Assembly (NCBI RefSeq): GCF_036240795.1
Contig: NZ_CP108454.1
Span: 5,888,001 to 5,952,000 of the forward strand
DNA: 64,000 nucleotides
DNA from: Streptomyces sp. NBC_01268
Lineage (GTDB): Bacteria > Actinomycetota > Actinomycetes > Streptomycetales > Streptomycetaceae
Reading direction: 5' to 3'
Part shown: positions 1-64,000 of the stretch, in pieces
Layout: each line of letters opens with the position of its first letter
How positions within the stretch are numbered: position 1 is the first letter of the stretch
Notes under the pieces: generated by a model
Told to the model about the DNA's origin: nothing
The model's database searches: none
What the model saw: the letters and a program-made list of their open reading frames with translations, nothing else
Program-made: the position numbers and the translations under genes

Positions 1-1914
1 ACCCTGCGCGGTGTCCGCGGATTCGGCGACCGCAATGCCATTGAACTGCCCTCCGGCAAGCCCGTCTTCGAGCAGCCCGCCGCGGCCGGACAGACCGTGC
101 TGCCGTTCCCCGTCCGCGGGGCCGCCGAGACGCAGAAGAAGGACCTCCAGTACATCGGCGACCTCGACCACTCCTGGGGCGGCGGCGGGAAGGCCTGGCG
201 CGGGGGGTGGATGGACGGTTGGGTTTCGGCCAAGACCGCGGCCACCATGGCGTACTACGACCGGCGCGACATCCCGCTGCACTACGAACTCGCCGACACC
301 TTCACCATCTGCGACGCCTACCACTCCTCGATCCACACCTCCACCAGCCCCAACCGCAACCACCTCTGGTCCGGCTGGACCGGCCACGAGGCCGACGGCA
401 GCCGCGCCGTCACCAACGCCGCCTACGCGGAGGGCACCCACCCCGGCTACGGCTGGTCCACCTACGCCGAGCGGCTCGAAGCCGCCGGGCGCAGCTGGAA
501 GACGTACACCGAGTGGGAGAACTTCACCGACAACAACATCGAGTTCTTCACCAGCTTCAAGAAGATCGCCCGCAAGGCGCTCGCCGGCACCGGCGGCCAC
601 ACCTTCATGGAGTCCTTCTACGCCGCCGTCCGCGACACCGACGACCTCGCCGAGCGGACCCGCCTGCTCGGACTCCTGGAGGAGGGCGTCGCGACCCTCA
701 CCGACGCCGAGCGCTCCCTCTTCGAGCGCGGTCTCCGCCGGGTCGAGTCCGGCACCCTCGCCGACGCCTTCCGCGCCGACGTCGCCGCCGGGACGCTCCC
801 CGAGGTCTCCTACCTCGTGCCCTCCGCGGTCGACTCCGAGCACCCCGGCTCCTCCTCGCCGGTGGCCTCGGCCTCCCTCGTCTACAAGGTCCTCGACGCG
901 CTCGGCGCCCACCCCGAGGTCTGGCGCCACACCGTCGTGCTGATCAACTACGACGAGAACGACGGCTTCTTCGACCACGTGCCCCCGCCCGTCCCGGCCG
1001 CCGACGACCCCGCCGGCGACGCCGAGCGATGGAACGGCCAGCCCACCGGCCTCGGCATCCGGGTCCCGCTGCTGGTCGTCTCCCCGTGGTCGGTCGGCGG
1101 CTTCGCCTGCTCCGAGACCTTCGACCACACCTCCGTGATCCGCTTCCTGGAACGGCTGACCGGGGTCCGGGAGCCCAACATCACCCCCTGGCGCCGGAGC
1201 GTCACCGGCGACCTCACCTCCGCCTTCGACTTCCGGCGCACCCGCAGGCAGCCGCCCGTCGAGCAGCCCGGGCCCGTCCCGCCCTTCACCGGCCGCTGGC
1301 GCCCCCAGCCGCCGGCGGTGCAGTCCATGCCCGTCCAGGAGCCCGGCACGCGCCCGGCGCGCCCGCTGCCGTACCAGCCGGACGCCTCGGCCACGGTGGG
1401 CGAGGGCACCGTCACCGTCGCACTGCGGAACACCGGCAGGGCCGGCGCGCACTTCGCGCTCTACCCGTACGCGGGCGAGTTCGCCGTCCCGCAGCACCGG
1501 GACGTCAGGGGCACGGCGCAGTGGGCGGTCCCCCTCGCGGGGGACCGGTACCGCTTCACGATCACCGGCCCCAACGGCTTCCGCCGCGAGTTCGAGGGCC
1601 CCGCCGCCGGGCGCGCCCAGCTCGCCTCCCGCGTCGACCACCACGACCGTGACCTGCACCTCACCGTCCGCAACGACTCCGCGGCCCCGGTCTCCTTCAC
1701 CGTCCGGCCGCTCGGGTACGTGGACCCCGAGGACCTCCGCGGCGGCAGCCGCTGGACCCGCACCGTCACGGTCAAGCCCGGCCGGACCCGTACGGTCGTG
1801 CACTCCGCCGCCGACGCCCAGGGCTGGTACGACGTCGAGGTGACCGGACCCGACGGCTTCCGCCGGCGCCTCATGGGCCACATAGAGAACGGGCGCCCCA
1901 GCGTCTCGGGGTAG
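1..1914 (+). CDS. Phosphocholine-type phospholipase C, 5' end cut off
   Basis: The reading frame is open from the first base, so the start codon and the expected export signal lie outside the window; about 637 codons are visible. The protein resembles the bacterial phosphocholine-specific phospholipase C family (acid-phosphatase-like fold), secreted enzymes that hydrolyse phosphatidylcholine or sphingomyelin to release a phosphorylated head group. Supporting motifs are YDENDGFFDHVPPP (about bases 949-990), a metal or substrate-binding stretch of this family, and DNNIEFF near base 535. Two beta-sandwich repeats of the DUF756 type follow (about 1390-1640 and 1640-1890), each containing a variant of GPNGFRREF or GPDGFRRRL. 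Family members are usually about 680-700 residues, so roughly 50-60 residues are missing. The gene ends in TAG and is followed by a strong hairpin, so it probably ends its transcript. A plain acid phosphatase is less likely given the DUF756 repeats. Confidence 0.88.
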   Translation, partial: TLRGVRGFGDRNAIELPSGKPVFEQPAAAGQTVLPFPVRGAAETQKKDLQYIGDLDHSWGGGGKAWRGGWMDGWVSAKTAATMAYYDRRDIPLHYELADTFTICDAYHSSIHTSTSPNRNHLWSGWTGHEADGSRAVTNAAYAEGTHPGYGWSTYAERLEAAGRSWKTYTEWENFTDNNIEFFTSFKKIARKALAGTGGHTFMESFYAAVRDTDDLAERTRLLGLLEEGVATLTDAERSLFERGLRRVESGTLADAFRADVAAGTLPEVSYLVPSAVDSEHPGSSSPVASASLVYKVLDALGAHPEVWRHTVVLINYDENDGFFDHVPPPVPAADDPAGDAERWNGQPTGLGIRVPLLVVSPWSVGGFACSETFDHTSVIRFLERLTGVREPNITPWRRSVTGDLTSAFDFRRTRRQPPVEQPGPVPPFTGRWRPQPPAVQSMPVQEPGTRPARPLPYQPDASATVGEGTVTVALRNTGRAGAHFALYPYAGEFAVPQHRDVRGTAQWAVPLAGDRYRFTITGPNGFRREFEGPAAGRAQLASRVDHHDRDLHLTVRNDSAAPVSFTVRPLGYVDPEDLRGGSRWTRTVTVKPGRTRTVVHSAADAQGWYDVEVTGPDGFRRRLMGHIENGRPSVSG

Positions 1915-1956
1915 CGGGGGCCGGGAGACCGCCCCGGGCACGGCCGACCGTCCATG

Positions 1957-1984
1957 AGGGGTCGGGACCTCGGTCCCGACCCCT
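1957..1984 (+). terminator. Perfect hairpin after phospholipase C
   Basis: A 12-bp perfect inverted repeat (1957-1968 with 1973-1984) closes on a CTCG tetraloop. It has only two T residues after it, which is normal for Streptomyces terminators. It separates the phospholipase gene from the exporter gene. Confidence 0.7.
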
Positions 1985-2080
1985 TCCGGGCAGGCTGTGA
2001 GGATCGCCACGAAACGGTCAAACGATCACTTTTGGCTGTAACAGTGGGGCCAGTACCGATCCACCCAGGGAGCGCGTCCG

Positions 2081-4345
2081 TTGGCAGCCATCGCACGGTG
2101 GTGCATCAAGCACCGCCTCGTCGCCGTTCTCCTCTGGCTCCTCGCCCTCGGCGGGACCGTGACCGGAGCGGCGATCGCCGGCAGCGCGTACTCCAACGAC
2201 TACGAGGTCCCCGGCACCGAGTCCGGCCGGGCCACCGCCCTGCTCGAACAGGGCTTCCACGGCGCCGGCGGGGACAGCGACACCATCGTCTGGCACACCG
2301 ACCGCGGCAGCGTCCGCGCCGCCGGCGTCGAGCAGCGGATGACCGCCATGCTCGACAAGGTCGCCGAGCTCCCCGGCATCGCCTCCGTCGCCTCCCCGTA
2401 CGGCCCCGCCCAGGGCCAGATCAGCGAGGACGGGCGCACCGCCTACGCCACCGTCACCTTCGACGCGCAGGCCGACGACATCCCCGAGAGCGAGGCCAAG
2501 GCCCTCGTCGACACCGCCAGGGCCGCCGCCACCGACGACGTCCAGGTCGCGCTCGGCGGCAGTGCCGTCGCCCTCACCGAGGCCCCCGGCGGACACGTCG
2601 CCGAGGCCGTCGGCGTGATCGTCGCCGCCGTCGTCCTCTTCGTCGCCTTCGGCTCGCTCGCCGCCTCCGTCCTGCCCATCGCGACCGCCCTGGTCAGCGT
2701 GGGCACCGCCTACTCCGGCATCGTGCTCCTCGGGCACCTCATGACGGTCGCCGACTTCGCCCCGATGCTCGGCATGCTCATCGGCCTCGGCGTGGGCATC
2801 GACTACGCGCTGTTCATCGTCACCCGGCACCGCAAGGGCCTCAAACGCGGCCTGCCCGTGCCCGAGGCCGCACGGATCGCCGTCGCCACCACCGGCCGCG
2901 CCGTGGTCTTCGCGGGCGCCACCGTCTGCATCGCCCTGCTCGGCATGCTCATCCTGCGGCTCAGCTTCCTCAACGGCGTCGCCATCGCCGCCTCCCTGAC
3001 CGTGGTGCTCACGGTCGCCGCCTCCGTCACCCTGCTGCCCGCGCTGCTCTCCCTCATCGGGATGCGCGCCCTCAGCCGCAGGGAACGCCGCCACCTCGCC
3101 GAACACGGCCCCCAGCCCGAGCTGCCCACCGGCTTCGCCGCCCGCTGGTCCGCCTTCGTCGAGCGCCACCCCAAGCTGCTCGGCGCGGTCGCCGCCGTCG
3201 TCATGCTGGTGCTCGCGCTGCCGACCTTCTCCCTCCACCTCGGCACCTCCGACCAGGGCAACAACCCCGCCACCGCCACCACCCGGCAGGCCTACGACCT
3301 GCTCGCCGACGGCTTCGGGCCCGGCGTCAACGGGCCGCTGACCCTCGTCGCCTCGCTCGACGGCGCCGACGCCAAGGTGGCCATGAACGAGCTGCCCGCC
3401 ACCCTCGCGCACACCAAGGGCGTCGCCTCGGTCTCCCCGGTCACGTACAACAGCAGCGGCGACACGGCCGTCGTCACGGTCGTGCCCGAGTCCTCGCCCC
3501 AGTCGAAGGCCACCAGCGAGCTCGTCGACCGCCTCCGCGACGACGTCCTGCCGACCACCGCCGACGGCACCTCGCTCCAGGTCCACGTCGGCGGCGTCAC
3601 CGCCTCGTACGACGACTTCGCCGAGATCATCGTCGGCAAGCTGCCGCTCTTCGTCGGCGTCGTCATCGCCCTCGGCTGCGTCCTGCTGCTGCTCGCCTTC
3701 CGGTCGATCGGCATCCCGCTCAAGGCCGCCGCGATGAACGTCGCCGCCGTCGCCTCCGCCTTCGGCATCGTCGTCGCCGTCTTCCAGTGGGGCTGGGGCA
3801 CCGAACTCCTGGGCCTCGGCAGCGCCGGCCCGATCGAGCCCTTCCTGCCCGTGATCATGGTCTCGGTGCTCTTCGGGCTCTCCATGGACTACCAGGTCTT
3901 CCTGGTCAGCCGGATGTACGAGGAGTGGCTGGAGACCGGCGACAACCGCCGGGCGGTCCGGGTCGGCCTCGCCGAGACCAGCCGCGTGATCAACTCCGCG
4001 GCGGTCATCATGATCTCCGTCTTCCTCGCCTTCGTGCTCTCCGGCGACCGCGTGATCGCCATGTTCGGCATCGCACTCGCCGCCGCCGTCGCACTCGACG
4101 CCTTCGTCCTGCGCACCCTCCTCGTACCCGCGCTCATGCACATGCTCGGCGGCGCGAACTGGTGGCTGCCCCGCTGGCTCGACCGCCGGCTGCCCCGGAT
4201 CAGCATCGAGCCCCCGGAGTCCCGGGCCGCCGCCGACGCCCGCGACGCCGATGTCCGCGACGCCGGGCGTGCGAAGATCCCTGCGCAACGAGTGACCGTC
4301 CCGCTGACCGAGGAGCAAGACGATGTTCGCGATATCGCTGGGTGA
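2081..4345 (+). CDS. MMPL/RND-type membrane transporter
   Basis: This 754-residue integral membrane protein belongs to the MMPL branch of the RND superfamily, proton-driven exporters of lipids or hydrophobic compounds in actinobacteria. It has the internal duplication of the family: an N-terminal helix (VAVLLWLLALGG), a large extracytoplasmic loop, helices 2-6, a second loop, and helices 8-12. The paired charged-helix motifs GIDYALFIVTRHR (about residue 239) and MDYQVFLVSRMYEEW (about residue 605) supply the intramembrane Asp-Tyr pairs of the proton relay. The TTG start at 2081 is chosen because AGGGAGC lies 7-13 bases upstream and translation then begins directly with the first membrane helix. 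The 3' end overlaps the following acetyltransferase by 23 bases, so the two are probably co-translated. Substrate is unknown. Confidence 0.9.
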   Translation: MAAIARWCIKHRLVAVLLWLLALGGTVTGAAIAGSAYSNDYEVPGTESGRATALLEQGFHGAGGDSDTIVWHTDRGSVRAAGVEQRMTAMLDKVAELPGIASVASPYGPAQGQISEDGRTAYATVTFDAQADDIPESEAKALVDTARAAATDDVQVALGGSAVALTEAPGGHVAEAVGVIVAAVVLFVAFGSLAASVLPIATALVSVGTAYSGIVLLGHLMTVADFAPMLGMLIGLGVGIDYALFIVTRHRKGLKRGLPVPEAARIAVATTGRAVVFAGATVCIALLGMLILRLSFLNGVAIAASLTVVLTVAASVTLLPALLSLIGMRALSRRERRHLAEHGPQPELPTGFAARWSAFVERHPKLLGAVAAVVMLVLALPTFSLHLGTSDQGNNPATATTRQAYDLLADGFGPGVNGPLTLVASLDGADAKVAMNELPATLAHTKGVASVSPVTYNSSGDTAVVTVVPESSPQSKATSELVDRLRDDVLPTTADGTSLQVHVGGVTASYDDFAEIIVGKLPLFVGVVIALGCVLLLLAFRSIGIPLKAAAMNVAAVASAFGIVVAVFQWGWGTELLGLGSAGPIEPFLPVIMVSVLFGLSMDYQVFLVSRMYEEWLETGDNRRAVRVGLAETSRVINSAAVIMISVFLAFVLSGDRVIAMFGIALAAAVALDAFVLRTLLVPALMHMLGGANWWLPRWLDRRLPRISIEPPESRAAADARDADVRDAGRAKIPAQRVTVPLTEEQDDVRDIAG

Positions 4346-4880
4346 CGACGGTGCGGAACTGACCCCGCTGGAGCCCTGGCAGGCCGAAGAACTCCTCGCC
4401 CACATGGACCGCGGCCGGGAGTTCATCGGCGCTCACGTCGGCCTGACCGACGTGGTCACCGACCTCGACTCGGCCCGCAGCTACCTCCAGGGGTACGCCG
4501 ACAAGGCCGCCCGCGACGCCGGCCGGCTCTACGCCATCCGCGTCGACGGCGCGCTGGTCGGAGGCGTCATGTTCCGGATCTTCGACACCCAGAGCGAGAT
4601 GGCCGAGGCCGGCTGCTGGGTCGAGCCCGGGTACGCGGGCCGGGGCCTGGTCACCCGCGCCTGCCGGGTCATCCTCGACTGGGCGATCGAACAGCGCGGC
4701 ATCCACCGCGTCGAGTGGCACGTCTCCTCGGAGAACGCCCCCAGCATCGCCGTCGCCCGCCGCCTCGGCATGAGCCGCGACGGCGTCATGCGGGAGAGCT
4801 ACCCCTACCGCGGCAAGCGCGCGGACATGGAGGTGTGGTCGGTCCTGGCCCACGAATGGCGGGCGGCCAAGGCCTCCTAG
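4323..4880 (+). CDS. GNAT N-acetyltransferase, RimJ/RimL-like
   Basis: The 185-residue product is a single-domain GCN5-related acetyltransferase of the ribosomal-protein (RimJ/RimL) type. These transfer acetyl from acetyl-CoA to an alpha-amino group or small amine. The acetyl-CoA-binding loop is seen as EPGYAGRGLVTRACR (about residues 101-115), and the late segment SENAPSIAVARRLGMSRDG is the usual N-x-x-S-x-x-V-x-x-x-L-G motif. A good ribosome site (GAGGAG) sits 8 bases before ATG 4323, inside the 3' end of the exporter gene. The overlap suggests a two-gene operon. Whether it modifies a protein or inactivates a small molecule exported by the neighbour cannot be told from sequence. Confidence 0.88.
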   Translation: MFAISLGDDGAELTPLEPWQAEELLAHMDRGREFIGAHVGLTDVVTDLDSARSYLQGYADKAARDAGRLYAIRVDGALVGGVMFRIFDTQSEMAEAGCWVEPGYAGRGLVTRACRVILDWAIEQRGIHRVEWHVSSENAPSIAVARRLGMSRDGVMRESYPYRGKRADMEVWSVLAHEWRAAKAS

Positions 4881-4909
4881 GGACGCATCGGGACCTGCCG
4901 GGGGGTGCC

Positions 4910-5088
4910 CTAGGGCCTGTCGTCACACTCCCGTCGTCGCCCGAAGGGCGGCCCCGCGGCGTCTGGTGCGTGCTCTCGGCGTGCCGGGTGGAAGCCCTCG
5001 TACTGGACGTACTCGGACTTTCACCCGGTGCGGCGAGAGCGCGTGCCAGGCGTCGCGGGGCAGGCGGGAGTTTGACGACAGGCCCTAG
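4910..5088 (+). repeat. 179-bp palindromic MITE-like intergenic element
   Basis: The 344-base gap before the next gene is largely one long imperfect palindrome. Terminal arms of 24 bases (4910-4933 and 5065-5088, beginning CTAGGGCCTGTCGTCA) match at 23 positions. Inner arms of 40 bases (4955-4994 and 5018-5057) match at 31. Eight of the nine inner mismatches are positions where an RNA copy of the + strand would pair G with U. Bases 4940-4952 form a side hairpin (CGCCC-GAA-GGGCG). It encodes nothing. I recall similar GACGACAGGCCCTAG ends in other Streptomyces intergenic regions, so it is probably a dispersed element. The remaining bases up to 5200 hold only short AGGCCCCC and AAGGCACC repetitions. 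Confidence 0.75.
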
Positions 5089-5207
5089 GCCCCCCAAGGC
5101 ACCCTGGGCGTGCGCCCTAAGGCACCTCAGGCACCGCCTAAGGCCCCCCGTACGCCGAACATGCGGCACTCTCCCCATGTGGCCGCACCCCCTGGGCGAG
5201 GAAAGTA

Positions 5208-5234
5208 GGGGTCATCGCAAGGAGCGATGACCCC
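5208..5234 (+). promoter_or_regulatory. 11-bp inverted repeat upstream of small gene
   Basis: GGGGTCATCGC (5208-5218) is followed by loop AAGGA and its exact complement (5224-5234). It ends 20 bases before ATG 5255. The loop contains an AAGGA ribosome-site-like sequence, so it could be an operator or a 5'-UTR hairpin. Confidence 0.5.
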
Positions 5235-5254
5235 ACATCCTCAGGGAGCACGAC

Positions 5255-5428
5255 ATGTTCGAGTACGAACTCCACCGCATCCACCACGCCGAGCTCGTCC
5301 GCGAGGCCGCCGCCGAGCGCCTCGCCCACGAGGCCGCCCGCACCGGCAAGGGCCGACGCTGGGCCCGGAAGCAGGACCCCGAGGGGCGGGTGAACACCGG
5401 CCAGGACCGCTTCGCCCGGGCCGCGTGA
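5255..5428 (+). CDS. Small charged protein of unknown function, 57 aa
   Basis: This 57-codon gene starts at ATG 5255 behind AGGGAGC (seven bases upstream) and encodes MFEYELHRIHHAELVREAAA followed by a basic stretch (GKGRRWARKQ). It has no signal peptide or membrane segment, and the first 30 residues should form an amphipathic helix rich in Glu, His and Arg. Codon use is that of a real Streptomyces gene. Small proteins beginning MFEYEL are, as I recall, common in Streptomyces, but I know no function. Its stop lies 7 bases before the LuxR-type regulator, so the two are probably co-transcribed. Confidence 0.75.
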   Translation: MFEYELHRIHHAELVREAAAERLAHEAARTGKGRRWARKQDPEGRVNTGQDRFARAA

Positions 5429-5435
5429 CCCCCTT

Positions 5436-8400
5436 ATGGGTGCGATCACGGACGTCTGTGCGATGCTCGGCGCCGTGGAGACCAAGTCAGTGAGCCCCGT
5501 GTTCGTCGGCCGGGCCGGCGAACTCACCGCCCTCACCGAGGCGCTCTCCCGCGCGACCGCGGGAGAGCCCCAGGCCCTGCTCGTCGGGGGCGAGGCCGGG
5601 GTCGGGAAGACCCGCCTCATCGAGGAGTTCACCGCACTCGCCCGCACCCAGGGCGCGGTCGTCGCCGTCGGCGGCTGCGTCGAGATCGGCGCCGACGGGC
5701 TGCCCTTCGCACCCTTCTCCACCGCCCTGCGCGCGCTGCACCGCCGCCTCCCCGAGGAGCTGGCCGCCGCCGCCGACGGGCACGAGGGCGAACTCGCCCG
5801 CCTCCTCCCGGAGTTCGGCGACGTCACCCACCACGAGCCGGCCGCCGAGGACTCCACCGCCCGCCTCTTCGAGCTGACCGTACGGCTCCTGGAGCGCATC
5901 GCGGCCGACCGCACCGTCGTCCTCGTCCTGGAGGACCTGCACTGGGCCGACGCCTCCACCCGGCACCTCCTCGCCTACCTCTTCCGCACCCTGCACCGCG
6001 GCCGCATCGTGGTCGTCGCCACCTACCGCGCCGACGACATCCACCGCCGCCACCCGCTGCGCCCGCTCCTCGCCGAACTGGACCGGCTGCGCTCCGTCCG
6101 GCGCATCGAGCTCGCCCGCTTCACCCGCACCGAGGTGCACCGCCAGCTCACCGGCATCCTCGCCGCCGAACCCAGCCCCGTCGTCCTCGACGAGGTCTTC
6201 GAACGCTCCGACGGCAACGCCTTCTTCGTCGAGGAGCTCATCGCCTCCCACGAGTGCGGCACCGCCCTCGGCTCCCTCAGCGAATCCCTCCGCGACCTCC
6301 TCCTGGTCCGCGTCGAGGCCCTGCCCGACGACGCCCAGCGCGTCGTCCGCGTCGTCGCCGAGGGCGGCTCCACCGTCGAGTTCGACCTGCTCGCCGCCGT
6401 CGCCCGGCTCGCCGAGGACGAGCTCATCGAGGCCCTGCGCGCCGCCGTCGGCGCCAACATCCTGCACGCCGCGCCCGACGGCGACGGCTACCGCTTCCGG
6501 CACTCCCTCGTCCGCGAGGCCGTCAGCGACGACCTGCTGCCCGGCGAGCGCTCCCGGCTCAACCGCCGCTACGCCGAAGCCCTGGAAGAGGACCCCGGCC
6601 TCGTCCGCGCCGACGCCCGGGCCAACCGGCTCGCCACGTACTGGTACCACGCCCACGACGCAGCCCGTGCCCTGCCGGCCGTCCTGCGCGCCTCCGTCGA
6701 GACCCGCAAGCGCTACGCCTACGCCGAGCAACTGCGGCTGCTCGAACGGGCCATGGAACTCTGGGACGACGCCCCCGCCGACATCCGCCGCGACCTGCGC
6801 CCCATGGACTACGCCGAGGCCTACCCTTCCTGCGGCTGCGACCCCGACACCCCGCTGAGCTACCTCGACCTGCTCGCCGAGGCCGCCGTCGCCGCCCGCC
6901 TCTGCGGCGAACGCGAACGCGCCCTGAAGATCGGCAAGATGGCCCACCGGCTGCTCGACGGCGCCGAGGACGACGACCCGCTGCGCTCCGCCTGGTTCTG
7001 GGTCGAGCGCGCCCGGCTCCAGTCCAACCTCGCCCGCGGCGACGGCTGGGACGAGATCGCCCGCGCCCAGGACCTCGTCCGCGGCCTGCCGCCGTCCGCC
7101 GTCCACGCCGTGGTGCTCGCCTTCGCCGCCGGCTGGGGCATGCTCCGCAACCCGGGCGCCGACGCGCTCGCCGCCGCCGAACGGGCCGTCGAGTACGCCC
7201 GCCTGGTCAAGGCCGAGGGCACCGAGCTCGCCGCCCGGCTCACCCTCGGCACCATCATGGTCTCCGCCGGAGACATCGAGGACGGGCTCGCCGAGATGCG
7301 CGAGGTGGGCGAACGGACCCTGGCGCTCGGCCAGTTCCACGAGGCCTCCCGCGCCGCCGTGAACATCTCCTCCGCCCTGGAGGGACTCGGCCGCTCCCGC
7401 GAGGCCGTCGAGGTCGCCACCGCCGGGATCGCCATGGCCCGCTCCCACGGCCTGGTCGACAGCGCCGGCTGGGTCCGCGCCAACCTCGCCGAGTCGCTCC
7501 TCTCGCTCGGCGAGTGGGACCGCGTCCAGGAGGAGTGCGAACTGCTGCTGCGCACCGGGGCCGCCGGCTCCAAGCCGGGCGGCACCGCCCTGCTCCAGCT
7601 CGCCCACCTCGCCGTCGGGCGCGGTGAGCCGGCCGCGGCCGCCGCCCGCCTCGCCGAGGCCGCCGCCCGCTACGGCACCCGCGACCCGATCCCGCAGTAC
7701 ACGCTGCCCATGACGCACCTGACGACCGCCGTCGCCGCCGCCGAGGGCCGGCTCGCCGACGTCCGCGCCGAGCTCGCCGCGGTGGCCGCGGCCGGCTTCC
7801 CGGCCGGCACCCACCGCTACGGCTGGCCGTTGGTCCTCGTCGCCGTCACGGCCGAGGCGGACGCCCGCGGCCTGCCGGCCGCCGCCGAGGGCCGCGCCGC
7901 CGCCCTGGACGCGGTACGCCGCTGCGTCCGGTCGCTGGCCGCCCAGGCGCCCGTGTGGCAGGCCTACGGCCTCCAGGTCTCCGCCGAGCTGGCCCGCGCC
8001 GAGGGCCGGGACACCGCCGAGCGCTGGGCCGAGGTCGTCGCCGCCTTCGCGGAGCTGGACCGGCCCCACGAGCTGGCCCGGGCCCGGCACCGGCTCGCCG
8101 ACGCGCTGCTCGCCGAGGGCGGCCGGCGCGAGGAGGCCGCCGCCCCGATGCGCGAGGCCCACGCCACCGCCGTACGCCTCGGGGCGCATCCGCTGCGCGA
8201 GGACGTCGAGCTGCTCGCCGCCCGCGCCCGCCTCCCGCTGCGGGCTCCCGAGGGGGCCGACGGCCCTGCGGAGCCGGAGGACGAGGCCGCGGACGCCTTC
8301 GGGCTCACCCCGCGCGAGCAGGACGTGCTGCGGCTGGTCGCCGAGGGGCGGACCAACCGCCGGATCGCCGAGGAGCTGTTCATCTCACCGAAGACGGCGA

Positions 8401-8501
8401 GCGTCCACGTCTCCAACATCCTCGCCAAGCTGGGCGTCGCCGGACGGGGCGAGGCGGCCGCCCTGGCGCACCGCCTGCGCCTCCTGGAGCCGACCGGCTA
8501 G
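5436..8501 (+). CDS. Large ATP-binding LuxR-family (LAL) transcription regulator
   Basis: The 1021-residue protein has the layout of LAL regulators: an N-terminal AAA-type ATPase, a long helical repeat region, and a C-terminal LuxR helix-turn-helix. The ATPase has Walker A GGEAGVGKTRLI (about residues 51-62) and Walker B VVLVLEDLHWAD. The middle third is TPR-like. The DNA-binding domain near residues 955-1015 contains LTPREQDVLRLVAEG and TNRRIAEELFISPKTASVHV. These proteins are thought to switch pathways on ATP and ligand binding. ATG 5436 gives the longest frame; ATG 5464 is out of frame and GTG 5476 is a possible later start. It follows the 57-aa gene by 7 bases. Its target is unknown; the neighbouring exporter/acetyltransferase pair and the sugar dehydrogenase are candidates only by position. 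Confidence 0.92.
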   Translation: MGAITDVCAMLGAVETKSVSPVFVGRAGELTALTEALSRATAGEPQALLVGGEAGVGKTRLIEEFTALARTQGAVVAVGGCVEIGADGLPFAPFSTALRALHRRLPEELAAAADGHEGELARLLPEFGDVTHHEPAAEDSTARLFELTVRLLERIAADRTVVLVLEDLHWADASTRHLLAYLFRTLHRGRIVVVATYRADDIHRRHPLRPLLAELDRLRSVRRIELARFTRTEVHRQLTGILAAEPSPVVLDEVFERSDGNAFFVEELIASHECGTALGSLSESLRDLLLVRVEALPDDAQRVVRVVAEGGSTVEFDLLAAVARLAEDELIEALRAAVGANILHAAPDGDGYRFRHSLVREAVSDDLLPGERSRLNRRYAEALEEDPGLVRADARANRLATYWYHAHDAARALPAVLRASVETRKRYAYAEQLRLLERAMELWDDAPADIRRDLRPMDYAEAYPSCGCDPDTPLSYLDLLAEAAVAARLCGERERALKIGKMAHRLLDGAEDDDPLRSAWFWVERARLQSNLARGDGWDEIARAQDLVRGLPPSAVHAVVLAFAAGWGMLRNPGADALAAAERAVEYARLVKAEGTELAARLTLGTIMVSAGDIEDGLAEMREVGERTLALGQFHEASRAAVNISSALEGLGRSREAVEVATAGIAMARSHGLVDSAGWVRANLAESLLSLGEWDRVQEECELLLRTGAAGSKPGGTALLQLAHLAVGRGEPAAAAARLAEAAARYGTRDPIPQYTLPMTHLTTAVAAAEGRLADVRAELAAVAAAGFPAGTHRYGWPLVLVAVTAEADARGLPAAAEGRAAALDAVRRCVRSLAAQAPVWQAYGLQVSAELARAEGRDTAERWAEVVAAFAELDRPHELARARHRLADALLAEGGRREEAAAPMREAHATAVRLGAHPLREDVELLAARARLPLRAPEGADGPAEPEDEAADAFGLTPREQDVLRLVAEGRTNRRIAEELFISPKTASVHVSNILAKLGVAGRGEAAALAHRLRLLEPTG

Positions 8502-8722
8502 GAGGCCGTGTCCCGGTCGCCGGCCTCCCGGTCGTCCGCCGAGGGGGAGGGCTCCCCGGCGGCGCCGGGCAGGCGCATCACGACCTTGCCGGAGGTGAGG
8601 TCTATCGGGCCCTTGTGGGGGTCCGCGTCGCCCATGTCCTCCCTGGTCAGGGCGAGCCGCTGCCGCTCGTCGTCGGTGTGCTTGCGGCCCGGCGCGAACA
8701 GCTCTTCCATCAGGTTGAACAT
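8498..8722 (-). CDS. DUF6191-type small protein
   Basis: A 74-residue cytoplasmic protein starts at the ATG whose complement is at 8720-8722 and begins MFNLMEELFAPGRKHTDDER. It continues with a core around GPIDLTSGKVVMRLPG. I recognise this pattern as the actinobacterial DUF6191 family, of unknown function. An upstream in-frame extension to 8803 lacks family similarity and overlaps the next gene's 3' end, so the shorter start is preferred; AAGGCGAGG lies just upstream. Its stop codon and that of the converging LuxR gene overlap in the tetranucleotide CTAG. It lies 13 bases after the sugar dehydrogenase stop and may share its transcript. Confidence 0.75.
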   Translation of the reverse strand: MFNLMEELFAPGRKHTDDERQRLALTREDMGDADPHKGPIDLTSGKVVMRLPGAAGEPSPSADDREAGDRDTAS

Positions 8723-8735
8723 CCGCCTCGCCTTC

Positions 8736-9872
8736 CTACCCGACCTCCAGCCGGAGGATCTTGTCGTCACCGGGCCCGGGGGTGCCCCGGGTGTCGGTCT
8801 CACTGGTCACGAGCCAGAGCCGGGTGCCGCCCCCGGTCGCCAGGACCGTGCGCAGCCGCCCGTACTCACCCGTCAGGAACGCCTCGGGCTCTCCGGAACG
8901 TTCCGCTCCGGAGAGCGGGATGCGCCACAGTCTCTCGCCCCGGAGTCCGGCCATCCAGACCGCCCCCCGCGCGTACGCGATCCCGCTGGGCGACGCGTCG
9001 GCGGTACGCCACTGGGCGACCGGGTCCGTGTACCCGGACCGGCCCGCACGGCCCTCCACCACCGGCCAGCCGTAGTTCTTCCCCGGCTCGACCAGGTTCA
9101 GCTCGTCCCAGGTGTTCTGCCCGAACTCGGACGCCCACAGCCGCCCGGCCGGGTCCCAGGCCAGGCCCTGGACGTTCCGGTGCCCGTACGAGTAGACGAC
9201 GGAGCCCGGGAAGGGGTTGCCCGGCGCCGGGCGGCCCTCCGGGGTCATCCGCAGGACCTTCCCGCCGAGCGAGCCCCGGTCCTGGGCGAGCCCGGTCCGC
9301 CCGGTCTCGCCGGTTCCCGCGTACAGCATCCCGTCCGGCCCGAAGGCGATCCGCCCGCCGTTGTGGATCACCCCCTTGGGGATGCCGGCGAGCACCGGCT
9401 CGGGGGCGCCGAGCCGGTCACCCGGCCCGCCCTCGTACCGCATGCGGACGATCCGGTTGTCCGTCGCCGAGGTCAGGTAGGCGTACACCCAGCCGTCCCG
9501 CACGGCGAGGCCGAGCAGCCCGCCCTCGCCGCCCGGCACCACCCCGGGCACCACGCCGAGCGCGGTCTTCCGGCCGGTCCGGGCGTCGACCCGGGTGACG
9601 GTCCGCTCGTCGCGCGAGGAGACGAGCAGGTCACCGCCGGGCAGCTCGGCGAGCCCCCACGGCGACTTCAGGTCCTCGGTGAGCACCCCCGCGACGCGCG
9701 GCGCCCCCGGGGACGCGGCCGACGACGACGCGGCAGGCGGGGCGGACGAGGAGGGCGGGGCGGGCGCCCGTCCCGCGTCCCCGCCCGACGACGAGCACCC
9801 TGCGGTCAGCAGCAGGACGGCGACGGCCCCCGCCGCACCTCCCACGACGGTTCGACCTCGATCTCGGCCCAT
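8736..9872 (-). CDS. PQQ-dependent sugar dehydrogenase-like lipoprotein
   Basis: The 378-residue product has a lipoprotein signal (MGRDRGRTVVGGAAG, then LLLTAGC with the lipidated Cys near residue 26), a Ser/Ala/Pro-rich linker, and a six-bladed propeller of the glucose/sorbosone dehydrogenase family. Family-like segments include LKSPWGLAELPGGDLLVSSR, HNGGRIAFGPDGMLYAGTGE and YGHRNVQGLAWDPAGRLWASEFG. Such enzymes oxidise aldose sugars outside the membrane using PQQ, though many actinobacterial members are uncharacterised and may bind no cofactor. The ATG at 9870-9872 is chosen over the longer frame to 9980 because it begins the signal peptide and has an AAGGGACC ribosome site. No PQQ biosynthesis genes are in the window. 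Confidence 0.87.
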   Translation of the reverse strand: MGRDRGRTVVGGAAGAVAVLLLTAGCSSSGGDAGRAPAPPSSSAPPAASSSAASPGAPRVAGVLTEDLKSPWGLAELPGGDLLVSSRDERTVTRVDARTGRKTALGVVPGVVPGGEGGLLGLAVRDGWVYAYLTSATDNRIVRMRYEGGPGDRLGAPEPVLAGIPKGVIHNGGRIAFGPDGMLYAGTGETGRTGLAQDRGSLGGKVLRMTPEGRPAPGNPFPGSVVYSYGHRNVQGLAWDPAGRLWASEFGQNTWDELNLVEPGKNYGWPVVEGRAGRSGYTDPVAQWRTADASPSGIAYARGAVWMAGLRGERLWRIPLSGAERSGEPEAFLTGEYGRLRTVLATGGGTRLWLVTSETDTRGTPGPGDDKILRLEVG

Positions 9873-10062
9873 GATCCGGTCCCTTCCGGCGACGGTCTCC
9901 CCCTTGATACACCGCCGGAGACGCGTCCCGGTCCGCGCCGGGTGGGTCGGCCCCACGATCCCAGGGCCCGCCGGCGGCACGGCGCCCCCTACTGGAGACG
10001 GACGCGGGGCCCGGGGGAGTTCCCGGTCCGCCCGCCCGGACCGCGGTTCCGCGCCGTGCGGG

Positions 10063-11067
10063 TCAGTCCCACGACCCCCGCGCCGCCGGCAGCGCGGCGA
10101 TCTCCGCCAGGTCGGCCTCGTCGAGCCTCAGCTCCGCCGCCCGCGCGTTCTCCACGGCCCACCGCTCGTGCTTCGCGCCCGGGATCGGCACCACGTGCCG
10201 GCCGCGGCCCAGCACCCACGCCAGCGCCACCTGCGCCGGGGTGACGCCGTCGCCGTGCCGTGCCGCCACCCGCCGCAGGCCGACGAGCAGCGGCTGGTTG
10301 GCCGCCATCATCTCGGCCGTGAAACGCGGATGCCGGGCCCGCAGGTCGTCCTCCTCGAAGCCGCCGCCCGGCGTGAGCGTCCCGGTCAGGTAGCCGCTGC
10401 CCAGCGGCATCGCGGCGAGGAAGCCCACGCCCCGCGTCGCGCACCAGGGCAGCAGCCGCTCCAGGGCCTCCGGCGCCCAGACCGAGAGCTCGGCCTCGAC
10501 CGTCGCGACGGGGAAGACCTGCTGGATCCGCTCCAGTTGCCGGATCGTTCCCTCATAGCCGCCACCCGTCCGGCCCCGCCGGGTCGCCCGCGCGCCCACC
10601 GCGCACAGACCGAGCGCCCGCACCTTGCCCGCCCGCACCAGCTCGGCCATGGCGCCCCAGGTCTCCTCGACCGGCACCTCCGGGTCGGCGCGGTGCAGCT
10701 GGTAGAGGTCGATCACATCGGTCTGGAGCCGCCGCAGCGACGCGTCGCAGGCCCTGCGCACGTACCCGGGACGCCCGTTGGCCACGATGTGCTGGTCGCC
10801 GCCGACGAGCAGCCCGCACTTCGTCGACACGAAGACGTCCGCCCGGCGCTCCTTCAACACCCGCCCCAGCAGAAGCTCGTTGGTGAACGGACCGTACATG
10901 TCGGCGGTGTCGAGCAGACTGGTCCCGGCGTCCAGCGCCGCGTGCACCGTCCGCAGCGAGCGGTCTCCCCGCCGCTGCGACCCGCTGTACGCCCAGTGCA
11001 TCGGCATGCATCCGAGGCCCACCGCACCCACATCGAGCGCCGCCGCCCCGATCGTCCTGCGCTCCAC
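10063..11067 (-). CDS. Aldo/keto reductase
   Basis: This 334-residue cytoplasmic NADPH-dependent oxidoreductase has the (beta/alpha)8 aldo/keto reductase fold. The catalytic tetrad is visible: Asp and Tyr in LLDTADMYGPFTNE (about residues 55-68), Lys in VSTKCG, and His in LYQLHRADPE. The N-terminal GLGCMPMHWAYSG matches the family strand, and VPIPGAKHERWAVENARA near the C-terminus is the cofactor phosphate-binding loop. The GTG start has GAGGGG upstream. It is divergent from the 2-hydroxyacid dehydrogenase with 74 bases between starts. The substrate is probably an aldehyde or ketone; neighbours do not narrow it. Confidence 0.9.
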   Translation of the reverse strand: MERRTIGAAALDVGAVGLGCMPMHWAYSGSQRRGDRSLRTVHAALDAGTSLLDTADMYGPFTNELLLGRVLKERRADVFVSTKCGLLVGGDQHIVANGRPGYVRRACDASLRRLQTDVIDLYQLHRADPEVPVEETWGAMAELVRAGKVRALGLCAVGARATRRGRTGGGYEGTIRQLERIQQVFPVATVEAELSVWAPEALERLLPWCATRGVGFLAAMPLGSGYLTGTLTPGGGFEEDDLRARHPRFTAEMMAANQPLLVGLRRVAARHGDGVTPAQVALAWVLGRGRHVVPIPGAKHERWAVENARAAELRLDEADLAEIAALPAARGSWD

Positions 11068-11141
11068 CTGCCGGTACCCCTCCCTCTGCCACCCCCAAAG
11101 TAACCAATCGCGCGCGGGATTCTTCGCATAGCCTCCCGGTC

Positions 11142-12104
11142 ATGACGTTCGATGACACCGCCGCTGACGTGTGGCTTCCGATTCCCGCGGACGAGATCGA
11201 GGGACTTCCCGAGCCGGGCGCGTCGGGCCTGAACTACCGTTTCTGGGACGGCGGGCCGGAATTCCCGGCCGATCCCGCGCACTGCGCCTTCTACGTCGTC
11301 CCGTACATGAAGGGCGAGGAGGTCGCGGTGCGCCCGCTCGCCGGGATGACCTCGGTCCGGGCCGTGCAGACGCTCTCGGCCGGAATCGACCACGTGACGC
11401 CCGGCCTCGACCGGCTGCGCCCCGGCGTCCGGCTGTGCAACGCCAAGGGCGTCCACGAGGCGAGCACCGCCGAACTCACCCTCGCCCTGATCCTCGCCTC
11501 GCTGCGCGGCATCCCCGGCTTCGTCCGCGGCCAGGACGCCGAGGAGTGGCGGGCCGGCTTCTACCCGGCGCTCGCCGACAAGTCGGTGCTGATCGTCGGA
11601 TACGGTTCGATCGGCGCCGCCATCGAGGACCGGCTCGCCCCCTTCGAGTGTGCGCGGGTCGTGCGCGTCGCGCGCTCCGCACGTGCCACCGAGCGCGGTC
11701 CCGTACACCCGATGACCGAACTGCCCGCGCTGCTGCCCGAGGCCGACGTGGTCGTGCTCTCCACACCGCTCACCCCGGCCACCCGGCACCTCGCCGACGC
11801 CGGGTTCCTCGCCCGGATGAAGGACGGAGCGCTGCTGGTCAACGTGGCCCGCGGCCCCGTGGTGGACACGGCCGCGCTCCTGAAGGAGGTCGAGAGCGGC
11901 CGGATCACCGCGGCGCTCGACGTCACCGACCCGGAGCCGCTGCCCGCCGGACACCCGCTGTGGCACGCCCCCGGCATCCTGATCAGCCCCCATGTCGGCG
12001 GCTCCACCTCGGCGTTCATGCCGCGCGCGAAGCGCCTGATGGCGGCGCAGCTCACCCGGTTCGCGGCCGGTGAGGAGCTCGCGAACCTGGTCCTGACCAC
12101 CTGA
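11142..12104 (+). CDS. D-isomer-specific 2-hydroxyacid dehydrogenase
   Basis: The 320-residue protein is an NAD(P)-dependent dehydrogenase of the D-2-hydroxyacid family. The nucleotide-binding fold is marked by VLIVGYGSIGAAIEDRL (about residues 149-165). The catalytic Arg lies in VNVARGPVVDTAAL, the Glu in DVTDPEPLPAGHPLW, and the His in LISPHVGGST. The N-terminal substrate domain is short and diverged. It probably reduces a 2-keto acid, for example a glyoxylate- or hydroxypyruvate-like compound. There is no clear ribosome site; TAGCCT ends 7 bases before ATG 11142, the spacing expected for a leaderless transcript. It is divergent from the aldo/keto reductase. Confidence 0.9.
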   Translation: MTFDDTAADVWLPIPADEIEGLPEPGASGLNYRFWDGGPEFPADPAHCAFYVVPYMKGEEVAVRPLAGMTSVRAVQTLSAGIDHVTPGLDRLRPGVRLCNAKGVHEASTAELTLALILASLRGIPGFVRGQDAEEWRAGFYPALADKSVLIVGYGSIGAAIEDRLAPFECARVVRVARSARATERGPVHPMTELPALLPEADVVVLSTPLTPATRHLADAGFLARMKDGALLVNVARGPVVDTAALLKEVESGRITAALDVTDPEPLPAGHPLWHAPGILISPHVGGSTSAFMPRAKRLMAAQLTRFAAGEELANLVLTT

Positions 12105-12193
12105 GACGCGCGCCCCCGGTGCGCGGCGGCCGCGAGCTCCGCACCCCGTCACGGAGAGTACTGCGACCCTGTCCCTGAGTGACGATCCTGGTG

Positions 12194-12199
12194 TATCGT
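12194..12199 (+). promoter_or_regulatory. Candidate -10 box of the GGDEF/EAL gene
   Basis: TATCGT fits the TAnnnT consensus and would place the transcript start near 12206, 42 bases before GTG 12248. An AGTGAC half-site resembling part of a BldD box lies just upstream (12178-12183). No good -35 box is visible. The position argues against translation starting at the upstream GTG 12179. Confidence 0.4.
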
Positions 12200-12247
12200 C
12201 CCGGAGCGGGGGACTGCGTCGAGAACGGGCAGACGCTGGGGAGCGAA

Positions 12248-15200
12248 GTGACGGGACACCAGATTCCGAGGGGGGTGACGGGTGGAGCGCGGCCGAGCGA
12301 GCGACGATCCGACGCGGCGGGGCCGACGGCCCACCCGTGCCCCACAGCCGCCCTGCCGGACCAGCCGGGCCCCGGCCGGCCCGCCGCGACCGGCCCCGGC
12401 GGGGACGGCCGCGCAGGCACCGAAGCCCCCGCCGTCCCCGTGCCCCGCACGGGCGGCGACCCGGCCCCGCCGCAAGGCGGCGACCGCGCGCCGGACGCCG
12501 GTGAGGGACCCGGCCGGGTCCCCGCCCCCTGCGCCGAGGACCCCGCGGCCTCCTGCGGTCATGCCGTGCCGCGTCCCGACACACAGACCGACAGCCTCTG
12601 CGGCCCCGGCGCGCACGGGCACCCCGGCGAGAGCCCGGAGCTCCCGGTGAGCGCGCCCGGGACGCTCGTCCGGCAGCGGCCCGTGAGCGGCCGGACCGGC
12701 CTCCGGCCCGGGGCCGGCCGGCCCGCGCCGGGGCAGGGCCGCCCGGGGCCCGGGGTCGGGGGAGTGCTCACCCAGATCGGGCTCGGCCTGGTCTGCGGCG
12801 GATACGCCACCGGCGCCGCCCTCGGCTGGGGCTCCGAGGAACTCGCCCTCGTCATGGGCGACTTCGGGCTGAGCGCCGCCGCCCTCGCCGCCGCCGTCTC
12901 CTGCTTCCTCTACGCCCGCGGCCATCGCGGCAGCTTCCGCCCCGCGTGGCTCCTCTTCGCCTTCTCGTCCTTCATGGCCGCCGTCGGCAACGGCGTCTGG
13001 GGCTGGTACGAGGTCGTGCTCGACCGCGAGGTGCCCACCCCCTCGCTGGCCGACCTCTGCTTCCTGCTCTTCGCGCCGCCCGCCATCGTCGGCCTGCTCG
13101 TCCTCGCCAAGAAACCCGTGACCCGGGCCGGCTGGGTCTGCCTGGCGCTCGACGCCTGGCTCATCGGCGGATCCCTGCTCACCCTCTCCTGGAGCCTCGC
13201 CCTCGCGCACACCGCGCGCGTGGAGGCTGCCGAGGGCGAGAGCGTCGCCCGCGCCGCGCTCTCCCTCGCGTACCCGCTCCTGGACATCGTCCTCGTCAGC
13301 ATGGTGCTGGCCCTCCACTTCCGCCGCTCCCACATCAACCGCTCGGCGATCAACACCGCCATCGCGGCCCTCGCGCTCACCGTGCTGTGCGACGCCCTGT
13401 TCACCTCACCGCTGCTGCGCGAGCACTACAGCTCCGGCCAGATCCTCGACGCCGGCTGGTTCGCCGGCTCCCTGCTGCTCGCCTACGCGCCCTGGGGCGC
13501 CCGCCGCACCGTGGACCCGGCCGCCGCCCGCGCCCGGCATCCGCACAGCCGCCCCCTCGCCGGGTCGCTCGCCGCCCTCACGCCGTACCTCGCGGCGGCG
13601 GTCTGCACGCTCGGCATCCTGTACAACGTCGTCGAGGGACGCAGAGTGGACCGCGTGGTCGTCCTCACCGGCTGCACGGTCGTGCTCGCCCTGGTCCTGC
13701 GGCAGGGCATCATGCTGCTCGACAACATCGCCCTCACCCACGAACTGGCCCAGAAGGAGAACCACTTCAGGTCCCTCGTGCAGGGCTCCAGCGACGTCAT
13801 CATGATCGCCGCGCCCACCGGGATACTCCGCTACGTCAGCCCCGCCGCCTCCGGGGTGTACGGCCGCGAGGCGGAGGAGCTGATCGGCTCCGAGCTGGCC
13901 TCCCTCATCCACCCCGAGGACCTCGGCGGCGTCGTCCACGAAGTGCGCCGCTTCCTCGCCGCACCGCCCTCCGAGGAGCCCACCACCCGGATCGAGTGCC
14001 GCTTCCGCTCCGGCCGCGGCGACTGGCTCAACGTCGAGTCCACCGTCAACCGGCACCAGGGCGGTCTGATCTTCAACAGCCGGGACGTGACCGACCGCGT
14101 CCGCCTCCAGGCCCAGCTCCGGCACAACGCCGAGCACGACCCGCTGACCGACCTGCCCAACCGCGCGCTGTTCACCGAGCGGGTCCGCGGAGCCCTCAGC
14201 GGCCGCCGCGCCTCCGACCCCGGCACCGCCGTGCTCTTCATCGACCTCGACGGCTTCAAGGGCGTCAACGACCGCCTCGGCCACCAGGCCGGCGACGAGC
14301 TCCTGGTGCAGGCCGCCCGTCGCCTCCAGGACTCCGTACGGGCCGGCGACACCGCCGCCCGGCTCGGCGGCGACGAGTTCGCCGCGCTCATCCTCGGCGA
14401 CGGCAACCGGGACCGGGCCGCCCGCGAGTGCCAGGTGCACGAGATCGCCGACCGGCTGCGCCTCACGCTCTCCCAGCCGTACCGCGTCGACGCCGCCAAC
14501 GAGGTGCGGGTCGCCGCCTCCATCGGCGTCGCCTTCGCCGAGCCCGGCATCGGCGCCGGCGACCTGCTGCGCAACGCCGACCTCGCCATGTACCGCGCCA
14601 AGGCCGCCGGCAAGAACCGCGTCGAGCTCTACGCCCCGCAGATGCAGGCCGAGGTCGTCCGCCGCACCGAGCTCGCCGCCCGGCTGCGCACCGCGCTGCA
14701 CGACGGCGAGTTCGCGCTGCTGCACCAGCCCGTCGTGGACCTCGGCACCGGCCGGATCGCGGCCGTCGCCGCCCAGGCCCGCTGGCGCTCCGCCCAGGGC
14801 ATCCTGTTCACCCCGGCCGAGTTCCTGCGCGTCTCCGACGGCAGCGAGCGCAGCGCCGAACTCGGTCGCTGGCTCCTCGAAGAAGCCGTCGAGCAGGCCG
14901 CCGAACGCGCGGGCATCGGACACCGCACCCCCGTCACCGTCCGGCTCTCCGCACGCCGGCTGCTCGACCGCTCCCTGCCGCTCGGCTCCGTCGAGGCCCT
15001 GCTGACCCGGCACGGGCTGCCCTCCGGCTCCCTCGTCATCGAGCTGGCCGAGAGCGACCCCCGGGACCCCCGGGTCAACTTCGACGAGCTGGAGCAGCGC
15101 CTCGCCGCCCTGCGCCGCCTCGGCGTGAAGATCGCCCTGGACGGATTCGGCAGCGGACACGCCGCCATCAACGCCCTGCGCCGCCTCCCCGTCGACATAC

Positions 15201-15523
15201 TGAAGCTGGACCGGGGCCTGGTCGAAGGCATCGTGGAATCGGCCAGGCTGCGCAAGATCACCAGCGGGCTGCTGCGGATCGCCGGCGACCTCGGCATGCA
15301 GTCCGTGGCCGAGGGCGTGGACGTGCCCGAGCAGGTGCTCGCCCTGCGCTCGATGGGCTGCACCCATGGTCAGGGCATGGCCTTCGCGGGCCCGCTGGAC
15401 GAGTACCGGCTGCGCCGGGCCCTGGTGCGGGACGAGTACCCGCTGCCCGGACCCGTCCCGGTGAGTGTCGGAAACCGTCCCCCGATCCGGTCACATACTG
15501 AGACGCCCGTCCCACCCACTTGA
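12248..15523 (+). CDS. Membrane PAS-GGDEF-EAL cyclic-di-GMP protein, EAL degenerate
   Basis: The product (1091 residues) has a disordered Pro/Gly-rich N-terminus of about 170 residues, 8-9 hydrophobic helices (about 175-490), a PAS domain (about 505-620), a GGDEF domain (about 625-790) and an EAL domain (about 805-1065). The diguanylate cyclase signature is intact (AARLGGDEFAALI). The EAL domain has lost key residues: the signature Glu is replaced (AAQARW), the metal-binding Asn is Arg (VRLSARRLL), and the DD pair is DG (IALDGFGSGH), so phosphodiesterase activity is doubtful. GTG 12248 is chosen because GGGGAGCGA precedes it. By gene order it matches the membrane GGDEF/EAL gene upstream of ilvB in S. 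coelicolor (SCO5511, recalled). Such proteins set cyclic-di-GMP levels that control sporulation through BldD. Confidence 0.92.
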   Translation: MTGHQIPRGVTGGARPSERRSDAAGPTAHPCPTAALPDQPGPGRPAATGPGGDGRAGTEAPAVPVPRTGGDPAPPQGGDRAPDAGEGPGRVPAPCAEDPAASCGHAVPRPDTQTDSLCGPGAHGHPGESPELPVSAPGTLVRQRPVSGRTGLRPGAGRPAPGQGRPGPGVGGVLTQIGLGLVCGGYATGAALGWGSEELALVMGDFGLSAAALAAAVSCFLYARGHRGSFRPAWLLFAFSSFMAAVGNGVWGWYEVVLDREVPTPSLADLCFLLFAPPAIVGLLVLAKKPVTRAGWVCLALDAWLIGGSLLTLSWSLALAHTARVEAAEGESVARAALSLAYPLLDIVLVSMVLALHFRRSHINRSAINTAIAALALTVLCDALFTSPLLREHYSSGQILDAGWFAGSLLLAYAPWGARRTVDPAAARARHPHSRPLAGSLAALTPYLAAAVCTLGILYNVVEGRRVDRVVVLTGCTVVLALVLRQGIMLLDNIALTHELAQKENHFRSLVQGSSDVIMIAAPTGILRYVSPAASGVYGREAEELIGSELASLIHPEDLGGVVHEVRRFLAAPPSEEPTTRIECRFRSGRGDWLNVESTVNRHQGGLIFNSRDVTDRVRLQAQLRHNAEHDPLTDLPNRALFTERVRGALSGRRASDPGTAVLFIDLDGFKGVNDRLGHQAGDELLVQAARRLQDSVRAGDTAARLGGDEFAALILGDGNRDRAARECQVHEIADRLRLTLSQPYRVDAANEVRVAASIGVAFAEPGIGAGDLLRNADLAMYRAKAAGKNRVELYAPQMQAEVVRRTELAARLRTALHDGEFALLHQPVVDLGTGRIAAVAAQARWRSAQGILFTPAEFLRVSDGSERSAELGRWLLEEAVEQAAERAGIGHRTPVTVRLSARRLLDRSLPLGSVEALLTRHGLPSGSLVIELAESDPRDPRVNFDELEQRLAALRRLGVKIALDGFGSGHAAINALRRLPVDILKLDRGLVEGIVESARLRKITSGLLRIAGDLGMQSVAEGVDVPEQVLALRSMGCTHGQGMAFAGPLDEYRLRRALVRDEYPLPGPVPVSVGNRPPIRSHTETPVPPT

Positions 15524-15556
15524 CAGTGACTGTGCGTCGGGGAGAGGGTCAGTGCC

Positions 15557-15598
15557 ATGCGCACCCGAATTCTCGTACTTGGAAAGCGCGTCGGCTGA
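15557..15598 (+). CDS. ilvB leader peptide (13 aa)
   Basis: The 13-codon frame MRTRILVLGKRVG carries consecutive Ile-Leu-Val-Leu codons (ATT CTC GTA CTT), three of which are rare in high-GC Streptomyces. Ribosome stalling here would sense charged branched-chain tRNAs and control the downstream terminator. TTGACA at 15520-15525 and GAGGGT at 15544-15549 (18-base spacer) could form the promoter; if so, the transcript would begin at or next to the ATG. Confidence 0.85.
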   Translation: MRTRILVLGKRVG

Positions 15599-15676
15599 GG
15601 CAGGGCCAGAGAAGGCCCGCCTGTAAACGCACCCGACGCGCTCCCCTCGCTTGCCTCCCGGCACGAGGGGTTTTTT
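15586..15676 (+). terminator. Transcription attenuator of the ilvB operon
   Basis: GCGCGTCGG (15586-15594, inside the leader peptide) pairs with CCGACGCGC (15633-15641), enclosing a smaller stem (AGGCAGGGCC with GGCCCGCCT). The terminator stem follows: CCCCTCG (15643-15649) with CGAGGGG (15664-15670), an internal TGCC/GGCA extension, then six T residues (15671-15676). Stalling at the Ile-Leu-Val-Leu codons would disrupt the first stem. This is the classical layout for branched-chain amino-acid attenuation. Bases 15677-15764 are 5'-UTR without other structure. Confidence 0.85.
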
Positions 15677-15764
15677 GTTGCACCGACTCCCCCCGAAGTC
15701 GTAACGAACCCCCGCAAAACGCCTCGCACACCACCTCGCACCAACCCTCTGCTTCGAGAAGAGA

Positions 15765-17618
15765 ATGCTGATGACCGAGCAGGCCACCGGGCACCATCCG
15801 CAGCCGCGGCCCCGTAACGGCGCGCAGCCCGCCACCACCGTCGAGCACGTCACGGGTGCGCAGTCCCTCATCCGCTCTCTCGAGGAAGTGGGCGCCGACA
15901 CCGTCTTCGGCATTCCGGGCGGAGCGATCCTCCCCGCGTACGACCCGATGATGGACTCGAAGCGGGTGCGACACGTCTTGGTCCGGCACGAGCAGGGCGC
16001 GGGCCACGCCGCCACCGGTTACGCGCAGGCCACCGGCCGGGTCGGCGTCTGCATGGCGACCTCGGGCCCCGGTGCCACCAACCTGGTCACGCCGATCGCC
16101 GACGCCCACATGGACTCCGTCCCGCTGGTCGCGATCACCGGCCAGGTCTCCTCCAAGGCGATCGGCACGGACGCCTTCCAGGAGGCGGACATCTGCGGCA
16201 TCACGATGCCGATCACCAAGCACAACTTCCTGGTCACCAAGGCCGAGGACATCCCGCGGACGATCGCCGAGGCCTTCCACATCGCCTCCACCGGCCGCCC
16301 GGGCCCGGTCCTGGTCGACATCGCCAAGGACGCCCTCCAGGCGAAGACCACCTTCAGCTGGCCGCCCACCACGGACCTGCCCGGCTACCGCCCGGTGACC
16401 AAGCCGCACGCCAAGCAGATCCGCGAGGCCGCCAAGCTGATCACCAGCGCCAAGCGCCCCGTCCTCTACGTCGGCGGCGGCGTCCTGAAGGCCGGCGCCA
16501 CCGCCGAGCTGAAGGTCCTCGCGGAGCTCACCGGCGCCCCGGTCACCACCACCCTGATGGCGCTGGGCGCGTTCCCCGACAGCCACCCGCTGCACGTGGG
16601 CATGCCGGGCATGCACGGTGCGGTCACCGCCGTCACCGCGCTGCAGAAGGCCGACCTGATCGTCGCCCTCGGTGCCCGCTTCGACGACCGCGTCACCGGC
16701 AAGCTGGACAGCTTCGCCCCGTACGCCAAGATCGTCCACGCCGACATCGACCCGGCCGAGATCGGCAAGAACCGCGTCGCCGACGTCCCGATCGTCGGTG
16801 ACGCCCGCGAGGTCATCGCCGACCTGGTCCAGGCCGTCCAGGCCGAGCACAGCGAGGGCCACCGCGGCGACTACACCGCCTGGTGGAGCGACCTCAACCG
16901 CTGGCGCGAGACCTACCCGCTCGGCTACGACCTGCCGGACGACGGCAGCCTCTCGCCGCAGCAGGTCATCCAGCGCATCGGCGAGCTCGCCCCCGCCGAC
17001 ACCATCTACGCGGCCGGCGTCGGCCAGCACCAGATGTGGGCCGCCCACTTCATCAACTACGAGCGCCCGGCCACCTGGCTGAACTCCGGCGGCGCCGGGA
17101 CGATGGGCTACGCGGTCCCGGCCGCGATGGGCGCCAAGGCGGGCATGCCGGACCGTCCGGTCTGGGCGATCGACGGCGACGGCTGCTTCCAGATGACCAA
17201 CCAGGAACTGGTCACCTGCGCGCTGAACAACATCCCGATCAAGGTCGCCATCATCAACAACGGCGCCCTCGGCATGGTCCGCCAGTGGCAGACCCTGTTC
17301 TACAACCAGCGCTACTCCAACACGGTGCTGCACTCCGGCCCGGACGACGTCAACCCGGGGGCGCGGGGCACCCGCATCCCGGACTTCGTCAAGCTGTCCG
17401 AGGCCATGGGCTGTGTCGCGCTGCGCTGCGAGGACCCTGCCGACCTGGACAAGGTCATCGAGCAGGCCAACGCCATCAACGACCGCCCGGTCGTGGTCGA
17501 CTTCATCGTCCACGAGGACGCCCAGGTCTGGCCGATGGTCGCCGCCGGCACCTCCAACGACGAGGTCATGGCCGCCCGGGGCGTCCGCCCCGACTTCGGC
17601 GACGGCGAAGACGACTGA
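15765..17618 (+). CDS. ilvB: Acetolactate synthase, large catalytic subunit
   Basis: The 617-residue enzyme joins two pyruvates to acetolactate, or pyruvate with 2-oxobutyrate to acetohydroxybutyrate, the first common step of Val, Leu and Ile synthesis. The thiamine-diphosphate enzyme pattern is complete: the activating Glu in [15 protein letters not shown] (about residue 76), a central FAD-binding domain, and the GDG-to-NN cofactor motif in [14 protein letters not shown] and [12 protein letters not shown]. Length is normal for the family. ATG 15765 has GAGAAGAGA upstream; ATG 15771 is also possible. Expression should be controlled by the leader attenuator. ilvN follows after 40 bases and encodes the regulatory subunit. 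Confidence 0.97.
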
Positions 17619-17658
17619 CGAGCGAAGAGCTGAAGAGCCAAGGGAAGTGACCCACACC

Positions 17659-18186
17659 ATGTCCACCAAGCACACGCTCTCCGTCCTGGTCGAGAACACG
17701 CCCGGCATCCTCGCCCGGATCGCCGCCCTGTTCTCCCGCCGCGGCTTCAACATCGACTCGCTCGCCGTCGGTGTCACCGAGCACCCCGACATCTCCCGCA
17801 TCACCATCGTGGTCAATGTCGAGGACCTGCCCCTGGAGCAGGTGACCAAGCAGCTCAACAAGCTGGTCAACGTCCTGAAGATCGTCGAACTCGAGCCCAG
17901 CGCCGCGATCCAGCGCGAGCTCGTCCTGGTGAAGGTCCGCGCCGACAACGAGACCCGCTCCCAGATCGTCGAGATCGTCCAGCTCTTCCGCGCGAAGACG
18001 GTCGACGTCTCGCCGGAGGCGGTCACCATCGAGGCCACCGGTTCGAGTGACAAGCTGGAAGCGATGCTCAAGATGCTGGAGCAGTTCGGCATCAAGGAGC
18101 TCGTGCAGTCCGGCACCATCGCCATAGGGCGTGGCGCCCGGTCCATCACGGACCGGTCCCTGCGGGCCCTCGACCGCAGCGCGTGA
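17659..18186 (+). CDS. ilvN: Acetolactate synthase, small regulatory subunit
   Basis: The 175-residue subunit binds IlvB, raises its activity and gives feedback inhibition by valine. The N-terminal ACT domain (residues 4-78) contains LVENTPGILARIAALFSRRG and FNIDSLAVG; the C-terminal half (LVKVRADNETRSQIVEIV onward) is the second ACT-like domain. ATG 17659 is preferred, although the AGGGA ribosome site lies 13 bases away, because it gives the standard family N-terminus MSTKHTLSVLVENTPG; GTG 17647 directly follows AGGGA and is too close. It is co-transcribed with ilvB. Confidence 0.96.
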   Translation: MSTKHTLSVLVENTPGILARIAALFSRRGFNIDSLAVGVTEHPDISRITIVVNVEDLPLEQVTKQLNKLVNVLKIVELEPSAAIQRELVLVKVRADNETRSQIVEIVQLFRAKTVDVSPEAVTIEATGSSDKLEAMLKMLEQFGIKELVQSGTIAIGRGARSITDRSLRALDRSA

Positions 18187-18210
18187 CACTCCCGACCGTC
18201 AACGGGCGCT

Positions 18211-19316
<1,106 letters not shown>

Positions 19317-19327
19317 GCCCCTCGGTG

Positions 19328-19354
19328 CGGGGCCGGACAGGGTGTCCGGCCCCG
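19328..19354 (+). terminator. Terminator after ilvC
   Basis: GGGGCCGGACA (19329-19339) and its exact complement (19343-19353) form an 11-bp stem with loop GGG, extended by one C-G pair. There is no T tract. A second small repeat, GTTGGAC (19364-19370) with GTCCAAC (19376-19382), lies just downstream, and TACACT at 19435-19440 is a possible -10 box for serA. Confidence 0.75.
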
Positions 19355-19552
19355 TGCCACATCGTTGGACACCCCGTCCAACCACGGACGGGTGATCCTT
19401 CCAACGAGGCGTATGAGCTGCGCCGACGCACCACTACACTGCTCAACAACATACGCGTCAGGCCCACAGCGTCGTGCGCTTTCACGCGGCAAGCCCCCTC
19501 CACGCCTGCGGCCGTCGGGACGGCCGTCCGCACTGGATCTGTGAGGACTCAC

Positions 19553-21142
19553 GTGAGCTCGAAACCTGTCGTACTCATCGCTGAAGAGCTGTCGCCCGCC
19601 ACCGTCGACGCGCTGGGCCCGGACTTCGAGATCCGGCACTGCAACGGCGCCGACCGCGCCGAGCTGATCCCCGCGATCGCCGACGTCGACGCCATCCTGA
19701 TCCGTTCCGCGACCAAGGTCGACGCGGAGGCCATCGCCGCCGCGAAGAAGCTCCGGGTCGTCGCCCGCGCCGGTGTGGGCCTGGACAACGTGGACGTCTC
19801 CGCCGCCACCAAGGCCGGCGTGATGGTCGTGAACGCCCCGACCTCGAACATCGTCACGGCCGCCGAGCTCGCCTGCGGCCTCCTGGTCGCCACCGCGCGC
19901 AACATCCCGCAGGCCAACACGGCGCTGAAGAACGGCGAGTGGAAGCGCTCGAAGTACACGGGCGTCGAGCTGAGCGAGAAGACCCTCGGTGTCGTCGGCC
20001 TCGGCCGCATCGGCGTCCTGGTCGCCCAGCGCATGTCCGCCTTCGGCATGAAGATCGTCGCGTACGACCCCTACGTGCAGCCGGCCCGTGCCGCCCAGAT
20101 GGGGGTGAAGCTGCTGGCCCTGGACGAGCTCCTGGAGGTCGCCGACTTCATCACCGTCCACCTGCCCAAGACCCCGGAGACCGCCGGTCTCATCGGTGAC
20201 GAGGCGCTGCACAAGGTCAAGCCCTCGGTCCGGATCGTCAACGCCGCGCGCGGCGGGATCGTGGACGAGGCGGCGCTGTACTCGGCACTGAAGGAGGGCC
20301 GGGTCGCCGGCGCGGGCCTCGACGTGTACGCGAAGGAGCCCTGCACCGACTCGCCGCTCTTCGAGCTCGACGAGGTCGTCTGCACCCCGCACCTGGGCGC
20401 CTCCACCGACGAGGCCCAGGAGAAGGCCGGCATCGCGGTGGCCCGTTCGGTGCGCCTGGCGCTCGCCGGCGAGCTCGTCCCGGACGCGGTCAACGTGCAG
20501 GGCGGCGTCATCGCCGAGGACGTGAAGCCCGGTCTGCCGCTGGCCGAGAAGCTGGGCCGGATCTTCACGGCGCTGGCCGGCGAGGTCGCGGTGCGGCTGG
20601 ACGTCGAGGTGTACGGCGAGATCACCCAGCACGACGTGAAGGTGCTCGAACTCTCGGCGCTCAAGGGCGTGTTCGAGGACGTGGTCGACGAGACCGTGTC
20701 CTACGTGAACGCCCCGCTGTTCGCGCAGGAGCGCGGTGTCGAGGTCCGCCTCACCACCAGCTCCGAGTCGCCCGACCACCGCAACGTGGTCACCGTGCGC
20801 GGCACCCTCTCGGACGGCCAGGAGGTCTCGGTCTCCGGCACGCTGGCGGGCCCCAAGCACCTGCAGAAGATCGTCGCGGTCGGCGACTACGACGTGGACC
20901 TGGCGCTCGCCGACCACATGGTGGTGCTGCGCTACGAGGACCGTCCGGGCGTCGTCGGCACGGTCGGCCGGATCCTCGGCGAGGCCGGTCTGAACATCGC
21001 GGGCATGCAGGTCTCCCGTACGGAGGAGGGCGGCGAGGCGCTCGTCGTGCTCACCGTGGACGACACGGTCCCGGCGGCCGTGATCGCCGAGATCTCGGAG
21101 GAGATCGGCGCCACCTCGGCCCGCTCGGTCGACCTGGTCTGA
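19553..21142 (+). CDS. serA: D-3-phosphoglycerate dehydrogenase
   Basis: The 529-residue enzyme oxidises 3-phosphoglycerate to 3-phosphohydroxypyruvate, the first step of serine synthesis. It is the long actinobacterial form: catalytic and NAD domains (1-310), an intervening ASB domain (about 315-450) and a C-terminal ACT domain (about 455-529, VVLRYEDRPGVVGTVGRIL) that binds serine. The NAD fold is GVVGLGRIGVLVAQRM. Catalytic Arg is in NAARGGIVDEAAL, Glu in DVYAKEPCTDSPL, and His in TPHLGAST. The GTG at 19553 is used because GAGG lies 6 bases upstream and the product begins MSSKPVVLIAEELSP; the open frame continues upstream only by chance. Confidence 0.96.
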   Translation: MSSKPVVLIAEELSPATVDALGPDFEIRHCNGADRAELIPAIADVDAILIRSATKVDAEAIAAAKKLRVVARAGVGLDNVDVSAATKAGVMVVNAPTSNIVTAAELACGLLVATARNIPQANTALKNGEWKRSKYTGVELSEKTLGVVGLGRIGVLVAQRMSAFGMKIVAYDPYVQPARAAQMGVKLLALDELLEVADFITVHLPKTPETAGLIGDEALHKVKPSVRIVNAARGGIVDEAALYSALKEGRVAGAGLDVYAKEPCTDSPLFELDEVVCTPHLGASTDEAQEKAGIAVARSVRLALAGELVPDAVNVQGGVIAEDVKPGLPLAEKLGRIFTALAGEVAVRLDVEVYGEITQHDVKVLELSALKGVFEDVVDETVSYVNAPLFAQERGVEVRLTTSSESPDHRNVVTVRGTLSDGQEVSVSGTLAGPKHLQKIVAVGDYDVDLALADHMVVLRYEDRPGVVGTVGRILGEAGLNIAGMQVSRTEEGGEALVVLTVDDTVPAAVIAEISEEIGATSARSVDLV

Positions 21143-21174
21143 CGCGCGGGTCCGCTCGGACGCGTTCCCCGTAC

Positions 21175-21224
21175 CCGGTCGATAGACGCTCGTCTTACAC
21201 GGATGTCTATCGGCCGGGTACAGT
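21175..21224 (+). promoter_or_regulatory. Promoter overlapped by inverted-repeat operator of TetR gene
   Basis: CCGGTCGATAGAC (21175-21187) and GTCTATCGGCCGG (21205-21217) form an inverted repeat matching at 12 of 13 positions. A TTACAC-like -35 (21195-21200) sits between the arms and a TACAGT -10 (21219-21224) directly follows the right arm. The start codon at 21232 falls 7 bases after the -10, so the transcript is probably leaderless. The layout suggests autorepression by the encoded TetR protein. Confidence 0.65.
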
Positions 21225-21231
21225 GCTGTCC

Positions 21232-21810
21232 ATGGGACACAAGGAAGACCTGCTCGAAGGTGCCAAGCGCTGCCTCCTGGAGAAGGGCTACGCCCGCACC
21301 ACCGCCCGCGACGTCGTGGCGGCCTCGGGTACCAACCTCGCCTCCATCGGCTACCACTACGGCTCCAAGGACGCCCTGCTCCAGCAGGCCTTCCTGGCTC
21401 TCACCGAGGAGTGGGGCCAGCGGGTCGGCGGGGCGGACTCCGAGGGCGGCGGGGAGCCGCCCGCCGATCCCTACGAGCGCTTCCGCGCCGTCTGGGAGCC
21501 CCTGATCGGGGCCGCCGAGGGCAGCCGCCCGGTCTGGAAGCTGCAGACCGAGGTCGTCACCCGGCTGGACGACGACGAGAAGCTGCGCGAGGCGATCAAG
21601 GAGCCGCAGCGCGAGGGCCGGCTCGGCATGGCCGAGGGCATGCTCGGCCTCGACCCCGAGGCGGACCCCGAGAAGGCCCGCGTCGCCGGGCTCCTCCTCC
21701 AGGCGCTCGCGACCGGTGTGATGATCCAGTGGGTGGTCGACCCGGAGACCGCACCGAGCGCCGACGACCTCACCGCGGGGCTCAAGGTGCTGATGGGGGA
21801 GCGGGACTGA
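21232..21810 (+). CDS. TetR-family transcription regulator
   Basis: This 192-residue protein has the N-terminal TetR helix-turn-helix (YARTTARDVVAASG, then SIGYHYGSKDALLQQAF, residues 18-52) and a helical ligand-binding half. ATG 21232 is preferred over ATG 21223 because the candidate -10 box TACAGT covers 21219-21224 and no ribosome site is present, pointing to leaderless translation from 21232. The inverted repeat in its promoter is likely its own operator. It is flanked by serA and the PucR gene; no obvious structural target is adjacent, so the regulon is unknown. Confidence 0.9.
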   Translation: MGHKEDLLEGAKRCLLEKGYARTTARDVVAASGTNLASIGYHYGSKDALLQQAFLALTEEWGQRVGGADSEGGGEPPADPYERFRAVWEPLIGAAEGSRPVWKLQTEVVTRLDDDEKLREAIKEPQREGRLGMAEGMLGLDPEADPEKARVAGLLLQALATGVMIQWVVDPETAPSADDLTAGLKVLMGERD

Positions 21811-21908
21811 CGTTCCGTCCGTCCGGTAACGGTCACCGGCCGCGCGGAGCCGTCGTCTCCGGCGCTCGGGTCACGGCGGAGCCCGTCGGGGCCTGAGCTC
21901 CGCCGCCG

Positions 21909-23075
21909 CTACAGCTTCGCCGCCTTCAGAGCCATGTGCAGCAGCAGCCGGTCCTCGCCCGCGTCCAGGTCGAGGCCGGTGAGCTGCTCGACGCGGGAGA
22001 GGCGGTAGTAGAGGGTCTGGCGGTGGATGCCGAGCGCGGTGGCCGTGCGGCCCGCCTGGCCCGCGTGGTCGAGGAACACCTCGGCGGTGCGGGCCAGTTC
22101 GGCGTGGGACGGGGCCAGCAGGGTGCGGACCACCGGGTCGGGTTCGGTCGGCGGGAGCGCGGTCAGCAGCCGGTACGGGCCGATCGCGGACCACTCCGCC
22201 AGCGGGCCGAGGTGCGGCTGGGCGGTCGCCGCGCGGGCGGCCGAGCCGGCCTCGCGCCAGGACACGTCGAGGTCCGCGAGCCCCCGGCGGGGCGTGCCGA
22301 CCCCCGCGACGGCCGCCGGGCCCGCCGTGCCGCGCAGCCGGCCGGCCGCGGTGACGGCGGGGGAGAGGTTGTCGGCCGAGCGGAGCCGGACGAGCGCGGC
22401 GAGCGCGCGGGGGACGGCGCCGGGGACACCGGCCGGTGGCGCCGCGGGCCGCCACGGCACCGTGCACAGGGCCGCCGCGCCCGGCACCGTACGCGGCGAC
22501 GGGGAGTCCTCCGCGGGCCAGGGCGCCAGGCAGACCAGGGCGTGCAGGCCGTCCGCGTCCGGTCCGAGCGCCGTGCGCAGGGCGGCGAGCGCCATGTCGT
22601 ACTGCCAGCCGCGCTCGGCCGACAGGGCGGCCCGCAGCTCCCGGGAGAGGTCCGCCCCGGCCCGCTCCTCGTCGGCGAGCAGGTCGCCGATCCGGGCGGC
22701 GACCTCCATGGCGGCGGTGAGCTGGGCGTGTGAGGGGCCGGGCTCGGCGTCGAGCAGCCAGACGTAGCCGAGGACGACACCCCGATGGCGTACCGGCAGG
22801 CAGATCCGGTCCCGGAAGACGCCCGCGTCGGGGGCGGCCGGGATGCGGACCGGGCCGGTCGCCCGGGTGATGCCGAAGCCCTCGAACCAGGCCCGCACGG
22901 CGGGGGTGGACTTCCGGGTCAGGATCGACCGGGTGCGGACCGGGTCCATCGCCTCGTCGTCGTCACTGTCGTGCGCGCCGAAGGCGATCAGCCCGAAATC
23001 CCGGTTCTCCAGGGTCGCGGGGGCGCCGAGCAGCGCCGAGATCTCGTCCACCAGCTCCTGGTAATCGCCCTTCAC
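21909..23075 (-). CDS. PucR-family regulator, probable activator of proline catabolism
   Basis: The 388-residue protein has a GAF-like central region (residues about 100-180) and the C-terminal PucR helix-turn-helix, with [20 protein letters not shown] near residues 343-362. PucR-type proteins are usually activators responding to amino acids or purines; in Corynebacterium, PutR of this type controls proline oxidation. The gene is divergent from proline dehydrogenase (193 bases between starts), which supports that role. The GTG start at 23075 yields [16 protein letters not shown]. An open GAGAAT sequence ends 6 bases upstream, so this gene too could be leaderless. Confidence 0.85.
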
Positions 23076-23106
23076 GGCGCCATTCTCGCACCGCCCGCGC
23101 CTTCCT

Positions 23107-23122
23107 TCAGACAGATGTCTGA
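23107..23122 (+). promoter_or_regulatory. Palindromic operator candidate for proline genes
   Basis: TCAGACA-GA-TGTCTGA is a 7+2+7 perfect palindrome between the divergent PucR and proline dehydrogenase genes. A second inverted repeat, ACGAAAG (23218-23224) with CTTTCGT (23239-23245), lies nearer the dehydrogenase start. The first is a natural candidate binding site for the PucR protein. Confidence 0.5.
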
Positions 23123-23268
23123 GAGCGTGGCCACGGATGCGTGACAGCTGTAGATGGCGGACGATCGGAGCGGTCCTTAGGTTTCACGGTGGTTCTTCGT
23201 GCTGTTCCCGATTGCTTACGAAAGTTCGGGTAGAGCACCTTTCGTCACCCTGCCCTCTGGAGGTACCC

Positions 23269-24195
23269 GTGCTGGGTCCCGTGATCCTCGCCGCGTCGCG
23301 CAGCGACAAGATGCGCCGTTTCGTGTCGGCCGCCCCCGGGACCAAGCAGGTCGTGGCACGCTTCATCGCCGGCGAGTCCGTCCATGACGTCGTCCCGATC
23401 GTGCAGGACCTGGCGGCCCGCGGCCTGGAGGTCACCCTCGACGTGGTCGGTGAGGACATCACCACCGTCGAGCAGTCCCACGCCGCCCGCGACGCCTACC
23501 TGGAGCTCATCGGGCGTCTCAAGGAGCTGGGTCTGGGCGCCCGCGCCGAGATGTCCGTGAAGCTGTCGATGTTCGGCCAGTCGCTGGAGAACGGCCACGA
23601 GCTGGCCCTCGCGAACGTGCGCCCCGTCGTCGCGGCCGCCGCCGAGATCGGCACCACGGTCACCCTGGACGCCGAGGACCACACCACCCTCGACTCGATG
23701 TTCGCCATCCACGAGGAGCTGCGGAAGGACTTCCCGCAGACCGGCTGCGTCATCCAGGCCTACCTCTTCCGCACCGAGGAGGACGCCCGCCGCCTCGCCG
23801 CCGACGGCTCGCGCGTGCGGATCGTGAAGGGCGCCTACAAGGAGCCCGCCGAGGTCGCCATCCAGGACAAGCCGGAGATCGACAAGGCGTACGTCCGGAT
23901 CATGAAGATCCTGATGGAGGGCGAGGGCTACCCGATGATCGGGTCCCACGACCCCCGCCTGATCGCCGTCGGCCAGGAGCTCGCCCGCCGCGCCGGGCGC
24001 AAGCTGGACGAGTACGAGTTCCAGATGCTGTACGGCATCCGCAGCGAGGAGCAGAACCGGCTCGCGGCCGAGGGCCACCGGATGCGCGTCTACACCGCCT
24101 ACGGCACCGACTGGTACGGCTACTTCATGCGCCGCCTCGCGGAGAAGCCGGCCAACCTGCTCTTCTTCGTCCGCTCCATCCTCACCAAGGGCTGA
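23269..24195 (+). CDS. Proline dehydrogenase
   Basis: The 308-residue FAD enzyme oxidises L-proline to 1-pyrroline-5-carboxylate. It is the short monofunctional form of Gram-positive bacteria. Family segments include LDVVGEDITTVEQSH, MSVKLSMFGQSLENG, VTLDAEDHTTLDSMF, IQAYLFRTEEDARRL and VRIVKGAYKEP, then the C-terminal RVYTAYGTDWYGYFMRRLAEKPAN with the Tyr and Arg residues that hold proline. The GTG at 23269 is selected since GGAGG ends 5 bases before it; the frame is open upstream but without family similarity. It is followed 32 bases later by pruA, and together they convert proline to glutamate. Confidence 0.94.
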   Translation: MLGPVILAASRSDKMRRFVSAAPGTKQVVARFIAGESVHDVVPIVQDLAARGLEVTLDVVGEDITTVEQSHAARDAYLELIGRLKELGLGARAEMSVKLSMFGQSLENGHELALANVRPVVAAAAEIGTTVTLDAEDHTTLDSMFAIHEELRKDFPQTGCVIQAYLFRTEEDARRLAADGSRVRIVKGAYKEPAEVAIQDKPEIDKAYVRIMKILMEGEGYPMIGSHDPRLIAVGQELARRAGRKLDEYEFQMLYGIRSEEQNRLAAEGHRMRVYTAYGTDWYGYFMRRLAEKPANLLFFVRSILTKG

Positions 24196-24227
24196 GCCCC
24201 ACCTCTCAAGAAGGAGTCCCGCGACCC

Positions 24228-25859
24228 ATGGACGCTGTCACCCAGGTCCCCGCTCCGGTCAACGAGCCGGTGCACGGCTACGCCCCCGGTTCCCCCGAGC
24301 GCGCCCGTCTGGAGGTCAAGCTCAAGGAGCTGGCCGACAACCCGCGCGAGCTGCCGATGACCATCGGTGGCGTCAAGCGCATGGGCGGCGGCGAGCGCGT
24401 CGACGTCGTGCAGCCGCACAACCACAAGTCCGTCATCGGCACCTTCGCCGGCGCCACCCAGCAGGACGCCCAGGACGCGATCGACGCCGCCCTGGCCGCC
24501 GCCCCGGCCTGGCGCGCGATGGCCTTCGACGACCGCGCGGCGATCATCCTGCGCGCCGCCGAGCTGCTCGCCGGCCCGTGGCGCGAGACCCTGGCCGCCT
24601 CCACGATGCTCGGCCAGTCCAAGACCGCCCAGCAGGCCGAGATCGACACCCCGTGCGAGCTCGTCGACTTCTGGCGCTTCAACGTGGCCTACGCCCGCCA
24701 GATCCTGGCCGAGCAGCCGCCGGCCAACTCCCCGGGCGTGTGGAACCGACTGGACCACCGCCCGCTGGAGGGCTTCGTCTACGCGATCACGCCGTTCAAC
24801 TTCACGGCCATCGCGGGCAACCTGCCCACCGCGCCCGCCCTCATGGGCAACGTGGTGGTCTGGAAGCCGTCCCCGACCCAGACCCACTCCGCCGTGCTCC
24901 TCATGGAGCTCCTGGAGGAGGCCGGTCTGCCGAAGGGCGTCATCAACCTGGTGACCGGCGACGGCATCGCCGTCTCCGAGGTGGCCCTGAACCACCGCGA
25001 CCTGGCCGGCATCCACTTCACCGGCTCGACCAAGACCTTCCAGCACCTGTGGAAGACGGTCGGCAACAACATCGAGACGTACCGCTCCTACCCGCGGATC
25101 GTCGGCGAGACCGGTGGCAAGGACTTCGTCGTCGCGCACCCCAGCGCCGACCGCGCCATCCTGAAGACCGCGCTGACCCGTGGCTCCTTCGAGTTCCAGG
25201 GCCAGAAGTGCTCCGCGTCCTCTCGTGCGTACGTCCCGGCCTCCATCTGGAACGACGGGTTCAAGGAGGAGTTCGCGGCCGAGGTCGACGGCATCACCAT
25301 GGGTGACGTCACCGACCTGTCGAACTTCATCGGCGCCGTCATCGACGACCGCTCGTTCGCCAAGAACAAGGCCGCGATCGACCGCGCGAAGGCCGACGCC
25401 TCCTGCACGATCGTCGCCGGCGGCACGTACGACGACTCGGAGGGCTACTTCGTCCGCCCGACCGTCATCGAGTGCAGCGACCCGGAGAACGAGGTCTTCA
25501 CGACCGAGTACTTCGGCCCGATCCTCGCCGTGTACGTCTACGACGACGCGAAGTACGACGAGATGCTGACCCAGATGGAGTCGGTCTCGGACTACGCGCT
25601 CACCGGCTCGGTCATCTCCGGTGACCGCGCGGCCGCCGCGTACACGATGGAGAAGCTCCGCTTCGCCGCGGGCAACTTCTACATCAACGACAAGTCGACC
25701 GGCGCCGTCGTCGGCCAGCAGCCCTTCGGCGGCGGCCGTGCCTCCGGCACCAACGACAAGGCCGGCGCCCCGCAGAACCTGATGCGCTGGACGCTGACCC
25801 GCGCCATCAAGGAGACGCTGGTCCCGCCGACCGAGTACGGCTACCCCCACATGGGCTGA
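24228..25859 (+). CDS. pruA: L-glutamate gamma-semialdehyde (P5C) dehydrogenase
   Basis: The 543-residue aldehyde dehydrogenase completes proline breakdown by oxidising glutamate semialdehyde to glutamate with NAD+. The catalytic Cys is in FEFQGQKCSASSRAYVP (about residue 328) and the general-base Glu in GETGGKDFVVAH. NAD-binding loops ITPFNFTAIAGNLPTAPAL and HFTGSTKTFQHLW are present. Length matches the P5CDH type 1 family. A strong ribosome site (AAGAAGGAG) lies upstream of ATG 24228. It forms an operon with proline dehydrogenase, probably driven by the divergent PucR regulator. A hairpin downstream ends the transcript. Confidence 0.95.
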   Translation: MDAVTQVPAPVNEPVHGYAPGSPERARLEVKLKELADNPRELPMTIGGVKRMGGGERVDVVQPHNHKSVIGTFAGATQQDAQDAIDAALAAAPAWRAMAFDDRAAIILRAAELLAGPWRETLAASTMLGQSKTAQQAEIDTPCELVDFWRFNVAYARQILAEQPPANSPGVWNRLDHRPLEGFVYAITPFNFTAIAGNLPTAPALMGNVVVWKPSPTQTHSAVLLMELLEEAGLPKGVINLVTGDGIAVSEVALNHRDLAGIHFTGSTKTFQHLWKTVGNNIETYRSYPRIVGETGGKDFVVAHPSADRAILKTALTRGSFEFQGQKCSASSRAYVPASIWNDGFKEEFAAEVDGITMGDVTDLSNFIGAVIDDRSFAKNKAAIDRAKADASCTIVAGGTYDDSEGYFVRPTVIECSDPENEVFTTEYFGPILAVYVYDDAKYDEMLTQMESVSDYALTGSVISGDRAAAAYTMEKLRFAAGNFYINDKSTGAVVGQQPFGGGRASGTNDKAGAPQNLMRWTLTRAIKETLVPPTEYGYPHMG

Positions 25860-25890
25860 CGCCCCCGCCTCCCCGGAGGCCCCTGATCAC

Positions 25891-25928
25891 CGCCCCCCTC
25901 CTCGGTCCCCCAACTGAGGACGGGGGCG
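25891..25928. terminator. Shared hairpin between convergent genes
   Basis: CGCCCCC (25891-25897) pairs with GGGGGCG (25922-25928) and an inner TCCTC pairs with GAGGA. It lies between the converging pruA and hydrolase genes and could terminate both. Confidence 0.65.
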
Positions 25929-25932
25929 GTTC

Positions 25933-26820
25933 TCATTCCCCCTTCACCACGCGCCGCGTCAGGAAGTCGTCGATCAGCGACGCGATCCGCGGGGCGTGGG
26001 TCTCCAGGGCGAAGTGGCCGGTGGGCAGGAGGTGGACCTCGGCGTCCGGGAGGTCGCGGCGGAAGGCCTCGGCGCCGGCCGGGACGAAGACCTCGTCGCC
26101 CTCGCCCCAGACGGCCAGGAGGGGGACCCGGGAGGTGCGGAAGTACTCCTGGAAGGCCGGGTAGAGGGCGAAGTTGGCGCCGTAGTCGGCGATCAGGCCG
26201 AGCTGGATCGCGTCCTGCCCCTCGCGGGACATGAGGGCGGCGTCGTGGTGCCAGGCGTCCGGGCTGAGGAGCTCGCGGAACTCGGCGGGGACGCCCGTCT
26301 CGTACTGCCAGCGGATGCCGTCCAGGGAGCGGATCGCGCGGACCGGCTCCTCGGTCTCGGGGGTCCGCTCGGCGATCAGGGCGAGGACCGGGGCCCAGGC
26401 GTCGGCGCCGAGGCCCTCCTCGTAGGCGTTGCCGTTCTGGCTGACGATCGCGGTGATCCGCTCGGGGTGGGCGAGGGCGAGGCGCAGGCCGATGGGGGAG
26501 CCGTAGTCCTGGATGTAGAGGGCGAACCGGTCGAGGCCGATGGTCTCGGTGAACTCGGACGTCAGCGCGGCCAGTTCGGCGAAGGTGTAGGGGAAGTCGG
26601 CGGCGTCCGGGGCCGCGCTGCGGCCGAAGCCCAGGTGGTCGGGGGCGATCAGGCGGTAGCGGTCGGCGAGCCGGGGGATCAGGTCGCGGAACATGTGCGA
26701 GCTGGTCGGGAAGCCGTGCAGCAGGAGCAGCGCGGGGGCGTCGGCGGGGCCCGCCTCCCGGTAGAAGATCTCGTGGCCGCGGACGGTGACGGTGCGGTGG
26801 TGGACGGGCAGCACGGACAT
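25933..26820 (-). CDS. Alpha/beta hydrolase, haloalkane dehalogenase/epoxide hydrolase type
   Basis: The 295-residue protein is an alpha/beta-hydrolase with an HGFPTSSHMFRDLIP oxyanion segment (about residue 35) and IAPDHLGFGRS. The nucleophile elbow reads YIQDYGSPIGLRLA, with Asp in place of Ser, as in haloalkane dehalogenases and epoxide hydrolases. The catalytic His lies in LPTGHFALETHAPRI near the C-terminus. It is cytoplasmic with no signal peptide. The true substrate is not deducible; the family acts on C-halogen bonds or epoxides. Its upstream region contains two copies of a spaced TAACC/GGTTA element, suggesting tight control, but no regulator gene of obvious match is adjacent. Confidence 0.88.
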   Translation of the reverse strand: MSVLPVHHRTVTVRGHEIFYREAGPADAPALLLLHGFPTSSHMFRDLIPRLADRYRLIAPDHLGFGRSAAPDAADFPYTFAELAALTSEFTETIGLDRFALYIQDYGSPIGLRLALAHPERITAIVSQNGNAYEEGLGADAWAPVLALIAERTPETEEPVRAIRSLDGIRWQYETGVPAEFRELLSPDAWHHDAALMSREGQDAIQLGLIADYGANFALYPAFQEYFRTSRVPLLAVWGEGDEVFVPAGAEAFRRDLPDAEVHLLPTGHFALETHAPRIASLIDDFLTRRVVKGE

Positions 26821-26825
26821 CTCTT

Positions 26826-26909
26826 CTAACCCCTCTTCGCGCTCTGAATGGTTACGAGGAGAGTCAAGCCGTTGTGCGGCTAACCTGTCAATGCGCGCTG
26901 AGGGGTTAG
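26826..26909 (-). promoter_or_regulatory. Duplicated TAACC-N18-GGTTA operators upstream of hydrolase
   Basis: Half-sites TAACC at 26827 and 26881 are each followed by GGTTA exactly 23 bases later (26850 and 26904). The outermost pair extends to CTAACCCCTC (26826-26835) with GAGGGGTTAG (26900-26909). The array fills the gap ahead of the hydrolase start. Confidence 0.55.
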
Positions 26910-26931
26910 GTGAGGGTCGGGGTGCCGCCGG

Positions 26932-27669
26932 TCACTCCGCGGCGCCCTCCGGGGCCGCCGCGTTCTTCGCCGCGACCTTGCCCCGGTCCGTCTCCAGCTT
27001 GGCGGTGTACACGGCCGACAGGGCCCCGCCCAGGGCGACCAGCATCGCGAGGGCCGGCAGTCCGAGCGACAGGTAGCCGGCGCCGCAGGCCACGGCCCAG
27101 ACCGCGAGCAGCGCCCTGGCCCGGCGGCTCAGGAACAGGCGCTTCTCCGGCATGGCGGGCACCGACCCCAGGGCTCCCGCGGGGCCGGTGGTCGCCGCCT
27201 TGGGGCGCTTGAAGTAGCCGTACACCAGCCACTCGCCGCACAGCTCCCAGCCCTCCGGGTCCAGCCCGTCGAGCACCTTCGCGCGACGCCGGCCGCTGAT
27301 CACCTCGCGCCGGTACTCCCAGGCGAGCGGCGCACCGGGCGCCCGGCGGCAGACGAAGCGGCCCAGCGAGTCGAGGTGCTCGACCTCCCAGCCCTGGTCG
27401 CCGTGGACCGCCAGCATCCGGCGGTCGTTGAAGAGGTCGGCCGTCCAGGTCCATCGCTCGGCCGCCCGGTCCGGTTCCCCGGGCGCCGGCGCGAGCCCGC
27501 CGAGCGAGGCCGCGAAGCGCGCGGCCGGGCCGAACTCCTCCTCCGGCGCGGTGCCCGACTCCGCGAGGTGCCCGCGCAGCTCGTCGGCCGTCCGGGTGAT
27601 CTGCTCCTCGGGCACCCCGGCGGCGCGCAGCGCGCCGCTGAGTTCGGCGAAGTAGGAGTCGGTGCTCAT
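26932..27669 (-). CDS. HAAS-domain membrane protein partner of PadR
   Basis: The 245-residue protein has an N-terminal helical HAAS-type domain (FAELSGALRAAGVPEEQITR, then LRGHLAESG), a central soluble region, and two membrane helices near residues 193-225 (ALLAVWAVACGAGYLSLGL, PALAMLVALGGALSAVY). PadR genes are very often followed by such proteins; the HAAS domain is thought to act as a sensor or partner of PadR-controlled membrane complexes. Its ATG overlaps the PadR stop codon (ATGA, 27666-27669), implying translational coupling. The C-terminal tail is charged and cytoplasmic. Its specific function is unknown. Confidence 0.75.
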   Translation of the reverse strand: MSTDSYFAELSGALRAAGVPEEQITRTADELRGHLAESGTAPEEEFGPAARFAASLGGLAPAPGEPDRAAERWTWTADLFNDRRMLAVHGDQGWEVEHLDSLGRFVCRRAPGAPLAWEYRREVISGRRRAKVLDGLDPEGWELCGEWLVYGYFKRPKAATTGPAGALGSVPAMPEKRLFLSRRARALLAVWAVACGAGYLSLGLPALAMLVALGGALSAVYTAKLETDRGKVAAKNAAAPEGAAE

Positions 27670-28007
27670 CGTGTGGTTCCCCCTGCGTGCAGCTTGGTCC
27701 CTACGGCCCGGTGGAACTGCGTCCAGGCCTCGCTCTCGGCCGCGAGATGGGTCCGCCCGGTGTCCGTGAGCCGGTAGTAGCGGCGTCCGGGGCCCCGTTC
27801 GGCGGCCCGGAACTCGGCCTCGACGAGGCCGGCCTCCTCCAGGCGGTTCAGCACGGGATACAGCGTCCCGCCCTTGATCTCGCCGAGTCCCGCCCCGGCG
27901 AGCGCCTTGGCGATCTCGTACCCGTAACTCTCACCGTCGGTCAGGCAGGAGAGGACGAGCAGGTCGAGGACTCCCTTGAGCCAGCTGGATCTGCGGTCTG
28001 CGGCCAT
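27666..28007 (-). CDS. PadR-family transcription repressor
   Basis: This 113-residue protein is a small PadR repressor (subfamily with a single short C-terminal helix). The winged-helix segment includes VLDLLVLSCLTDGESYGYEIA (residues 12-32), GGTLYPVLNRLEEAGLV and GPGRRYYRLTDTGR. PadR proteins bind as dimers to palindromes in their own promoter, here the CTACCTAGGTAG site 16 bases upstream. The ATG at 28005-28007 is the first codon after the operator. It heads a two-gene operon with the HAAS membrane protein. Confidence 0.92.
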   Translation of the reverse strand: MAADRRSSWLKGVLDLLVLSCLTDGESYGYEIAKALAGAGLGEIKGGTLYPVLNRLEEAGLVEAEFRAAERGPGRRYYRLTDTGRTHLAAESEAWTQFHRAVGTKLHAGGTTR

Positions 28008-28011
28008 GACA

Positions 28012-28051
28012 GCATTCCATCACTACCTAGGTAGGAATGCAATCTAGGTAG
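28012..28051 (-). promoter_or_regulatory. PadR operator with additional half-site
   Basis: CTACCTAGGTAG (28023-28034) is a perfect 12-bp palindrome, flanked by an outer inverted repeat GCATTCC/GGAATGC (28012-28018, 28034-28040). A further CTAGGTAG half lies at 28044-28051. On the minus strand TAGATT (complement of 28042-28047) is a plausible -10 box, so repressor binding would block the promoter. Confidence 0.65.
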
Positions 28052-28297
28052 CCGGTCGAGTGCCGTCTCAGATAGTAGGAAGTCCGAGTAATTGTGGAGA
28101 CAGTTCGGGTGAGCTGTCCTAGCTTTGTAGGAGCCGAACGTCCCGCTCCATCGAGCGCAGGGCGGTCGAGAGCGTCACGCCCCGAGCAGGCAACCCCTGC
28201 GGCGACGCTCCCCGCCCCTTCCGGCGCCTTCGATCACCACCGATCTCGCATCACCGTGGATCTCGGATCAACGCTGATCTCAAGGAGTCGATCTCTC

Positions 28298-28429
28298 ATG
28301 GCCGCTCAGACCGCCCGCCGCGTCCGCCACTCCGCCGCCCGCCCCAGCGACGACGCCCGCAAGAACGCCGCCGCCGCCCTCCAGCGCGCCCTCGACCGCC
28401 GGGACAACGGCGGCGAGACCGGTCACTGA
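28298..28429 (+). CDS. Small Arg/Ala-rich protein, 43 aa
   Basis: The frame starts at ATG 28298 with CAAGGAG ten bases upstream and encodes MAAQTARRVRHSAARPSDDA through ALQRALDRRDNGGETGH. It is basic, lacks signal and membrane segments, and may be helical. I do not recognise a domain. The open frame extends upstream to 28094, but that part lacks a ribosome site, and the 250-base upstream region contains repeated GATCTC/GATCAC words (about 28230-28296), pointing to 5'-UTR. The 168 bases after the gene hold only leuB's promoter region. Confidence 0.6.
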   Translation: MAAQTARRVRHSAARPSDDARKNAAAALQRALDRRDNGGETGH

Positions 28430-28597
28430 CCCGACCGCGTCCACCGGGTGAGACGCCCGCGGTCCGCCGCCCGCCGCATCGGCGGGCCGGCCCGCCCGCG
28501 GGCTCCCTCCCCGGCGCGCCTTCCCCGCCGCCCGGGAGGATCGTCCGCATCCTGGACATGATGTGTCAGACGATGGGACGAAGAGTAGGGTGCCGAC

Positions 28598-29638
28598 ATG
28601 TCTCACAGCATCGATCTCGCAGTCATCCCCGGCGACGGCATCGGCCAGGAGGTCGTGGCCGAGGGCCTCAAGGTCCTCGCGGCCGTCCTTCCCCAGGATG
28701 TGAAGCTGGAGACCAAGGAGTACGACTTCGGCGCCCAGCGCTACCACGCCACCGGTGAGACCCTCACCGACGCCGACCTCGACGCCCTCAAGGGCCACGA
28801 CGCGATCCTGCTCGGCGCGATCGGCGACCCGTCGGTCCCGTCCGGCGTCCTGGAGCGGGGCTTCCTGCTGAAGCTGCGCTTCGCCTTCGACCACCACGTC
28901 AACCTGCGTCCCTCGAAGCTGCTCCCCGGTGTCGCGACCCCGCTCGCCGGCCAGCCCGAGATCGACTTCGTCGTCGTGCGCGAGGGCACCGAGGGCCCGT
29001 ACACGGGCAACGGCGGCACCATCCGCAAGGGCACCCCGCACGAGGTCGCCACCGAGGTCTCCGTCAACACCGCCTACGGTGTCGAGCGCGTGGTCCGGGA
29101 CGCCTTCGCCCGCGCCCAGGCCCGCCCCCGCAAGAAGCTCACGCTGGTCCACAAGAACAACGTGCTGACCTTCGCGGGCCACCTGTGGACGAACATCTTC
29201 ACCAAGGTCGCGGCCGAGTTCCCCGAGGTCACCACCGACTACCTGCACGTCGACGCCGCGACGATCTTCCTCGTCACCGACCCGGCCCGCTTCGACGTCA
29301 TCGTCACCGACAACCTCTTCGGCGACATCATCACCGACCTCGCCGCCGCCGTCTCCGGCGGGATCGGCGTCGCCGCCTCCGGGAACATCAACCCGGGCGG
29401 CGAGTTCCCGTCCATGTTCGAGCCGGTCCACGGCTCCGCACCGGACATCGCGGGCCAGGGCAAGGCCGACCCCACGGCCACCGTGCTCTCCGTCGCGCTG
29501 CTGCTGCGCCACCTCGGCTACGAGGCCGAGGCCGCCCGCATCGAGGAGGCGGTCGCCGCCGACCTCACCGAGCGCGGTGACACGCCCCGTACGACGGCCG
29601 AGATCGGCGACGCGCTCGCGGTACGCGTAGCGAGCTGA
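28598..29638 (+). CDS. leuB: 3-isopropylmalate dehydrogenase
   Basis: The 346-residue enzyme oxidatively decarboxylates 3-isopropylmalate to 2-oxoisocaproate in leucine synthesis, using NAD+ and Mg2+/Mn2+. It belongs to the isocitrate/isopropylmalate dehydrogenase fold: [19 protein letters not shown] at the N-terminus, substrate-binding Arg residues around [28 protein letters not shown], and the metal and NAD region [28 protein letters not shown] box at 28586-28591 lies 6 bases before ATG 28598 with GTGTCA 17 bases further upstream, so this gene may be leaderless, although AGGG could also act as a weak ribosome site. Followed by a strong terminator and then ilvE. Confidence 0.96.
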
Positions 29639-29660
29639 CCCGCCGCTGACCGTTCCACCC

Positions 29661-29694
29661 CAGCCGCCGGGTCGCACTCCGCACCCGGCGGCTG
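29661..29694 (+). terminator. Terminator after leuB
   Basis: CAGCCGCCGGGT (29661-29672) pairs perfectly with ACCCGGCGGCTG (29683-29694) across a 10-base loop. It isolates leuB from ilvE. Confidence 0.8.
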
Positions 29695-29756
29695 TACCTA
29701 TGCGGTCGCAGGGTGCCACCATCGAACCCTGGACCGCATCACACCGTTTTCGTGCA

Positions 29757-29792
29757 GCGGCCCCCACGAGCGATAATCGAACGTGGGGCCGC
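29757..29792 (+). promoter_or_regulatory. ilvE promoter inside an inverted repeat
   Basis: GCGGCCCCCACG (29757-29768) and CGTGGGGCCGC (29782-29792) form an 11-bp stem with one bulged C. The loop contains GATAAT (29772-29777), one base from the TATAAT consensus. The start would be 5'-UTR of roughly 100 bases ahead of ATG 29882. This could be an operator over the core promoter. Confidence 0.5.
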
Positions 29793-29881
29793 GGCATGCG
29801 GGAAAGCTCGGACGTCCTAGCAGTACTGCGGAGCGGCGTGAGCGCGGTCCGACACACACAACCGGTGAAGGACAAGCACTC

Positions 29882-30973
29882 ATGACGACGCCCACCATCG
29901 AGCTCAAGCCCTCCTCCAGCCCGCTGTCCGACGCGGAGCGCGAGGCGATCCTGGCCAACCCGGGATTCGGCCGCCACTTCACCGACCACATGGTCACCAT
30001 CCGCTGGACGGAGGGGCGGGGCTGGCACGACGGGCAGCTGGTGCCCTACGGCCCGCTCTCCCTCGACCCGGCGACGAGCGTCCTCCACTACGCCCAGGAG
30101 ATCTTCGAGGGCCTGAAGGCCTACCGCCGTCCCGACGGTTCGGTCGCCACCTTCCGCCCCGACGCCAACGGCCGCCGCTTCCAGTTCTCCGCGCACCGCC
30201 TCGGCATGCCGGAGCTCCCGGTCGAGACCTTCATCGAGGCCTGTGACGCCCTGGTCCGCCAGGACGCGGCGTGGGTGCCGGCGCACGGGGGCGAGGAGTC
30301 CCTCTACCTGCGTCCGTTCATGATCGCCACGGAGGTCGGCCTCGGCGTCCGGCCGGCCAACGAGTACCTCTTCGTCGTCATCGCCTCCCCGGCGGGCGCC
30401 TACTTCCCGGACGGCGTCAAGCCGGTCGCGATCTGGGCCTCCGAGGACCGCGTCCGCGCCGTCCCCGGCGGCGTCGGCGACGCCAAGACCGGCGGCAACT
30501 ACGCCGCCTCCCTGCTCGCCCAGGCCGAGGCCGCCGAGAAGGGCTGCATCCAGGTCGCCTACCTCGACGCCGTCGAGCACAAGTGGGTCGAGGAACTGGG
30601 CGGCATGAACCTGTACTTCGTGTACGGGAACAAGATCGTCACCCCGACCCTCACCGGCTCGCTGCTCGCGGGCATCACCCGCGACTCGCTGCTCCAGGTC
30701 GCCCGCGACCTGGGCTACGAGTCGGAGGAGGCCCGCGTCTCCATCGACCAGTGGCAGGCGGACGCCGCGGACGGCAGCCTCACCGAGGTCTTCGCCTGCG
30801 GCACCGCCGCCGTCATCACCCCCGTCGGCACGGTCAAGTCCGCCCGCGGCGAGTGGCACCACTCGGGCGGCGAGCCCGGCGAGGTCACCATGAAGCTGCG
30901 CGAGGCCCTGCTCGCGATCCAGACCGGCAAGGCCGAGGACACCCACGGCTGGGTCCACGAGCTGGGCAAGTAG
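29882..30973 (+). CDS. ilvE: Branched-chain amino-acid aminotransferase
   Basis: The 363-residue fold-type IV PLP enzyme performs the last step of Val, Leu and Ile synthesis and the first of their breakdown. It is of the longer BCAT group: [32 protein letters not shown], and the PLP Lys in [18 protein letters not shown] (about residue 202), with the late [26 protein letters not shown] (shown here as family landmarks [11 protein letters not shown]). ATG 29882 is chosen since GAAGGA lies about 10 bases upstream; the frame is open earlier without similarity. It stands alone between its promoter and the convergent permease. Confidence 0.96.
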
Positions 30974-30990
30974 GCGGCGGGGAAGACCGG

Positions 30991-32424
30991 CTAGGACTCC
31001 GAGTCCACCAGGACGCCCGGGACGGTCTCCGTCCCGGGCGTCCGCCGTGCCGGGGACGGCGTCAGCACCGCGTACAACGCGCCGCCGACGATCCCCGAGA
31101 AGACGAAGCTGCAGTCGATCCCGCCGGTCAGCGCGAGCAGCGGGCCCTCGTAGAGCGGCGTGGACACCGCCGCCAGGCCGACCGCCGCGCCGATCGCCCA
31201 GGAGGCGGTGGCGCGCGGGTGCCAGCCGGCCGCGTACCAGTAGACGCCGCCGCGCGAGCGCCGGTTGTAGACCTGGAGCGCCTCCGCGTCGTACCGGCCC
31301 CCGCAGCGCACGTGCCCGATCAGGGTGATCACCGCCCAGGGCGTGCCGATCGCGGTGAGCAGCAGCACGAACGAGGTCATCGCGGTCTGCGCGTCCGAGG
31401 CGAAGTGGCCGAGGAAGACGAAGGCGGTGGCCACCGCCGCCACGACCAGCGTGGCCCGGGCCCGGGTCGCCCTCGGCAGGATCGCGTCGAGGTCCAGGCC
31501 CATCGAGTAGAGCATGAGACCGGCGTTGCCGACCGAGCCGGCGGTCGCCGCGATCAGCAGCGGGACCAGGTACCAGACAGGCGAGGCCGCGACCAGCGGC
31601 CCGGCGTACTCCACGCCGCCGCGGGCCGCCAGCGCCGTGTACGTGCCGAAGAGCTGAGGGATCAGCAGGCCGACGACGAGGCCCAGGCAGGTGGCGCGCC
31701 AGACCTTCTTCGGGCTGTGCTTCGCGGGCGAGATGTAGCGGGTGTAGTCGCCGAGCAGGGTGATGAACGCGACCGGCCCGCTGAGCCCGGCCGCGACCGC
31801 GGCGAGCAGCCAGGTCGGCCAGAACGAGCCCAGCAGATACGGGGTCTCCGGCACCGCGGCGGTGGTGAAGTCACCGGCGTACGCGACGAGTCCGAGCCCG
31901 AGCAGCAGGGTCATGCCGATGGCGAGGGCCTGGCTCAGCTTCAGCAGCAGGCGGTAGCCGTAGACCGCGCCGACCACGGTGAGCGCGGCGAGCAGGGCGT
32001 ACACGAGGGTGTGCGCCAGACCGCCGGTCGGCAGGCCGACCAGGCGCTCCAGGGTGCCCACCATCACGTCGCCGCCGATCCACAGGGTCAGCGCCGTGTA
32101 GCCGAGCGACAGCAGCAGGCCCACCACCGAGCCGACGAGCCGGCCGCGGACGCCGAAGAAGGCGCCGGAGGAGGTGGAGAGGTTGGTGGCGGTGCGCAGC
32201 GAGATCAGCGCGAGCGGGGCGGTGACGGCCACGCCGACGAGCGTGCCGGTGACGACCGAGGTGACCGAGGCCCACAGGCCGAGCCCGAAGGACACCGGCA
32301 GCCAGCCGAAGACGATCACGCCGAGGCAGAGGTTGGAGCCGAGCAGGATCGAGACGAGGTCGCGCGGACCGCTGGTGCGTTCCGCTTCGGGGATGGTGTC
32401 GACTCCGCGCTGTTCTATCGCCAT
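30991..32424 (-). CDS. NCS1-family permease (cytosine/purine/allantoin type)
   Basis: The 477-residue protein has about 12 membrane helices and belongs to the nucleobase:cation symporter-1 family, which imports cytosine, purines, hydantoins or allantoin. Family segments include SILLGSNLCLGVIVFGWLP (first helix), GRLVGSVVGLLLSLGY, GPVAFITLLGDYTRYISP with the Thr-Arg-Tyr pair of the family, and GNAGLMLYSMGLDLDAIL. It is divergent from the urease-like operon, 151 bases between starts, and both promoters are covered by the same duplicated 17-bp palindrome. That suggests it brings in a nitrogen compound handled by the neighbouring enzymes. The exact substrate is not visible in the sequence. Confidence 0.88.
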   Translation of the reverse strand: MAIEQRGVDTIPEAERTSGPRDLVSILLGSNLCLGVIVFGWLPVSFGLGLWASVTSVVTGTLVGVAVTAPLALISLRTATNLSTSSGAFFGVRGRLVGSVVGLLLSLGYTALTLWIGGDVMVGTLERLVGLPTGGLAHTLVYALLAALTVVGAVYGYRLLLKLSQALAIGMTLLLGLGLVAYAGDFTTAAVPETPYLLGSFWPTWLLAAVAAGLSGPVAFITLLGDYTRYISPAKHSPKKVWRATCLGLVVGLLIPQLFGTYTALAARGGVEYAGPLVAASPVWYLVPLLIAATAGSVGNAGLMLYSMGLDLDAILPRATRARATLVVAAVATAFVFLGHFASDAQTAMTSFVLLLTAIGTPWAVITLIGHVRCGGRYDAEALQVYNRRSRGGVYWYAAGWHPRATASWAIGAAVGLAAVSTPLYEGPLLALTGGIDCSFVFSGIVGGALYAVLTPSPARRTPGTETVPGVLVDSES

Positions 32425-32471
32425 GGGGTCTCCTGGGGGAGGGGCGGGGCAGGGGGGGCGTGGGGGGTGAA

Positions 32472-32557
32472 TTTAGAGCGACGCTCAATGTGACCCACGT
32501 GAACTACGGACGTCAATGTTTGGAACCTGTGGTTCCAGCATTTAGAGTGTCGCTCAA
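32472..32557. promoter_or_regulatory. Twin 17-bp operators between permease and urease-like operon
   Basis: TTTAGAGCGACGCTCAA (32472-32488) and TTTAGAGTGTCGCTCAA (32541-32557) match at 15 of 17 bases, each with a GAGCG/CGCTC-type palindromic core. Between them lies a perfect inverted repeat TGGAACC-TGT-GGTTCCA (32521-32537). The second copy lies 18 bases before GTG 32576, close to the AGGAGG ribosome site (32560-32565). The TetR gene at 36315 is a candidate binder. Confidence 0.7.
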
Positions 32558-32575
32558 ACAGGAGGTGTTTGGCAC

Positions 32576-33376
32576 GTGCGACTGACCCCCACGGAACGCG
32601 ACCGGCTGCTGCTCTTCGGTGCCGCCGAGCTCGCCCGCGCCCGCCGGGCGCGGGGTCTGCGGCTCAATGTCCCCGAGGCGACCGCGCTCATCGCGGACAC
32701 CGTCTGCGAGGCGGCCCGCGACGGCAAGCGACTCGCCGAGGCGATCGAGGCGGCCCGATGCGTCCTCGGCCCCGAGGACGTCCTGCCGGGCGTCGCGGAC
32801 GTCGTCACGGAGGTCCACGTCGAGGCCGTCTTCGACGACGGTTCACGGCTCGCGGTGGTCTCCGCGCCCATCGGCGGCGGCTCCCTCGGGGAGCGGGCGC
32901 CGGGCGCGCTGCTGCCGGGGCCCGAGCACGCCGACCGCGAGCCCGACCTGCTGCTCCGGGTCCGCAACACGGCGGCGGTGCCGGTCAGCGTGACCTCGCA
33001 CTTCCATTTCTTCGAGGCGAATCCGCGTCTCGCGTTCGACCGTGCGGCGGCGTACGGGATGCGGCTGGCGATTCCGGCGGGTGCGTCGTTCCGTTTCGAC
33101 CCGGGTGGCGAGGCCGAGGTGGGTCTGGTCCCGATCGGGGGTGCGCGGGTGGCGATCGGTTTCGCGGGTCTGGTCGACGGTCCGCTCGACGCCCCGGGGG
33201 CGAAGGAGGAGGCCCTGCGCAGGGCCGCGGCCTGCGGCTACCTGGGCGCCGGACCCGGTGCGCCGGGCACGCCGGACGGCCCCGGCACGTCCGCCGCCCC
33301 GGGCGCGCCTGGTGCGTCCGGCACGTCCGCCGACCCCGGCACGCCCGGTGACGCGTCCACCGAGGAGGAGAGCTGA
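32576..33376 (+). CDS. ureAB: Fused urease gamma-beta subunit (UreAB-like)
   Basis: The 266-residue protein joins a urease gamma-type domain (residues 1-100, RLTPTERDRLLLFGAAELAR) to a beta-type domain (about 105-225, with VRNTAAVPVSVTSHFHFFEANPRLAFDR and MRLAIPAGASFRFDPG). Gamma-beta fusions occur in some bacterial ureases such as Helicobacter. A low-complexity tail of about 40 residues rich in Gly, Ala, Pro, Ser and Thr follows, which is absent from standard subunits. The GTG start lies 10 bases after AGGAGG. The stop overlaps ureC (TGATG, 33374-33378). The pair should form the structural frame of a urease-like enzyme; whether urea is the substrate is uncertain. Confidence 0.9.
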   Translation: MRLTPTERDRLLLFGAAELARARRARGLRLNVPEATALIADTVCEAARDGKRLAEAIEAARCVLGPEDVLPGVADVVTEVHVEAVFDDGSRLAVVSAPIGGGSLGERAPGALLPGPEHADREPDLLLRVRNTAAVPVSVTSHFHFFEANPRLAFDRAAAYGMRLAIPAGASFRFDPGGEAEVGLVPIGGARVAIGFAGLVDGPLDAPGAKEEALRRAAACGYLGAGPGAPGTPDGPGTSAAPGAPGASGTSADPGTPGDASTEEES

Positions 33377-35058
33377 TGGATCCCTACGAGTACGCCTCCG
33401 TGCACGGACCCCGTGCCGGCGACCGGGTCGTCCTGGGCGACTCCGGCCTCGTCGTCCGGGTCGAGTCCGACTCCCAGAGGCCCGGCGACGAGTTCCTGGC
33501 CGGCTTCGGCAAGACCGCCCGCGACGGACTCCTCCTGAAGGCCGCCGCGGTCCGCGAGACCTGCGACGTCGTCATCAGCAACGTGCTGGTGATCGACGCC
33601 GTCCTGGGCATCCGCAAGGTGTCCATCGGCATCCGCGAGGGACGCATCCACGCGATCGGCCGGGCCGGCAACCCCGACACCCTCGACGGCGTCGACGTCG
33701 TCGTCGGCACCGGCACCTCGATCGTCTCCGGCGAGGGCCTGATCGCCACCGCCGGTGCCGTGGACACCCATGTGCACCTGCTGTCGCCGCGGATCATGGA
33801 GGCCTCGCTCGCCAGCGGCGTCACCACCATCATCGGCCAGGAGTTCGGCCCCGTCTGGGGCGTGGGCGTCAACTCCCCCTGGGCGCTGCGGCACGCCTTC
33901 AGCGCCTTCGACGCCTGGCCGGTCAACATCGGCTTCCTCGCGCGGGGTTCGTCCTCGGACCCGGCCCCGCTGGTGGAGGCCCTTGCCGAGGGCGGCGCGT
34001 CCGGTTTCAAGGTGCACGAGGACATGGGCGCCCACACCCGGGCCCTGGACACCGCCCTGCGGGTCGCCGAGGAACACGACGTGCAGGTCGCGCTCCACAG
34101 TGACGGGTTGAACGAGTGCCTGTCGGTCGAGGACACCCTGAGCGTCCTGGAGGGGCGCACGATCCACGCCTTCCACATCGAGGGCTGCGGCGGCGGACAC
34201 GTACCGAACGTCCTGAAGATGGCGGGCGTGCCGAACGTCATCGGCTCCTCCACCAACCCCACGCTCCCCTTCGGACGCGACGCGGTCGCCGAGCACTACG
34301 GCATGATCGTCTCCGTCCACGACCTGAAGACCGACCTGCCCGGCGACGCCGCCATGGCACGCGACCGGATCAGGGCCGGGACGATGGGCGCGGAGGACGT
34401 CCTGCACGACCTCGGCGCCATCGGCATCACCTCCTCCGACGCCCAGGGCATGGGCCGCGCCGGCGAGACCGTCCGACGCACCTTCGCCATGGCCGGCAAG
34501 ATGAAGGCCGAGCTCGGCCCCCTCGAAGGCGACGGCGCGCACGACGACAACGCGCGCGTGCTCCGCTACATGGCCAAGCTGACCATCAACCCGGCGATCG
34601 CCCACGGCCTCTCCCACGAGATCGGCTCCATCGAGGTCGGCAAGATGGCCGACCTCGTGCTGTGGCGGCCCGAGTACTTCGGCGCCAAGCCCCAGATGGT
34701 GCTCAAGTCCGGCTTCCCCGCGTGGGGCGTCACCGGCGACCCGAACGCCGCCACCGACACCTGCCAGCCGCTCGTCCTCGGCCCGCTGTTCGGCGCCCAC
34801 GGAGCGACCCCGGCCGACATCTCGGTCGCCTTCGTCGCCCAGGCCGCCGTCGACCTCGGCTCCGACCGGATGCCGACCCGCCGCCGCCGCGTCCCCGTGC
34901 GCGGCACGCGCGGCATCGGCCCGGGGAACCTGCTGCTCAACTCCCGGATCGGCGACGTCCAGGTCGACGGCCACAGCGGCCTCGTCTCGCTGGACGGCTC
35001 CCCGATCCGCTCCGAGGCGGCCGAGTCCGTCTCCCTCAACCGCCTCTACTTCCTCTGA
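33376..35058 (+). CDS. ureC: Urease alpha-like subunit with altered flap
   Basis: The 560-residue protein aligns along its length with urease catalytic subunit UreC. Nickel ligands are kept: HVH in AVDTHVHLLSPR, the carbamylated Lys in FKVHEDMGAH (residue 212) with its following His, LHSD, FHIEGCGGGH, and Asp in ITSSDAQGMGR. The mobile flap differs: the usual VCHHLD is SVHDLK, so the flap Cys is Val314, the first His is kept (His315) and the next His is Asp316. The stretch after the HVH motif, GQEFGPVWGVGVN, also differs from the common GGTGPAAGT, and the Ala after the Asp ligand is Gly. No ureD, E, F or G genes are nearby. It may hydrolyse a substituted urea, or use maturation genes elsewhere. 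Confidence 0.9.
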   Translation: MDPYEYASVHGPRAGDRVVLGDSGLVVRVESDSQRPGDEFLAGFGKTARDGLLLKAAAVRETCDVVISNVLVIDAVLGIRKVSIGIREGRIHAIGRAGNPDTLDGVDVVVGTGTSIVSGEGLIATAGAVDTHVHLLSPRIMEASLASGVTTIIGQEFGPVWGVGVNSPWALRHAFSAFDAWPVNIGFLARGSSSDPAPLVEALAEGGASGFKVHEDMGAHTRALDTALRVAEEHDVQVALHSDGLNECLSVEDTLSVLEGRTIHAFHIEGCGGGHVPNVLKMAGVPNVIGSSTNPTLPFGRDAVAEHYGMIVSVHDLKTDLPGDAAMARDRIRAGTMGAEDVLHDLGAIGITSSDAQGMGRAGETVRRTFAMAGKMKAELGPLEGDGAHDDNARVLRYMAKLTINPAIAHGLSHEIGSIEVGKMADLVLWRPEYFGAKPQMVLKSGFPAWGVTGDPNAATDTCQPLVLGPLFGAHGATPADISVAFVAQAAVDLGSDRMPTRRRRVPVRGTRGIGPGNLLLNSRIGDVQVDGHSGLVSLDGSPIRSEAAESVSLNRLYFL

Positions 35059-35077
35059 CCCGCTAGGACCGCAGCCC

Positions 35078-36094
35078 ATGACGTACCGCATGCCCGCCGA
35101 GTGGACCCGCCACGAGCGCACCTGGATGGCCTGGCCCAGCCCCAACCCGACCTTCACCGACGCCGAGGAGCTCGCCGAGGCGCGGACCGCCTGGGCCTCC
35201 GTGGCCCGCGCCGTGCGCCGCTTCGAGCCGGTCACCGTGGTGGTCGGCCGAGGCGACGCCGACTCCGCCCGCGCCCTCCTCGGCGCGGACGTCGACCTCG
35301 TCGAGCGCGAGCTGGACGACGCCTGGATGCGCGACATCGGTCCGACCTTCGTCACCGACGGCACCCGCCTGGCCGCGGTCGACTGGGTGTTCAACGGCTG
35401 GGGCGGCCAGGACTGGGCGCGCTGGGAGCACGACTCCAAGATCGCCCGCCATGTCGCCGACGCGGCCGGCGTCCCGGTCCTGTCCTCCCCGCTCGTCAAC
35501 GAGGGCGGCGCGATCCACGTCGACGGCGAGGGCACGGTCCTCCTCACCGACACCGTCCAGCTCGGCCCGGGCCGCAACCCCCAGTGGACCCGCCTCCAGG
35601 TCGAGGAGGAGATCCACGCGAAGCTGGGCACCACCAAGGCGATCTGGCTCCCGCACGGCCTGGCCGGCGACTACGGCCTGTACGGCACCCAGGGCCACGT
35701 CGACATCGTCGCCGCGTTCGCCCGCCCCGGCACCGTCCTGGTCCACAGCCAGCAGGACCCGGCCCACCCGGACCACGGGCGCTCCCGGCTCTACGTCGAC
35801 CTCCTGCGCGGCCAGACCGACGCCCAGGGCCGCCCCCTGGAGGTCATCGAGGTCCCGGCCCCGACCGTCCTGAAGGACGAGGAGGGCGACTGGGTCGACT
35901 ACTCGTACATCAACCACTACCTGTGCAACGACGGCGTGGTCCTCTGCGCCTTCGACGACCCGCACGACGAGGTCGCGGCGGAGATCTTCCGCGGTCTCTT
36001 CCCGGAGCGGGAGGTCGTGCTGGTGGACGCGCGCACGATCTTCGCGGGTGGTGGGGGCATCCACTGCATCACGCAGCAGCAGCCGGCGGTCTGA
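35078..36094 (+). CDS. aguA: Agmatine deiminase
   Basis: This 338-residue enzyme of the guanidino-modifying (pentein) superfamily converts agmatine to N-carbamoylputrescine and ammonia. It has the five-blade pattern with RELDDAWMRDIGPTFVTDG (about residues 75-93), LVNEGGAIHVDGEG, the catalytic His in YGLYGTQGHVDIVAAF, and the catalytic Cys in GGGGIHCITQQQP (about residue 330). Length is normal for bacterial AguA. It starts 19 bases after ureC and is surely co-transcribed. No N-carbamoylputrescine amidase (AguB, nitrilase family), the usual partner, is in the window. A related peptidylarginine-type role is unlikely. Confidence 0.93.
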   Translation: MTYRMPAEWTRHERTWMAWPSPNPTFTDAEELAEARTAWASVARAVRRFEPVTVVVGRGDADSARALLGADVDLVERELDDAWMRDIGPTFVTDGTRLAAVDWVFNGWGGQDWARWEHDSKIARHVADAAGVPVLSSPLVNEGGAIHVDGEGTVLLTDTVQLGPGRNPQWTRLQVEEEIHAKLGTTKAIWLPHGLAGDYGLYGTQGHVDIVAAFARPGTVLVHSQQDPAHPDHGRSRLYVDLLRGQTDAQGRPLEVIEVPAPTVLKDEEGDWVDYSYINHYLCNDGVVLCAFDDPHDEVAAEIFRGLFPEREVVLVDARTIFAGGGGIHCITQQQPAV

Positions 36095-36101
36095 GCGGTC
36101 C

Positions 36102-36154
36102 GGCGCCCGGCCCGCCCCCGCGGAAAACGGGTGGTGCGGGCCCGGTCGGGCGCC
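36102..36154 (+). terminator. Compound hairpin after agmatine deiminase
   Basis: GGCGCCCG (36102-36109) pairs with CGGGCGCC (36147-36154), and an inner GCCCGC (36110-36115) pairs with GCGGGC (36136-36141). It separates the urease-like operon from the tRNA. Confidence 0.6.
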
Positions 36155-36171
36155 CTAGGATGATCGTCAAG

Positions 36172-36247
36172 GGCGGGGTCGTAGCACAGAGGTAATGCGC
36201 CGCGATGGCATCTCGGAGGACGCCGGTTCGAATCCGGTCGCCCCGCC
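36172..36247 (+). tRNA. Atypical tRNA, anticodon GGC (Ala-like)
   Basis: The D loop (AGAGGTA), anticodon loop ATGGCAT with T33 and anticodon GGC at 36207-36209, the variable loop AGGAC, and a standard T loop TTCGAAT (36228-36234) with its 5-bp stem are all present. The acceptor is odd. If T8-A9 are bases 36182-36183, the 5' strand GGCGGGGTCG (36172-36181) pairs with CGCCCCGCC (36239-36247) as nine pairs interrupted by one bulged T (36179). The anticodon stem has a C-T mismatch at 36203/36213. CCA is not encoded (CCC follows). The anticodon loop equals that of alanine tRNA-GGC, but the acceptor is not of that type, so charging is uncertain. Confidence 0.7.
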
Positions 36248-36314
36248 CCCTTCTCTCCCCGGCCGGTCCGCCTTCGGGCACGGACCCCTCGGCCGGATCA
36301 TGTAGAACGTACGA

Positions 36315-36944
36315 GTGAGTCAGAGCAACGACCCGACCCCCCACCCCCGCCGCCGCAACCAGGCCGCCCCGCCCCGCGAGGACGTGCTCGCCGCCGCCAT
36401 GGACACCATCGCCGAGCGCGGGCTCGACGGGCTGACCATGGCCGGGCTCGGGCGCCAGGTCGGGATGAGCAGCGGGCACCTGCTCTACTACTTCCGCACC
36501 AAGGACGAGCTGCTGCTGCGCACCCTGGAGTGGAGCGAGGGGCGGCTCGGCGCCGAGCGCAGCGCGCTGCTGTCCGGACCGGGGACCGCACGGGAGCGGC
36601 TCGACGGCTACGTGGACGTGTACGTGCCGGTGGGGCCGCGCGACCCGCACTGGACGCTGTGGCTGGAGGTCTGGAACCGGTCGCAGAACGCCGACGACGA
36701 CGCCCGGGCCCGGCAGGCCGCCATCGAGGGCGCCTGGCACCGGGACCTGGTGGCGATCCTGGCCGAGGGCGTCTCGCGCGGTGAGTTCCGGGCCGTCGAC
36801 CCGGACCGCTTCGCGCACCGGATGCGGGCCCTCCTGGACGGCTTCAGCGTCCACGTCGCGGTCGGCATCCCCGGCACCGGACGGGAGCAAGTCCTGGGCC
36901 ACGTAAGGGAGTTCGTCGAGCAAACCCTGATCGCGCGATCTTAA
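36315..36944 (+). CDS. TetR-family transcription regulator
   Basis: This 209-residue regulator has an N-terminal helix-turn-helix (LDGLTMAGLGRQVGMSSGHL, then YYFRTKDELLLRTLEW, residues 36-75) and a C-terminal domain resembling the BetI group, with WTLWLEVWNRSQ and FRAVDPDRFAHRMRALLDGF. GTG 36315 is used; TAGAAC ends 6 bases before it and no ribosome site exists, a layout seen at other starts here. It lies between the urease-like/agmatine deiminase operon and an MHS transporter. BetI-like regulators often answer to amines, so it may control the twin operators at 32472-32557, but this is only inference. Confidence 0.9.
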   Translation: MSQSNDPTPHPRRRNQAAPPREDVLAAAMDTIAERGLDGLTMAGLGRQVGMSSGHLLYYFRTKDELLLRTLEWSEGRLGAERSALLSGPGTARERLDGYVDVYVPVGPRDPHWTLWLEVWNRSQNADDDARARQAAIEGAWHRDLVAILAEGVSRGEFRAVDPDRFAHRMRALLDGFSVHVAVGIPGTGREQVLGHVREFVEQTLIARS

Positions 36945-37019
36945 GGCACGTAAGTACTCCCGATCGTTGTGCGGTGCGGCCTTGTTGGCGACGCGCTTCC
37001 TCCGGCACGGTTCCTGCCC

Positions 37020-38354
37020 ATGGGACGAGAGCACTGGAAGAAGATCTGGGTCGGTTCTGCGGGCAACATGGTCGAGTGGTTCGACTGGTTCGTCTACGCC
37101 AGCTTCGCGACCTACTTCGCGGGGGCGTTCTTCCCCGAGGGCAACGACACCGCCAAGCTGATGAACACCGCCGGCATCTTCGCCGTCGGCTTCTTCATGC
37201 GCCCGGTCGGCGGCTGGCTCCTCGGCCGGGTCGCCGACCGCAAGGGCCGCAAGACCGCGCTGACCCTCACGGTGACGCTGATGTCCGCCTCGGCCGTCCT
37301 CATCGCCGTCGCCCCCACCTACGCCGTCGCCGGATACGGCGGCGCGGCCGTCCTCCTCGTCGCCCGCCTGCTCCAGGGGCTCTCCGTCGGCGGTGAGTAC
37401 GCCGCCAGCGCCACCTACCTCACCGAGGCCTCCGCCCCGGAGCACCGCGGCTTCGCCTCCAGCTTCCAGTACGTGTCGATGACGGCCGGCCAGATCGTCG
37501 GCCTGGGGCTCCAGATCGTCCTCCAGCGCACCATGTCCGCCGAGGCCCTGCACAGCTGGGGCTGGCGCATCCCCTTCATCGTCGGCGCCCTCGGCGCGGG
37601 CGTCGTCTTCTACCTGCGCCGCACCATGCTGGAGACCGAGGTGTACGAGGAGTCCGCCGACTCCGGGGTCGCCCGCGGCGAACAGGGCACCCTCAAGGCG
37701 CTGTGGGCGCACCGGCGCGAGGCCTTCCTGGTCGTCGCGCTCACCATGGGCGGCACCGTGGCGTACTACACGTACACCACCTATCTGACGAAGTACCTGT
37801 CCAACTCCGCCGGGCTGCCCAAGCAGACCGCCACCCTGGTCTCCTTCTGCGCGCTGATCGTCTTCGCCTGCCTCCAGCCGCTCGCCGGCCGCCTCTCCGA
37901 CCGGATCGGGCGCCGCCCGCTGCTCATCACCTTCGCGGTCGGCTCCACCCTCCTGACCGTCCCGATCATGACGATGCTCCGGCACGCGGGCTCCTTCTGG
38001 CCGGCCCTCGGCCTCTCCCTGCTCGCGCTCGTCGTGGTCACCGGCTACACCTCGATCAACGCCTGTGTGAAGGCCGAACTCTTCCCGACCGGCATCCGCG
38101 CCCTCGGCGTCGCCCTGCCGTACGCGATCGCCAACGCCCTCTTCGGCGGCACGGCCGAGTACGTGGCGCTCTGGTTCAAGGACGCCGGGATCGAATCCGG
38201 CTTCTTCTGGTACGTGGCGGGCTGCGCGGCGGTCTCGCTGGTCGTCTACCTCACGATGCGCGAGACCCGCGACATCGACCTGGGCCGGGTGGGCGGCGCC
38301 GTGCCGTCCCAGCGGGCCGACGGACCGGAGAAGGCGTCCGCCGCGGCGTCCTGA
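37020..38354 (+). CDS. MFS transporter, metabolite:H+ symporter family
   Basis: The 444-residue protein has 12 predicted membrane helices and belongs to the metabolite:H+ symporter branch (KgtP/ProP-like), which imports dicarboxylates, betaines or similar small acids. Typical are NMVEWFDWFVYASFATYFA in helix 1, GRVADRKGRKTAL between helices 2 and 3, RLLQGLSVGGEYAASATYLTE in helix 4 and GRLSDRIGRRPLLIT between helices 8 and 9. ATG 37020 is preferred over upstream codons because the product then starts directly before helix 1. It follows the TetR gene by 75 bases. The substrate cannot be assigned. Confidence 0.92.
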   Translation: MGREHWKKIWVGSAGNMVEWFDWFVYASFATYFAGAFFPEGNDTAKLMNTAGIFAVGFFMRPVGGWLLGRVADRKGRKTALTLTVTLMSASAVLIAVAPTYAVAGYGGAAVLLVARLLQGLSVGGEYAASATYLTEASAPEHRGFASSFQYVSMTAGQIVGLGLQIVLQRTMSAEALHSWGWRIPFIVGALGAGVVFYLRRTMLETEVYEESADSGVARGEQGTLKALWAHRREAFLVVALTMGGTVAYYTYTTYLTKYLSNSAGLPKQTATLVSFCALIVFACLQPLAGRLSDRIGRRPLLITFAVGSTLLTVPIMTMLRHAGSFWPALGLSLLALVVVTGYTSINACVKAELFPTGIRALGVALPYAIANALFGGTAEYVALWFKDAGIESGFFWYVAGCAAVSLVVYLTMRETRDIDLGRVGGAVPSQRADGPEKASAAAS

Positions 38355-38403
38355 GCCGACGGCCCGGGCGCGCCGCCCGGCGCGCGGCCGCGACGTCGCG
38401 GCC

Positions 38404-38428
38404 CGGGCCGGCTCTCCGAGCCGGCCCG
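38404..38428 (+). terminator. Terminator after MHS transporter
   Basis: CGGGCCGGCT (38404-38413) pairs with AGCCGGCCCG (38419-38428) across CTCCG, a 10-bp perfect stem. Another GC-rich stem precedes it. Confidence 0.7.
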
Positions 38429-38494
38429 TGGACCGGTCGCCCGCATGCTGAGATCCCGCCCCGTTCGGCCACCGGGCTGTGGCAGACTGCGGGC

Positions 38495-38551
38495 GTGCTC
38501 GCTACCACCATGATTATCGGCAGCAGCGCGCCGGTCCGCAGTGGCCGCTGA
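38495..38551 (+). CDS. Leader peptide of the citramalate synthase gene
   Basis: GTG 38495 opens an 18-codon frame MLATTMIIGSSAPVRSGR; the in-frame ATG 38510 would give 13 residues. It has adjacent Ile codons ATT ATC, of which ATT is rare in this GC-rich genome. A terminator hairpin with six T residues follows about 55 bases later. CAGACT ends 6 bases before the GTG, compatible with a leaderless start. Stalling at Ile codons would suit control of citramalate synthase, which feeds isoleucine synthesis. Confidence 0.65.
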   Translation: MLATTMIIGSSAPVRSGR

Positions 38552-38605
38552 CGCGTGGAACAACCCCCACGCAGGCGGACACCGTGCCCCAGACCCGCGC
38601 GCAGA

Positions 38606-38631
38606 CCTCTCGCACCCGCGAGGGGTTTTTT
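38606..38631 (+). terminator. Attenuator terminator before citramalate synthase
   Basis: CCTCTCGC (38606-38613) pairs with GCGAGGGG (38618-38625, one G-U pair) across ACCC, then TTTTTT (38626-38631). It lies about 100 bases before the start codon, inside the leader, so it acts as a conditional terminator. An upstream GCGTGG/CCACGC stem after the leader peptide may be the competing structure. Confidence 0.8.
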
Positions 38632-38732
38632 CGTTTTCCGGCCCCACCACCGCCGAAAACGGACCGCGCGTGAGAATGGGGGCAAGTGGATCCAGACTTC
38701 CGGAGCCACATCCGACAGGAGCCATCACAGTC

Positions 38733-40349
38733 ATGACCACGGAGAACGGCGAGAGCCCGCGCCTCGACGACAGCTTCCATGTCTTCGACACCACGCTGCG
38801 CGACGGCGCCCAGCGCGAAGGAATCAACCTCACCGTCGCGGACAAGCTGACGATCGCGCGGCACCTCGACGACTTCGGCGTCGGCTTCATCGAGGGCGGC
38901 TGGCCCGGCGCCAACCCGCGTGACACCGAGTTCTTCGCCCGCGCCCGGCAGGAGATCGCGTTCAAGAACGCGCAGCTCGTCGCCTTCGGCGCCACCCGCA
39001 GGGCCGGCGGCAGCGCCGCCGAGGACCCGCAGGTCAAGGCGCTGCTCGACTCCGGCGCCCCGGTGATCACCCTCGTCGCCAAGTCGCACGACCGGCACGT
39101 CGAGCTCGCCCTGCGCACCACCCTCGAAGAGAACCTGGAGATGGTCCGCGACACCGTCTCCCACCTGCGCGCCCAGGGCCGCCGGGTCTTCGTCGACTGC
39201 GAGCACTTCTTCGACGGCTACAAGGCCAACCCCGGCTACGCCAAGGACGTCGTCCGCACCGCGCACGAGGCCGGCGCCGACGTCGTCATCCTCTGCGACA
39301 CCAACGGCGGCATGCTGCCCGCCCAGGTCCAGGCCGTCGTCGCCACCGTCCTCGCCGACACCGGCGCCCGGCTCGGCATCCACGCCCAGGACGACACCGG
39401 CTGCGCCGTCGCCAACACCCTCGCCGCGGTCGACGCGGGCGCCACCCACGTCCAGTGCACCGCCAACGGCTACGGCGAGCGGGTCGGCAACGCCAACCTC
39501 TTCCCCGTCGTCGCGGCCCTGGAGCTGAAGTACGGCAAGACGGTGCTGCCCGAGGGCTCCCTCCCCGAGATGACCCGGATCTCGCACGCCATCGCCGAGG
39601 TCGTCAACCTCACCCCCTCCACCCACCAGCCGTACGTGGGCGTCTCCGCCTTCGCCCACAAGGCGGGCCTGCACGCCTCCGCCATCAAGGTGGACCCCGA
39701 CCTCTACCAGCACATCGATCCCGAGCTCGTCGGCAACACCATGCGGATGCTCGTCTCCGACATGGCCGGCCGCGCCTCGATCGAGCTCAAGGGCAAGGAG
39801 CTCGGCGTCGACCTGGGCGGCGACCGCGCGCTGGTCGCCCGGGTCGTCGAGCGGGTCAAGGAGCGCGAGCTCAAGGGCTACACGTACGAGGCCGCCGACG
39901 CCTCCTTCGAGCTGCTGCTCCGCGAGGAGGTCGAGGGCCGGCCGCGCCGCTACTTCCGCACCGAGTCCTGGCGCGCCATCGTCGAGGACCGCCCGGACGG
40001 CACCCACGCCAACGAGGCCACCGTGAAGCTGTGGGCCAAGGGCGAGCGGATCGTCGCCACCGCCGAGGGCAACGGCCCCGTCAACGCCCTCGACCGGGCC
40101 ATCCGGGTCGCCCTGGAGCGGATCTACCCGCCGCTGGCCAAGTTCGGCCTCGTCGACTACAAGGTGCGCATCCTGGAGGGCCGCCACGGCACCGAGTCCA
40201 CGACCCGGGTCCTGGTCACCACCAGCGACGGCAACACCGAGTGGGCGACCGTCGGCGTCGGCGGCAACGTCATCGCCGCCTCCTGGCACGCCCTGGAGGA
40301 CGCCTTCACCTACGGGCTGCTCCGGGCGGGCATCGACCCGGCCGAATAG
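38733..40349 (+). CDS. cimA: Citramalate synthase
   Basis: The 538-residue enzyme of the LeuA/homocitrate synthase family condenses pyruvate and acetyl-CoA to (R)-citramalate, a threonine-independent route to 2-oxobutyrate and isoleucine. The TIM-barrel N-terminus shows HVFDTTLRDGAQREGINLT (metal-binding Asp and Arg), GGWPGANPRDTEFF typical of this subgroup instead of LeuA, and the His-x-His-like LGIHAQDDTGCAVANTL. The C-terminal third (about 400-538) is the LeuA dimerisation/allosteric domain. AGGAGCC lies upstream of ATG 38733. Older annotation may call it 2-isopropylmalate synthase. The two Ile codons in the leader support the citramalate role. Confidence 0.9.
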   Translation: MTTENGESPRLDDSFHVFDTTLRDGAQREGINLTVADKLTIARHLDDFGVGFIEGGWPGANPRDTEFFARARQEIAFKNAQLVAFGATRRAGGSAAEDPQVKALLDSGAPVITLVAKSHDRHVELALRTTLEENLEMVRDTVSHLRAQGRRVFVDCEHFFDGYKANPGYAKDVVRTAHEAGADVVILCDTNGGMLPAQVQAVVATVLADTGARLGIHAQDDTGCAVANTLAAVDAGATHVQCTANGYGERVGNANLFPVVAALELKYGKTVLPEGSLPEMTRISHAIAEVVNLTPSTHQPYVGVSAFAHKAGLHASAIKVDPDLYQHIDPELVGNTMRMLVSDMAGRASIELKGKELGVDLGGDRALVARVVERVKERELKGYTYEAADASFELLLREEVEGRPRRYFRTESWRAIVEDRPDGTHANEATVKLWAKGERIVATAEGNGPVNALDRAIRVALERIYPPLAKFGLVDYKVRILEGRHGTESTTRVLVTTSDGNTEWATVGVGGNVIAASWHALEDAFTYGLLRAGIDPAE

Positions 40350-40392
40350 CCCCTCTATGTCCTGTTCGGTGCCGTTCGGGTAGCGTCGAACC

Positions 40393-41730
40393 ATGAGGAC
40401 CAGGGCGATACCCGTATGGTCGGCCCTCGCCGGGCTGACGCTTCTGCTGCTCCTGGTCCTGGCCCCCTCCGCGGGGGCCAGGGCCACGGGCCTCTCCGAC
40501 GCCGCCGCCGCCCTGAAACAGGGCCCGGTGTACGTGGACCCCGCGGCCGCCGCCCAGCTGTCGAAGGCCGACGCGGACGCCCTCGCGAAGAAGATCAAGG
40601 ACGCGGACAAACCGCTGTTCGTGGCGGTGCTCCCGGCGAACGCCCAGTTCCCGCCGGAGAACCTGCTGCGCAACCTGCGCACCGAGACCGGCGTGACCGG
40701 GCTCTACGCCGTACGCCTCGGCGACGGCTTCAACGCGGCCGCCGACCGCTCCGTGATGTCCCGCGACGCCGTGGGCAACCTCGTCACCGACGTACGGCAG
40801 CCCGGCGTCGACGCGAAGACCGAGCTGAACAACTTCGTCGACCAGGCCCTGCCCACGATGCGCGGCTCCGCCCCCGCCACCTGGGGCGCCACCGGCTCGG
40901 GCTCCGGCGGCGGCGTCCCGGTCGGCGGGCTGATCGCCCTCGGCGCGGTCGTCGTGGCCGGCGGTGCCGGCCTGTACGCGGTGTCCCGCCGCAAGCGGCT
41001 CCGCAAGGAGGCCGAGGAGCGCGCCGCCCTCGACCGGCTGCGGGTCGTCGTCGACGAGGACATCACCGCCTTCGGCGAGGAGCTGGAGCGGCTCGACTTC
41101 CACCCGGCCGAGGCCGGCGCCGACGACACCATGCGCGGCGACTACGAGCGCGCCCTCGACTCCTACGACCGGGCCAAGTCCCAGATGGACGCGGCCACCC
41201 GCCCGCACGAGGTGCGCGGGGTCACCCAGGCCCTGGAGGACGGGCGCTACTCGCTCGCCGTTCTCGCCGCCCGCCGCGAGGGGCGGGCGCTGCCCGAGCG
41301 CCGCCCGCCCTGCTTCTTCGACCCGCGCCACGGCCCCTCCACCGAGGACCGCACCTGGACCCCGGCCGGCGGCGGCGCCCGCGAGGTCCCGGTCTGCGCC
41401 GCCGACGCGGCCCGCCTGGACGACGGGCTCGACCCGCAGGCCCGCACGGTCGAGACCGACGGCGGGCGCCGCCCCTACTGGGAGGCGGGACCCGCGTACG
41501 GCCCCTGGGCGGGCGGCTACTTCGGCGGCGGCATGCTGCCCGGCCTGCTCGTCGGCACCATGCTCGGCTCCATGCTCGCCACCCCGGCCTACGCCGCCGA
41601 GTACGGCGGCGGCGACTTCCAGGGCGGGGACTTCTCCGGGGCCGACTTCGGCTCCGGCGACTTCGGGTCGAGCGACTTCGGTGGCTTCGACGGCGGCGGT
41701 GGCGGCTTCGACGGGGGCGGCGGTTTCTGA
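40393..41730 (+). CDS. Secreted/membrane protein of unknown function with GGDF-rich tail
   Basis: The 445-residue protein has a signal peptide (residues 1-32, SALAGLTLLLLLVLAPSAGA), an extracytoplasmic domain (about 33-160), a membrane helix near 177-197 (GGLIALGAVVVAGGAGLYAV), a charged coiled segment (RRKRLRKEAEERAALDRL), and a tail of repeated Asp-Phe units (GGDFQGGDFSGADFGSGDFG...). The outer domain somewhat resembles TPM or YgcG-like proteins, but I cannot assign it firmly. TAGCGT ends 6 bases before ATG 40393, consistent with a leaderless transcript. Gene order suggests a cell-surface role, nothing more. Confidence 0.7.
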   Translation: MRTRAIPVWSALAGLTLLLLLVLAPSAGARATGLSDAAAALKQGPVYVDPAAAAQLSKADADALAKKIKDADKPLFVAVLPANAQFPPENLLRNLRTETGVTGLYAVRLGDGFNAAADRSVMSRDAVGNLVTDVRQPGVDAKTELNNFVDQALPTMRGSAPATWGATGSGSGGGVPVGGLIALGAVVVAGGAGLYAVSRRKRLRKEAEERAALDRLRVVVDEDITAFGEELERLDFHPAEAGADDTMRGDYERALDSYDRAKSQMDAATRPHEVRGVTQALEDGRYSLAVLAARREGRALPERRPPCFFDPRHGPSTEDRTWTPAGGGAREVPVCAADAARLDDGLDPQARTVETDGGRRPYWEAGPAYGPWAGGYFGGGMLPGLLVGTMLGSMLATPAYAAEYGGGDFQGGDFSGADFGSGDFGSSDFGGFDGGGGGFDGGGGF

Positions 41731-41787
41731 CCGTCCGGACCGCTCCGGCGACGGACCGCCCCCGCGTCCGCCGCTGCCCCGCCCCCG

Positions 41788-42897
41788 TCAGACCAGCGGC
41801 TTCACCGACATCAGCAGATGCCGGTGGGTCCCGCCCTCCCCGTCCGTGATCAGCGCCCGCTGGCCGGGGCCGAGCAGCTGGAGGCGCAGCTCCGTGGCGT
41901 CGAAGGAGCTCAGGGCGTCGAGCAGATAGCCCGGGTTGAAGGCGACCGTCAGCGACTCCGCGCCGGTGAGCGTGGCCGAAAGCCGCTGGGAGGCGATGTC
42001 GTCCTCGTACCCCGCCTGGAGGTGGACGCCGGTCGCGTCGAAGGTCAGCTGGACCGGGCTGTCGCCCTCGGCCACCACCGCGACCCGCTTCACCGCCTCG
42101 ACCAGCGGCGCCCGCCCGGTGACGGCCACCGCGTGCTCGCCGAGCGTGAACAGCTTGTCGTGCCGGGGGAGCCGCCCGTCCAGGAGCCGGGTGGTGGTCC
42201 GCATGCCGCCGCTCTCGAAGCCGATCGAGCCGTGGTCGAGGGCGAGCCGGAGCGGCCCCGCGCCCGCGAGGGAGCGGGCGATCTCGGTGAGCCGGCGCGC
42301 CGGGACCACCACGTCGGCGGCCTCGGCGCCGGCCGAGGGCGCCTCCTCCGGCGTCCACTCCAGGGTGCGCACCGCGTACCGGTAGCGGTCCGTGGCGGCC
42401 AGGGTCATCGTCGTGCCGTCCAGGCCGAGCCGTATCCCCGTGAGCACCGGCAGCGCGTCGTCCCGCCCGGCCGCCACCGCCACGTGTCCGACGGCCGCCG
42501 CGAAGGCGTCCGCGTCCACCGTGCCGCGCAGCGCGGGCAGCGCGGGCGGGGCCGGGTGGTCGTCCAGGGGCAGCAGCGAGAGCCCGAACCGGGCGTCGCC
42601 GCCGGTCACCGAGAGCCGGGCCCCCTCGACCGCGCAGCCCACCGTCCCGGCCGGCAGCACCTTGCAGATGTCGAGCAGCCTGCGCCCGAGCACCAGGGCG
42701 CGCCCGTCCCGCAGGGTGTCGGCGTCCACCTCGATCCGGGCGGACGCCTCGTAGTCCAGCCCGGAGACGCGCAGCCGGCCGTCGGCGGCCTCCAGGAGCA
42801 GGCCGCCGAGGACGGGGACGGGGGAGCGGGCGGGCAGCACCCGGGCCGCCCAGGCGACGGCGTCGGTCAACAGGCCGCTGTCGATACGGAATTCCAT
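41788..42897 (-). CDS. DNA polymerase III beta-clamp paralogue
   Basis: The 369-residue protein has the three-domain sliding clamp layout of DnaN: MEFRIDSGLLTDAVAWAARVLPARSPVP at the N-terminus (shown as the landmark TDAVAWAARVLPARSP), then LPVLTGIRLGLDGTTMTLAATDRYR in domain 2 and PGYLLDALSSFDATELRLQLLGPGQRALI in domain 3, which forms the peptide-binding groove. The replicative dnaN normally sits beside dnaA at the origin, and none of those genes are here, so this is a second clamp. ATG at 42895-42897 is preferred over the longer frame as it begins the fold; TAGCGT lies 7 bases upstream. Its job may be in repair or translesion synthesis, or vestigial. Confidence 0.88.
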   Translation of the reverse strand: MEFRIDSGLLTDAVAWAARVLPARSPVPVLGGLLLEAADGRLRVSGLDYEASARIEVDADTLRDGRALVLGRRLLDICKVLPAGTVGCAVEGARLSVTGGDARFGLSLLPLDDHPAPPALPALRGTVDADAFAAAVGHVAVAAGRDDALPVLTGIRLGLDGTTMTLAATDRYRYAVRTLEWTPEEAPSAGAEAADVVVPARRLTEIARSLAGAGPLRLALDHGSIGFESGGMRTTTRLLDGRLPRHDKLFTLGEHAVAVTGRAPLVEAVKRVAVVAEGDSPVQLTFDATGVHLQAGYEDDIASQRLSATLTGAESLTVAFNPGYLLDALSSFDATELRLQLLGPGQRALITDGEGGTHRHLLMSVKPLV

Positions 42898-43016
42898 GCG
42901 GCCGACGCTATCGCCGGGCACTGACAACGGCGGGAATCCCGCCCGGACCTTGATCGTTCTGTCCTGTGCAGGCGATGCGGAGCGGTCCATCGCGCCATGA
43001 CGAGGGGGAGAGTGCG

Positions 43017-44183
43017 ATGAGCGAGGTCCACGGCGAGGTCCACGGCACGGTGGCGCCCGGATTCGAGTCCGTACGGGAGGAGTTCGCCGGCGTCGTCGCC
43101 GACGAGGCGCGGGACGGCGGCGCCCAGCTCGCGGTCTACCACCGCGGCCGGCGGGTGGTGGACCTGTGGGGCGGCGACGGGGTCGACGGCGACTCGCTGC
43201 TCGCCCTGTACTCGTCCAGCAAGGGCGCCACCGCCCTGGTCACCGCCCTCCTCGTGCAGGAGGGCGCGCTCGAACTCGACCGCGAAGTGGCCTCCTGGTG
43301 GCCGGAGTTCGCCGCCGAGGGCAAGGGCGGAGTCACCCTGCGGGAGCTCCTCGCGCACCGGTCCGGCTCGATCGGTGTCGACGGCGGCTTCACCCTGGAC
43401 GAGCTCGCCGACGACCGGGTGGTCGCCGCCCGGCTCGCCGCCCACCGCCCGTACTGGGAGCCCGGCACCGGGCACGGCTACCACAGCCTCACCTTCGGCG
43501 CGCTGGTCGGCGAGGTCGTGCTGCGGGCCACGGGTCGCACGGTCCGGGAGCACTACGAGGAGCGGATCCGCGTCCCGTACGGGGTGGACTACCACCTCGG
43601 TCTGCCCGAGGCGCTCGAAGCGCGCTTCCGCACGGCCCTGCCGATGCTGCCCACCCCGGACCAGCAGGACTTCCTCGACGCGCATCCGACCGTCCCCGAC
43701 AGCCTGATGGGCATCGCGTTCGGCCTGCACGCCGATCCGCCGCTCGACCTCGTCGCGTACGGCAACTCCCGGGCCGTGCTGGCCGGGGCGCCGCTCTCCG
43801 GCGGCGGCGTCGGCAGCGCGCGCGGGCTCGCACGGATGTACGCGGCGGTGGCCGGCGAGCTCGACGGCCGGGCGCCGCTCCTGAAGCCCGACACCCTCGA
43901 CGTGTTCTCGCGCGTCCACTCCAGCGGCACGGACCTGGTCCTCGGGGTCCCCCACGACTTCGCCCTCGGCTTCGCCCCGCTCGCCACCCGCCACCCGGAG
44001 CTCGGCGCGACCGCGGTGGGTCACAGCGGCGCCCCCGGCTCCCAGTCCTTCGCCGACCCGAGCCGGGCCCTCGCGTACAGCTACACCCGCCGCCGCTTCG
44101 CCTTCCAGGGCGGCCCCGGCGCGCCCGAGAACGCCCGTCTGGTCACCGCGGTGGCCGCGGCGGCCGACCGGCAGGGGTCCTAG
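43017..44183 (+). CDS. Serine hydrolase of the beta-lactamase/esterase family
   Basis: The 388-residue protein belongs to the beta-lactamase-like serine hydrolases (class C fold, EstB type). The nucleophile is Ser66 in YSSSKGATALV (SxxK, with Lys69), the second motif is YHSL in GHGYHSLTFGALVGEV, and a third-strand segment GHSGAPGSQSF follows. There is no signal peptide, so it is cytoplasmic, arguing for an esterase or D-aminopeptidase-like role over antibiotic resistance. ATG 43017 has GAGGGGGAGAG upstream. The stop codon runs directly into an eight-copy tandem repeat. Confidence 0.9.
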   Translation: MSEVHGEVHGTVAPGFESVREEFAGVVADEARDGGAQLAVYHRGRRVVDLWGGDGVDGDSLLALYSSSKGATALVTALLVQEGALELDREVASWWPEFAAEGKGGVTLRELLAHRSGSIGVDGGFTLDELADDRVVAARLAAHRPYWEPGTGHGYHSLTFGALVGEVVLRATGRTVREHYEERIRVPYGVDYHLGLPEALEARFRTALPMLPTPDQQDFLDAHPTVPDSLMGIAFGLHADPPLDLVAYGNSRAVLAGAPLSGGGVGSARGLARMYAAVAGELDGRAPLLKPDTLDVFSRVHSSGTDLVLGVPHDFALGFAPLATRHPELGATAVGHSGAPGSQSFADPSRALAYSYTRRRFAFQGGPGAPENARLVTAVAAAADRQGS

Positions 44184-44246
44184 ACCGCGAGACCGCGAGA
44201 CCGCGAGACCGCGAGACCGCGAGACCGCGAGACCGCGAGACCGCGA
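44183..44246 (+). repeat. Tandem octamer repeat, eight copies
   Basis: GACCGCGA is repeated eight times without a mismatch from 44183 to 44246, beginning at the last base of the serine hydrolase stop codon. It is followed by GGCC. The repeat is not translated as part of any credible gene. Such arrays expand and contract by slippage, so length probably varies between strains. Confidence 0.95.
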
Positions 44247-44297
44247 GGCCCCGGGCCCAGGGGCCCGGCCCCCGCCCGCAAGGCCCCCGGAAACGCC

Positions 44298-44338
44298 GAG
44301 CGCCCGCCTTCCGCAACAGCGGAGAGGCGGGCGCGCTC
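44298..44338. terminator. Hairpin between serine hydrolase and yceI genes
   Basis: GAGCGCCCGCC (44298-44308) pairs with GGCGGGCGCGCTC (44326-44338) with a small bulge, and inner CCGC pairs with GCGG. It lies between converging genes and may serve both. A direct repeat CGGGCCGGACGGCGGG follows. Confidence 0.6.
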
Positions 44339-44400
44339 GTTGTCCGGGCCGGACGGCGGGTGACGGGCCGGACGGCGGTGCGGGGGCGGAGCCCCGGGGA

Positions 44401-45015
44401 TCAGGCGGCGTTCTTGATGGCGGAGATGTCGAAGTTCAGCTTGACCTTGTCGCTGACCATGACGCCACCGGTCTCCAGGGCCGCGTTCCAGGTCAGGCCC
44501 CAGTCGGAGCGCAGGATCTCGGCGTTGCCCTCGAAGCCGACCCGCTCGTTGCCGTAGACGTCGGTCGCGGTGCCGTTGAACTCCAGGTCGATGGCGAGCG
44601 GCTTGGTGACGTCCTTGATGGTCAGCTCACCGGTGACGCGGTACTTGTCGCCGCCCAGCTGCTGGGCCTGCGTGGAGCGGAAGCTCATCAGCGGGAACTG
44701 CTCGGCGTCGAAGAAGTCGCCGCTGCGCAGGTGCCCGTCACGGTCGGCGATGCCGGTGTCGATGGAGGCGATCTTGACGTCGATGGCGGCGGTGGAGGAG
44801 GCCGGGTCCGAGCCGTTCAGCTTCAGCGCGCCCTCGTGCTCCGCGAAGCTGCCGCGGACGTTGGTGACCATGGCGTGGCGGACGGTGAAACCGATGCTGC
44901 TGTGGGCCGGGTCGATCGTGTAGTCGCCGGTCAGGGCGGCGAGGGCCGGGTCCACGGGGAGGGTGGCGGTGGCGGTGGTGGCGGTCTCGTTGTTCCTGCG
45001 GCCGAAGATGCCCAT
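44401..45015 (-). CDS. YceI-family lipid-binding protein
   Basis: The 204-residue protein is a YceI-domain lipocalin-like barrel, a family that binds isoprenoid chains. Domain landmarks are YTIDPAHSSIGFTVRHAM (residues 32-49), GALKLNGSDPASSTAAIDVKI and FRSTQAQQLGGDKYRVTGEL. It begins MGIFGRRNNETATTAT and has no signal peptide, unlike E. coli YceI. The ATG at 45013-45015 is preceded by AAGGAG. The huge open frame extending further (to 49929) is antisense to the glycosidase genes and is not real. Transcription likely starts near 45082, where palindromes flank the promoter. Confidence 0.9.
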   Translation of the reverse strand: MGIFGRRNNETATTATATLPVDPALAALTGDYTIDPAHSSIGFTVRHAMVTNVRGSFAEHEGALKLNGSDPASSTAAIDVKIASIDTGIADRDGHLRSGDFFDAEQFPLMSFRSTQAQQLGGDKYRVTGELTIKDVTKPLAIDLEFNGTATDVYGNERVGFEGNAEILRSDWGLTWNAALETGGVMVSDKVKLNFDISAIKNAA

Positions 45016-45067
45016 GACGTGCTCCTTGATCAGATTTCCCGGCGGGGGTGGGGCCGGATCCCGTGTT

Positions 45068-45118
45068 GTTGAACCTTCAACGAGAACGACGATAGACCTA
45101 TTCCGTTCAACTTTCAAC
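45068..45118 (-). promoter_or_regulatory. yceI promoter flanked by GTTGAA/TTCAAC operators
   Basis: Reading the minus strand, TTGAAA (complement of 45112-45117), a 17-base spacer, and TATCGT (complement of 45089-45094) make a good promoter. GTTGAACCTTCAAC (45068-45081), a 6-2-6 palindrome, sits at the predicted start site, and GTTCAACTTTCAAC (45105-45118) overlaps the -35. This is typical of MarR-type repression. Confidence 0.65.
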
Positions 45119-45267
45119 ATCTCCGGAAAGTGTTCACCCGCACGACCCCGACGCCCTCTGGCGGACGCGCGTAGAACTGCGGCACCATCTCCCTGCGCGC
45201 CCAGCGCCACCGCACCACCTGCACAGCCGTCCCCAACCGTCACGGTCATCAGCAGGAGGCACCCCGC

Positions 45268-45822
45268 ATGCAGCCCGTCACGCAGCCCCGTACGCCGTCC
45301 CGCAGGACGTACCGCTCCGTCCTCACCGCTCTCGCGCTGCTCCTCGGCGCCCTCTTCGCCCCCGGCTTCGGCGCCCTGTCCACCGCCGGCGACGCCCACG
45401 CCGCGGTCACGGTCACCAAGATCAGCCACGCGACCGCGACCTCGATGTTCCGCTCCTCCGGGATCACCTGGTCCTCGTCCGGCGGCTGCTCGGACCGCTC
45501 CAACCCCACCTGCACGTCCTTCGAGCAGCTCAACCTCGCCACCGCCCAGGGCGCCCAGACCCTGAAGAGCGCCAGCGGCTGCGCCCTGAACATCACCGGC
45601 GGCACCGAGACCGGCCACGCGAGCGGCACCTACTCGCACTGGAACGGCTACAAGCTGGACCTGGCCAAGGCCACCTGCGTCACCAACTACGTCAAGAACA
45701 CGTTCACCTACATCGGCCTGCGCGGTGACGGCGCCCCGCAGTGGAAGTCCGGCGCCGGCAACGTCTACGCCGACGAGGGCAACCACTGGGACGTGACCTT
45801 CTACAACTGCGGCGGCTGCTGA
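45268..45822 (+). CDS. Secreted M15-like (D-Ala-D-Ala peptidase fold) protein
   Basis: The 184-residue protein has a signal peptide (about residues 1-45, RSVLTALALLLGALFAPGFG, cleaved near DAHAAVTV). The mature part has the zinc-site pattern of M15 peptidases: SHWNGYKLD matches the H-x2-G-x3-D portion of SxHxxGxAxD, and EGNHWD fits the ExxHW motif. Two Cys pairs are likely (GCSDRSNPTC and the terminal NCGGC). It may trim cell-wall peptides or cleave a small secreted substrate. GGAGGCACC precedes ATG 45268. The fold call is by motif only, so another small secreted hydrolase is possible. Confidence 0.65.
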   Translation: MQPVTQPRTPSRRTYRSVLTALALLLGALFAPGFGALSTAGDAHAAVTVTKISHATATSMFRSSGITWSSSGGCSDRSNPTCTSFEQLNLATAQGAQTLKSASGCALNITGGTETGHASGTYSHWNGYKLDLAKATCVTNYVKNTFTYIGLRGDGAPQWKSGAGNVYADEGNHWDVTFYNCGGC

Positions 45823-45927
45823 GCCACCGGCTCCACTTGGACTAACCGGAGGGGGTTGTTGGACTGGCGGGGCCGTCGGCGGACGATCTCGTTGACGCTG
45901 CTCCGCCACCCGGGCCAACTGGTGCGC

Positions 45928-48900
45928 ATGTCGCACCCACACCCTCCCTCCGCCGCGCGGCGGCTGCGCACGATCTGTGCGCTGGCCGCCGCCACCTCCG
46001 CCGTCCTCGCCCTGGCCGGACCTGCCCGCGCCGGCACCGAGGACCCGCGGGCGACGGCCGCCACCGCGCTCATCGGGTCCGCCCGGCTCTCCGTCGCCGT
46101 CGCCGAGGACTTCCCGCGCGTCCTCTCGTACACGGACCGCGCCACCGGCGCCCGGCTGCTCGGCAGCACCGCCCCCGTCACCCAGGTCGTCCTCAACGGC
46201 ACCGCGTACGCCGTCCGGACCACCGGCGCGCCGGTCCTGACCCGTGACTCCGCCGCGTACACGCTCGGCTTCCCCGACCTGCCCGGGGTCGAGATCGACG
46301 CCCGGCTGAGCGTCGACGGCCGGGCCACCACCTTCCGGGTCACCGCGGTCCGCGACACCGAGGCCTTCCGGGTCGGCACCCTCGACATCCCCGGCCACGA
46401 CCTGGTCTCCGTCGGCTCCGCCGACCCCGGCGCGGAGACCGCGTTCACCCGGCTCGACCCCGACTCCACCCGCACCGCCGACGTCTTCGCGAAGGTCACC
46501 GACGCCACTCCGGCCGAGCCGGGCGCCGTCGGCGCCACGTACGCGATCGTCAACACCGGGCGGCTCGCCGCCGCCGTCGAGTCCAACTCCTCCTACGACA
46601 AGCCCTCCGGCGCCTCCGCCCGCGACGGCGCCCGCCTCTGGCACCAGGCCCGCAGGACCGGCAGCGAGACCCGGGTCGGCGTCTGGTCCGGCCAGTGGAC
46701 CTACCGCGGCGCCGGCGCCCCCGCGCCCGAGAGCGGCGACGCCCTGCCCTGGGCGAAGGTCGTCGTCACCCCCGACGCCAACGGCGACGGGCGCACCGAC
46801 TGGCAGGACGGCGCCGTCGCCTTCCGCACGATCGGCACCAAGGCCGCGGGCAGCGAAGGGACCCCCGACCGGGTGGTCGCCCACATCCCGTTCAACTTCG
46901 CCTCCCAGGCCACCCACCCCTTCCTGCGCACCCTCGACGACGTCAAGCGGATCTCGCTGTCCACGGACGGGCTGGGCCAGTTCGCCCTGCTCAAGGGATA
47001 CGGCTCCGAGGGCCACGACTCCGCCCACCCGGACTACGGCGGCAACTACAACAAGCGCGCCGGCGGCCTCGCCGACCTCAACACCCTGCTGCGGGAGGGC
47101 CGGAAGTGGGGCGCGGGCTTCGGCGTCCACATCAACGCCACCGAGTCGTACCCCGAGGCGAAGAACTTCAGCGAGACCCTCGTCGACGCGTCCAAGCCCG
47201 GCTGGAACTGGCTCAACCAGAGCTACTACATCGACCAGCGCCGGGACGTGAACAGCGGCGACCTCGCCCGCCGCCTCCAGCAGCTCCGCGACGAGACCGA
47301 CCCCAACCTGTCGGCCCTCTACCTCGACGTCTACTACACGCACGGCTGGATCGCCGACAAGACGATGCAGGCCGTGCGGGCCCAGGGCTGGAACGTCGCC
47401 ACCGAGTGGTCCGAGAAGTTCGAGCGGGACTCCCTCTGGTCCCACTGGGCCAACGACCTCGACTACGGCGGCGCCACCAACAAGGGCCTCAACTCCCGGA
47501 TCATCCGCTTCATCCGCAACGGCGAGAAGGACGTCTGGAACGACCACCCGGTCCTCGGCCAGACCGCCCTCGTCGACTTCGAGGGCTGGACCGGCGAGAC
47601 CGACTACTCCGCCTTCACGGCCAACATCTGGCAGCGCAACCTGCCCGCCAAGTACCTCCAGCACCAGCGGATCACCCGCTGGGACGGCGACGACATCACC
47701 TTCACCGGCGGGGTGCGCGGCACCCTGGAGAACGGCCGCCGCACCTTCTACGACGACGGCCGCAAGGTCCTCGACGGCGACGCCTACCTGCTGCCCTGGT
47801 CCGGCGGGAGCAAGCTGTACCACTACAACAAGACCGGCGGGACCACGCGGTGGGCCGTCCCCGGCACCGGCTCGTACACCGTCTACCGGCTCACCGACAA
47901 CGGGCGCGTGAAGACCGGCACCGTCCGGCCGGTCGACGGGCACGTCACCCTGGACGCGGCCGCCGGGCAGCCCTACGTCCTCTACCCGGACCGGGCGCCC
48001 GGGCAGCGCGCCCCCCGCTGGGGCCAGGGCACCCCCGTCGAGGACCCCGGCTTCAACGACGCCGGGCTGCGCTCCTGGACGAAGACCGGCACCGTCGCCC
48101 GGGACACCGACGCCCAGGGCCGCACCAGCGCCCGGCTCACCGGCGCCGCCACCGCCTCCGTACGCCAGCGGGTCGGCGGCCTCACACCCGGCGCCCGCTA
48201 CACCGCCTCCGCCCTGATCGAGGTCGAGGCCGGGAAGACCCGGCCCACCACGCTCTCCGTCGGCGGCCGGTCCGTCACCGTCGAACGCTCGGTCCTGGAG
48301 GACCGGGTCGCCGCCTCGGACTGGAACGGCACCCGCCTCCAGCGCGCCAAGGTCACCTTCACCGCCCCCGCCACCGGTGCCGCCGCCCTCGCGATCGAGG
48401 CGGCCGGCGGCTCGCCGGCCACGGTCCGCGTCGACGACGTCCGGATCGTGGCCAACGCTCCCGCGAGCCGGGCGGGAGCCCTCGTGTACGAGGACTTCGA
48501 GGCCGTCGACCAGGGCTGGGGACCCTTCCTCAAGGGCGACGCGGGCGGCACCACCGACCCGCGCACCCACATCGCCCAGCTGCACGCCCCGTACACGCAG
48601 GCGGGCTGGAACGGGAAGCTCGTCGACGACGTGCTCGACGCGACCGCCGGCGCCGAGTCCCTCAAGTCGCACGACGAGAACAGCGGCCTGGTCTACCGGA
48701 CCGCCCCCTGGACCGTGCCGATGAAGGACGGGCACAGCTACCGCGTCGCCTTCGCCTACCAGTCCAGCCACGCCGGCGCCTACGAGTGGGTCACCGGCTA
48801 CGACCGCACGAGCGGACCGGGCGCCCCCGTCGAGACCCGCAGGACGCCGATCGGGCAGCAGAGGACGACCGGGCACTTCGCCGAGACCGTCACCGCCGGC

Positions 48901-49791
48901 TGCGGCGACACCTGGACCGGCCTGCGCAAGCGCGCCGACGCCCCCGACGGCGCCGACTTCGTGCTCGACGGCTTCACCGTGACCGACCTCGGCCCGGCCG
49001 CCGAACGCCCCGCCTGCGGCACCCTCGGCGTCACCGCGCCCGAGACGCTGGAGCCGGGCCGCGCGAACACCGTCACCGTCACCTTCGGCAACGACGAGGC
49101 CGCCGAGGTCTCCGGAGCCCTCGCCGCGCTCACCCTCCCCGACGGCTGGACCGCCGAGCCCGCCGGGCCCGTCGCCCTCGCCCCGGTCGCCCCGGGCGCG
49201 CGGACCACCGCCACCTGGCGGGTCACCCCGCCGGTGGACGCCCCCTACCGGCCGTACGAGCTCAACGCGAGCGTCGCGTACGAGACCGGCGGCGGGCCCC
49301 GGAGGCTCACCGCGGCCACCACCGTGCGCACCCTGCCGCCGCCGCCCACCGCCGACAGCTGGGCCAGCGACCTCGACTGGACCTCCGCGAGCAACGGCTG
49401 GGGCCCCGTCGAGAAGGACCTCTCCAACGGCGAGACCGGCACCGGCGACGGCAGCCCGCTGCGCGTCGGGGGAGTGGCCTACGCCAAGGGCCTGGGCAGC
49501 CACGCCCCGGCCACCGTCCGCTACTACCTGGGCGGCCGGTGCACCTCCTTCACCGCCGAGGTCGGCGTGGACGACGTCCAGACCAGCCGCGGCTCGGTCC
49601 GCTTCTCGGTGCTCGCCGACGGGACGGAGAAGGCGGCTTCCCCGGTCCTCAGGGCGGCCGACCCCGCCTGGGCGCTCACCGCCGACGTCACCGGGGCCGC
49701 CTACGTCGACCTGGTCGTCGGGGACGGCGGCGACGGCAACGGCAACGACCACGCCGACTGGGGGAGCGCGCGGTTCCACTGCGGCGGCTGA
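45928..49791 (+). CDS. GH101-like endo-alpha-N-acetylgalactosaminidase, secreted
   Basis: The 1287-residue secreted enzyme matches family GH101, which releases the Gal-beta-1,3-GalNAc core disaccharide from mucin-type O-glycoproteins. A signal peptide is clear (ICALAAATSAVLALAGPARA). The (beta/alpha)8 core has the catalytic Asp467 in YLDVYYTHGW and Glu493 in VATEWSEKF. C-terminally come a galactose-binding-like region (about 700-860), a second sandwich (about 860-1020), a NEW3-like domain, and an NPCBM domain (about 1160-1285). ATG 45928 begins the standard signal peptide; TTG 45859, six bases after GGAGG, is an alternative giving 23 more residues. It lies before the polysaccharide lyase on the same strand. 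Confidence 0.88.
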   Translation: MSHPHPPSAARRLRTICALAAATSAVLALAGPARAGTEDPRATAATALIGSARLSVAVAEDFPRVLSYTDRATGARLLGSTAPVTQVVLNGTAYAVRTTGAPVLTRDSAAYTLGFPDLPGVEIDARLSVDGRATTFRVTAVRDTEAFRVGTLDIPGHDLVSVGSADPGAETAFTRLDPDSTRTADVFAKVTDATPAEPGAVGATYAIVNTGRLAAAVESNSSYDKPSGASARDGARLWHQARRTGSETRVGVWSGQWTYRGAGAPAPESGDALPWAKVVVTPDANGDGRTDWQDGAVAFRTIGTKAAGSEGTPDRVVAHIPFNFASQATHPFLRTLDDVKRISLSTDGLGQFALLKGYGSEGHDSAHPDYGGNYNKRAGGLADLNTLLREGRKWGAGFGVHINATESYPEAKNFSETLVDASKPGWNWLNQSYYIDQRRDVNSGDLARRLQQLRDETDPNLSALYLDVYYTHGWIADKTMQAVRAQGWNVATEWSEKFERDSLWSHWANDLDYGGATNKGLNSRIIRFIRNGEKDVWNDHPVLGQTALVDFEGWTGETDYSAFTANIWQRNLPAKYLQHQRITRWDGDDITFTGGVRGTLENGRRTFYDDGRKVLDGDAYLLPWSGGSKLYHYNKTGGTTRWAVPGTGSYTVYRLTDNGRVKTGTVRPVDGHVTLDAAAGQPYVLYPDRAPGQRAPRWGQGTPVEDPGFNDAGLRSWTKTGTVARDTDAQGRTSARLTGAATASVRQRVGGLTPGARYTASALIEVEAGKTRPTTLSVGGRSVTVERSVLEDRVAASDWNGTRLQRAKVTFTAPATGAAALAIEAAGGSPATVRVDDVRIVANAPASRAGALVYEDFEAVDQGWGPFLKGDAGGTTDPRTHIAQLHAPYTQAGWNGKLVDDVLDATAGAESLKSHDENSGLVYRTAPWTVPMKDGHSYRVAFAYQSSHAGAYEWVTGYDRTSGPGAPVETRRTPIGQQRTTGHFAETVTAGCGDTWTGLRKRADAPDGADFVLDGFTVTDLGPAAERPACGTLGVTAPETLEPGRANTVTVTFGNDEAAEVSGALAALTLPDGWTAEPAGPVALAPVAPGARTTATWRVTPPVDAPYRPYELNASVAYETGGGPRRLTAATTVRTLPPPPTADSWASDLDWTSASNGWGPVEKDLSNGETGTGDGSPLRVGGVAYAKGLGSHAPATVRYYLGGRCTSFTAEVGVDDVQTSRGSVRFSVLADGTEKAASPVLRAADPAWALTADVTGAAYVDLVVGDGGDGNGNDHADWGSARFHCGG

Positions 49792-49910
49792 ACCCGCACA
49801 GGCCCGACAGGCCAACGTAGAAAGCGTTTGCTGTGCTCGTTGATTGCGTCGGGCGACGGGTGTTACACCAGGCGCCAACCGGTCCCCACCTCTTCCCCCG
49901 GGAGGCTCCC

Positions 49911-52280
49911 GTGCCCGTCCCCTCCGCAAGCGGCTGGACCCGCCGCACCTTCCTCGGCGCCACCTCCGGCGCCGCGGCCGCCCTCGCCCTCGCGCCCCAC
50001 GCCCAGGCCGCCGAGACGGCCGAGGGCGAGTTCGAGGCCCTGCGGCTCCGCTGGCTCGACCTCCAGCTCGGCTCCGGCTACGACGCCGGGGCCGAGCCCT
50101 ACGCCTCCCGGCTCGCCGAGACCGGCACCCTCGCGCGCGGCTTCCGCGCCGCCATGGCGCCCGCCGCGAACTCCCTCTGGCCCGACGCCCCCTTCGACCC
50201 GCCCGCCGGCATCACCCAGGGCTACGGGCGGCTGTGGACGATGACCCAGGCGTACCTCCAGGACGGCACCGGCTCCACCGGCGACCCGGGCCTCCTCGCC
50301 GACGTCCTGCGCGGCCTCGACCACCTCTCCGAGCGCGTCTACCACTCCGGCACCACCCGCTACGGCAACTGGTGGGAGTGGCAGATAGGCGCCCCGCGGC
50401 TCCTCATGGACATCGTCGCCGCCCTCCACCCGCTGCTCGGCGCCGACCGGATCGCCGCCGCCTGCGCCGCCGTCGACCACTTCGTCCCCGACTCCGCGAT
50501 CGGCGCCTACACCGGCACCTCCACCGGCGCCAACCGGGTCGACCTGTGCCGCTCGGTCGCCCTGCGCGGCGTGCTCGGCGCGAACCCCGCCAAGCTGGCC
50601 CTCGCCCGCGACGCCCTCTCGCCCGTCTTCCCGTACGTCACGAAGGGTGACGGCCTCTACGCCGACGGCTCCTTCGTCCAGCACACCTGGGTCGCCTACT
50701 CCGGCACCTACGGCCAGGTCATGCTCGACGGCCTCGGCCGGCTCTTCACCCTGCTCGCCGGCTCCAGCTGGGAGGTCACCGACCCCCACCGGCAGATCAT
50801 CCTCGACAGCGTCGAGCACGCCTACGCGCCCCTCATCCTCGACGGCCTGATGATGGACAGCGTCAACGGGCGGGCCGTCAGCCGCGGCTACCTGAAGAGC
50901 GACGAGCGGCGGATCATGCGCTCCGACCACTTCCACGGGCAGGGCCTCATCGCCGCCATCGCCCTGCTCGCCGGCGGCGCGAGCCCCGCCGAGCGGACCC
51001 GCTGGCACGCCCGCGTGAAGGGCTGGATCGAGCGCGACACCGTCTCCCCGGTCCTGGCCGCCCGCCAGTTCGGCGTCGCCGACCTCGCCCGGCTGCACGC
51101 CATCGCCGCCGCCCCCGCCCCGGCCGCGCCCGAACCCACCGGGCACCGCCTGTTCGCCGCCATGGACCGGGCCGTGCACCGGCGCCCCGGCTGGGCCGCC
51201 AACATCGCCATGGCCTCCGAGCGCATCGCGTACTACGAGTGCGGCAACGGCGAGAACCCGCGCGGCTGGCACACCGGGGCCGGGATGCTCTCCTGGTGGA
51301 CCCCGGGCCGGGGCGACCAGTACACCGACTGGTTCTGGCCCACCGTCGACCCCTACCGGCTGCCCGGCACCACCGTCTCCACCAAGCGCCTCGCCGACCG
51401 CGCCGGCGGCGAGTGGGGCGCCGCCCGGCCGGCCGTGAAGTGGGTCGGCGGAGCCACCGACGGGGAGTTCGCGGCCGTGGGCCAGCACCTCAAGGGCCTC
51501 GGCTCCACCCTGGAGGCCCGCAAGTCCTGGTTCTGCGCCGCCGACACCGTCATCTGCCTGGGCGCCGGGATCACCGCGCGCGACGGCGTCCCCGTCGAGA
51601 CCGTCGTGGACAACCGCCTGCTCGGCGAGGGGGGCGCCCCTCCCGCCGAGGACCGCGGGGCAGGCACCCAGGCCCTCACCACCGGCGACGGCTGGGCCCA
51701 CCTCGAAGGCCACGGCGGCTGGGTCTTCCCGGGCGGCACCGGGGAGCTGCGCACCCTGCGCGAGGACCGCACCGGTGCCTGGAGCGACATCAACACCACC
51801 AGCTCCACCGAGCGCCGCACCCGCCGCTACCAGACCCTCTGGCTCGACCACGGCACCGACCCGACGGGCGCCTCGTACGCCTACCTCCTGATGCCGGGGG
51901 CCTCGCCGCGCACCCTCGCCGCCCGCGCCGCCGACCCCGGCTGGCTGCGGATCCTCGCCAACGACGCCGCCCGGCAGGCCGTCGCCGTGCCGTCCCTCGG
52001 ACTGACGGCGGCCTCCTTCTGGCAGGCCGGTACGGTGGACCGGCTCACCGTGTCCGCCCCCGCGAGCCTGCTGCTGCGGCGGCGCCGTTCCACGGTGACG
52101 CTGCGGGTGAGCGAGCCGGTGCGCTCGGGGCAGCCGTTCGAGCTGGTCTGGGACCGCCCGGTGCGCGCGGTGCTCACCCACGACGCCGCGGTCGAGGTGC
52201 TCGCCACCGGTGCGGCGCTGCGCTTGCGGATCACCCCCGGTACCGCGGGAGCCACCCACCGTTGCGATGTGCTTGTGTAG
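49911..52280 (+). CDS. Polysaccharide lyase family 8 (hyaluronate/chondroitin lyase-like), Tat-secreted
   Basis: The 789-residue protein has a twin-arginine signal (WTRRTFLGATSGAAAALAL) and the PL8 layout: an alpha/alpha toroid (about 40-390) and beta-sandwich domains (about 400-789). The lyase residues are visible: Asn153 in YGNWWEWQIGAPR, His258 in FVQHTWV, Tyr267 in YSGTYGQ, and an Arg in the following helix region. Family members cleave hyaluronan, chondroitin or xanthan by beta-elimination; the substrate is not decided by sequence. GTG 49911 has GGGAGG upstream. The 119-base gap before it holds GAAAGCGTTTGC, resembling a LacI-type operator. It forms a pair with the GH101 gene. Confidence 0.9.
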   Translation: MPVPSASGWTRRTFLGATSGAAAALALAPHAQAAETAEGEFEALRLRWLDLQLGSGYDAGAEPYASRLAETGTLARGFRAAMAPAANSLWPDAPFDPPAGITQGYGRLWTMTQAYLQDGTGSTGDPGLLADVLRGLDHLSERVYHSGTTRYGNWWEWQIGAPRLLMDIVAALHPLLGADRIAAACAAVDHFVPDSAIGAYTGTSTGANRVDLCRSVALRGVLGANPAKLALARDALSPVFPYVTKGDGLYADGSFVQHTWVAYSGTYGQVMLDGLGRLFTLLAGSSWEVTDPHRQIILDSVEHAYAPLILDGLMMDSVNGRAVSRGYLKSDERRIMRSDHFHGQGLIAAIALLAGGASPAERTRWHARVKGWIERDTVSPVLAARQFGVADLARLHAIAAAPAPAAPEPTGHRLFAAMDRAVHRRPGWAANIAMASERIAYYECGNGENPRGWHTGAGMLSWWTPGRGDQYTDWFWPTVDPYRLPGTTVSTKRLADRAGGEWGAARPAVKWVGGATDGEFAAVGQHLKGLGSTLEARKSWFCAADTVICLGAGITARDGVPVETVVDNRLLGEGGAPPAEDRGAGTQALTTGDGWAHLEGHGGWVFPGGTGELRTLREDRTGAWSDINTTSSTERRTRRYQTLWLDHGTDPTGASYAYLLMPGASPRTLAARAADPGWLRILANDAARQAVAVPSLGLTAASFWQAGTVDRLTVSAPASLLLRRRRSTVTLRVSEPVRSGQPFELVWDRPVRAVLTHDAAVEVLATGAALRLRITPGTAGATHRCDVLV

Positions 52281-52286
52281 AAAACC

Positions 52287-52417
52287 TACAATCACCTGGG
52301 GTGTCTGGCTGTTGACTCGGCCTGGTGGGGTCACGGTTCTGTCAGGCCCCGCCAGGAATCGACACGCGAGACTGTACGGAGTCGACGGCGGGGTTTCCTT
52401 GGAAGAGTTCGTAGGGT
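52287..52417 (+). promoter_or_regulatory. Promoter region of accB
   Basis: TACAAT (52287-52292) is a near-consensus -10 box, with a weak TTGCGA upstream. A second candidate, TAGGGT (52412-52417), ends 6 bases before ATG 52424, the same spacing as at leuB. Between them CCTGGTGGGG and CCCCGCCAGG form an inverted repeat (about 52320-52355) downstream of TTGACT (52312-52317). Confidence 0.4.
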
Positions 52418-52423
52418 CGGTAC

Positions 52424-54007
52424 ATGACCGTTGTGGACCAGATCCCGAGCGAGCCCGCTGACGCCCGTGGCCGTGTGGCCGAGCTGCACGAGCTGCGCGA
52501 GCAGGCTCGGCGTGGCCCGAGTGACCGAGCGACCGAGGCCCAGCACGCCAAGGGCAAGCTGACCGCTCGTGAGCGCATCGAGCTGCTGCTCGACGCCGGT
52601 TCCTTCCAGGAGGTCGAGCAGCTCCGCCGGCACCGCGCCAGCGGCTTCGGCCTGGAGACCAAGAAGCCGTACACCGACGGTGTCATCACCGGCTGGGGCA
52701 CGGTCGACGGCCGCACGGTCTTCGTCTACGCGCACGACTTCCGGATCTTCGGCGGCGCCCTCGGCGAGGCCCACGCCACCAAGATCCACAAGATCATGGA
52801 CATGGCCATCGCGGCCGGTGCCCCGCTGGTCTCCCTGAACGACGGCGCCGGCGCCCGCATCCAGGAGGGCGTCTCCGCCCTCGCCGGCTACGGCGGCATC
52901 TTCCAGCGCAACACCCGCGCCTCGGGCGTCATCCCGCAGATCTCGGTGATGCTCGGCCCGTGCGCCGGCGGCGCGGCCTACAGCCCCGCCCTCACCGACT
53001 TCGTCTTCATGGTCCGCGAGACCTCGCAGATGTTCATCACCGGCCCGGACGTCGTCAAGGCGGTCACCGGCGAGGAGATCACCCAGAACGGCCTCGGCGG
53101 CGCGGACGTGCACGCCGAGACCTCCGGCGTCGCGCACTTCGCGTACGACGACGAGGAGACCTGCATCGCCGAGGTGCGCTACCTCCTGTCGATGCTCCCG
53201 CAGAACAACCGCGAGAACCCGCCGACCGTCGCCTCCGAGGACCCGGCCGACCGCCGCTCGGACGTGCTGCTCGACCTCGTGCCCGCCGACGGCAACCGCC
53301 CGTACGACATGCACAAGGTCATCGAGGAGCTCGTCGACGACGGCGACTACCTGGAGATCCACGAGCGCTGGGCCCGCAACATCATCTGCGCCCTCGCCCG
53401 GCTCGACGGCCAGGTCGTCGGCATCGTCGCCAACCAGCCCCAGTCGCTGGCCGGCGTGCTCGACATCGAGGCCTCCGAGAAGGCCGCCCGCTTCGTGCAG
53501 ATGTGCGACGCGTTCAACATCCCGATCATCACTCTTCTGGACGTACCCGGCTTCCTGCCCGGCGTCGACCAGGAGCACGGTGGAATCATCCGCCACGGCG
53601 CGAAGCTGCTCTACGCGTACTGCAACGCGACCGTGCCCCGGATCTCACTGATCCTGCGCAAGGCGTACGGCGGCGCCTACATCGTCATGGACTCCCAGTC
53701 CATCGGCGCCGACCTGACGTACGCCTGGCCCACCAACGAAATCGCGGTGATGGGTGCCGAAGGCGCCGCCAACGTGATCTTCCGCAAGCAGATCGCGGAG
53801 GCCGCGGACCCCGAGGCCATGCGCGCGCGCATGGTCAAGGAGTACAAGGCCGAGCTCATGCACCCGTACTACGCCGCGGAGCGCGGCCTGGTCGACGACG
53901 TCATCGACCCCGCCGAGACCCGCGAGGTACTCGCCAAGTCCCTCGCGATGCTCCGCACCAAGCACGCCGACCTGCCGTCCCGCAAGCACGGCAACCCGCC
54001 TCAGTAA
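52424..54007 (+). CDS. accB: Acyl-CoA carboxylase beta (carboxyltransferase) subunit
   Basis: The 527-residue subunit transfers carboxyl from biotin to acetyl- or propionyl-CoA, giving malonyl- or methylmalonyl-CoA for fatty acid and polyketide synthesis. The crotonase-fold halves are visible: LNDGAGARIQEGVSALAGYGG with PCAGGAAYSPALTDF in the biotin half, and FLPGVDQEHGGIIRHGAKLLY with LRKAYGGAYIVMDSQSIGAD in the CoA half. The residue after YGGAY is Ile (about residue 420), as in the AccB type that accepts acetyl-CoA; PccB has Asp there. AccE follows after 15 bases. The alpha (biotin) subunit is not in the window. Confidence 0.95.
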   Translation: MTVVDQIPSEPADARGRVAELHELREQARRGPSDRATEAQHAKGKLTARERIELLLDAGSFQEVEQLRRHRASGFGLETKKPYTDGVITGWGTVDGRTVFVYAHDFRIFGGALGEAHATKIHKIMDMAIAAGAPLVSLNDGAGARIQEGVSALAGYGGIFQRNTRASGVIPQISVMLGPCAGGAAYSPALTDFVFMVRETSQMFITGPDVVKAVTGEEITQNGLGGADVHAETSGVAHFAYDDEETCIAEVRYLLSMLPQNNRENPPTVASEDPADRRSDVLLDLVPADGNRPYDMHKVIEELVDDGDYLEIHERWARNIICALARLDGQVVGIVANQPQSLAGVLDIEASEKAARFVQMCDAFNIPIITLLDVPGFLPGVDQEHGGIIRHGAKLLYAYCNATVPRISLILRKAYGGAYIVMDSQSIGADLTYAWPTNEIAVMGAEGAANVIFRKQIAEAADPEAMRARMVKEYKAELMHPYYAAERGLVDDVIDPAETREVLAKSLAMLRTKHADLPSRKHGNPPQ

Positions 54008-54022
54008 GAGGAGCCCACCGAA

Positions 54023-54232
54023 GTGACCACGCCTGCCACAGCCAACCTTCTCCGCGTCGAGAAGGGCCACGCCGAGCCCGAGGAGCTGGCCGCGATCACC
54101 GCGGTCCTGCTGGCCCGTGCCGCCGCCCAGCCCGACGAGCACGCGACCTCCGCCCACCACGGCCGCTCCACGGCCGGCTGGCGCCGCCTGGAGCGCGAGA
54201 ACGGCTTCCGCGCCCCGCACAGCTGGCGCTGA
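54023..54232 (+). CDS. accE: Acyl-CoA carboxylase epsilon subunit
   Basis: The 69-residue protein is the small actinobacterial epsilon subunit, which binds the alpha and beta subunits and raises activity. It is seen as LLRVEKGHAEPEELAAITAVLLARAA followed by a basic C-terminus (STAGWRRLERENGFRAPHSW), with the central piece LRVEKGHAEPEELAAIT as landmark. GTG 54023 has AGAGGAG upstream. It is co-transcribed with accB and ends at a very strong terminator. Confidence 0.93.
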   Translation: MTTPATANLLRVEKGHAEPEELAAITAVLLARAAAQPDEHATSAHHGRSTAGWRRLERENGFRAPHSWR

Positions 54233-54244
54233 CCATCGCACACC

Positions 54245-54276
54245 GAAAGGGCCCCCGGGAGACCGGGGGCCCTTTC
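54245..54276 (+). terminator. Terminator after accE
   Basis: GAAAGGGCCCCCGG (54245-54258) pairs perfectly with CCGGGGGCCCTTTC (54263-54276) around a GAGA tetraloop, a 14-bp stem ending in TTT. Confidence 0.9.
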
Positions 54277-54283
54277 CGTGTAC

Positions 54284-54361
54284 CCGGACACGGCGAAGGC
54301 CCCGGACACGGACTCGCGCCGGACACGGCGAAGCCCCGTACACCGCGAACGGCGTACGGGG
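54284..54361. repeat. CCGGACACGG direct repeats and convergent hairpin
   Basis: CCGGACACGG occurs at 54284, 54302 and 54319. CCCCGTAC (54334-54341) and GTACGGGG (54354-54361) then form a hairpin. The hairpin could terminate the minus-strand conservon, and the repeats have no obvious role. Confidence 0.45.
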
Positions 54362-54391
54362 CCCGCATACCTTCTCGGCCCGTCGGGACGG

Positions 54392-54973
54392 TTACCGCAG
54401 GCGCGCCATGAGGGCGTGCTCGACCAGCGTGATGAGCGCGCTCTTGGCGTCCGCGCGGTGGCGGGCGTCGGTGGTGATGATCGGGGTGTCGGGACCGATC
54501 TGGAGGGCCTCGCGGACCTCCTCCGGGTTGTACGGCTGGTGTCCGTCGAAGCCGTTGAGGGCGATGACGAAGGGGAGGCCCGAGTTCTCGAAGTAGTCGA
54601 CCGCGGGGAAGCAGTCGGCGAGTCGCCGGGTGTCGACGAGGACGACGGCGCCGATGGCGCCGCGGACGAGGTCGTCCCACATGAACCAGAAGCGGTCCTG
54701 GCCGGGCGTACCGAAGAGGTACAGGATCAGGTCCTGGTCCAGCGTGATGCGGCCGAAGTCCATGGCGACAGTCGTCGTCGTCTTGTCGCCGGTGTGGGTG
54801 AGGTCGTCGATGCCCGCGGAAGCGGACGTCATGACGGCCTCGGTTCGCAGCGGGTTGATCTCCGAGACCGCGCCGACGAACGTGGTCTTGCCCACGCCGA
54901 AGCCACCCGCCACCACGATCTTCGCGCTGGTGGTTGAACGGGCCGCGCCGCCGTTAGAGCTTGCGAAGTCCAC
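54392..54973 (-). CDS. cvnD: Conservon GTPase CvnD (first cluster)
   Basis: The 193-residue protein is the small GTP-binding component of a conservon, a four-gene system in Streptomyces resembling G-protein-coupled signalling. The P-loop is GGFGVGKTTFVG (residues 23-34), followed by TTVAMDFGRI, the G3-like LFGTPGQDRFWFMWDDL, and ALNGFDGHQ in place of NKxD. It overlaps cvnC by 20 bases, a strong sign of coupled translation. A 257-bp stretch (54486-54742) is identical to the second conservon's cvnD. The product is last in its operon (transcribed leftwards). Confidence 0.93.
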   Translation of the reverse strand: MDFASSNGGAARSTTSAKIVVAGGFGVGKTTFVGAVSEINPLRTEAVMTSASAGIDDLTHTGDKTTTTVAMDFGRITLDQDLILYLFGTPGQDRFWFMWDDLVRGAIGAVVLVDTRRLADCFPAVDYFENSGLPFVIALNGFDGHQPYNPEEVREALQIGPDTPIITTDARHRADAKSALITLVEHALMARLR

Positions 54974-55520
54974 TGAGCACCCTTTCGAGCAGTGTCACGT
55001 CTGGCTGACCGCCGGCGGCCTCGTCGCCGCCGGGCTGGTGGATGGCGACAAGTCCGGCCTCCGCCAGGTCGGCGACGAGAATCCGGGCAACGCCGAGGGG
55101 GATGGAGAGAAGGGCCGAGATCTCCGCGACCGACTTGATCTCGAAGCACAGTCGGCAGATCCGCTGGTGCTCGGGCAACTGCCCCTGCAGCCGGGACGGA
55201 TCGGCCGTCGTGCTGACCAGTGCCTCGATGGCGAGCTGGTAACGCGGCCGGGTCCGGCCGCCGGTCATCGCATACGGACGTACGAGCGGGTTGTGCCCGC
55301 CCGAGCCGCCCTGACCACCCGACCGGTGGCCCGGCGCGGTGGACGCGCTCGGGCTGCCGGCGGCGGAGGGCTGAGGCTGCGGCTGCTGCTGGTAGGGCTG
55401 AGGTACGCCCTGTCTGCTCGGCGTGGAGGGAAAGTTGAACCGGTTCTGCGCAGGGTCGCCCAGCGGCGCGCGGTGCGCGTCGAAACCGTTGTAGGGGCTA
55501 CTGCCCGGGGGTGTTCCCAC
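54954..55520 (-). CDS. cvnC: Conservon DUF742 protein CvnC (first cluster)
   Basis: The 188-residue protein has a disordered Gln/Pro/Ser-rich N-terminus (about 1-85) and a winged-helix-like DUF742 domain (PLVRPYAMTGGRTRPRYQLA through ERVLSGLRKL). It is thought to relay between the kinase-like sensor and CvnD. The GTG at 55518-55520 is chosen over the longer ATG frame because GGAGGAGGAGAC immediately precedes it. The longer N-terminus differs sharply from the second cluster's shorter one (135 residues), although the DUF742 cores are similar. Confidence 0.9.
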   Translation of the reverse strand: MGTPPGSSPYNGFDAHRAPLGDPAQNRFNFPSTPSRQGVPQPYQQQPQPQPSAAGSPSASTAPGHRSGGQGGSGGHNPLVRPYAMTGGRTRPRYQLAIEALVSTTADPSRLQGQLPEHQRICRLCFEIKSVAEISALLSIPLGVARILVADLAEAGLVAIHQPGGDEAAGGQPDVTLLERVLSGLRKL

Positions 55521-55613
55521 GTCTCCTCCTCCGACTGCCTCGCGGCTCCATGTCCCTTGGAACCGCGCCACCGCACCCTACGGTGCGGTGACGAGAAACG
55601 CACTGTCTGTCTG

Positions 55614-56036
55614 TTAGTTGAGAAGACTTCCCTGAAGCTCCGCCCGGAGGTCAGGAGTCAGGACGCTTCCCGCACGGTCGACCAGCAGTGCCATCTCGTA
55701 GCCCACCAGACCGATGTCGGCCTCCGGGTGGGCGAGCACGGCCAGCGAGGAACCGTCGGAGACCGACATGATGAAGAGGAAGCCGCGCTCCATCTCCACC
55801 ACGGTCTGGTTGACCGCGCCGCCCTCGAAGATGCGGGACGCGCCCGCGGTCAGCGAGGTCAGTCCGGAGGCGACGGCCGCCAGCTGGTCGGCACGGTCCC
55901 GGGGGAACCCCTCGGACATCGCCAGCAGGAGTCCGTCGGCGGAGACCACCACCGTGTGGGACACCCCGGGGGTGTTGTCCACGAAGTTGGTGATCAACCA
56001 GTTCAGATTCTGCGCCGCCTGGCTCATCGGGCTCAC
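55614..56036 (-). CDS. cvnB: Conservon roadblock protein CvnB (first cluster)
   Basis: The 140-residue roadblock/LC7 protein begins SPMSQAAQNLNWLITNFVDN and ends in LTPDLRAELQGSLLN. Roadblock domains bind GTPases, so it probably partners CvnD. GTG (56034-56036) is chosen since AGGAG lies 7 bases upstream, while ATG 56027 is 16 bases away. It starts one base after the cvnA stop. It is highly similar to the second cluster's cvnB, differing mainly at a few residues such as VNQ for VAQ. Confidence 0.9.
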   Translation of the reverse strand: MSPMSQAAQNLNWLITNFVDNTPGVSHTVVVSADGLLLAMSEGFPRDRADQLAAVASGLTSLTAGASRIFEGGAVNQTVVEMERGFLFIMSVSDGSSLAVLAHPEADIGLVGYEMALLVDRAGSVLTPDLRAELQGSLLN

Positions 56037-56037
56037 A

Positions 56038-59000
56038 CTAACGCTCCTGGTTGTAGGTACTACCCGGGCCGAGGCCCGATCCGTTCGTGTCCGTCCCCGC
56101 GTTGCGTCCCTGCTGGACACCGCGGCGCAGGTTGCTCAACCTGCCCCGCACGTCCTCGGGTGCGCGGGAGACCTGGGGGCCGCCCTGCGGGGTGTGCTCC
56201 GCCGATCCTTCGACCAGGTTGGCCTTGGGGACCCGCCGGGGAAGACCGGAGGGGGTGACCCCGCCCGCCTTCGGATCGCGGAGCTTCTCGGCCCGGGACC
56301 AGCGCTCGTCATTGGCGGAGCGCCAGTCCTCGGTGCCTTCTGCTTGGTCGGCGGCCGGCTGCGCGGGCTGGGCCGGCGCCGCGGGCTGCTGCGTCGCCCG
56401 CGGGGTCTGCGGCGCCTGCGGGGCGACGCTGCCGCGGCGCGGCAGACCGGCGTCGGTCAGTGCGTGGCCGGCGTCCGGGGTGGGACTCTGCGTGGGACCC
56501 GGACGGTCGAAGCCTACGCGCTCGGGGGCCTGTTCGGGAGCGGCCTGGACAGATTCCGATTCGGTCCCGAACTGCTGCGCGTAACCGTTCTGGTAGGCCG
56601 TCTGCTGAGCCCAGTCACCCTGGTGGGGCTGGGGTTCGTAGCTGTTCTCGTACGCCGTCCGGCCACCGGCCTGACCGTCGTACGCGGCTTCCGCATACGC
56701 CTGGTCCTGGTAGCCGTCGACCGGCTGTGCGTAGCCCTGCTGGGACTGCTGGCCCTCGTAACCCTGCGGGGCGTAGCCGAAGCCGTTCTGCTCCTGCGGG
56801 TACTCGGCGGGGTAGCCGGCGTTCGGGTACTCGGCGTTCGGGTACTCCGCGGCGTACGGCTGGGCCTGCGCCTGCGCCTGCTCCTGCGGCGCGAAGCCCT
56901 GCTGCGCGGCGGCGTCGGCCTCGTCCCGGTACAGCGGGTGGTCCCCGCCCTGCACCTGGGCCTCCAGCGTCGCGCGGCGCTCCTCGCGCTGCAGCGAGCG
57001 GTTCACCGGGTCGAGCTGGTGCTCGTCGGCCGGCTCCTCGTAGCGGGAGTCGTCGAAGCCGAGCTCGGCGGCGGTCCGCATCGGCTGCAGCTGCTGCTGC
57101 GGCGCCTCGAAGGCCGAGTGCTGCTGCTGCGGGATCATCTGCGAGACGGTGAAGTCGTCCTGCAGCGGCTGCTCGCCGCCACCACCGTGCGTGATCGCGT
57201 CCGGCAGCATGACCAGCGAGGTCGTGCCGGCCTGCTCGCCCGAGGGGCGGAGCTGGACGCGGATGCCGTGCCGGTCGGCGAGGCGGCCGACCACGAAGAG
57301 GCCCATGCGCTGCGAGACGGCGGCGTCCACGGTCGGCGGGTTGGCCAGCTTGTGGTTGATGTCCGCGAAGTCCTCGGCGGTGAGGCCGATGCCCTTGTCG
57401 TGGATCTCGACCATCACGCGGCCGTCGGGCAGCCGGGTGGCGGTGACGCGGACCTTGGTCTGCGGGGAGGAGAAGGTGGTGGCGTTCTCCAGGAGCTCGG
57501 CGAGCAGGTGCACGAGGTCGGTCACGGCCTGGCCGTGGATCTCGGCGTCCGGCACGCCGGCCAGCTCGATGCGCTCGTACTGCTCCACCTCGGAGGAGGC
57601 GGCGCGCATGACGTCGACCAGCGGGACCGGCTGGTCCCAGCGGCGGCCGGGCTCCTCGCCGGCGAGGACCAGGAGGTTCTCGCCGTTGCGGCGCATACGG
57701 GTGGCCAGGTGGTCCAGCTTGAAGAGGTTCTCCAGCTGGTCCGGGTCGGCCTCGTTGTTCTCCAGGTCGGTGATGAGGGTCAGCTGGCCCTCGATGAGCG
57801 ACTGGTTGCGGCGCGACAGGTTGGTGAAGATCGCGTTGACGTTGCCCCGGAGCATGGCCTGCTCGGCGGCGAGCCGGACGGCCTCGCGGTGCACCTGGTC
57901 GAAGGCGCGGGCGACCTCGCCGATCTCGTCCTGGGAGTCGATCGGGATGGGCTGCACGCGGGTGTCGACCCGGCCGGGCTCGGTACGGGACAGCTGGTCG
58001 ACCAGCATCGGCAGGCGCTGCTCGGCGATGCCGAAGGCCGCGGTGCGCAGCTCGCGCATCGAGCGGCTCATCTGCCGGGCCATCATCCCGGCCAGGATGA
58101 AGGCGGCGAGCAGGGCGATCACGACGATGCCACCGTTGACGTACGCGTCGGTCTGGGCGTCGTCGGAGATGTCGGCGGCCTCCGTCACGGCCTTGTCGAC
58201 GAGCTCCTTCTCGACCTCGGTGTAGCCGTCGAACTTGCCGGTGGAGACGGCCAGCCAGGTCTCGGGCGTGATGCCCTGGCCCTTGAGGTCGGCGAGCGCC
58301 TCGGGGTCCTTGGCGGAGCCGATCAGCTGGGCGACGCCGGTGTAGACGGAGTCGTCCTTGCCCTTGGGCAGCTCGATGCCGGCGCCCGCCATCTTCTTGG
58401 CGCCGTCGGCGGCCTTGCCCGCCATGACCTGCTTCAGCCGCTCGACGTCGGCCTCGGTGCCACCGGACTGGAACTCGCCCAGGGCGATCTGCTCCAGATA
58501 GTTGTACGAGTTGAACGCAACCGACTGCTGCGCGAAGACGTCGTCCTTCTTGCTGGGACGCACGAGGAGCTGGGTGCCGATCGACCGCTGGAGCGACTCG
58601 GCGGCCTTCGCGAGCTGGATCGCGTAGACCGTACGGCCGTAGCTGGTGATGTTGCCGGTGCCCAGACCGAGCTCGTTGGAGAACTCCATCAGGTAGTGCT
58701 GGATGCCGGTGTAGCCGAGCTGGGTGTTCACCGGGTCGAGGGAGCGCGTGTAGGCGATCTTGCGCAGCCCCTCCAGCTTGGGCTCGGAGTCCCGGAACAG
58801 CTTGAGGCGCCGCTCCAGGCCCTGCCCGCTGGGCATGTTCTTGACGGCCTCGTCGAACTTGACCTTGGCGGCGTCGGTGGCGGCGTACGTCTGGGCGACC
58901 TCGTCGCTCTGACGGTCCTCGGCGGTCTTGGCGCTGAGCAGGGGAGCGGCGGTGAGGTCACGCTCGTTGAGCAGCGCCTGGCCGTACTCCGAGGCGGCGC

Positions 59001-59289
59001 GCACGATGAGCGCCGTCTTCTCGGCGTCCTGCGCCTCCTGCCAGGTGTCGATGGACGCCTTCACCTGGAAGCCGCCCATGACCAGGCCGACGAGGACGGG
59101 TATGAGCAGGATCGCGTTCAGCCTGGTGGGCACACGCCAGTTCCGCGGGGACAGCTTGCTGGTGCTGCCCTTGCGGCTCGGGGCCGGGGGCGTCACGGGC
59201 TCGTCCGCGGGCGACATCGCCGCGCGCGACGGCGGCGTGAAGTTGCCCCGCGTCTGCTGCTCCGCGGAGCTTTCCTTGCTTCGCCTCAC
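56038..59289 (-). CDS. cvnA: Conservon sensor histidine-kinase-like protein CvnA (first cluster)
   Basis: The 1083-residue protein has an N-terminal membrane helix (NAILLIPVLVGLVMGGF), a nitrate/nitrite-sensing (NIT)-type outer domain (about 70-330), a second helix (VVIALLAAFILAGMMARQM), a HAMP-like linker, and a kinase region with an H-box-like LFKLDHLATRMRRNGENLLVL, N box LLAELLENATTFSSP and G1 IHDKGIGLT. A disordered tail of about 380 residues rich in Gln, Pro, Gly and Tyr follows. It detects an unknown signal and passes it to CvnB-D. GTG at 59287-59289 is chosen; upstream extension to 59595 lacks support. Confidence 0.93.
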   Translation of the reverse strand: MRRSKESSAEQQTRGNFTPPSRAAMSPADEPVTPPAPSRKGSTSKLSPRNWRVPTRLNAILLIPVLVGLVMGGFQVKASIDTWQEAQDAEKTALIVRAASEYGQALLNERDLTAAPLLSAKTAEDRQSDEVAQTYAATDAAKVKFDEAVKNMPSGQGLERRLKLFRDSEPKLEGLRKIAYTRSLDPVNTQLGYTGIQHYLMEFSNELGLGTGNITSYGRTVYAIQLAKAAESLQRSIGTQLLVRPSKKDDVFAQQSVAFNSYNYLEQIALGEFQSGGTEADVERLKQVMAGKAADGAKKMAGAGIELPKGKDDSVYTGVAQLIGSAKDPEALADLKGQGITPETWLAVSTGKFDGYTEVEKELVDKAVTEAADISDDAQTDAYVNGGIVVIALLAAFILAGMMARQMSRSMRELRTAAFGIAEQRLPMLVDQLSRTEPGRVDTRVQPIPIDSQDEIGEVARAFDQVHREAVRLAAEQAMLRGNVNAIFTNLSRRNQSLIEGQLTLITDLENNEADPDQLENLFKLDHLATRMRRNGENLLVLAGEEPGRRWDQPVPLVDVMRAASSEVEQYERIELAGVPDAEIHGQAVTDLVHLLAELLENATTFSSPQTKVRVTATRLPDGRVMVEIHDKGIGLTAEDFADINHKLANPPTVDAAVSQRMGLFVVGRLADRHGIRVQLRPSGEQAGTTSLVMLPDAITHGGGGEQPLQDDFTVSQMIPQQQHSAFEAPQQQLQPMRTAAELGFDDSRYEEPADEHQLDPVNRSLQREERRATLEAQVQGGDHPLYRDEADAAAQQGFAPQEQAQAQAQPYAAEYPNAEYPNAGYPAEYPQEQNGFGYAPQGYEGQQSQQGYAQPVDGYQDQAYAEAAYDGQAGGRTAYENSYEPQPHQGDWAQQTAYQNGYAQQFGTESESVQAAPEQAPERVGFDRPGPTQSPTPDAGHALTDAGLPRRGSVAPQAPQTPRATQQPAAPAQPAQPAADQAEGTEDWRSANDERWSRAEKLRDPKAGGVTPSGLPRRVPKANLVEGSAEHTPQGGPQVSRAPEDVRGRLSNLRRGVQQGRNAGTDTNGSGLGPGSTYNQER

Positions 59290-59458
59290 TCGACCAACAA
59301 CCTCTCGGCGTCGGCACCTACGTTGTGCCGGTGTTTCGTTCAGGGCCGTACTACTCGGGAGTTCATGAATTGCAGCACGTGAAGGGGGTCCCTTCCAAAC
59401 AGTGCGAAGCAGCCGGTTTTTGGGCCTCACGCCAGAGATAAAACGGGCATAAAGAGCG

Positions 59459-59480
59459 AGCCCCGCCAAAAGGCGGGGCT
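59459..59480. terminator. Hairpin between the two conservons
   Basis: AGCCCCGCC (59459-59467) pairs with GGCGGGGCT (59472-59480) around AAAA. It lies in the 351-base gap between cvnA (first cluster) and cvnD (second cluster). It could terminate the second operon or structure the first operon's 5'-UTR. The gap otherwise holds the first operon's promoter, which I could not locate with confidence. Confidence 0.65.
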
Positions 59481-59640
59481 CATGTGAGCGCAGCGGCACC
59501 GATCGGATGCGTCGGGTGTCCGAGGCGCCCCAATTCTCTGTCGAAATGTTATGAACTCGGGGGTGGCCGTGTCGAAGGACACAGACCGCCCCCAAAACCT
59601 CTACGACAACTTCCGTATATCGACTTCTACTTGAGGTGTA

Positions 59641-60225
59641 CTACTTCAGCCGGGCCATGAGGGCGTGCTCGACCAGCGTGATGAGCGCGCTCTTGGCGTC
59701 CGCGCGGTGGCGGGCGTCGGTCGTGATGATGGGAGTGTCGGGACCGATCTGGAGGGCCTCGCGGACCTCCTCCGGGTTGTACGGCTGGTGTCCGTCGAAG
59801 CCGTTGAGGGCGATGACGAAGGGGAGGCCCGAGTTCTCGAAGTAGTCGACCGCGGGGAAGCAGTCGGCGAGTCGCCGGGTGTCGACGAGGACGACGGCGC
59901 CGATGGCGCCGCGGACGAGGTCGTCCCACATGAACCAGAAGCGGTCCTGGCCGGGCGTACCGAAGAGGTACAGGATCAGGTCCTGGTCCAGGGTGATGCG
60001 GCCGAAGTCCATCGCCACCGTCGTGGTGGTCTTGCCCCCGGTGTGGGTGAGGTCGTCGATGCCCGCGGAAGCGGACGTCATGACGGCCTCGGTTCGCAGC
60101 GGGTTGATCTCGGAGACCGCGCCGACGAACGTGGTCTTGCCCACGCCGAAGCCACCCGCCACCACGATCTTCGCGCTGGTGGTCGAGCGGGCCGCGCCGC
60201 CGCCGTTAGAGCTTGCGAAGTCCAC
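59641..60225 (-). CDS. cvnD: Conservon GTPase CvnD (second cluster)
   Basis: The 194-residue GTPase is nearly the same protein as the first cluster's CvnD (P-loop GGFGVGKTTFVG, LFGTPGQDRFWF, ALNGFDGHQ), with changes at only a few residues such as one extra Gly near the N-terminus, DK to GK after THTG, and C-terminal LK instead of LR. Bases 59735-59991 are identical to 54486-54742, including silent sites. It overlaps cvnC by 20 bases. As in the first cluster, it is the last gene of the operon. The gene is followed by the gap and hairpin near 59460. Confidence 0.93.
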   Translation of the reverse strand: MDFASSNGGGAARSTTSAKIVVAGGFGVGKTTFVGAVSEINPLRTEAVMTSASAGIDDLTHTGGKTTTTVAMDFGRITLDQDLILYLFGTPGQDRFWFMWDDLVRGAIGAVVLVDTRRLADCFPAVDYFENSGLPFVIALNGFDGHQPYNPEEVREALQIGPDTPIITTDARHRADAKSALITLVEHALMARLK

Positions 60226-60613
60226 TGAGCACCCTTTCCAGGAGCGTCACGTCCGGCGTGCCGCCGGCCTCTCCGTTGCCCGGCTGGTGGATCGCCACCA
60301 TGCCCGCCTCCGCCAGGTCGGCGACGAGGATGCGGGCCACACCGAGCGGCATCGACAGGAGCGCCGAGACCTCGGCCACCGACTTCACCTCGCGGCACAG
60401 GTGGCAGATCCGCTGGTGCTCGGGGAGCAGGGTGGCCAGATGCGCCGGGTCGGCCGTGGTGCTGACCAGGGCCTCGATGGCGAGCTGGTAGCGCGGCCGG
60501 GTCCGGCCGCCGGTCATCGCGTAGGGGCGGACCAGCGGCTGGTCGCCTTCAGCTCCGTACCCCTCGTCGAGCGAGGCGCCATACGGATCGTGAGAGGCGG
60601 GGGGCGGGGTCAT
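60206..60613 (-). CDS. cvnC: Conservon DUF742 protein CvnC (second cluster)
   Basis: The 135-residue protein has a short N-terminus (TPPPASHDPYGASLDEGYGA) and the DUF742 core (PLVRPYAMTGGRTRPRYQLA through LERVLSGLRKL). ATG at 60611-60613 has GGAGG six bases upstream; the longer open frame to 60799 is rejected as it would overlap cvnB. It lacks the Gln/Pro-rich arm of the first cluster's CvnC. The 154-base gap to cvnB (60614-60767) holds nothing recognisable apart from GC-rich sequence. Confidence 0.9.
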   Translation of the reverse strand: MTPPPASHDPYGASLDEGYGAEGDQPLVRPYAMTGGRTRPRYQLAIEALVSTTADPAHLATLLPEHQRICHLCREVKSVAEVSALLSMPLGVARILVADLAEAGMVAIHQPGNGEAGGTPDVTLLERVLSGLRKL

Positions 60614-60767
60614 GAATCCTCCGGGCGTGACAGCAGAAGGTTCTGCCGTCTGATGGGGCCGGTGGGGGGCCGGGTGGGGCGGCCGGACGATGAACGGTCC
60701 GGGGGCGGCGCGGAGGGGCGCGCCGCCCTGCGGTCGGTCTTGTACGGAGTGCGAGGTCGGTACCCGC

Positions 60768-61190
60768 TCAGTGGAGCAGGCTGCCCTGGAGCTCGGCACG
60801 CAGGTCCGGGGTGAGGACCGTGCCGGCCCGGTCCACGAGGAGCGCCATCTCGTAGCCCACGAGGCCGATGTCGCACTCGGGGTGCGCGAGCACGGCCAGC
60901 GAGGAACCGTCGGAGACGGACATGAGGAAGAGGAAGCCGCGCTCCATCTCCACCACCGTCTGGGCGACGGGGCCCCCCTCGAAGATCCGGGACGCTCCCG
61001 CGGTCAGCGAGGTCAGTCCGGACGCGACCGCCGCCAGCTGGTCGGCGCGGTCACGGGGGAAACCTTCGGACATGGCAAGGAGCAGACCGTCGGCGGAGAC
61101 CACCACTGTGTGGGACACCCCGGGGGTGTTGTCCACGAAGTTGGTGATCAACCAGTTCAGATTCTGCGCCGCCTGGCTCATCGCGCTCAA
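60768..61190 (-). CDS. cvnB: Conservon roadblock protein CvnB (second cluster)
   Basis: The 140-residue protein is the roadblock/LC7 partner, nearly identical to the first cluster's CvnB, with variations such as VAQTVVEMERGFLFLMS and PECDIGLV. TTG at 61188-61190 is preferred, with AGGAGCG upstream, in the same place as GTG in the first cluster, three codons before the ATG of MSQAAQNLNW. It begins directly at the cvnA stop. Confidence 0.9.
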   Translation of the reverse strand: MSAMSQAAQNLNWLITNFVDNTPGVSHTVVVSADGLLLAMSEGFPRDRADQLAAVASGLTSLTAGASRIFEGGPVAQTVVEMERGFLFLMSVSDGSSLAVLAHPECDIGLVGYEMALLVDRAGTVLTPDLRAELQGSLLH

Positions 61191-64000
61191 CTAACGCTCC
61201 TGCTGGTGGGTCGGACCGACGTGGTGGGAACCCGTGGTCGAGTTGCCTGCCTGTCGGCCCTGCTGGATACCGCGGCGCAGATTCGTGAGCCGGCCGCGGA
61301 CGTCGTCGGGTGCACGGGAGACCTGGGGGCCGGCCGACTGGGCCTGCTCCTGGGCGGTCCCGGGCACGAGGTTGGCACGCGGCACCCGCCGCGGCAGCCC
61401 GGAATCGGTGACACCGCCGGCCGCGGGCTTGCGCACCCGCTCGGCCTGGCGCACCAGTTCGTCGTTGGGCGAGGTGCGCCACGCACCGCCGCCGCGCTGC
61501 TGCTGTGCCTGCTGCTGCGTCGGCTGCGGACCCTGCTGCTGCGGGGCCGCGGTGACGGGCTGCTGGGGTACGGCCGGGGCCTGCTGCAGGGGCTGCGCGG
61601 GCGCCTGGCCCGGTGCCTGACCCTGCGGCTGGCCCGGGACCTGGCCCTGCTCCTGGCGGAACCAGTTGGTCTCCAGCGTGTCGTACAGCGGGGTACGCCC
61701 GTCACCGGAGCTCGGCGCCGGCGGCAGGGCCTCCGGCTGGCGCGGCTGCTGGAGCTGCGGCTGCTGGGGCCGGCCCTGCTGCTGGTCCTGCGGCTGCCGG
61801 TGCGGGGCCGGGGCCTGCGGGGCCTGCTGCTGGTGCCGGCCCGGCGGGACCTGCTGCGGGGCCTGGGCCTGCGGGACGAACGGCTGCTGGCCGTACGCCT
61901 GCTGCTGCGGCCGGCCCTGGGGGGCCTGCTGCTGCGGGGCACCGAAGTCGGGGCGCGGGAACTGCGCGGTGGACGCCGGGTCCTGGGCACCGCCCTGGTA
62001 GCCCTGCGGCACCTGGTGCTGCGGGGCCTGCGGCTGCGGGGCACCGAAGTCGGGGCGCGGGAACTGGCCCGTGGAGCCGGGGCCCTGCGGGGCGCCGGGC
62101 TGCGCGTAGCGGCCCGTGTTCTCCGGCTCCTCGTGACCGCGCGGCGCGTCGAGCGGCGTCATGTCCTGCTGCGGCCTGCGGACCGGCTGCGCCGGGTCGT
62201 TGCCCCAGCTGGTGGTCTGCGGGCGCTGCGGCTGCGGGTTGCCGCCCGGCAGCTCGGCGCGCGGGAAGCCGTTCTGTCCCGGCTGGGGCTCCTGCGGAGC
62301 CTGCTGCTGGGGAGCCTGGCCGGTCGGCTGGCCGCCCCAGACGTCCGTACGGGACGGGATCGCGCTCTGCGCGCCGCCGACGAAACCGCCGGGGGCGCCC
62401 TGGCCCGGACGCTGCTGCGGCTCGGGCCGCTGCGGCTCCTGCGGGACCTGGGGCAGCTGCGCCGTCTGCGGGCCCTGCGCCTGCGCGGGCAGCGGGCTGC
62501 GCTCCTGGAACAGGTTCGGACCCTGCGGACCGCCCTGGCCCTGCGGACCGTTGGGGCGCTGGGCGCCGTCCCGGCCGGGCAGCGCGGTGCGCGGTCCGGC
62601 TCCGGCGTTGAGCCGCCCGCCGGGAGCGCCCGGGGCACCGCCCGGACGACCGCCGGGGGCACCGGGGCCACCGGCCGCGCCGGGACCGCCGGTCAGCAGA
62701 CCGCCGGGGGCGGACTGGCCCTGCGGCATGGCGCCCTGGCCGCCGGGGCCGGGCTTCGGCGCGGGCTTCTTGCCGCCGTGGGCGACGTCGACCGGGAGCA
62801 TGACGAGCGCGGTGGTGCCGCCCGAGTCGGACGGGCGCAGCTGGATCCGGATGCCGTGTCGCAGGGACAGGCGGCCGACCACGAACAGACCCATGCGGCG
62901 GGAGACCGAGACGTCCACGGTGGGCGGCGAGGCGAGCCGCTCGTTGATCGCGGCGAGGTCCTCGGGGGAGAGGCCGATGCCGGTGTCGTGGATCTCGACG
63001 AGCACCCGGCCGTCGGGCAGGGCGTGACCGGTGACCTTGACCTTGGTCTGCGGGGAGGAGAACGAGGTGGCGTTCTCCAGCAGCTCGGCGAGGAGGTGCA
63101 CGAGGTCGTTGACGACCCGGCCGGCGACCTCGGTCGCGGGGACCGAGGCCAGTTCGATGCGCTCGTACTGCTCCACCTCGGACGCGGCGGCGCGCAGGAC
63201 GTCGACGAGCGGGACCGGGCGGGTCCAGCGACGCCCCGGCTCCTCGCCGGCGAGGACGAGGAGGTTCTCGCCGTTCCGGCGCATACGGGTCGCGAGGTGG
63301 TCCAGCTTGAAGAGCGAGGACAGCTGGTCCGGGTCGGCCTCGCGGGACTCCAGCTCGGAGATGAGCGAGAGCTGACGCTGGATGAGGCCCTGGGAACGGC
63401 GCGAGAGGTTGGTGAACATCGCGTTGACGTTGCCCCGGAGGAGGGCCTGCTCGGCGGCGAGGCGGACTGCCTCGCGGTGCACGTCGTCGAAGGCCGCGGC
63501 CACCTGGCCGATCTCGTCCCGGGAGTGCACACCGACGGACTCGACGGAGGTGTCGACGTCCTGCGGGTCCGACTCGGAGAGCTGCTTGACCAGCTCGGGC
63601 AGGCGTTCCTGGGCGACCTTGGTCGCGGTGTCCTGGAGCCGGCGCAGCGAGCGGATCATGGACCGGGCCACGACGAAGGCGCCGACGAGGGAGACGCCGA
63701 GGACGAGGAGGATCAGCGCACCGTTGATGATGGCGTCGCGCTGCGACTCCTGGCGCAGCTCACGGGCCTTGCTCTCCATCTCGCCCAGCAGCGTGGCCTC
63801 GATGGTGTTCATGGCCTGGATCTTCGTGCCGTACTCGTCGGTGAAGTTCAGGTGACCGCGCTTGACGCGGTCGGACATCCCGCGGTCCGACTGAAGCACC
63901 CGCTCGGTGTACTTGTCGGCCGCCTCGATGGACGGGTTGCCGCTGGTCAGGGAGCCGGTCAGCTCGTCCGCGTTCCCGCCGGTCGACTCGTAGATCGACT
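61191..64000 (-). CDS. cvnA: Conservon sensor histidine-kinase-like protein CvnA (second cluster), cut by window end
   Basis: The frame stays open from 61191 to the window edge, so the 5' end of this gene lies beyond it. Visible are the end of the outer sensor domain, a membrane helix (INGALILLVLGVSLVGAFVVA), HAMP-like linker, and the kinase-like region with LFKLDHLATRMRRNGENLLVL, LLAELLENATSFSSP and IHDTGIGLSPE. A tail of more than 400 residues rich in Gln, Pro, Gly and Ala ends at VGPTHQQER. The GTG at 63899 is only the first start codon in view, not the real one. It heads the second operon. Confidence 0.93.
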   Translation of the reverse strand, partial: SIYESTGGNADELTGSLTSGNPSIEAADKYTERVLQSDRGMSDRVKRGHLNFTDEYGTKIQAMNTIEATLLGEMESKARELRQESQRDAIINGALILLVLGVSLVGAFVVARSMIRSLRRLQDTATKVAQERLPELVKQLSESDPQDVDTSVESVGVHSRDEIGQVAAAFDDVHREAVRLAAEQALLRGNVNAMFTNLSRRSQGLIQRQLSLISELESREADPDQLSSLFKLDHLATRMRRNGENLLVLAGEEPGRRWTRPVPLVDVLRAAASEVEQYERIELASVPATEVAGRVVNDLVHLLAELLENATSFSSPQTKVKVTGHALPDGRVLVEIHDTGIGLSPEDLAAINERLASPPTVDVSVSRRMGLFVVGRLSLRHGIRIQLRPSDSGGTTALVMLPVDVAHGGKKPAPKPGPGGQGAMPQGQSAPGGLLTGGPGAAGGPGAPGGRPGGAPGAPGGRLNAGAGPRTALPGRDGAQRPNGPQGQGGPQGPNLFQERSPLPAQAQGPQTAQLPQVPQEPQRPEPQQRPGQGAPGGFVGGAQSAIPSRTDVWGGQPTGQAPQQQAPQEPQPGQNGFPRAELPGGNPQPQRPQTTSWGNDPAQPVRRPQQDMTPLDAPRGHEEPENTGRYAQPGAPQGPGSTGQFPRPDFGAPQPQAPQHQVPQGYQGGAQDPASTAQFPRPDFGAPQQQAPQGRPQQQAYGQQPFVPQAQAPQQVPPGRHQQQAPQAPAPHRQPQDQQQGRPQQPQLQQPRQPEALPPAPSSGDGRTPLYDTLETNWFRQEQGQVPGQPQGQAPGQAPAQPLQQAPAVPQQPVTAAPQQQGPQPTQQQAQQQRGGGAWRTSPNDELVRQAERVRKPAAGGVTDSGLPRRVPRANLVPGTAQEQAQSAGPQVSRAPDDVRGRLTNLRRGIQQGRQAGNSTTGSHHVGPTHQQER

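Follow-up and report, generated by a model that had tools for sequence, protein, structure and literature searches.

The window analysed here is a stretch of 64,000 nt from Streptomyces sp. NBC_01268 (NZ_CP108454.1, positions 5,888,001-5,952,000, forward strand), Streptomyces being a common soil bacterium. The genes expected at 30991-36094 from the original prediction, namely an NCS1 permease, ureAB, ureC and an AguA homologue, were all recovered as open reading frames with Pfam matches (Table 1), although the permease reaches only 37.8 of the 353 bits of TIGR00800. The overlap of 1 nt between ureAB and ureC, and the 19 nt that separate the end of ureC from the start of the AguA gene, suggest that these three genes are co-transcribed. 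The corresponding operon in the laboratory species S. coelicolor is SCO5525-5527.

Table 1. Genes and repeats at the urease-like locus (positions within the window)
Feature	Position	Strand	Evidence and remarks
NCS1-family permease (PF02133)	30991..32424	-	Pfam, 289.6 bits; divergent from ureAB
Operator-like palindromic repeat, copy 1	32471..32488	+	Repeat comparison
Operator-like palindromic repeat, copy 2	32540..32557	+	Starts 69 nt after the start of copy 1
UreAB, fused gamma and beta urease subunits (PF00547+PF00699)	32576..33376	+	NF009671, 313 bits (cut-off 243)
Q-type UreC, urease alpha homologue (PF00449+PF01979)	33376..35058	+	Pfam and signature residues
AguA-family deiminase homologue (PF04371), short linked clade	35078..36094	+	Pfam and motifs
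TetR/BetI-like regulator	36315..36944	+	Pfam; candidate repressor at the putative operator
MFS transporter adjoining the TetR gene	36969..38354	+	Pfam; membership of the system uncertain

The two palindromic repeats between the permease gene and ureAB (18 nt each, 89% identical) agree with the earlier expectation of operators shared with the permease, and we regard them as putative operators. Their core is present in 24/49 Streptomyces loci, and all 31 of its matches among these 49 loci fall inside a 270-bp segment at the start of ureAB. TetR homologues lie beside some related loci as well, and the TetR regulator probably governs both the divergent permease and the operon through the two palindromes. 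A scan for sigma-70 promoters detected none, a result that carries little weight in Streptomyces.

The window UreC scores 735.6 bits against the subfamily model NF009686 (cut-off 354) and 634.5 bits against the equivalog model TIGR01792, under the required 680. It belongs to a group of UreC homologues, here called Q-type, that share with urease UreABC (EC 3.5.1.5; Klebsiella, Sporosarcina pasteurii) the gamma, beta and alpha subunits and the metal site: the Lys, four His and Asp ligands (H132, H134, K212, H241, H267 and D355 in the window) are kept in 100/100 Q-type rows, as are the catalytic His and Arg, with equivalents of His222, His323 and Arg339 in every row. The differences from urease lie around the substrate. 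The canonical GGGxGP motif has become Q[E/D]xGPxW, with Q155, E/D156 and W161 common to 100/100 rows; the Ala170 loop is shortened to 10 residues in 100/100 rows (14 in 28/35 canonical rows); the Ala366 site is Gly in 100/100 rows (Ala in 30/35 canonical rows, Gly in 5/35); and the flap Cys (Cys322) is retained in 3/100 rows, being absent from 4/35 canonical ones. The signature of the window protein itself reads Q155-E156, W161, C271, V314 and G358. In urease, the carbonyls of Ala170 and Ala366 hold the Ni(2)-bound urea nitrogen (PMC7433671), and the urea pocket of Q-type UreC is, as far as residues can tell, rebuilt at this NH2 site. The UreC had been called altered, and rightly so, pocket residues being changed throughout the group.

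In a tree of actinobacterial UreC, for which 94 of 136 rows were used and most Streptomyces dropped, the Q-type sequences (59/94 rows) are set apart from the rest by a branch whose SH-aLRT support is 98%. An odd 'MG' UreC (L166) was excluded from this tree, locus L193 was put aside owing to a frameshift in ureC, and L200 was rejected as a chance pattern match without homologues. A published tree places proteobacterial UreC near the Streptomyces one, and those clusters have accessory genes (PMC2492869); our UreC tree covered actinobacterial sequences.

The operon could encode an ordinary second urease acting on urea, as it is annotated, maturing with the UreDFG of a canonical cluster where there is one. 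Identity of 46% to the other UreC of the genome and the retention of every ligand speak for this, as do reports in which SCO5525-5526 are given as urea-utilizing genes (PMC3293853) and ure(AB)C is counted among the urease clusters of urease-positive species (PMC5489568). The source genome has a single UreF and a single UreD match, at about 1.377 Mb, along with a canonical ureC and UreG. The predicted lack of ureD/E/F/G was correct in that neither UreD nor UreF has a match in the window (5.888-5.952 Mb), but this says little, because UreD, UreF and UreG are found elsewhere in the genome. In Streptomyces carrying a canonical cluster, the UreDFG encoded there could still serve the Q-type enzyme. 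The informative fact is the complete lack of UreD and UreF matches in many other genomes that carry this UreC: both are missing from the same 23/32 near-complete genomes, and for a second class the count is 14/15 Q-type genomes without UreF (4 of the 14 are <90% complete, and genome G208 belongs to both sets of the UreF count) and 5/5 searched genomes with another ureC that have it. As the best 3 to 7 ureC candidates were scored per genome, absence of a second ureC was not counted. Judged by genomic absence, with UreD and UreF counted, Q-type UreC seems not to depend on UreD, UreF and UreG; its retention without UreD and UreF follows the pattern of the Helicobacter mustelae UreAB2 type. Set against these absences, the universal change of the pocket and a recurrent deiminase linkage (below), a second urease seems improbable, and Q-type UreC is probably not a urea-splitting enzyme.

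The deiminase partner is a further difference from urease. Counting homologues on the same strand at <=500 bp in the 98/100 Q-type and 32/35 canonical loci that had the required 600-bp flanks, we found an AguA homologue adjoining UreC in 67/98 Q-type loci versus 0/32 canonical urease loci, most of the latter having flanks of about 0.7-1.5 kb and six having long ones; these six contain none of AguA, Amidohydro_3 or Pot homologues. The linkage, whose lack of conservation had been named as grounds for abandoning the idea, is thus conserved. It occurs in 49/49 Streptomyces main loci and in 18/49 other Q-type loci, in two gene orders (AguA upstream in L099, L100, L152, L153 and L155, downstream in the Streptomyces main loci), and is seen repeatedly across several lineages, the AguA partners representing more than one clade. 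An Amidohydro_3 homologue lies within 500 bp in 9/49 of the other Q-type loci, and 7 of these 9 genomes have no PF04371 match. In the three loci scanned this neighbour belongs to PF07969, whose members are also labelled 'YtcJ-like'; its structure model has a mean pLDDT of 62.5 and its nearest solved relatives (3icj, 3igh) are uncharacterised, so no function was drawn from structure. The partnership is not obligatory, since neither gene lies within 500 bp in 22/49 other Q-type loci (22/98 overall) and an AguA-family match is absent from 16/32 Q-type genomes searched. Some Q-type loci sit among housekeeping genes.

The linked deiminase had been taken for an agmatine deiminase. Its membership of the AguA family (PF04371) stands: the catalytic Cys, His and Asp of the PAD family are kept in alignment to 1vkp, and it carries the motifs GHVD and GGGGIHCITQQ. 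The equivalog assignment does not, the protein scoring 310.9 bits at TIGR03380, below the cut-off of 381.8. In the linked clade, the window protein and five others score 260-316 bits, versus 546-574 for three canonical AguA of the phylum; when every scored protein that is linked or of the linked clade is taken, the seven besides that of the window span 252-352. At the position four residues before the catalytic His, the linked clade has Gly in 27/27 sequences, versus Glu in 6/8 canonical ones, Ile or Val in 2/8 and Asp in Arabidopsis, and its gate-loop stretch has 63-70 residues versus 87-88 in 7/7 canonical sequences read. In plant enzymes an acidic residue and the gate loop recognise the terminal amine of agmatine, and bacterial agmatine iminohydrolases with shorter loops also exist (PMC6447857); the linked AguA has neither the plant-type acid nor the plant-type gate loop. 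In a tree of 63/108 AguA sequences, linked homologues mostly fall in a separate, shorter clade found in Q-type genomes only, a small contrast as four rows came from genomes without Q-type UreC. In L153 and L155, AguA groups within the Actinomycetes sequences although UreC falls outside, and with this conflict we make no claim of strict UreC-AguA co-phylogeny.

These features bear on the proposal that AguA converts agmatine to N-carbamoylputrescine and that UreAB-UreC takes the place of AguB, giving putrescine. The arrangement would resemble the AguA-AguB pathway in that the ureido product of a PAD-family deiminase would pass to a second hydrolase, and AguB was indeed not detected: none passes the TIGR03381 cut-off in the source genome (best 259 of 410 bits; five matches at E up to 1e-5, none of them in the window, as had been predicted), nor in any of 18 Q-type genomes, whereas 2/14 control genomes pass. 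The AguB-like gene of the source genome adjoins a dihydropyrimidinase gene, and a nitrilase below the cut-off could act on N-carbamoylputrescine. Family membership also favours the proposal, together with polyamine-type transporter genes near some divergent Q-type members, genes for aldehyde dehydrogenase and class III aminotransferase at a distance of about 3-8 kb (L085 or L087), and the acidic E/D156 of the new pocket, which could hold a cationic tail. The low scores of the linked clade, its invariant Gly and its shortened loop argue the other way, and the agmatine version now looks rather unlikely. Deiminase followed by urease-like hydrolase gains support as a scheme from the linkage, the rebuilt pocket and the missing AguB, while N-carbamoylputrescine as the substrate has been weakened.

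If the linked deiminase instead released urea from guanidine or a small guanidine compound, a chaperone-free urease would account for both the linkage and the loss of accessory genes. Helicobacter mustelae UreAB2, likewise a urease homologue, is reported to be active without nickel or accessory proteins, but is itself reported as a urease (PMC2846917). Rfam scans of the window and seven related loci gave only tRNAs above the gathering score, on which basis riboswitch control was rejected; this, the urease already present in the source genome and a pocket rebuilt at the NH2 site make the guanidine route quite improbable. The AguA gene might also be a mere neighbour of an enzyme acting on some other amide-type compound, such as a cyclic ureide, brought in by NCS1, whose Pfam family is described as nucleobase and allantoin carriers, and the genomes without an AguA-family match fit this. 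Among L082-L168, however, an NCS1 homologue was detected in L113 only. With AguA recurring in two orders and several clades, such a coincidence seems highly improbable.

We favour the reading in which UreAB-UreC represents a branch of the urease family that needs no chaperones and acts on mono-substituted ureas rather than urea, with a probability of about 55% on the sequence evidence. In Streptomyces the NCS1 permease would import a guanidino compound, although the flank covered shows no NCS1 gene in 9/49 Streptomyces loci; elsewhere an ABC transporter of the polyamine type may do so. The linked AguA homologue in most cases, or possibly the Amidohydro_3 enzyme in certain lineages, would act as the deiminase and convert R-NH-C(=NH)-NH2 to R-NH-CO-NH2 and ammonia, and the urease-like enzyme would split the product into R-NH2, ammonia and carbonate. 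Putrescine is one candidate for R, which makes the N-carbamoylputrescine version a possible special case. The broader picture, to which we give slightly less than even odds, is of a widespread actinobacterial guanidino pathway built on a repurposed urease homologue with a chaperone-free bimetal site (possibly Mn, Fe or Zn) and on interchangeable, unrelated deiminases of PAD or amidohydrolase fold. The ureC of L089 has as neighbours a thioredoxin-like gene and a CDF transporter gene whose closest model is MntE, a context too thin to argue for manganese.

Urease is generally regarded as highly specific for urea and, rare exceptions aside, dependent on nickel chaperones. If the favoured reading is true, the Q-type branch would show how both the specificity and the metallation of urease can change, and labels of 'urease subunit alpha' on its members would mislead ureC-based inference about the nitrogen cycle in Streptomyces, Candidatus Nanopelagicales and Gaiellales. 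Actinobacteria would also have a way of turning guanidino compounds into amines and ammonia.

The locus of permease, ureAB, ureC and AguA homologue lies in a host genome of a single 8.5 Mb contig (window positions 5888001-5952000), between leuB-ilvE on one side and a citramalate synthase gene on the other. ORF and Pfam analysis recovered the genes, order and spacing originally described, and the closest named UreC proteins, among the best 120 matches, are from Streptomyces and Actinacidiphila. From gene content, we take SCO5525-5527 of S. coelicolor to be the counterparts of this operon. In the consulted part of PMC3293853, SCO5525-5526 are named ureABC, and SCO5527 is listed with the arginine decarboxylase pathway homologues; apart from gabT, the genes of both sets showed no response to arginine or ArgR.

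That the UreC is altered was borne out by an alignment of 136 proteins. One hundred of these are Q-type (Q155 followed by E or D at 156) and 35 are canonical, with Gly at 156 preceded by Gly or Ala. The one odd row, from locus L166 (genome G1040), has Met-Gly at this position with no EGxGGGH match, and is possibly a third pocket type. All 100 Q-type proteins retain H132, H134, K212, H214, H241, H267, H315, R333 and D355 (window numbers; by our own mapping His137, His139, Lys220*, His222, His249, His275, His323, Arg339 and Asp363 of S. pasteurii), and all have W161. The loop after GP is 10 residues long in every Q-type row versus 14 in 28/35 canonical rows, the Ala366 site is always Gly358 versus Ala in 30/35, and a flap-position Cys is found in 3/100 versus 31/35. 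In the urease-urea complex, according to an excerpt of PMC7433671, the Ni(2)-bound nitrogen of urea is held by the Ala170 and Ala366 carbonyls, and its distal nitrogen by the Gly280 and Ala366 carbonyls. By our mapping, Ala170 would fall inside the shortened Q-type loop. Judged from these sequences, the Q-type enzymes conserve the metal site, whereas recognition of the substrate is altered on the amine side (Ala170 loop and Ala366 site).

In a tree of actinobacterial UreC, a branch with 98% SH-aLRT support separates the Q-type from the other sequences. Judged by best E-values, UreC of the window type occurs in 129/181 Streptomyces species genomes (split into two pieces in one), the remainder having only a more distant UreC (41) or none (11). 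It extends from 85% to ~52% identity across genomes of the same class and a second class, with named relatives including Candidatus Nanopelagicales and Gaiellales. Scanning the species-genome collection with a codon-restricted pattern gave 32 matches, one without a UreC homologue and 31 with one, the latter all actinobacterial by name save one uncultured bacterium. Three loci titled Bifidobacterium breve MAG (L176, L177, L191) resemble freshwater Nanopelagicales ones and are probably mislabelled bins. The divided ureC of Ornithinimicrobium sp. INDO-MA30-4 (L193) is a frameshift or sequencing error.

Positions and contexts of features at the window and related loci
Feature	Location	Context
tRNA-Ala(GGC)	window 36173-36249	between AguA homologue and TetR gene
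ureC divided over two frames	L193, ~bases 7760-7820, minus strand	
CDF cation transporter (nearest model MntE) and thioredoxin-like gene	L089 6993-8978	next to Q-type ureC
Amidohydro_3 homologue	L083, L092, L093, L095-L098, L103, L104	directly beside ureAB-ureC, in AguA position

The linkage of UreC and AguA recurs: 49/49 Streptomyces main loci and 18/49 other Q-type loci (including a few second copies in Streptomyces), versus 0/32 canonical loci, have a same-strand AguA homologue no more than 500 bp away. In the Streptomyces main loci it follows ureC, whereas in L099, L100, L152, L153 and L155 it precedes ureAB with a gap of 3-31 bp. A single 30-row clade (support 100/99) takes in the majority of the adjacent AguA, together with seven non-adjacent AguA from Q-type genomes; the paired AguA of L071, L112, L114, L115, L152 and L167 lie outside it. 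Second ureAB-ureC copies in three Streptomyces are surrounded by four AguA paralogues (L114, L115) or by three plus a fragment of another where the locus ends (L112), and an oligopeptide-type ABC transporter was identified in L115; such an arrangement would suit a substrate carrying several guanidino groups. AguA-family proteins were found in 16/32 Q-type genomes, chosen to be rich in loci lacking adjacent AguA, versus 3/23 relatives without Q-type UreC, relatedness being uncorrected.

An Amidohydro_3 homologue adjoins ureAB-ureC in 9/49 other Q-type loci (family membership confirmed for L083, L095 and L104), no AguA-family match was found in 7/9 of these genomes, and a non-homologous replacement of the deiminase is possible. 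PotABCD-like genes occur within 6 kb in L085-L087, L092, L095, L096 and L098, and in L178 (a Tetrasphaera MAG) the neighbours of ureAB-ureC include homologues of PotA and AguA and a partial PotD. PotA of L095 exceeds its polyamine subfamily cut-off; PotB and PotD are under theirs, so that a polyamine substrate is only a likelihood. Neither AguA nor Amidohydro_3 is adjacent in 22/49 other Q-type loci, and in one genus the Q-type loci are embedded in a string of housekeeping genes, all of which counts against an obligatory link between UreC and a deiminase. L160 has its ureAB-ureC within an annotated polA-S1-coaE-transglycosylase string; L157, L159, L161, L162 and L164 resemble it, and these genomes and that of L160 gave no AguA-family match. 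The CDF and thioredoxin-like pair of L089 has homologues in L090 and L091.

The identification of the linked protein as an agmatine deiminase holds for its family and catalytic motifs (Cys, His and Asp, which are kept), but the protein falls under the TIGR03380 cut-off and its amine-recognition parts differ. At this model (cut-off 381.8 bits), scores are 260-316 bits for the window protein and five others of the linked clade, 252 and 352 for two adjacent AguA from outside it, and 546-574 for three canonical AguA of the phylum. Four residues ahead of the catalytic His, 27/27 clade members have Gly; of the eight readable canonical rows (of nine), six have Glu there and two Ile or Val, and the Arabidopsis enzyme has Asp. 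The gate-loop stretch has 63-70 residues in the clade versus 87-88 in 7/7 canonical rows read. The portion of PMC6447857 consulted describes Asp220 and the gate loop of plant enzymes as recognising agmatine's terminal amine, and a shorter gate loop in some bacterial enzymes. Scores, Gly and shorter loop together indicate that agmatine may still be a substrate but would no longer be the default one. No AguB scored over the cut-off in 18 Q-type genomes, nine of which have weaker nitrilase-family matches (E up to 1e-30). The host's best AguB-like match (259 bits) is one gene away from a gene over the dihydropyrimidinase cut-off, and is therefore likelier a beta-ureidopropionase than AguB.

In the host, UreD, UreF and UreG are found outside the window, near a second, canonical UreC at 1.378 Mb (46% identity to the window UreC). 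Of 32 genomes that carry UreC-like genes and have a completeness of 90% or more, the same 23 gave no match to UreF and none to UreD; both are present in the other nine. One Streptomyces genome (G518; 99% complete, 6 contigs) lacks both yet keeps ureAB-ureC-AguA. In the second class, UreF was not found in 14/15 Q-type genomes (four of the 14 being only 82-87% complete), and the fifteenth, G218, has it at a distance of ~2 kb from its other, canonical ureC. All 5/5 searched second-class genomes with another ureC have UreF (G218, G953, G979, G121 and G1040, the second ureC of the last being untyped). It was not found in 16/17 genomes reached via named loci, which include that of the frameshifted L193 and several already counted elsewhere.

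As regards the shared operators, palindromic repeats do exist, the permease-ureAB gap having two copies of an 18-nt repeat; regulation through them is presumed. At up to three mismatches these are the only matches in the window, but two matches were also reached in 9/100 shuffles, so conservation is a better argument than rarity. The palindromic core is present in 24/49 Streptomyces loci (two copies in seven), all 31 matches falling inside a 270-bp segment at the ureAB start, and its strict form had no match in the other 25.

In the consulted parts of PMC2492869 and PMC5489568, ure(AB)C is treated as a urease, and among the matches listed in a literature search by title and start of abstract, mainly outside subscription journals, no paper proposes the role considered here. 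The deiminase would act first, and the substituted urea so formed would then be hydrolysed by the urease-like enzyme; in this scheme the substituent, the metal and the modes of transport and regulation are all inferred. Such a sequence of deimination and substituted-urea hydrolysis would account jointly for the gene linkage, the altered pocket and the conserved metal site.
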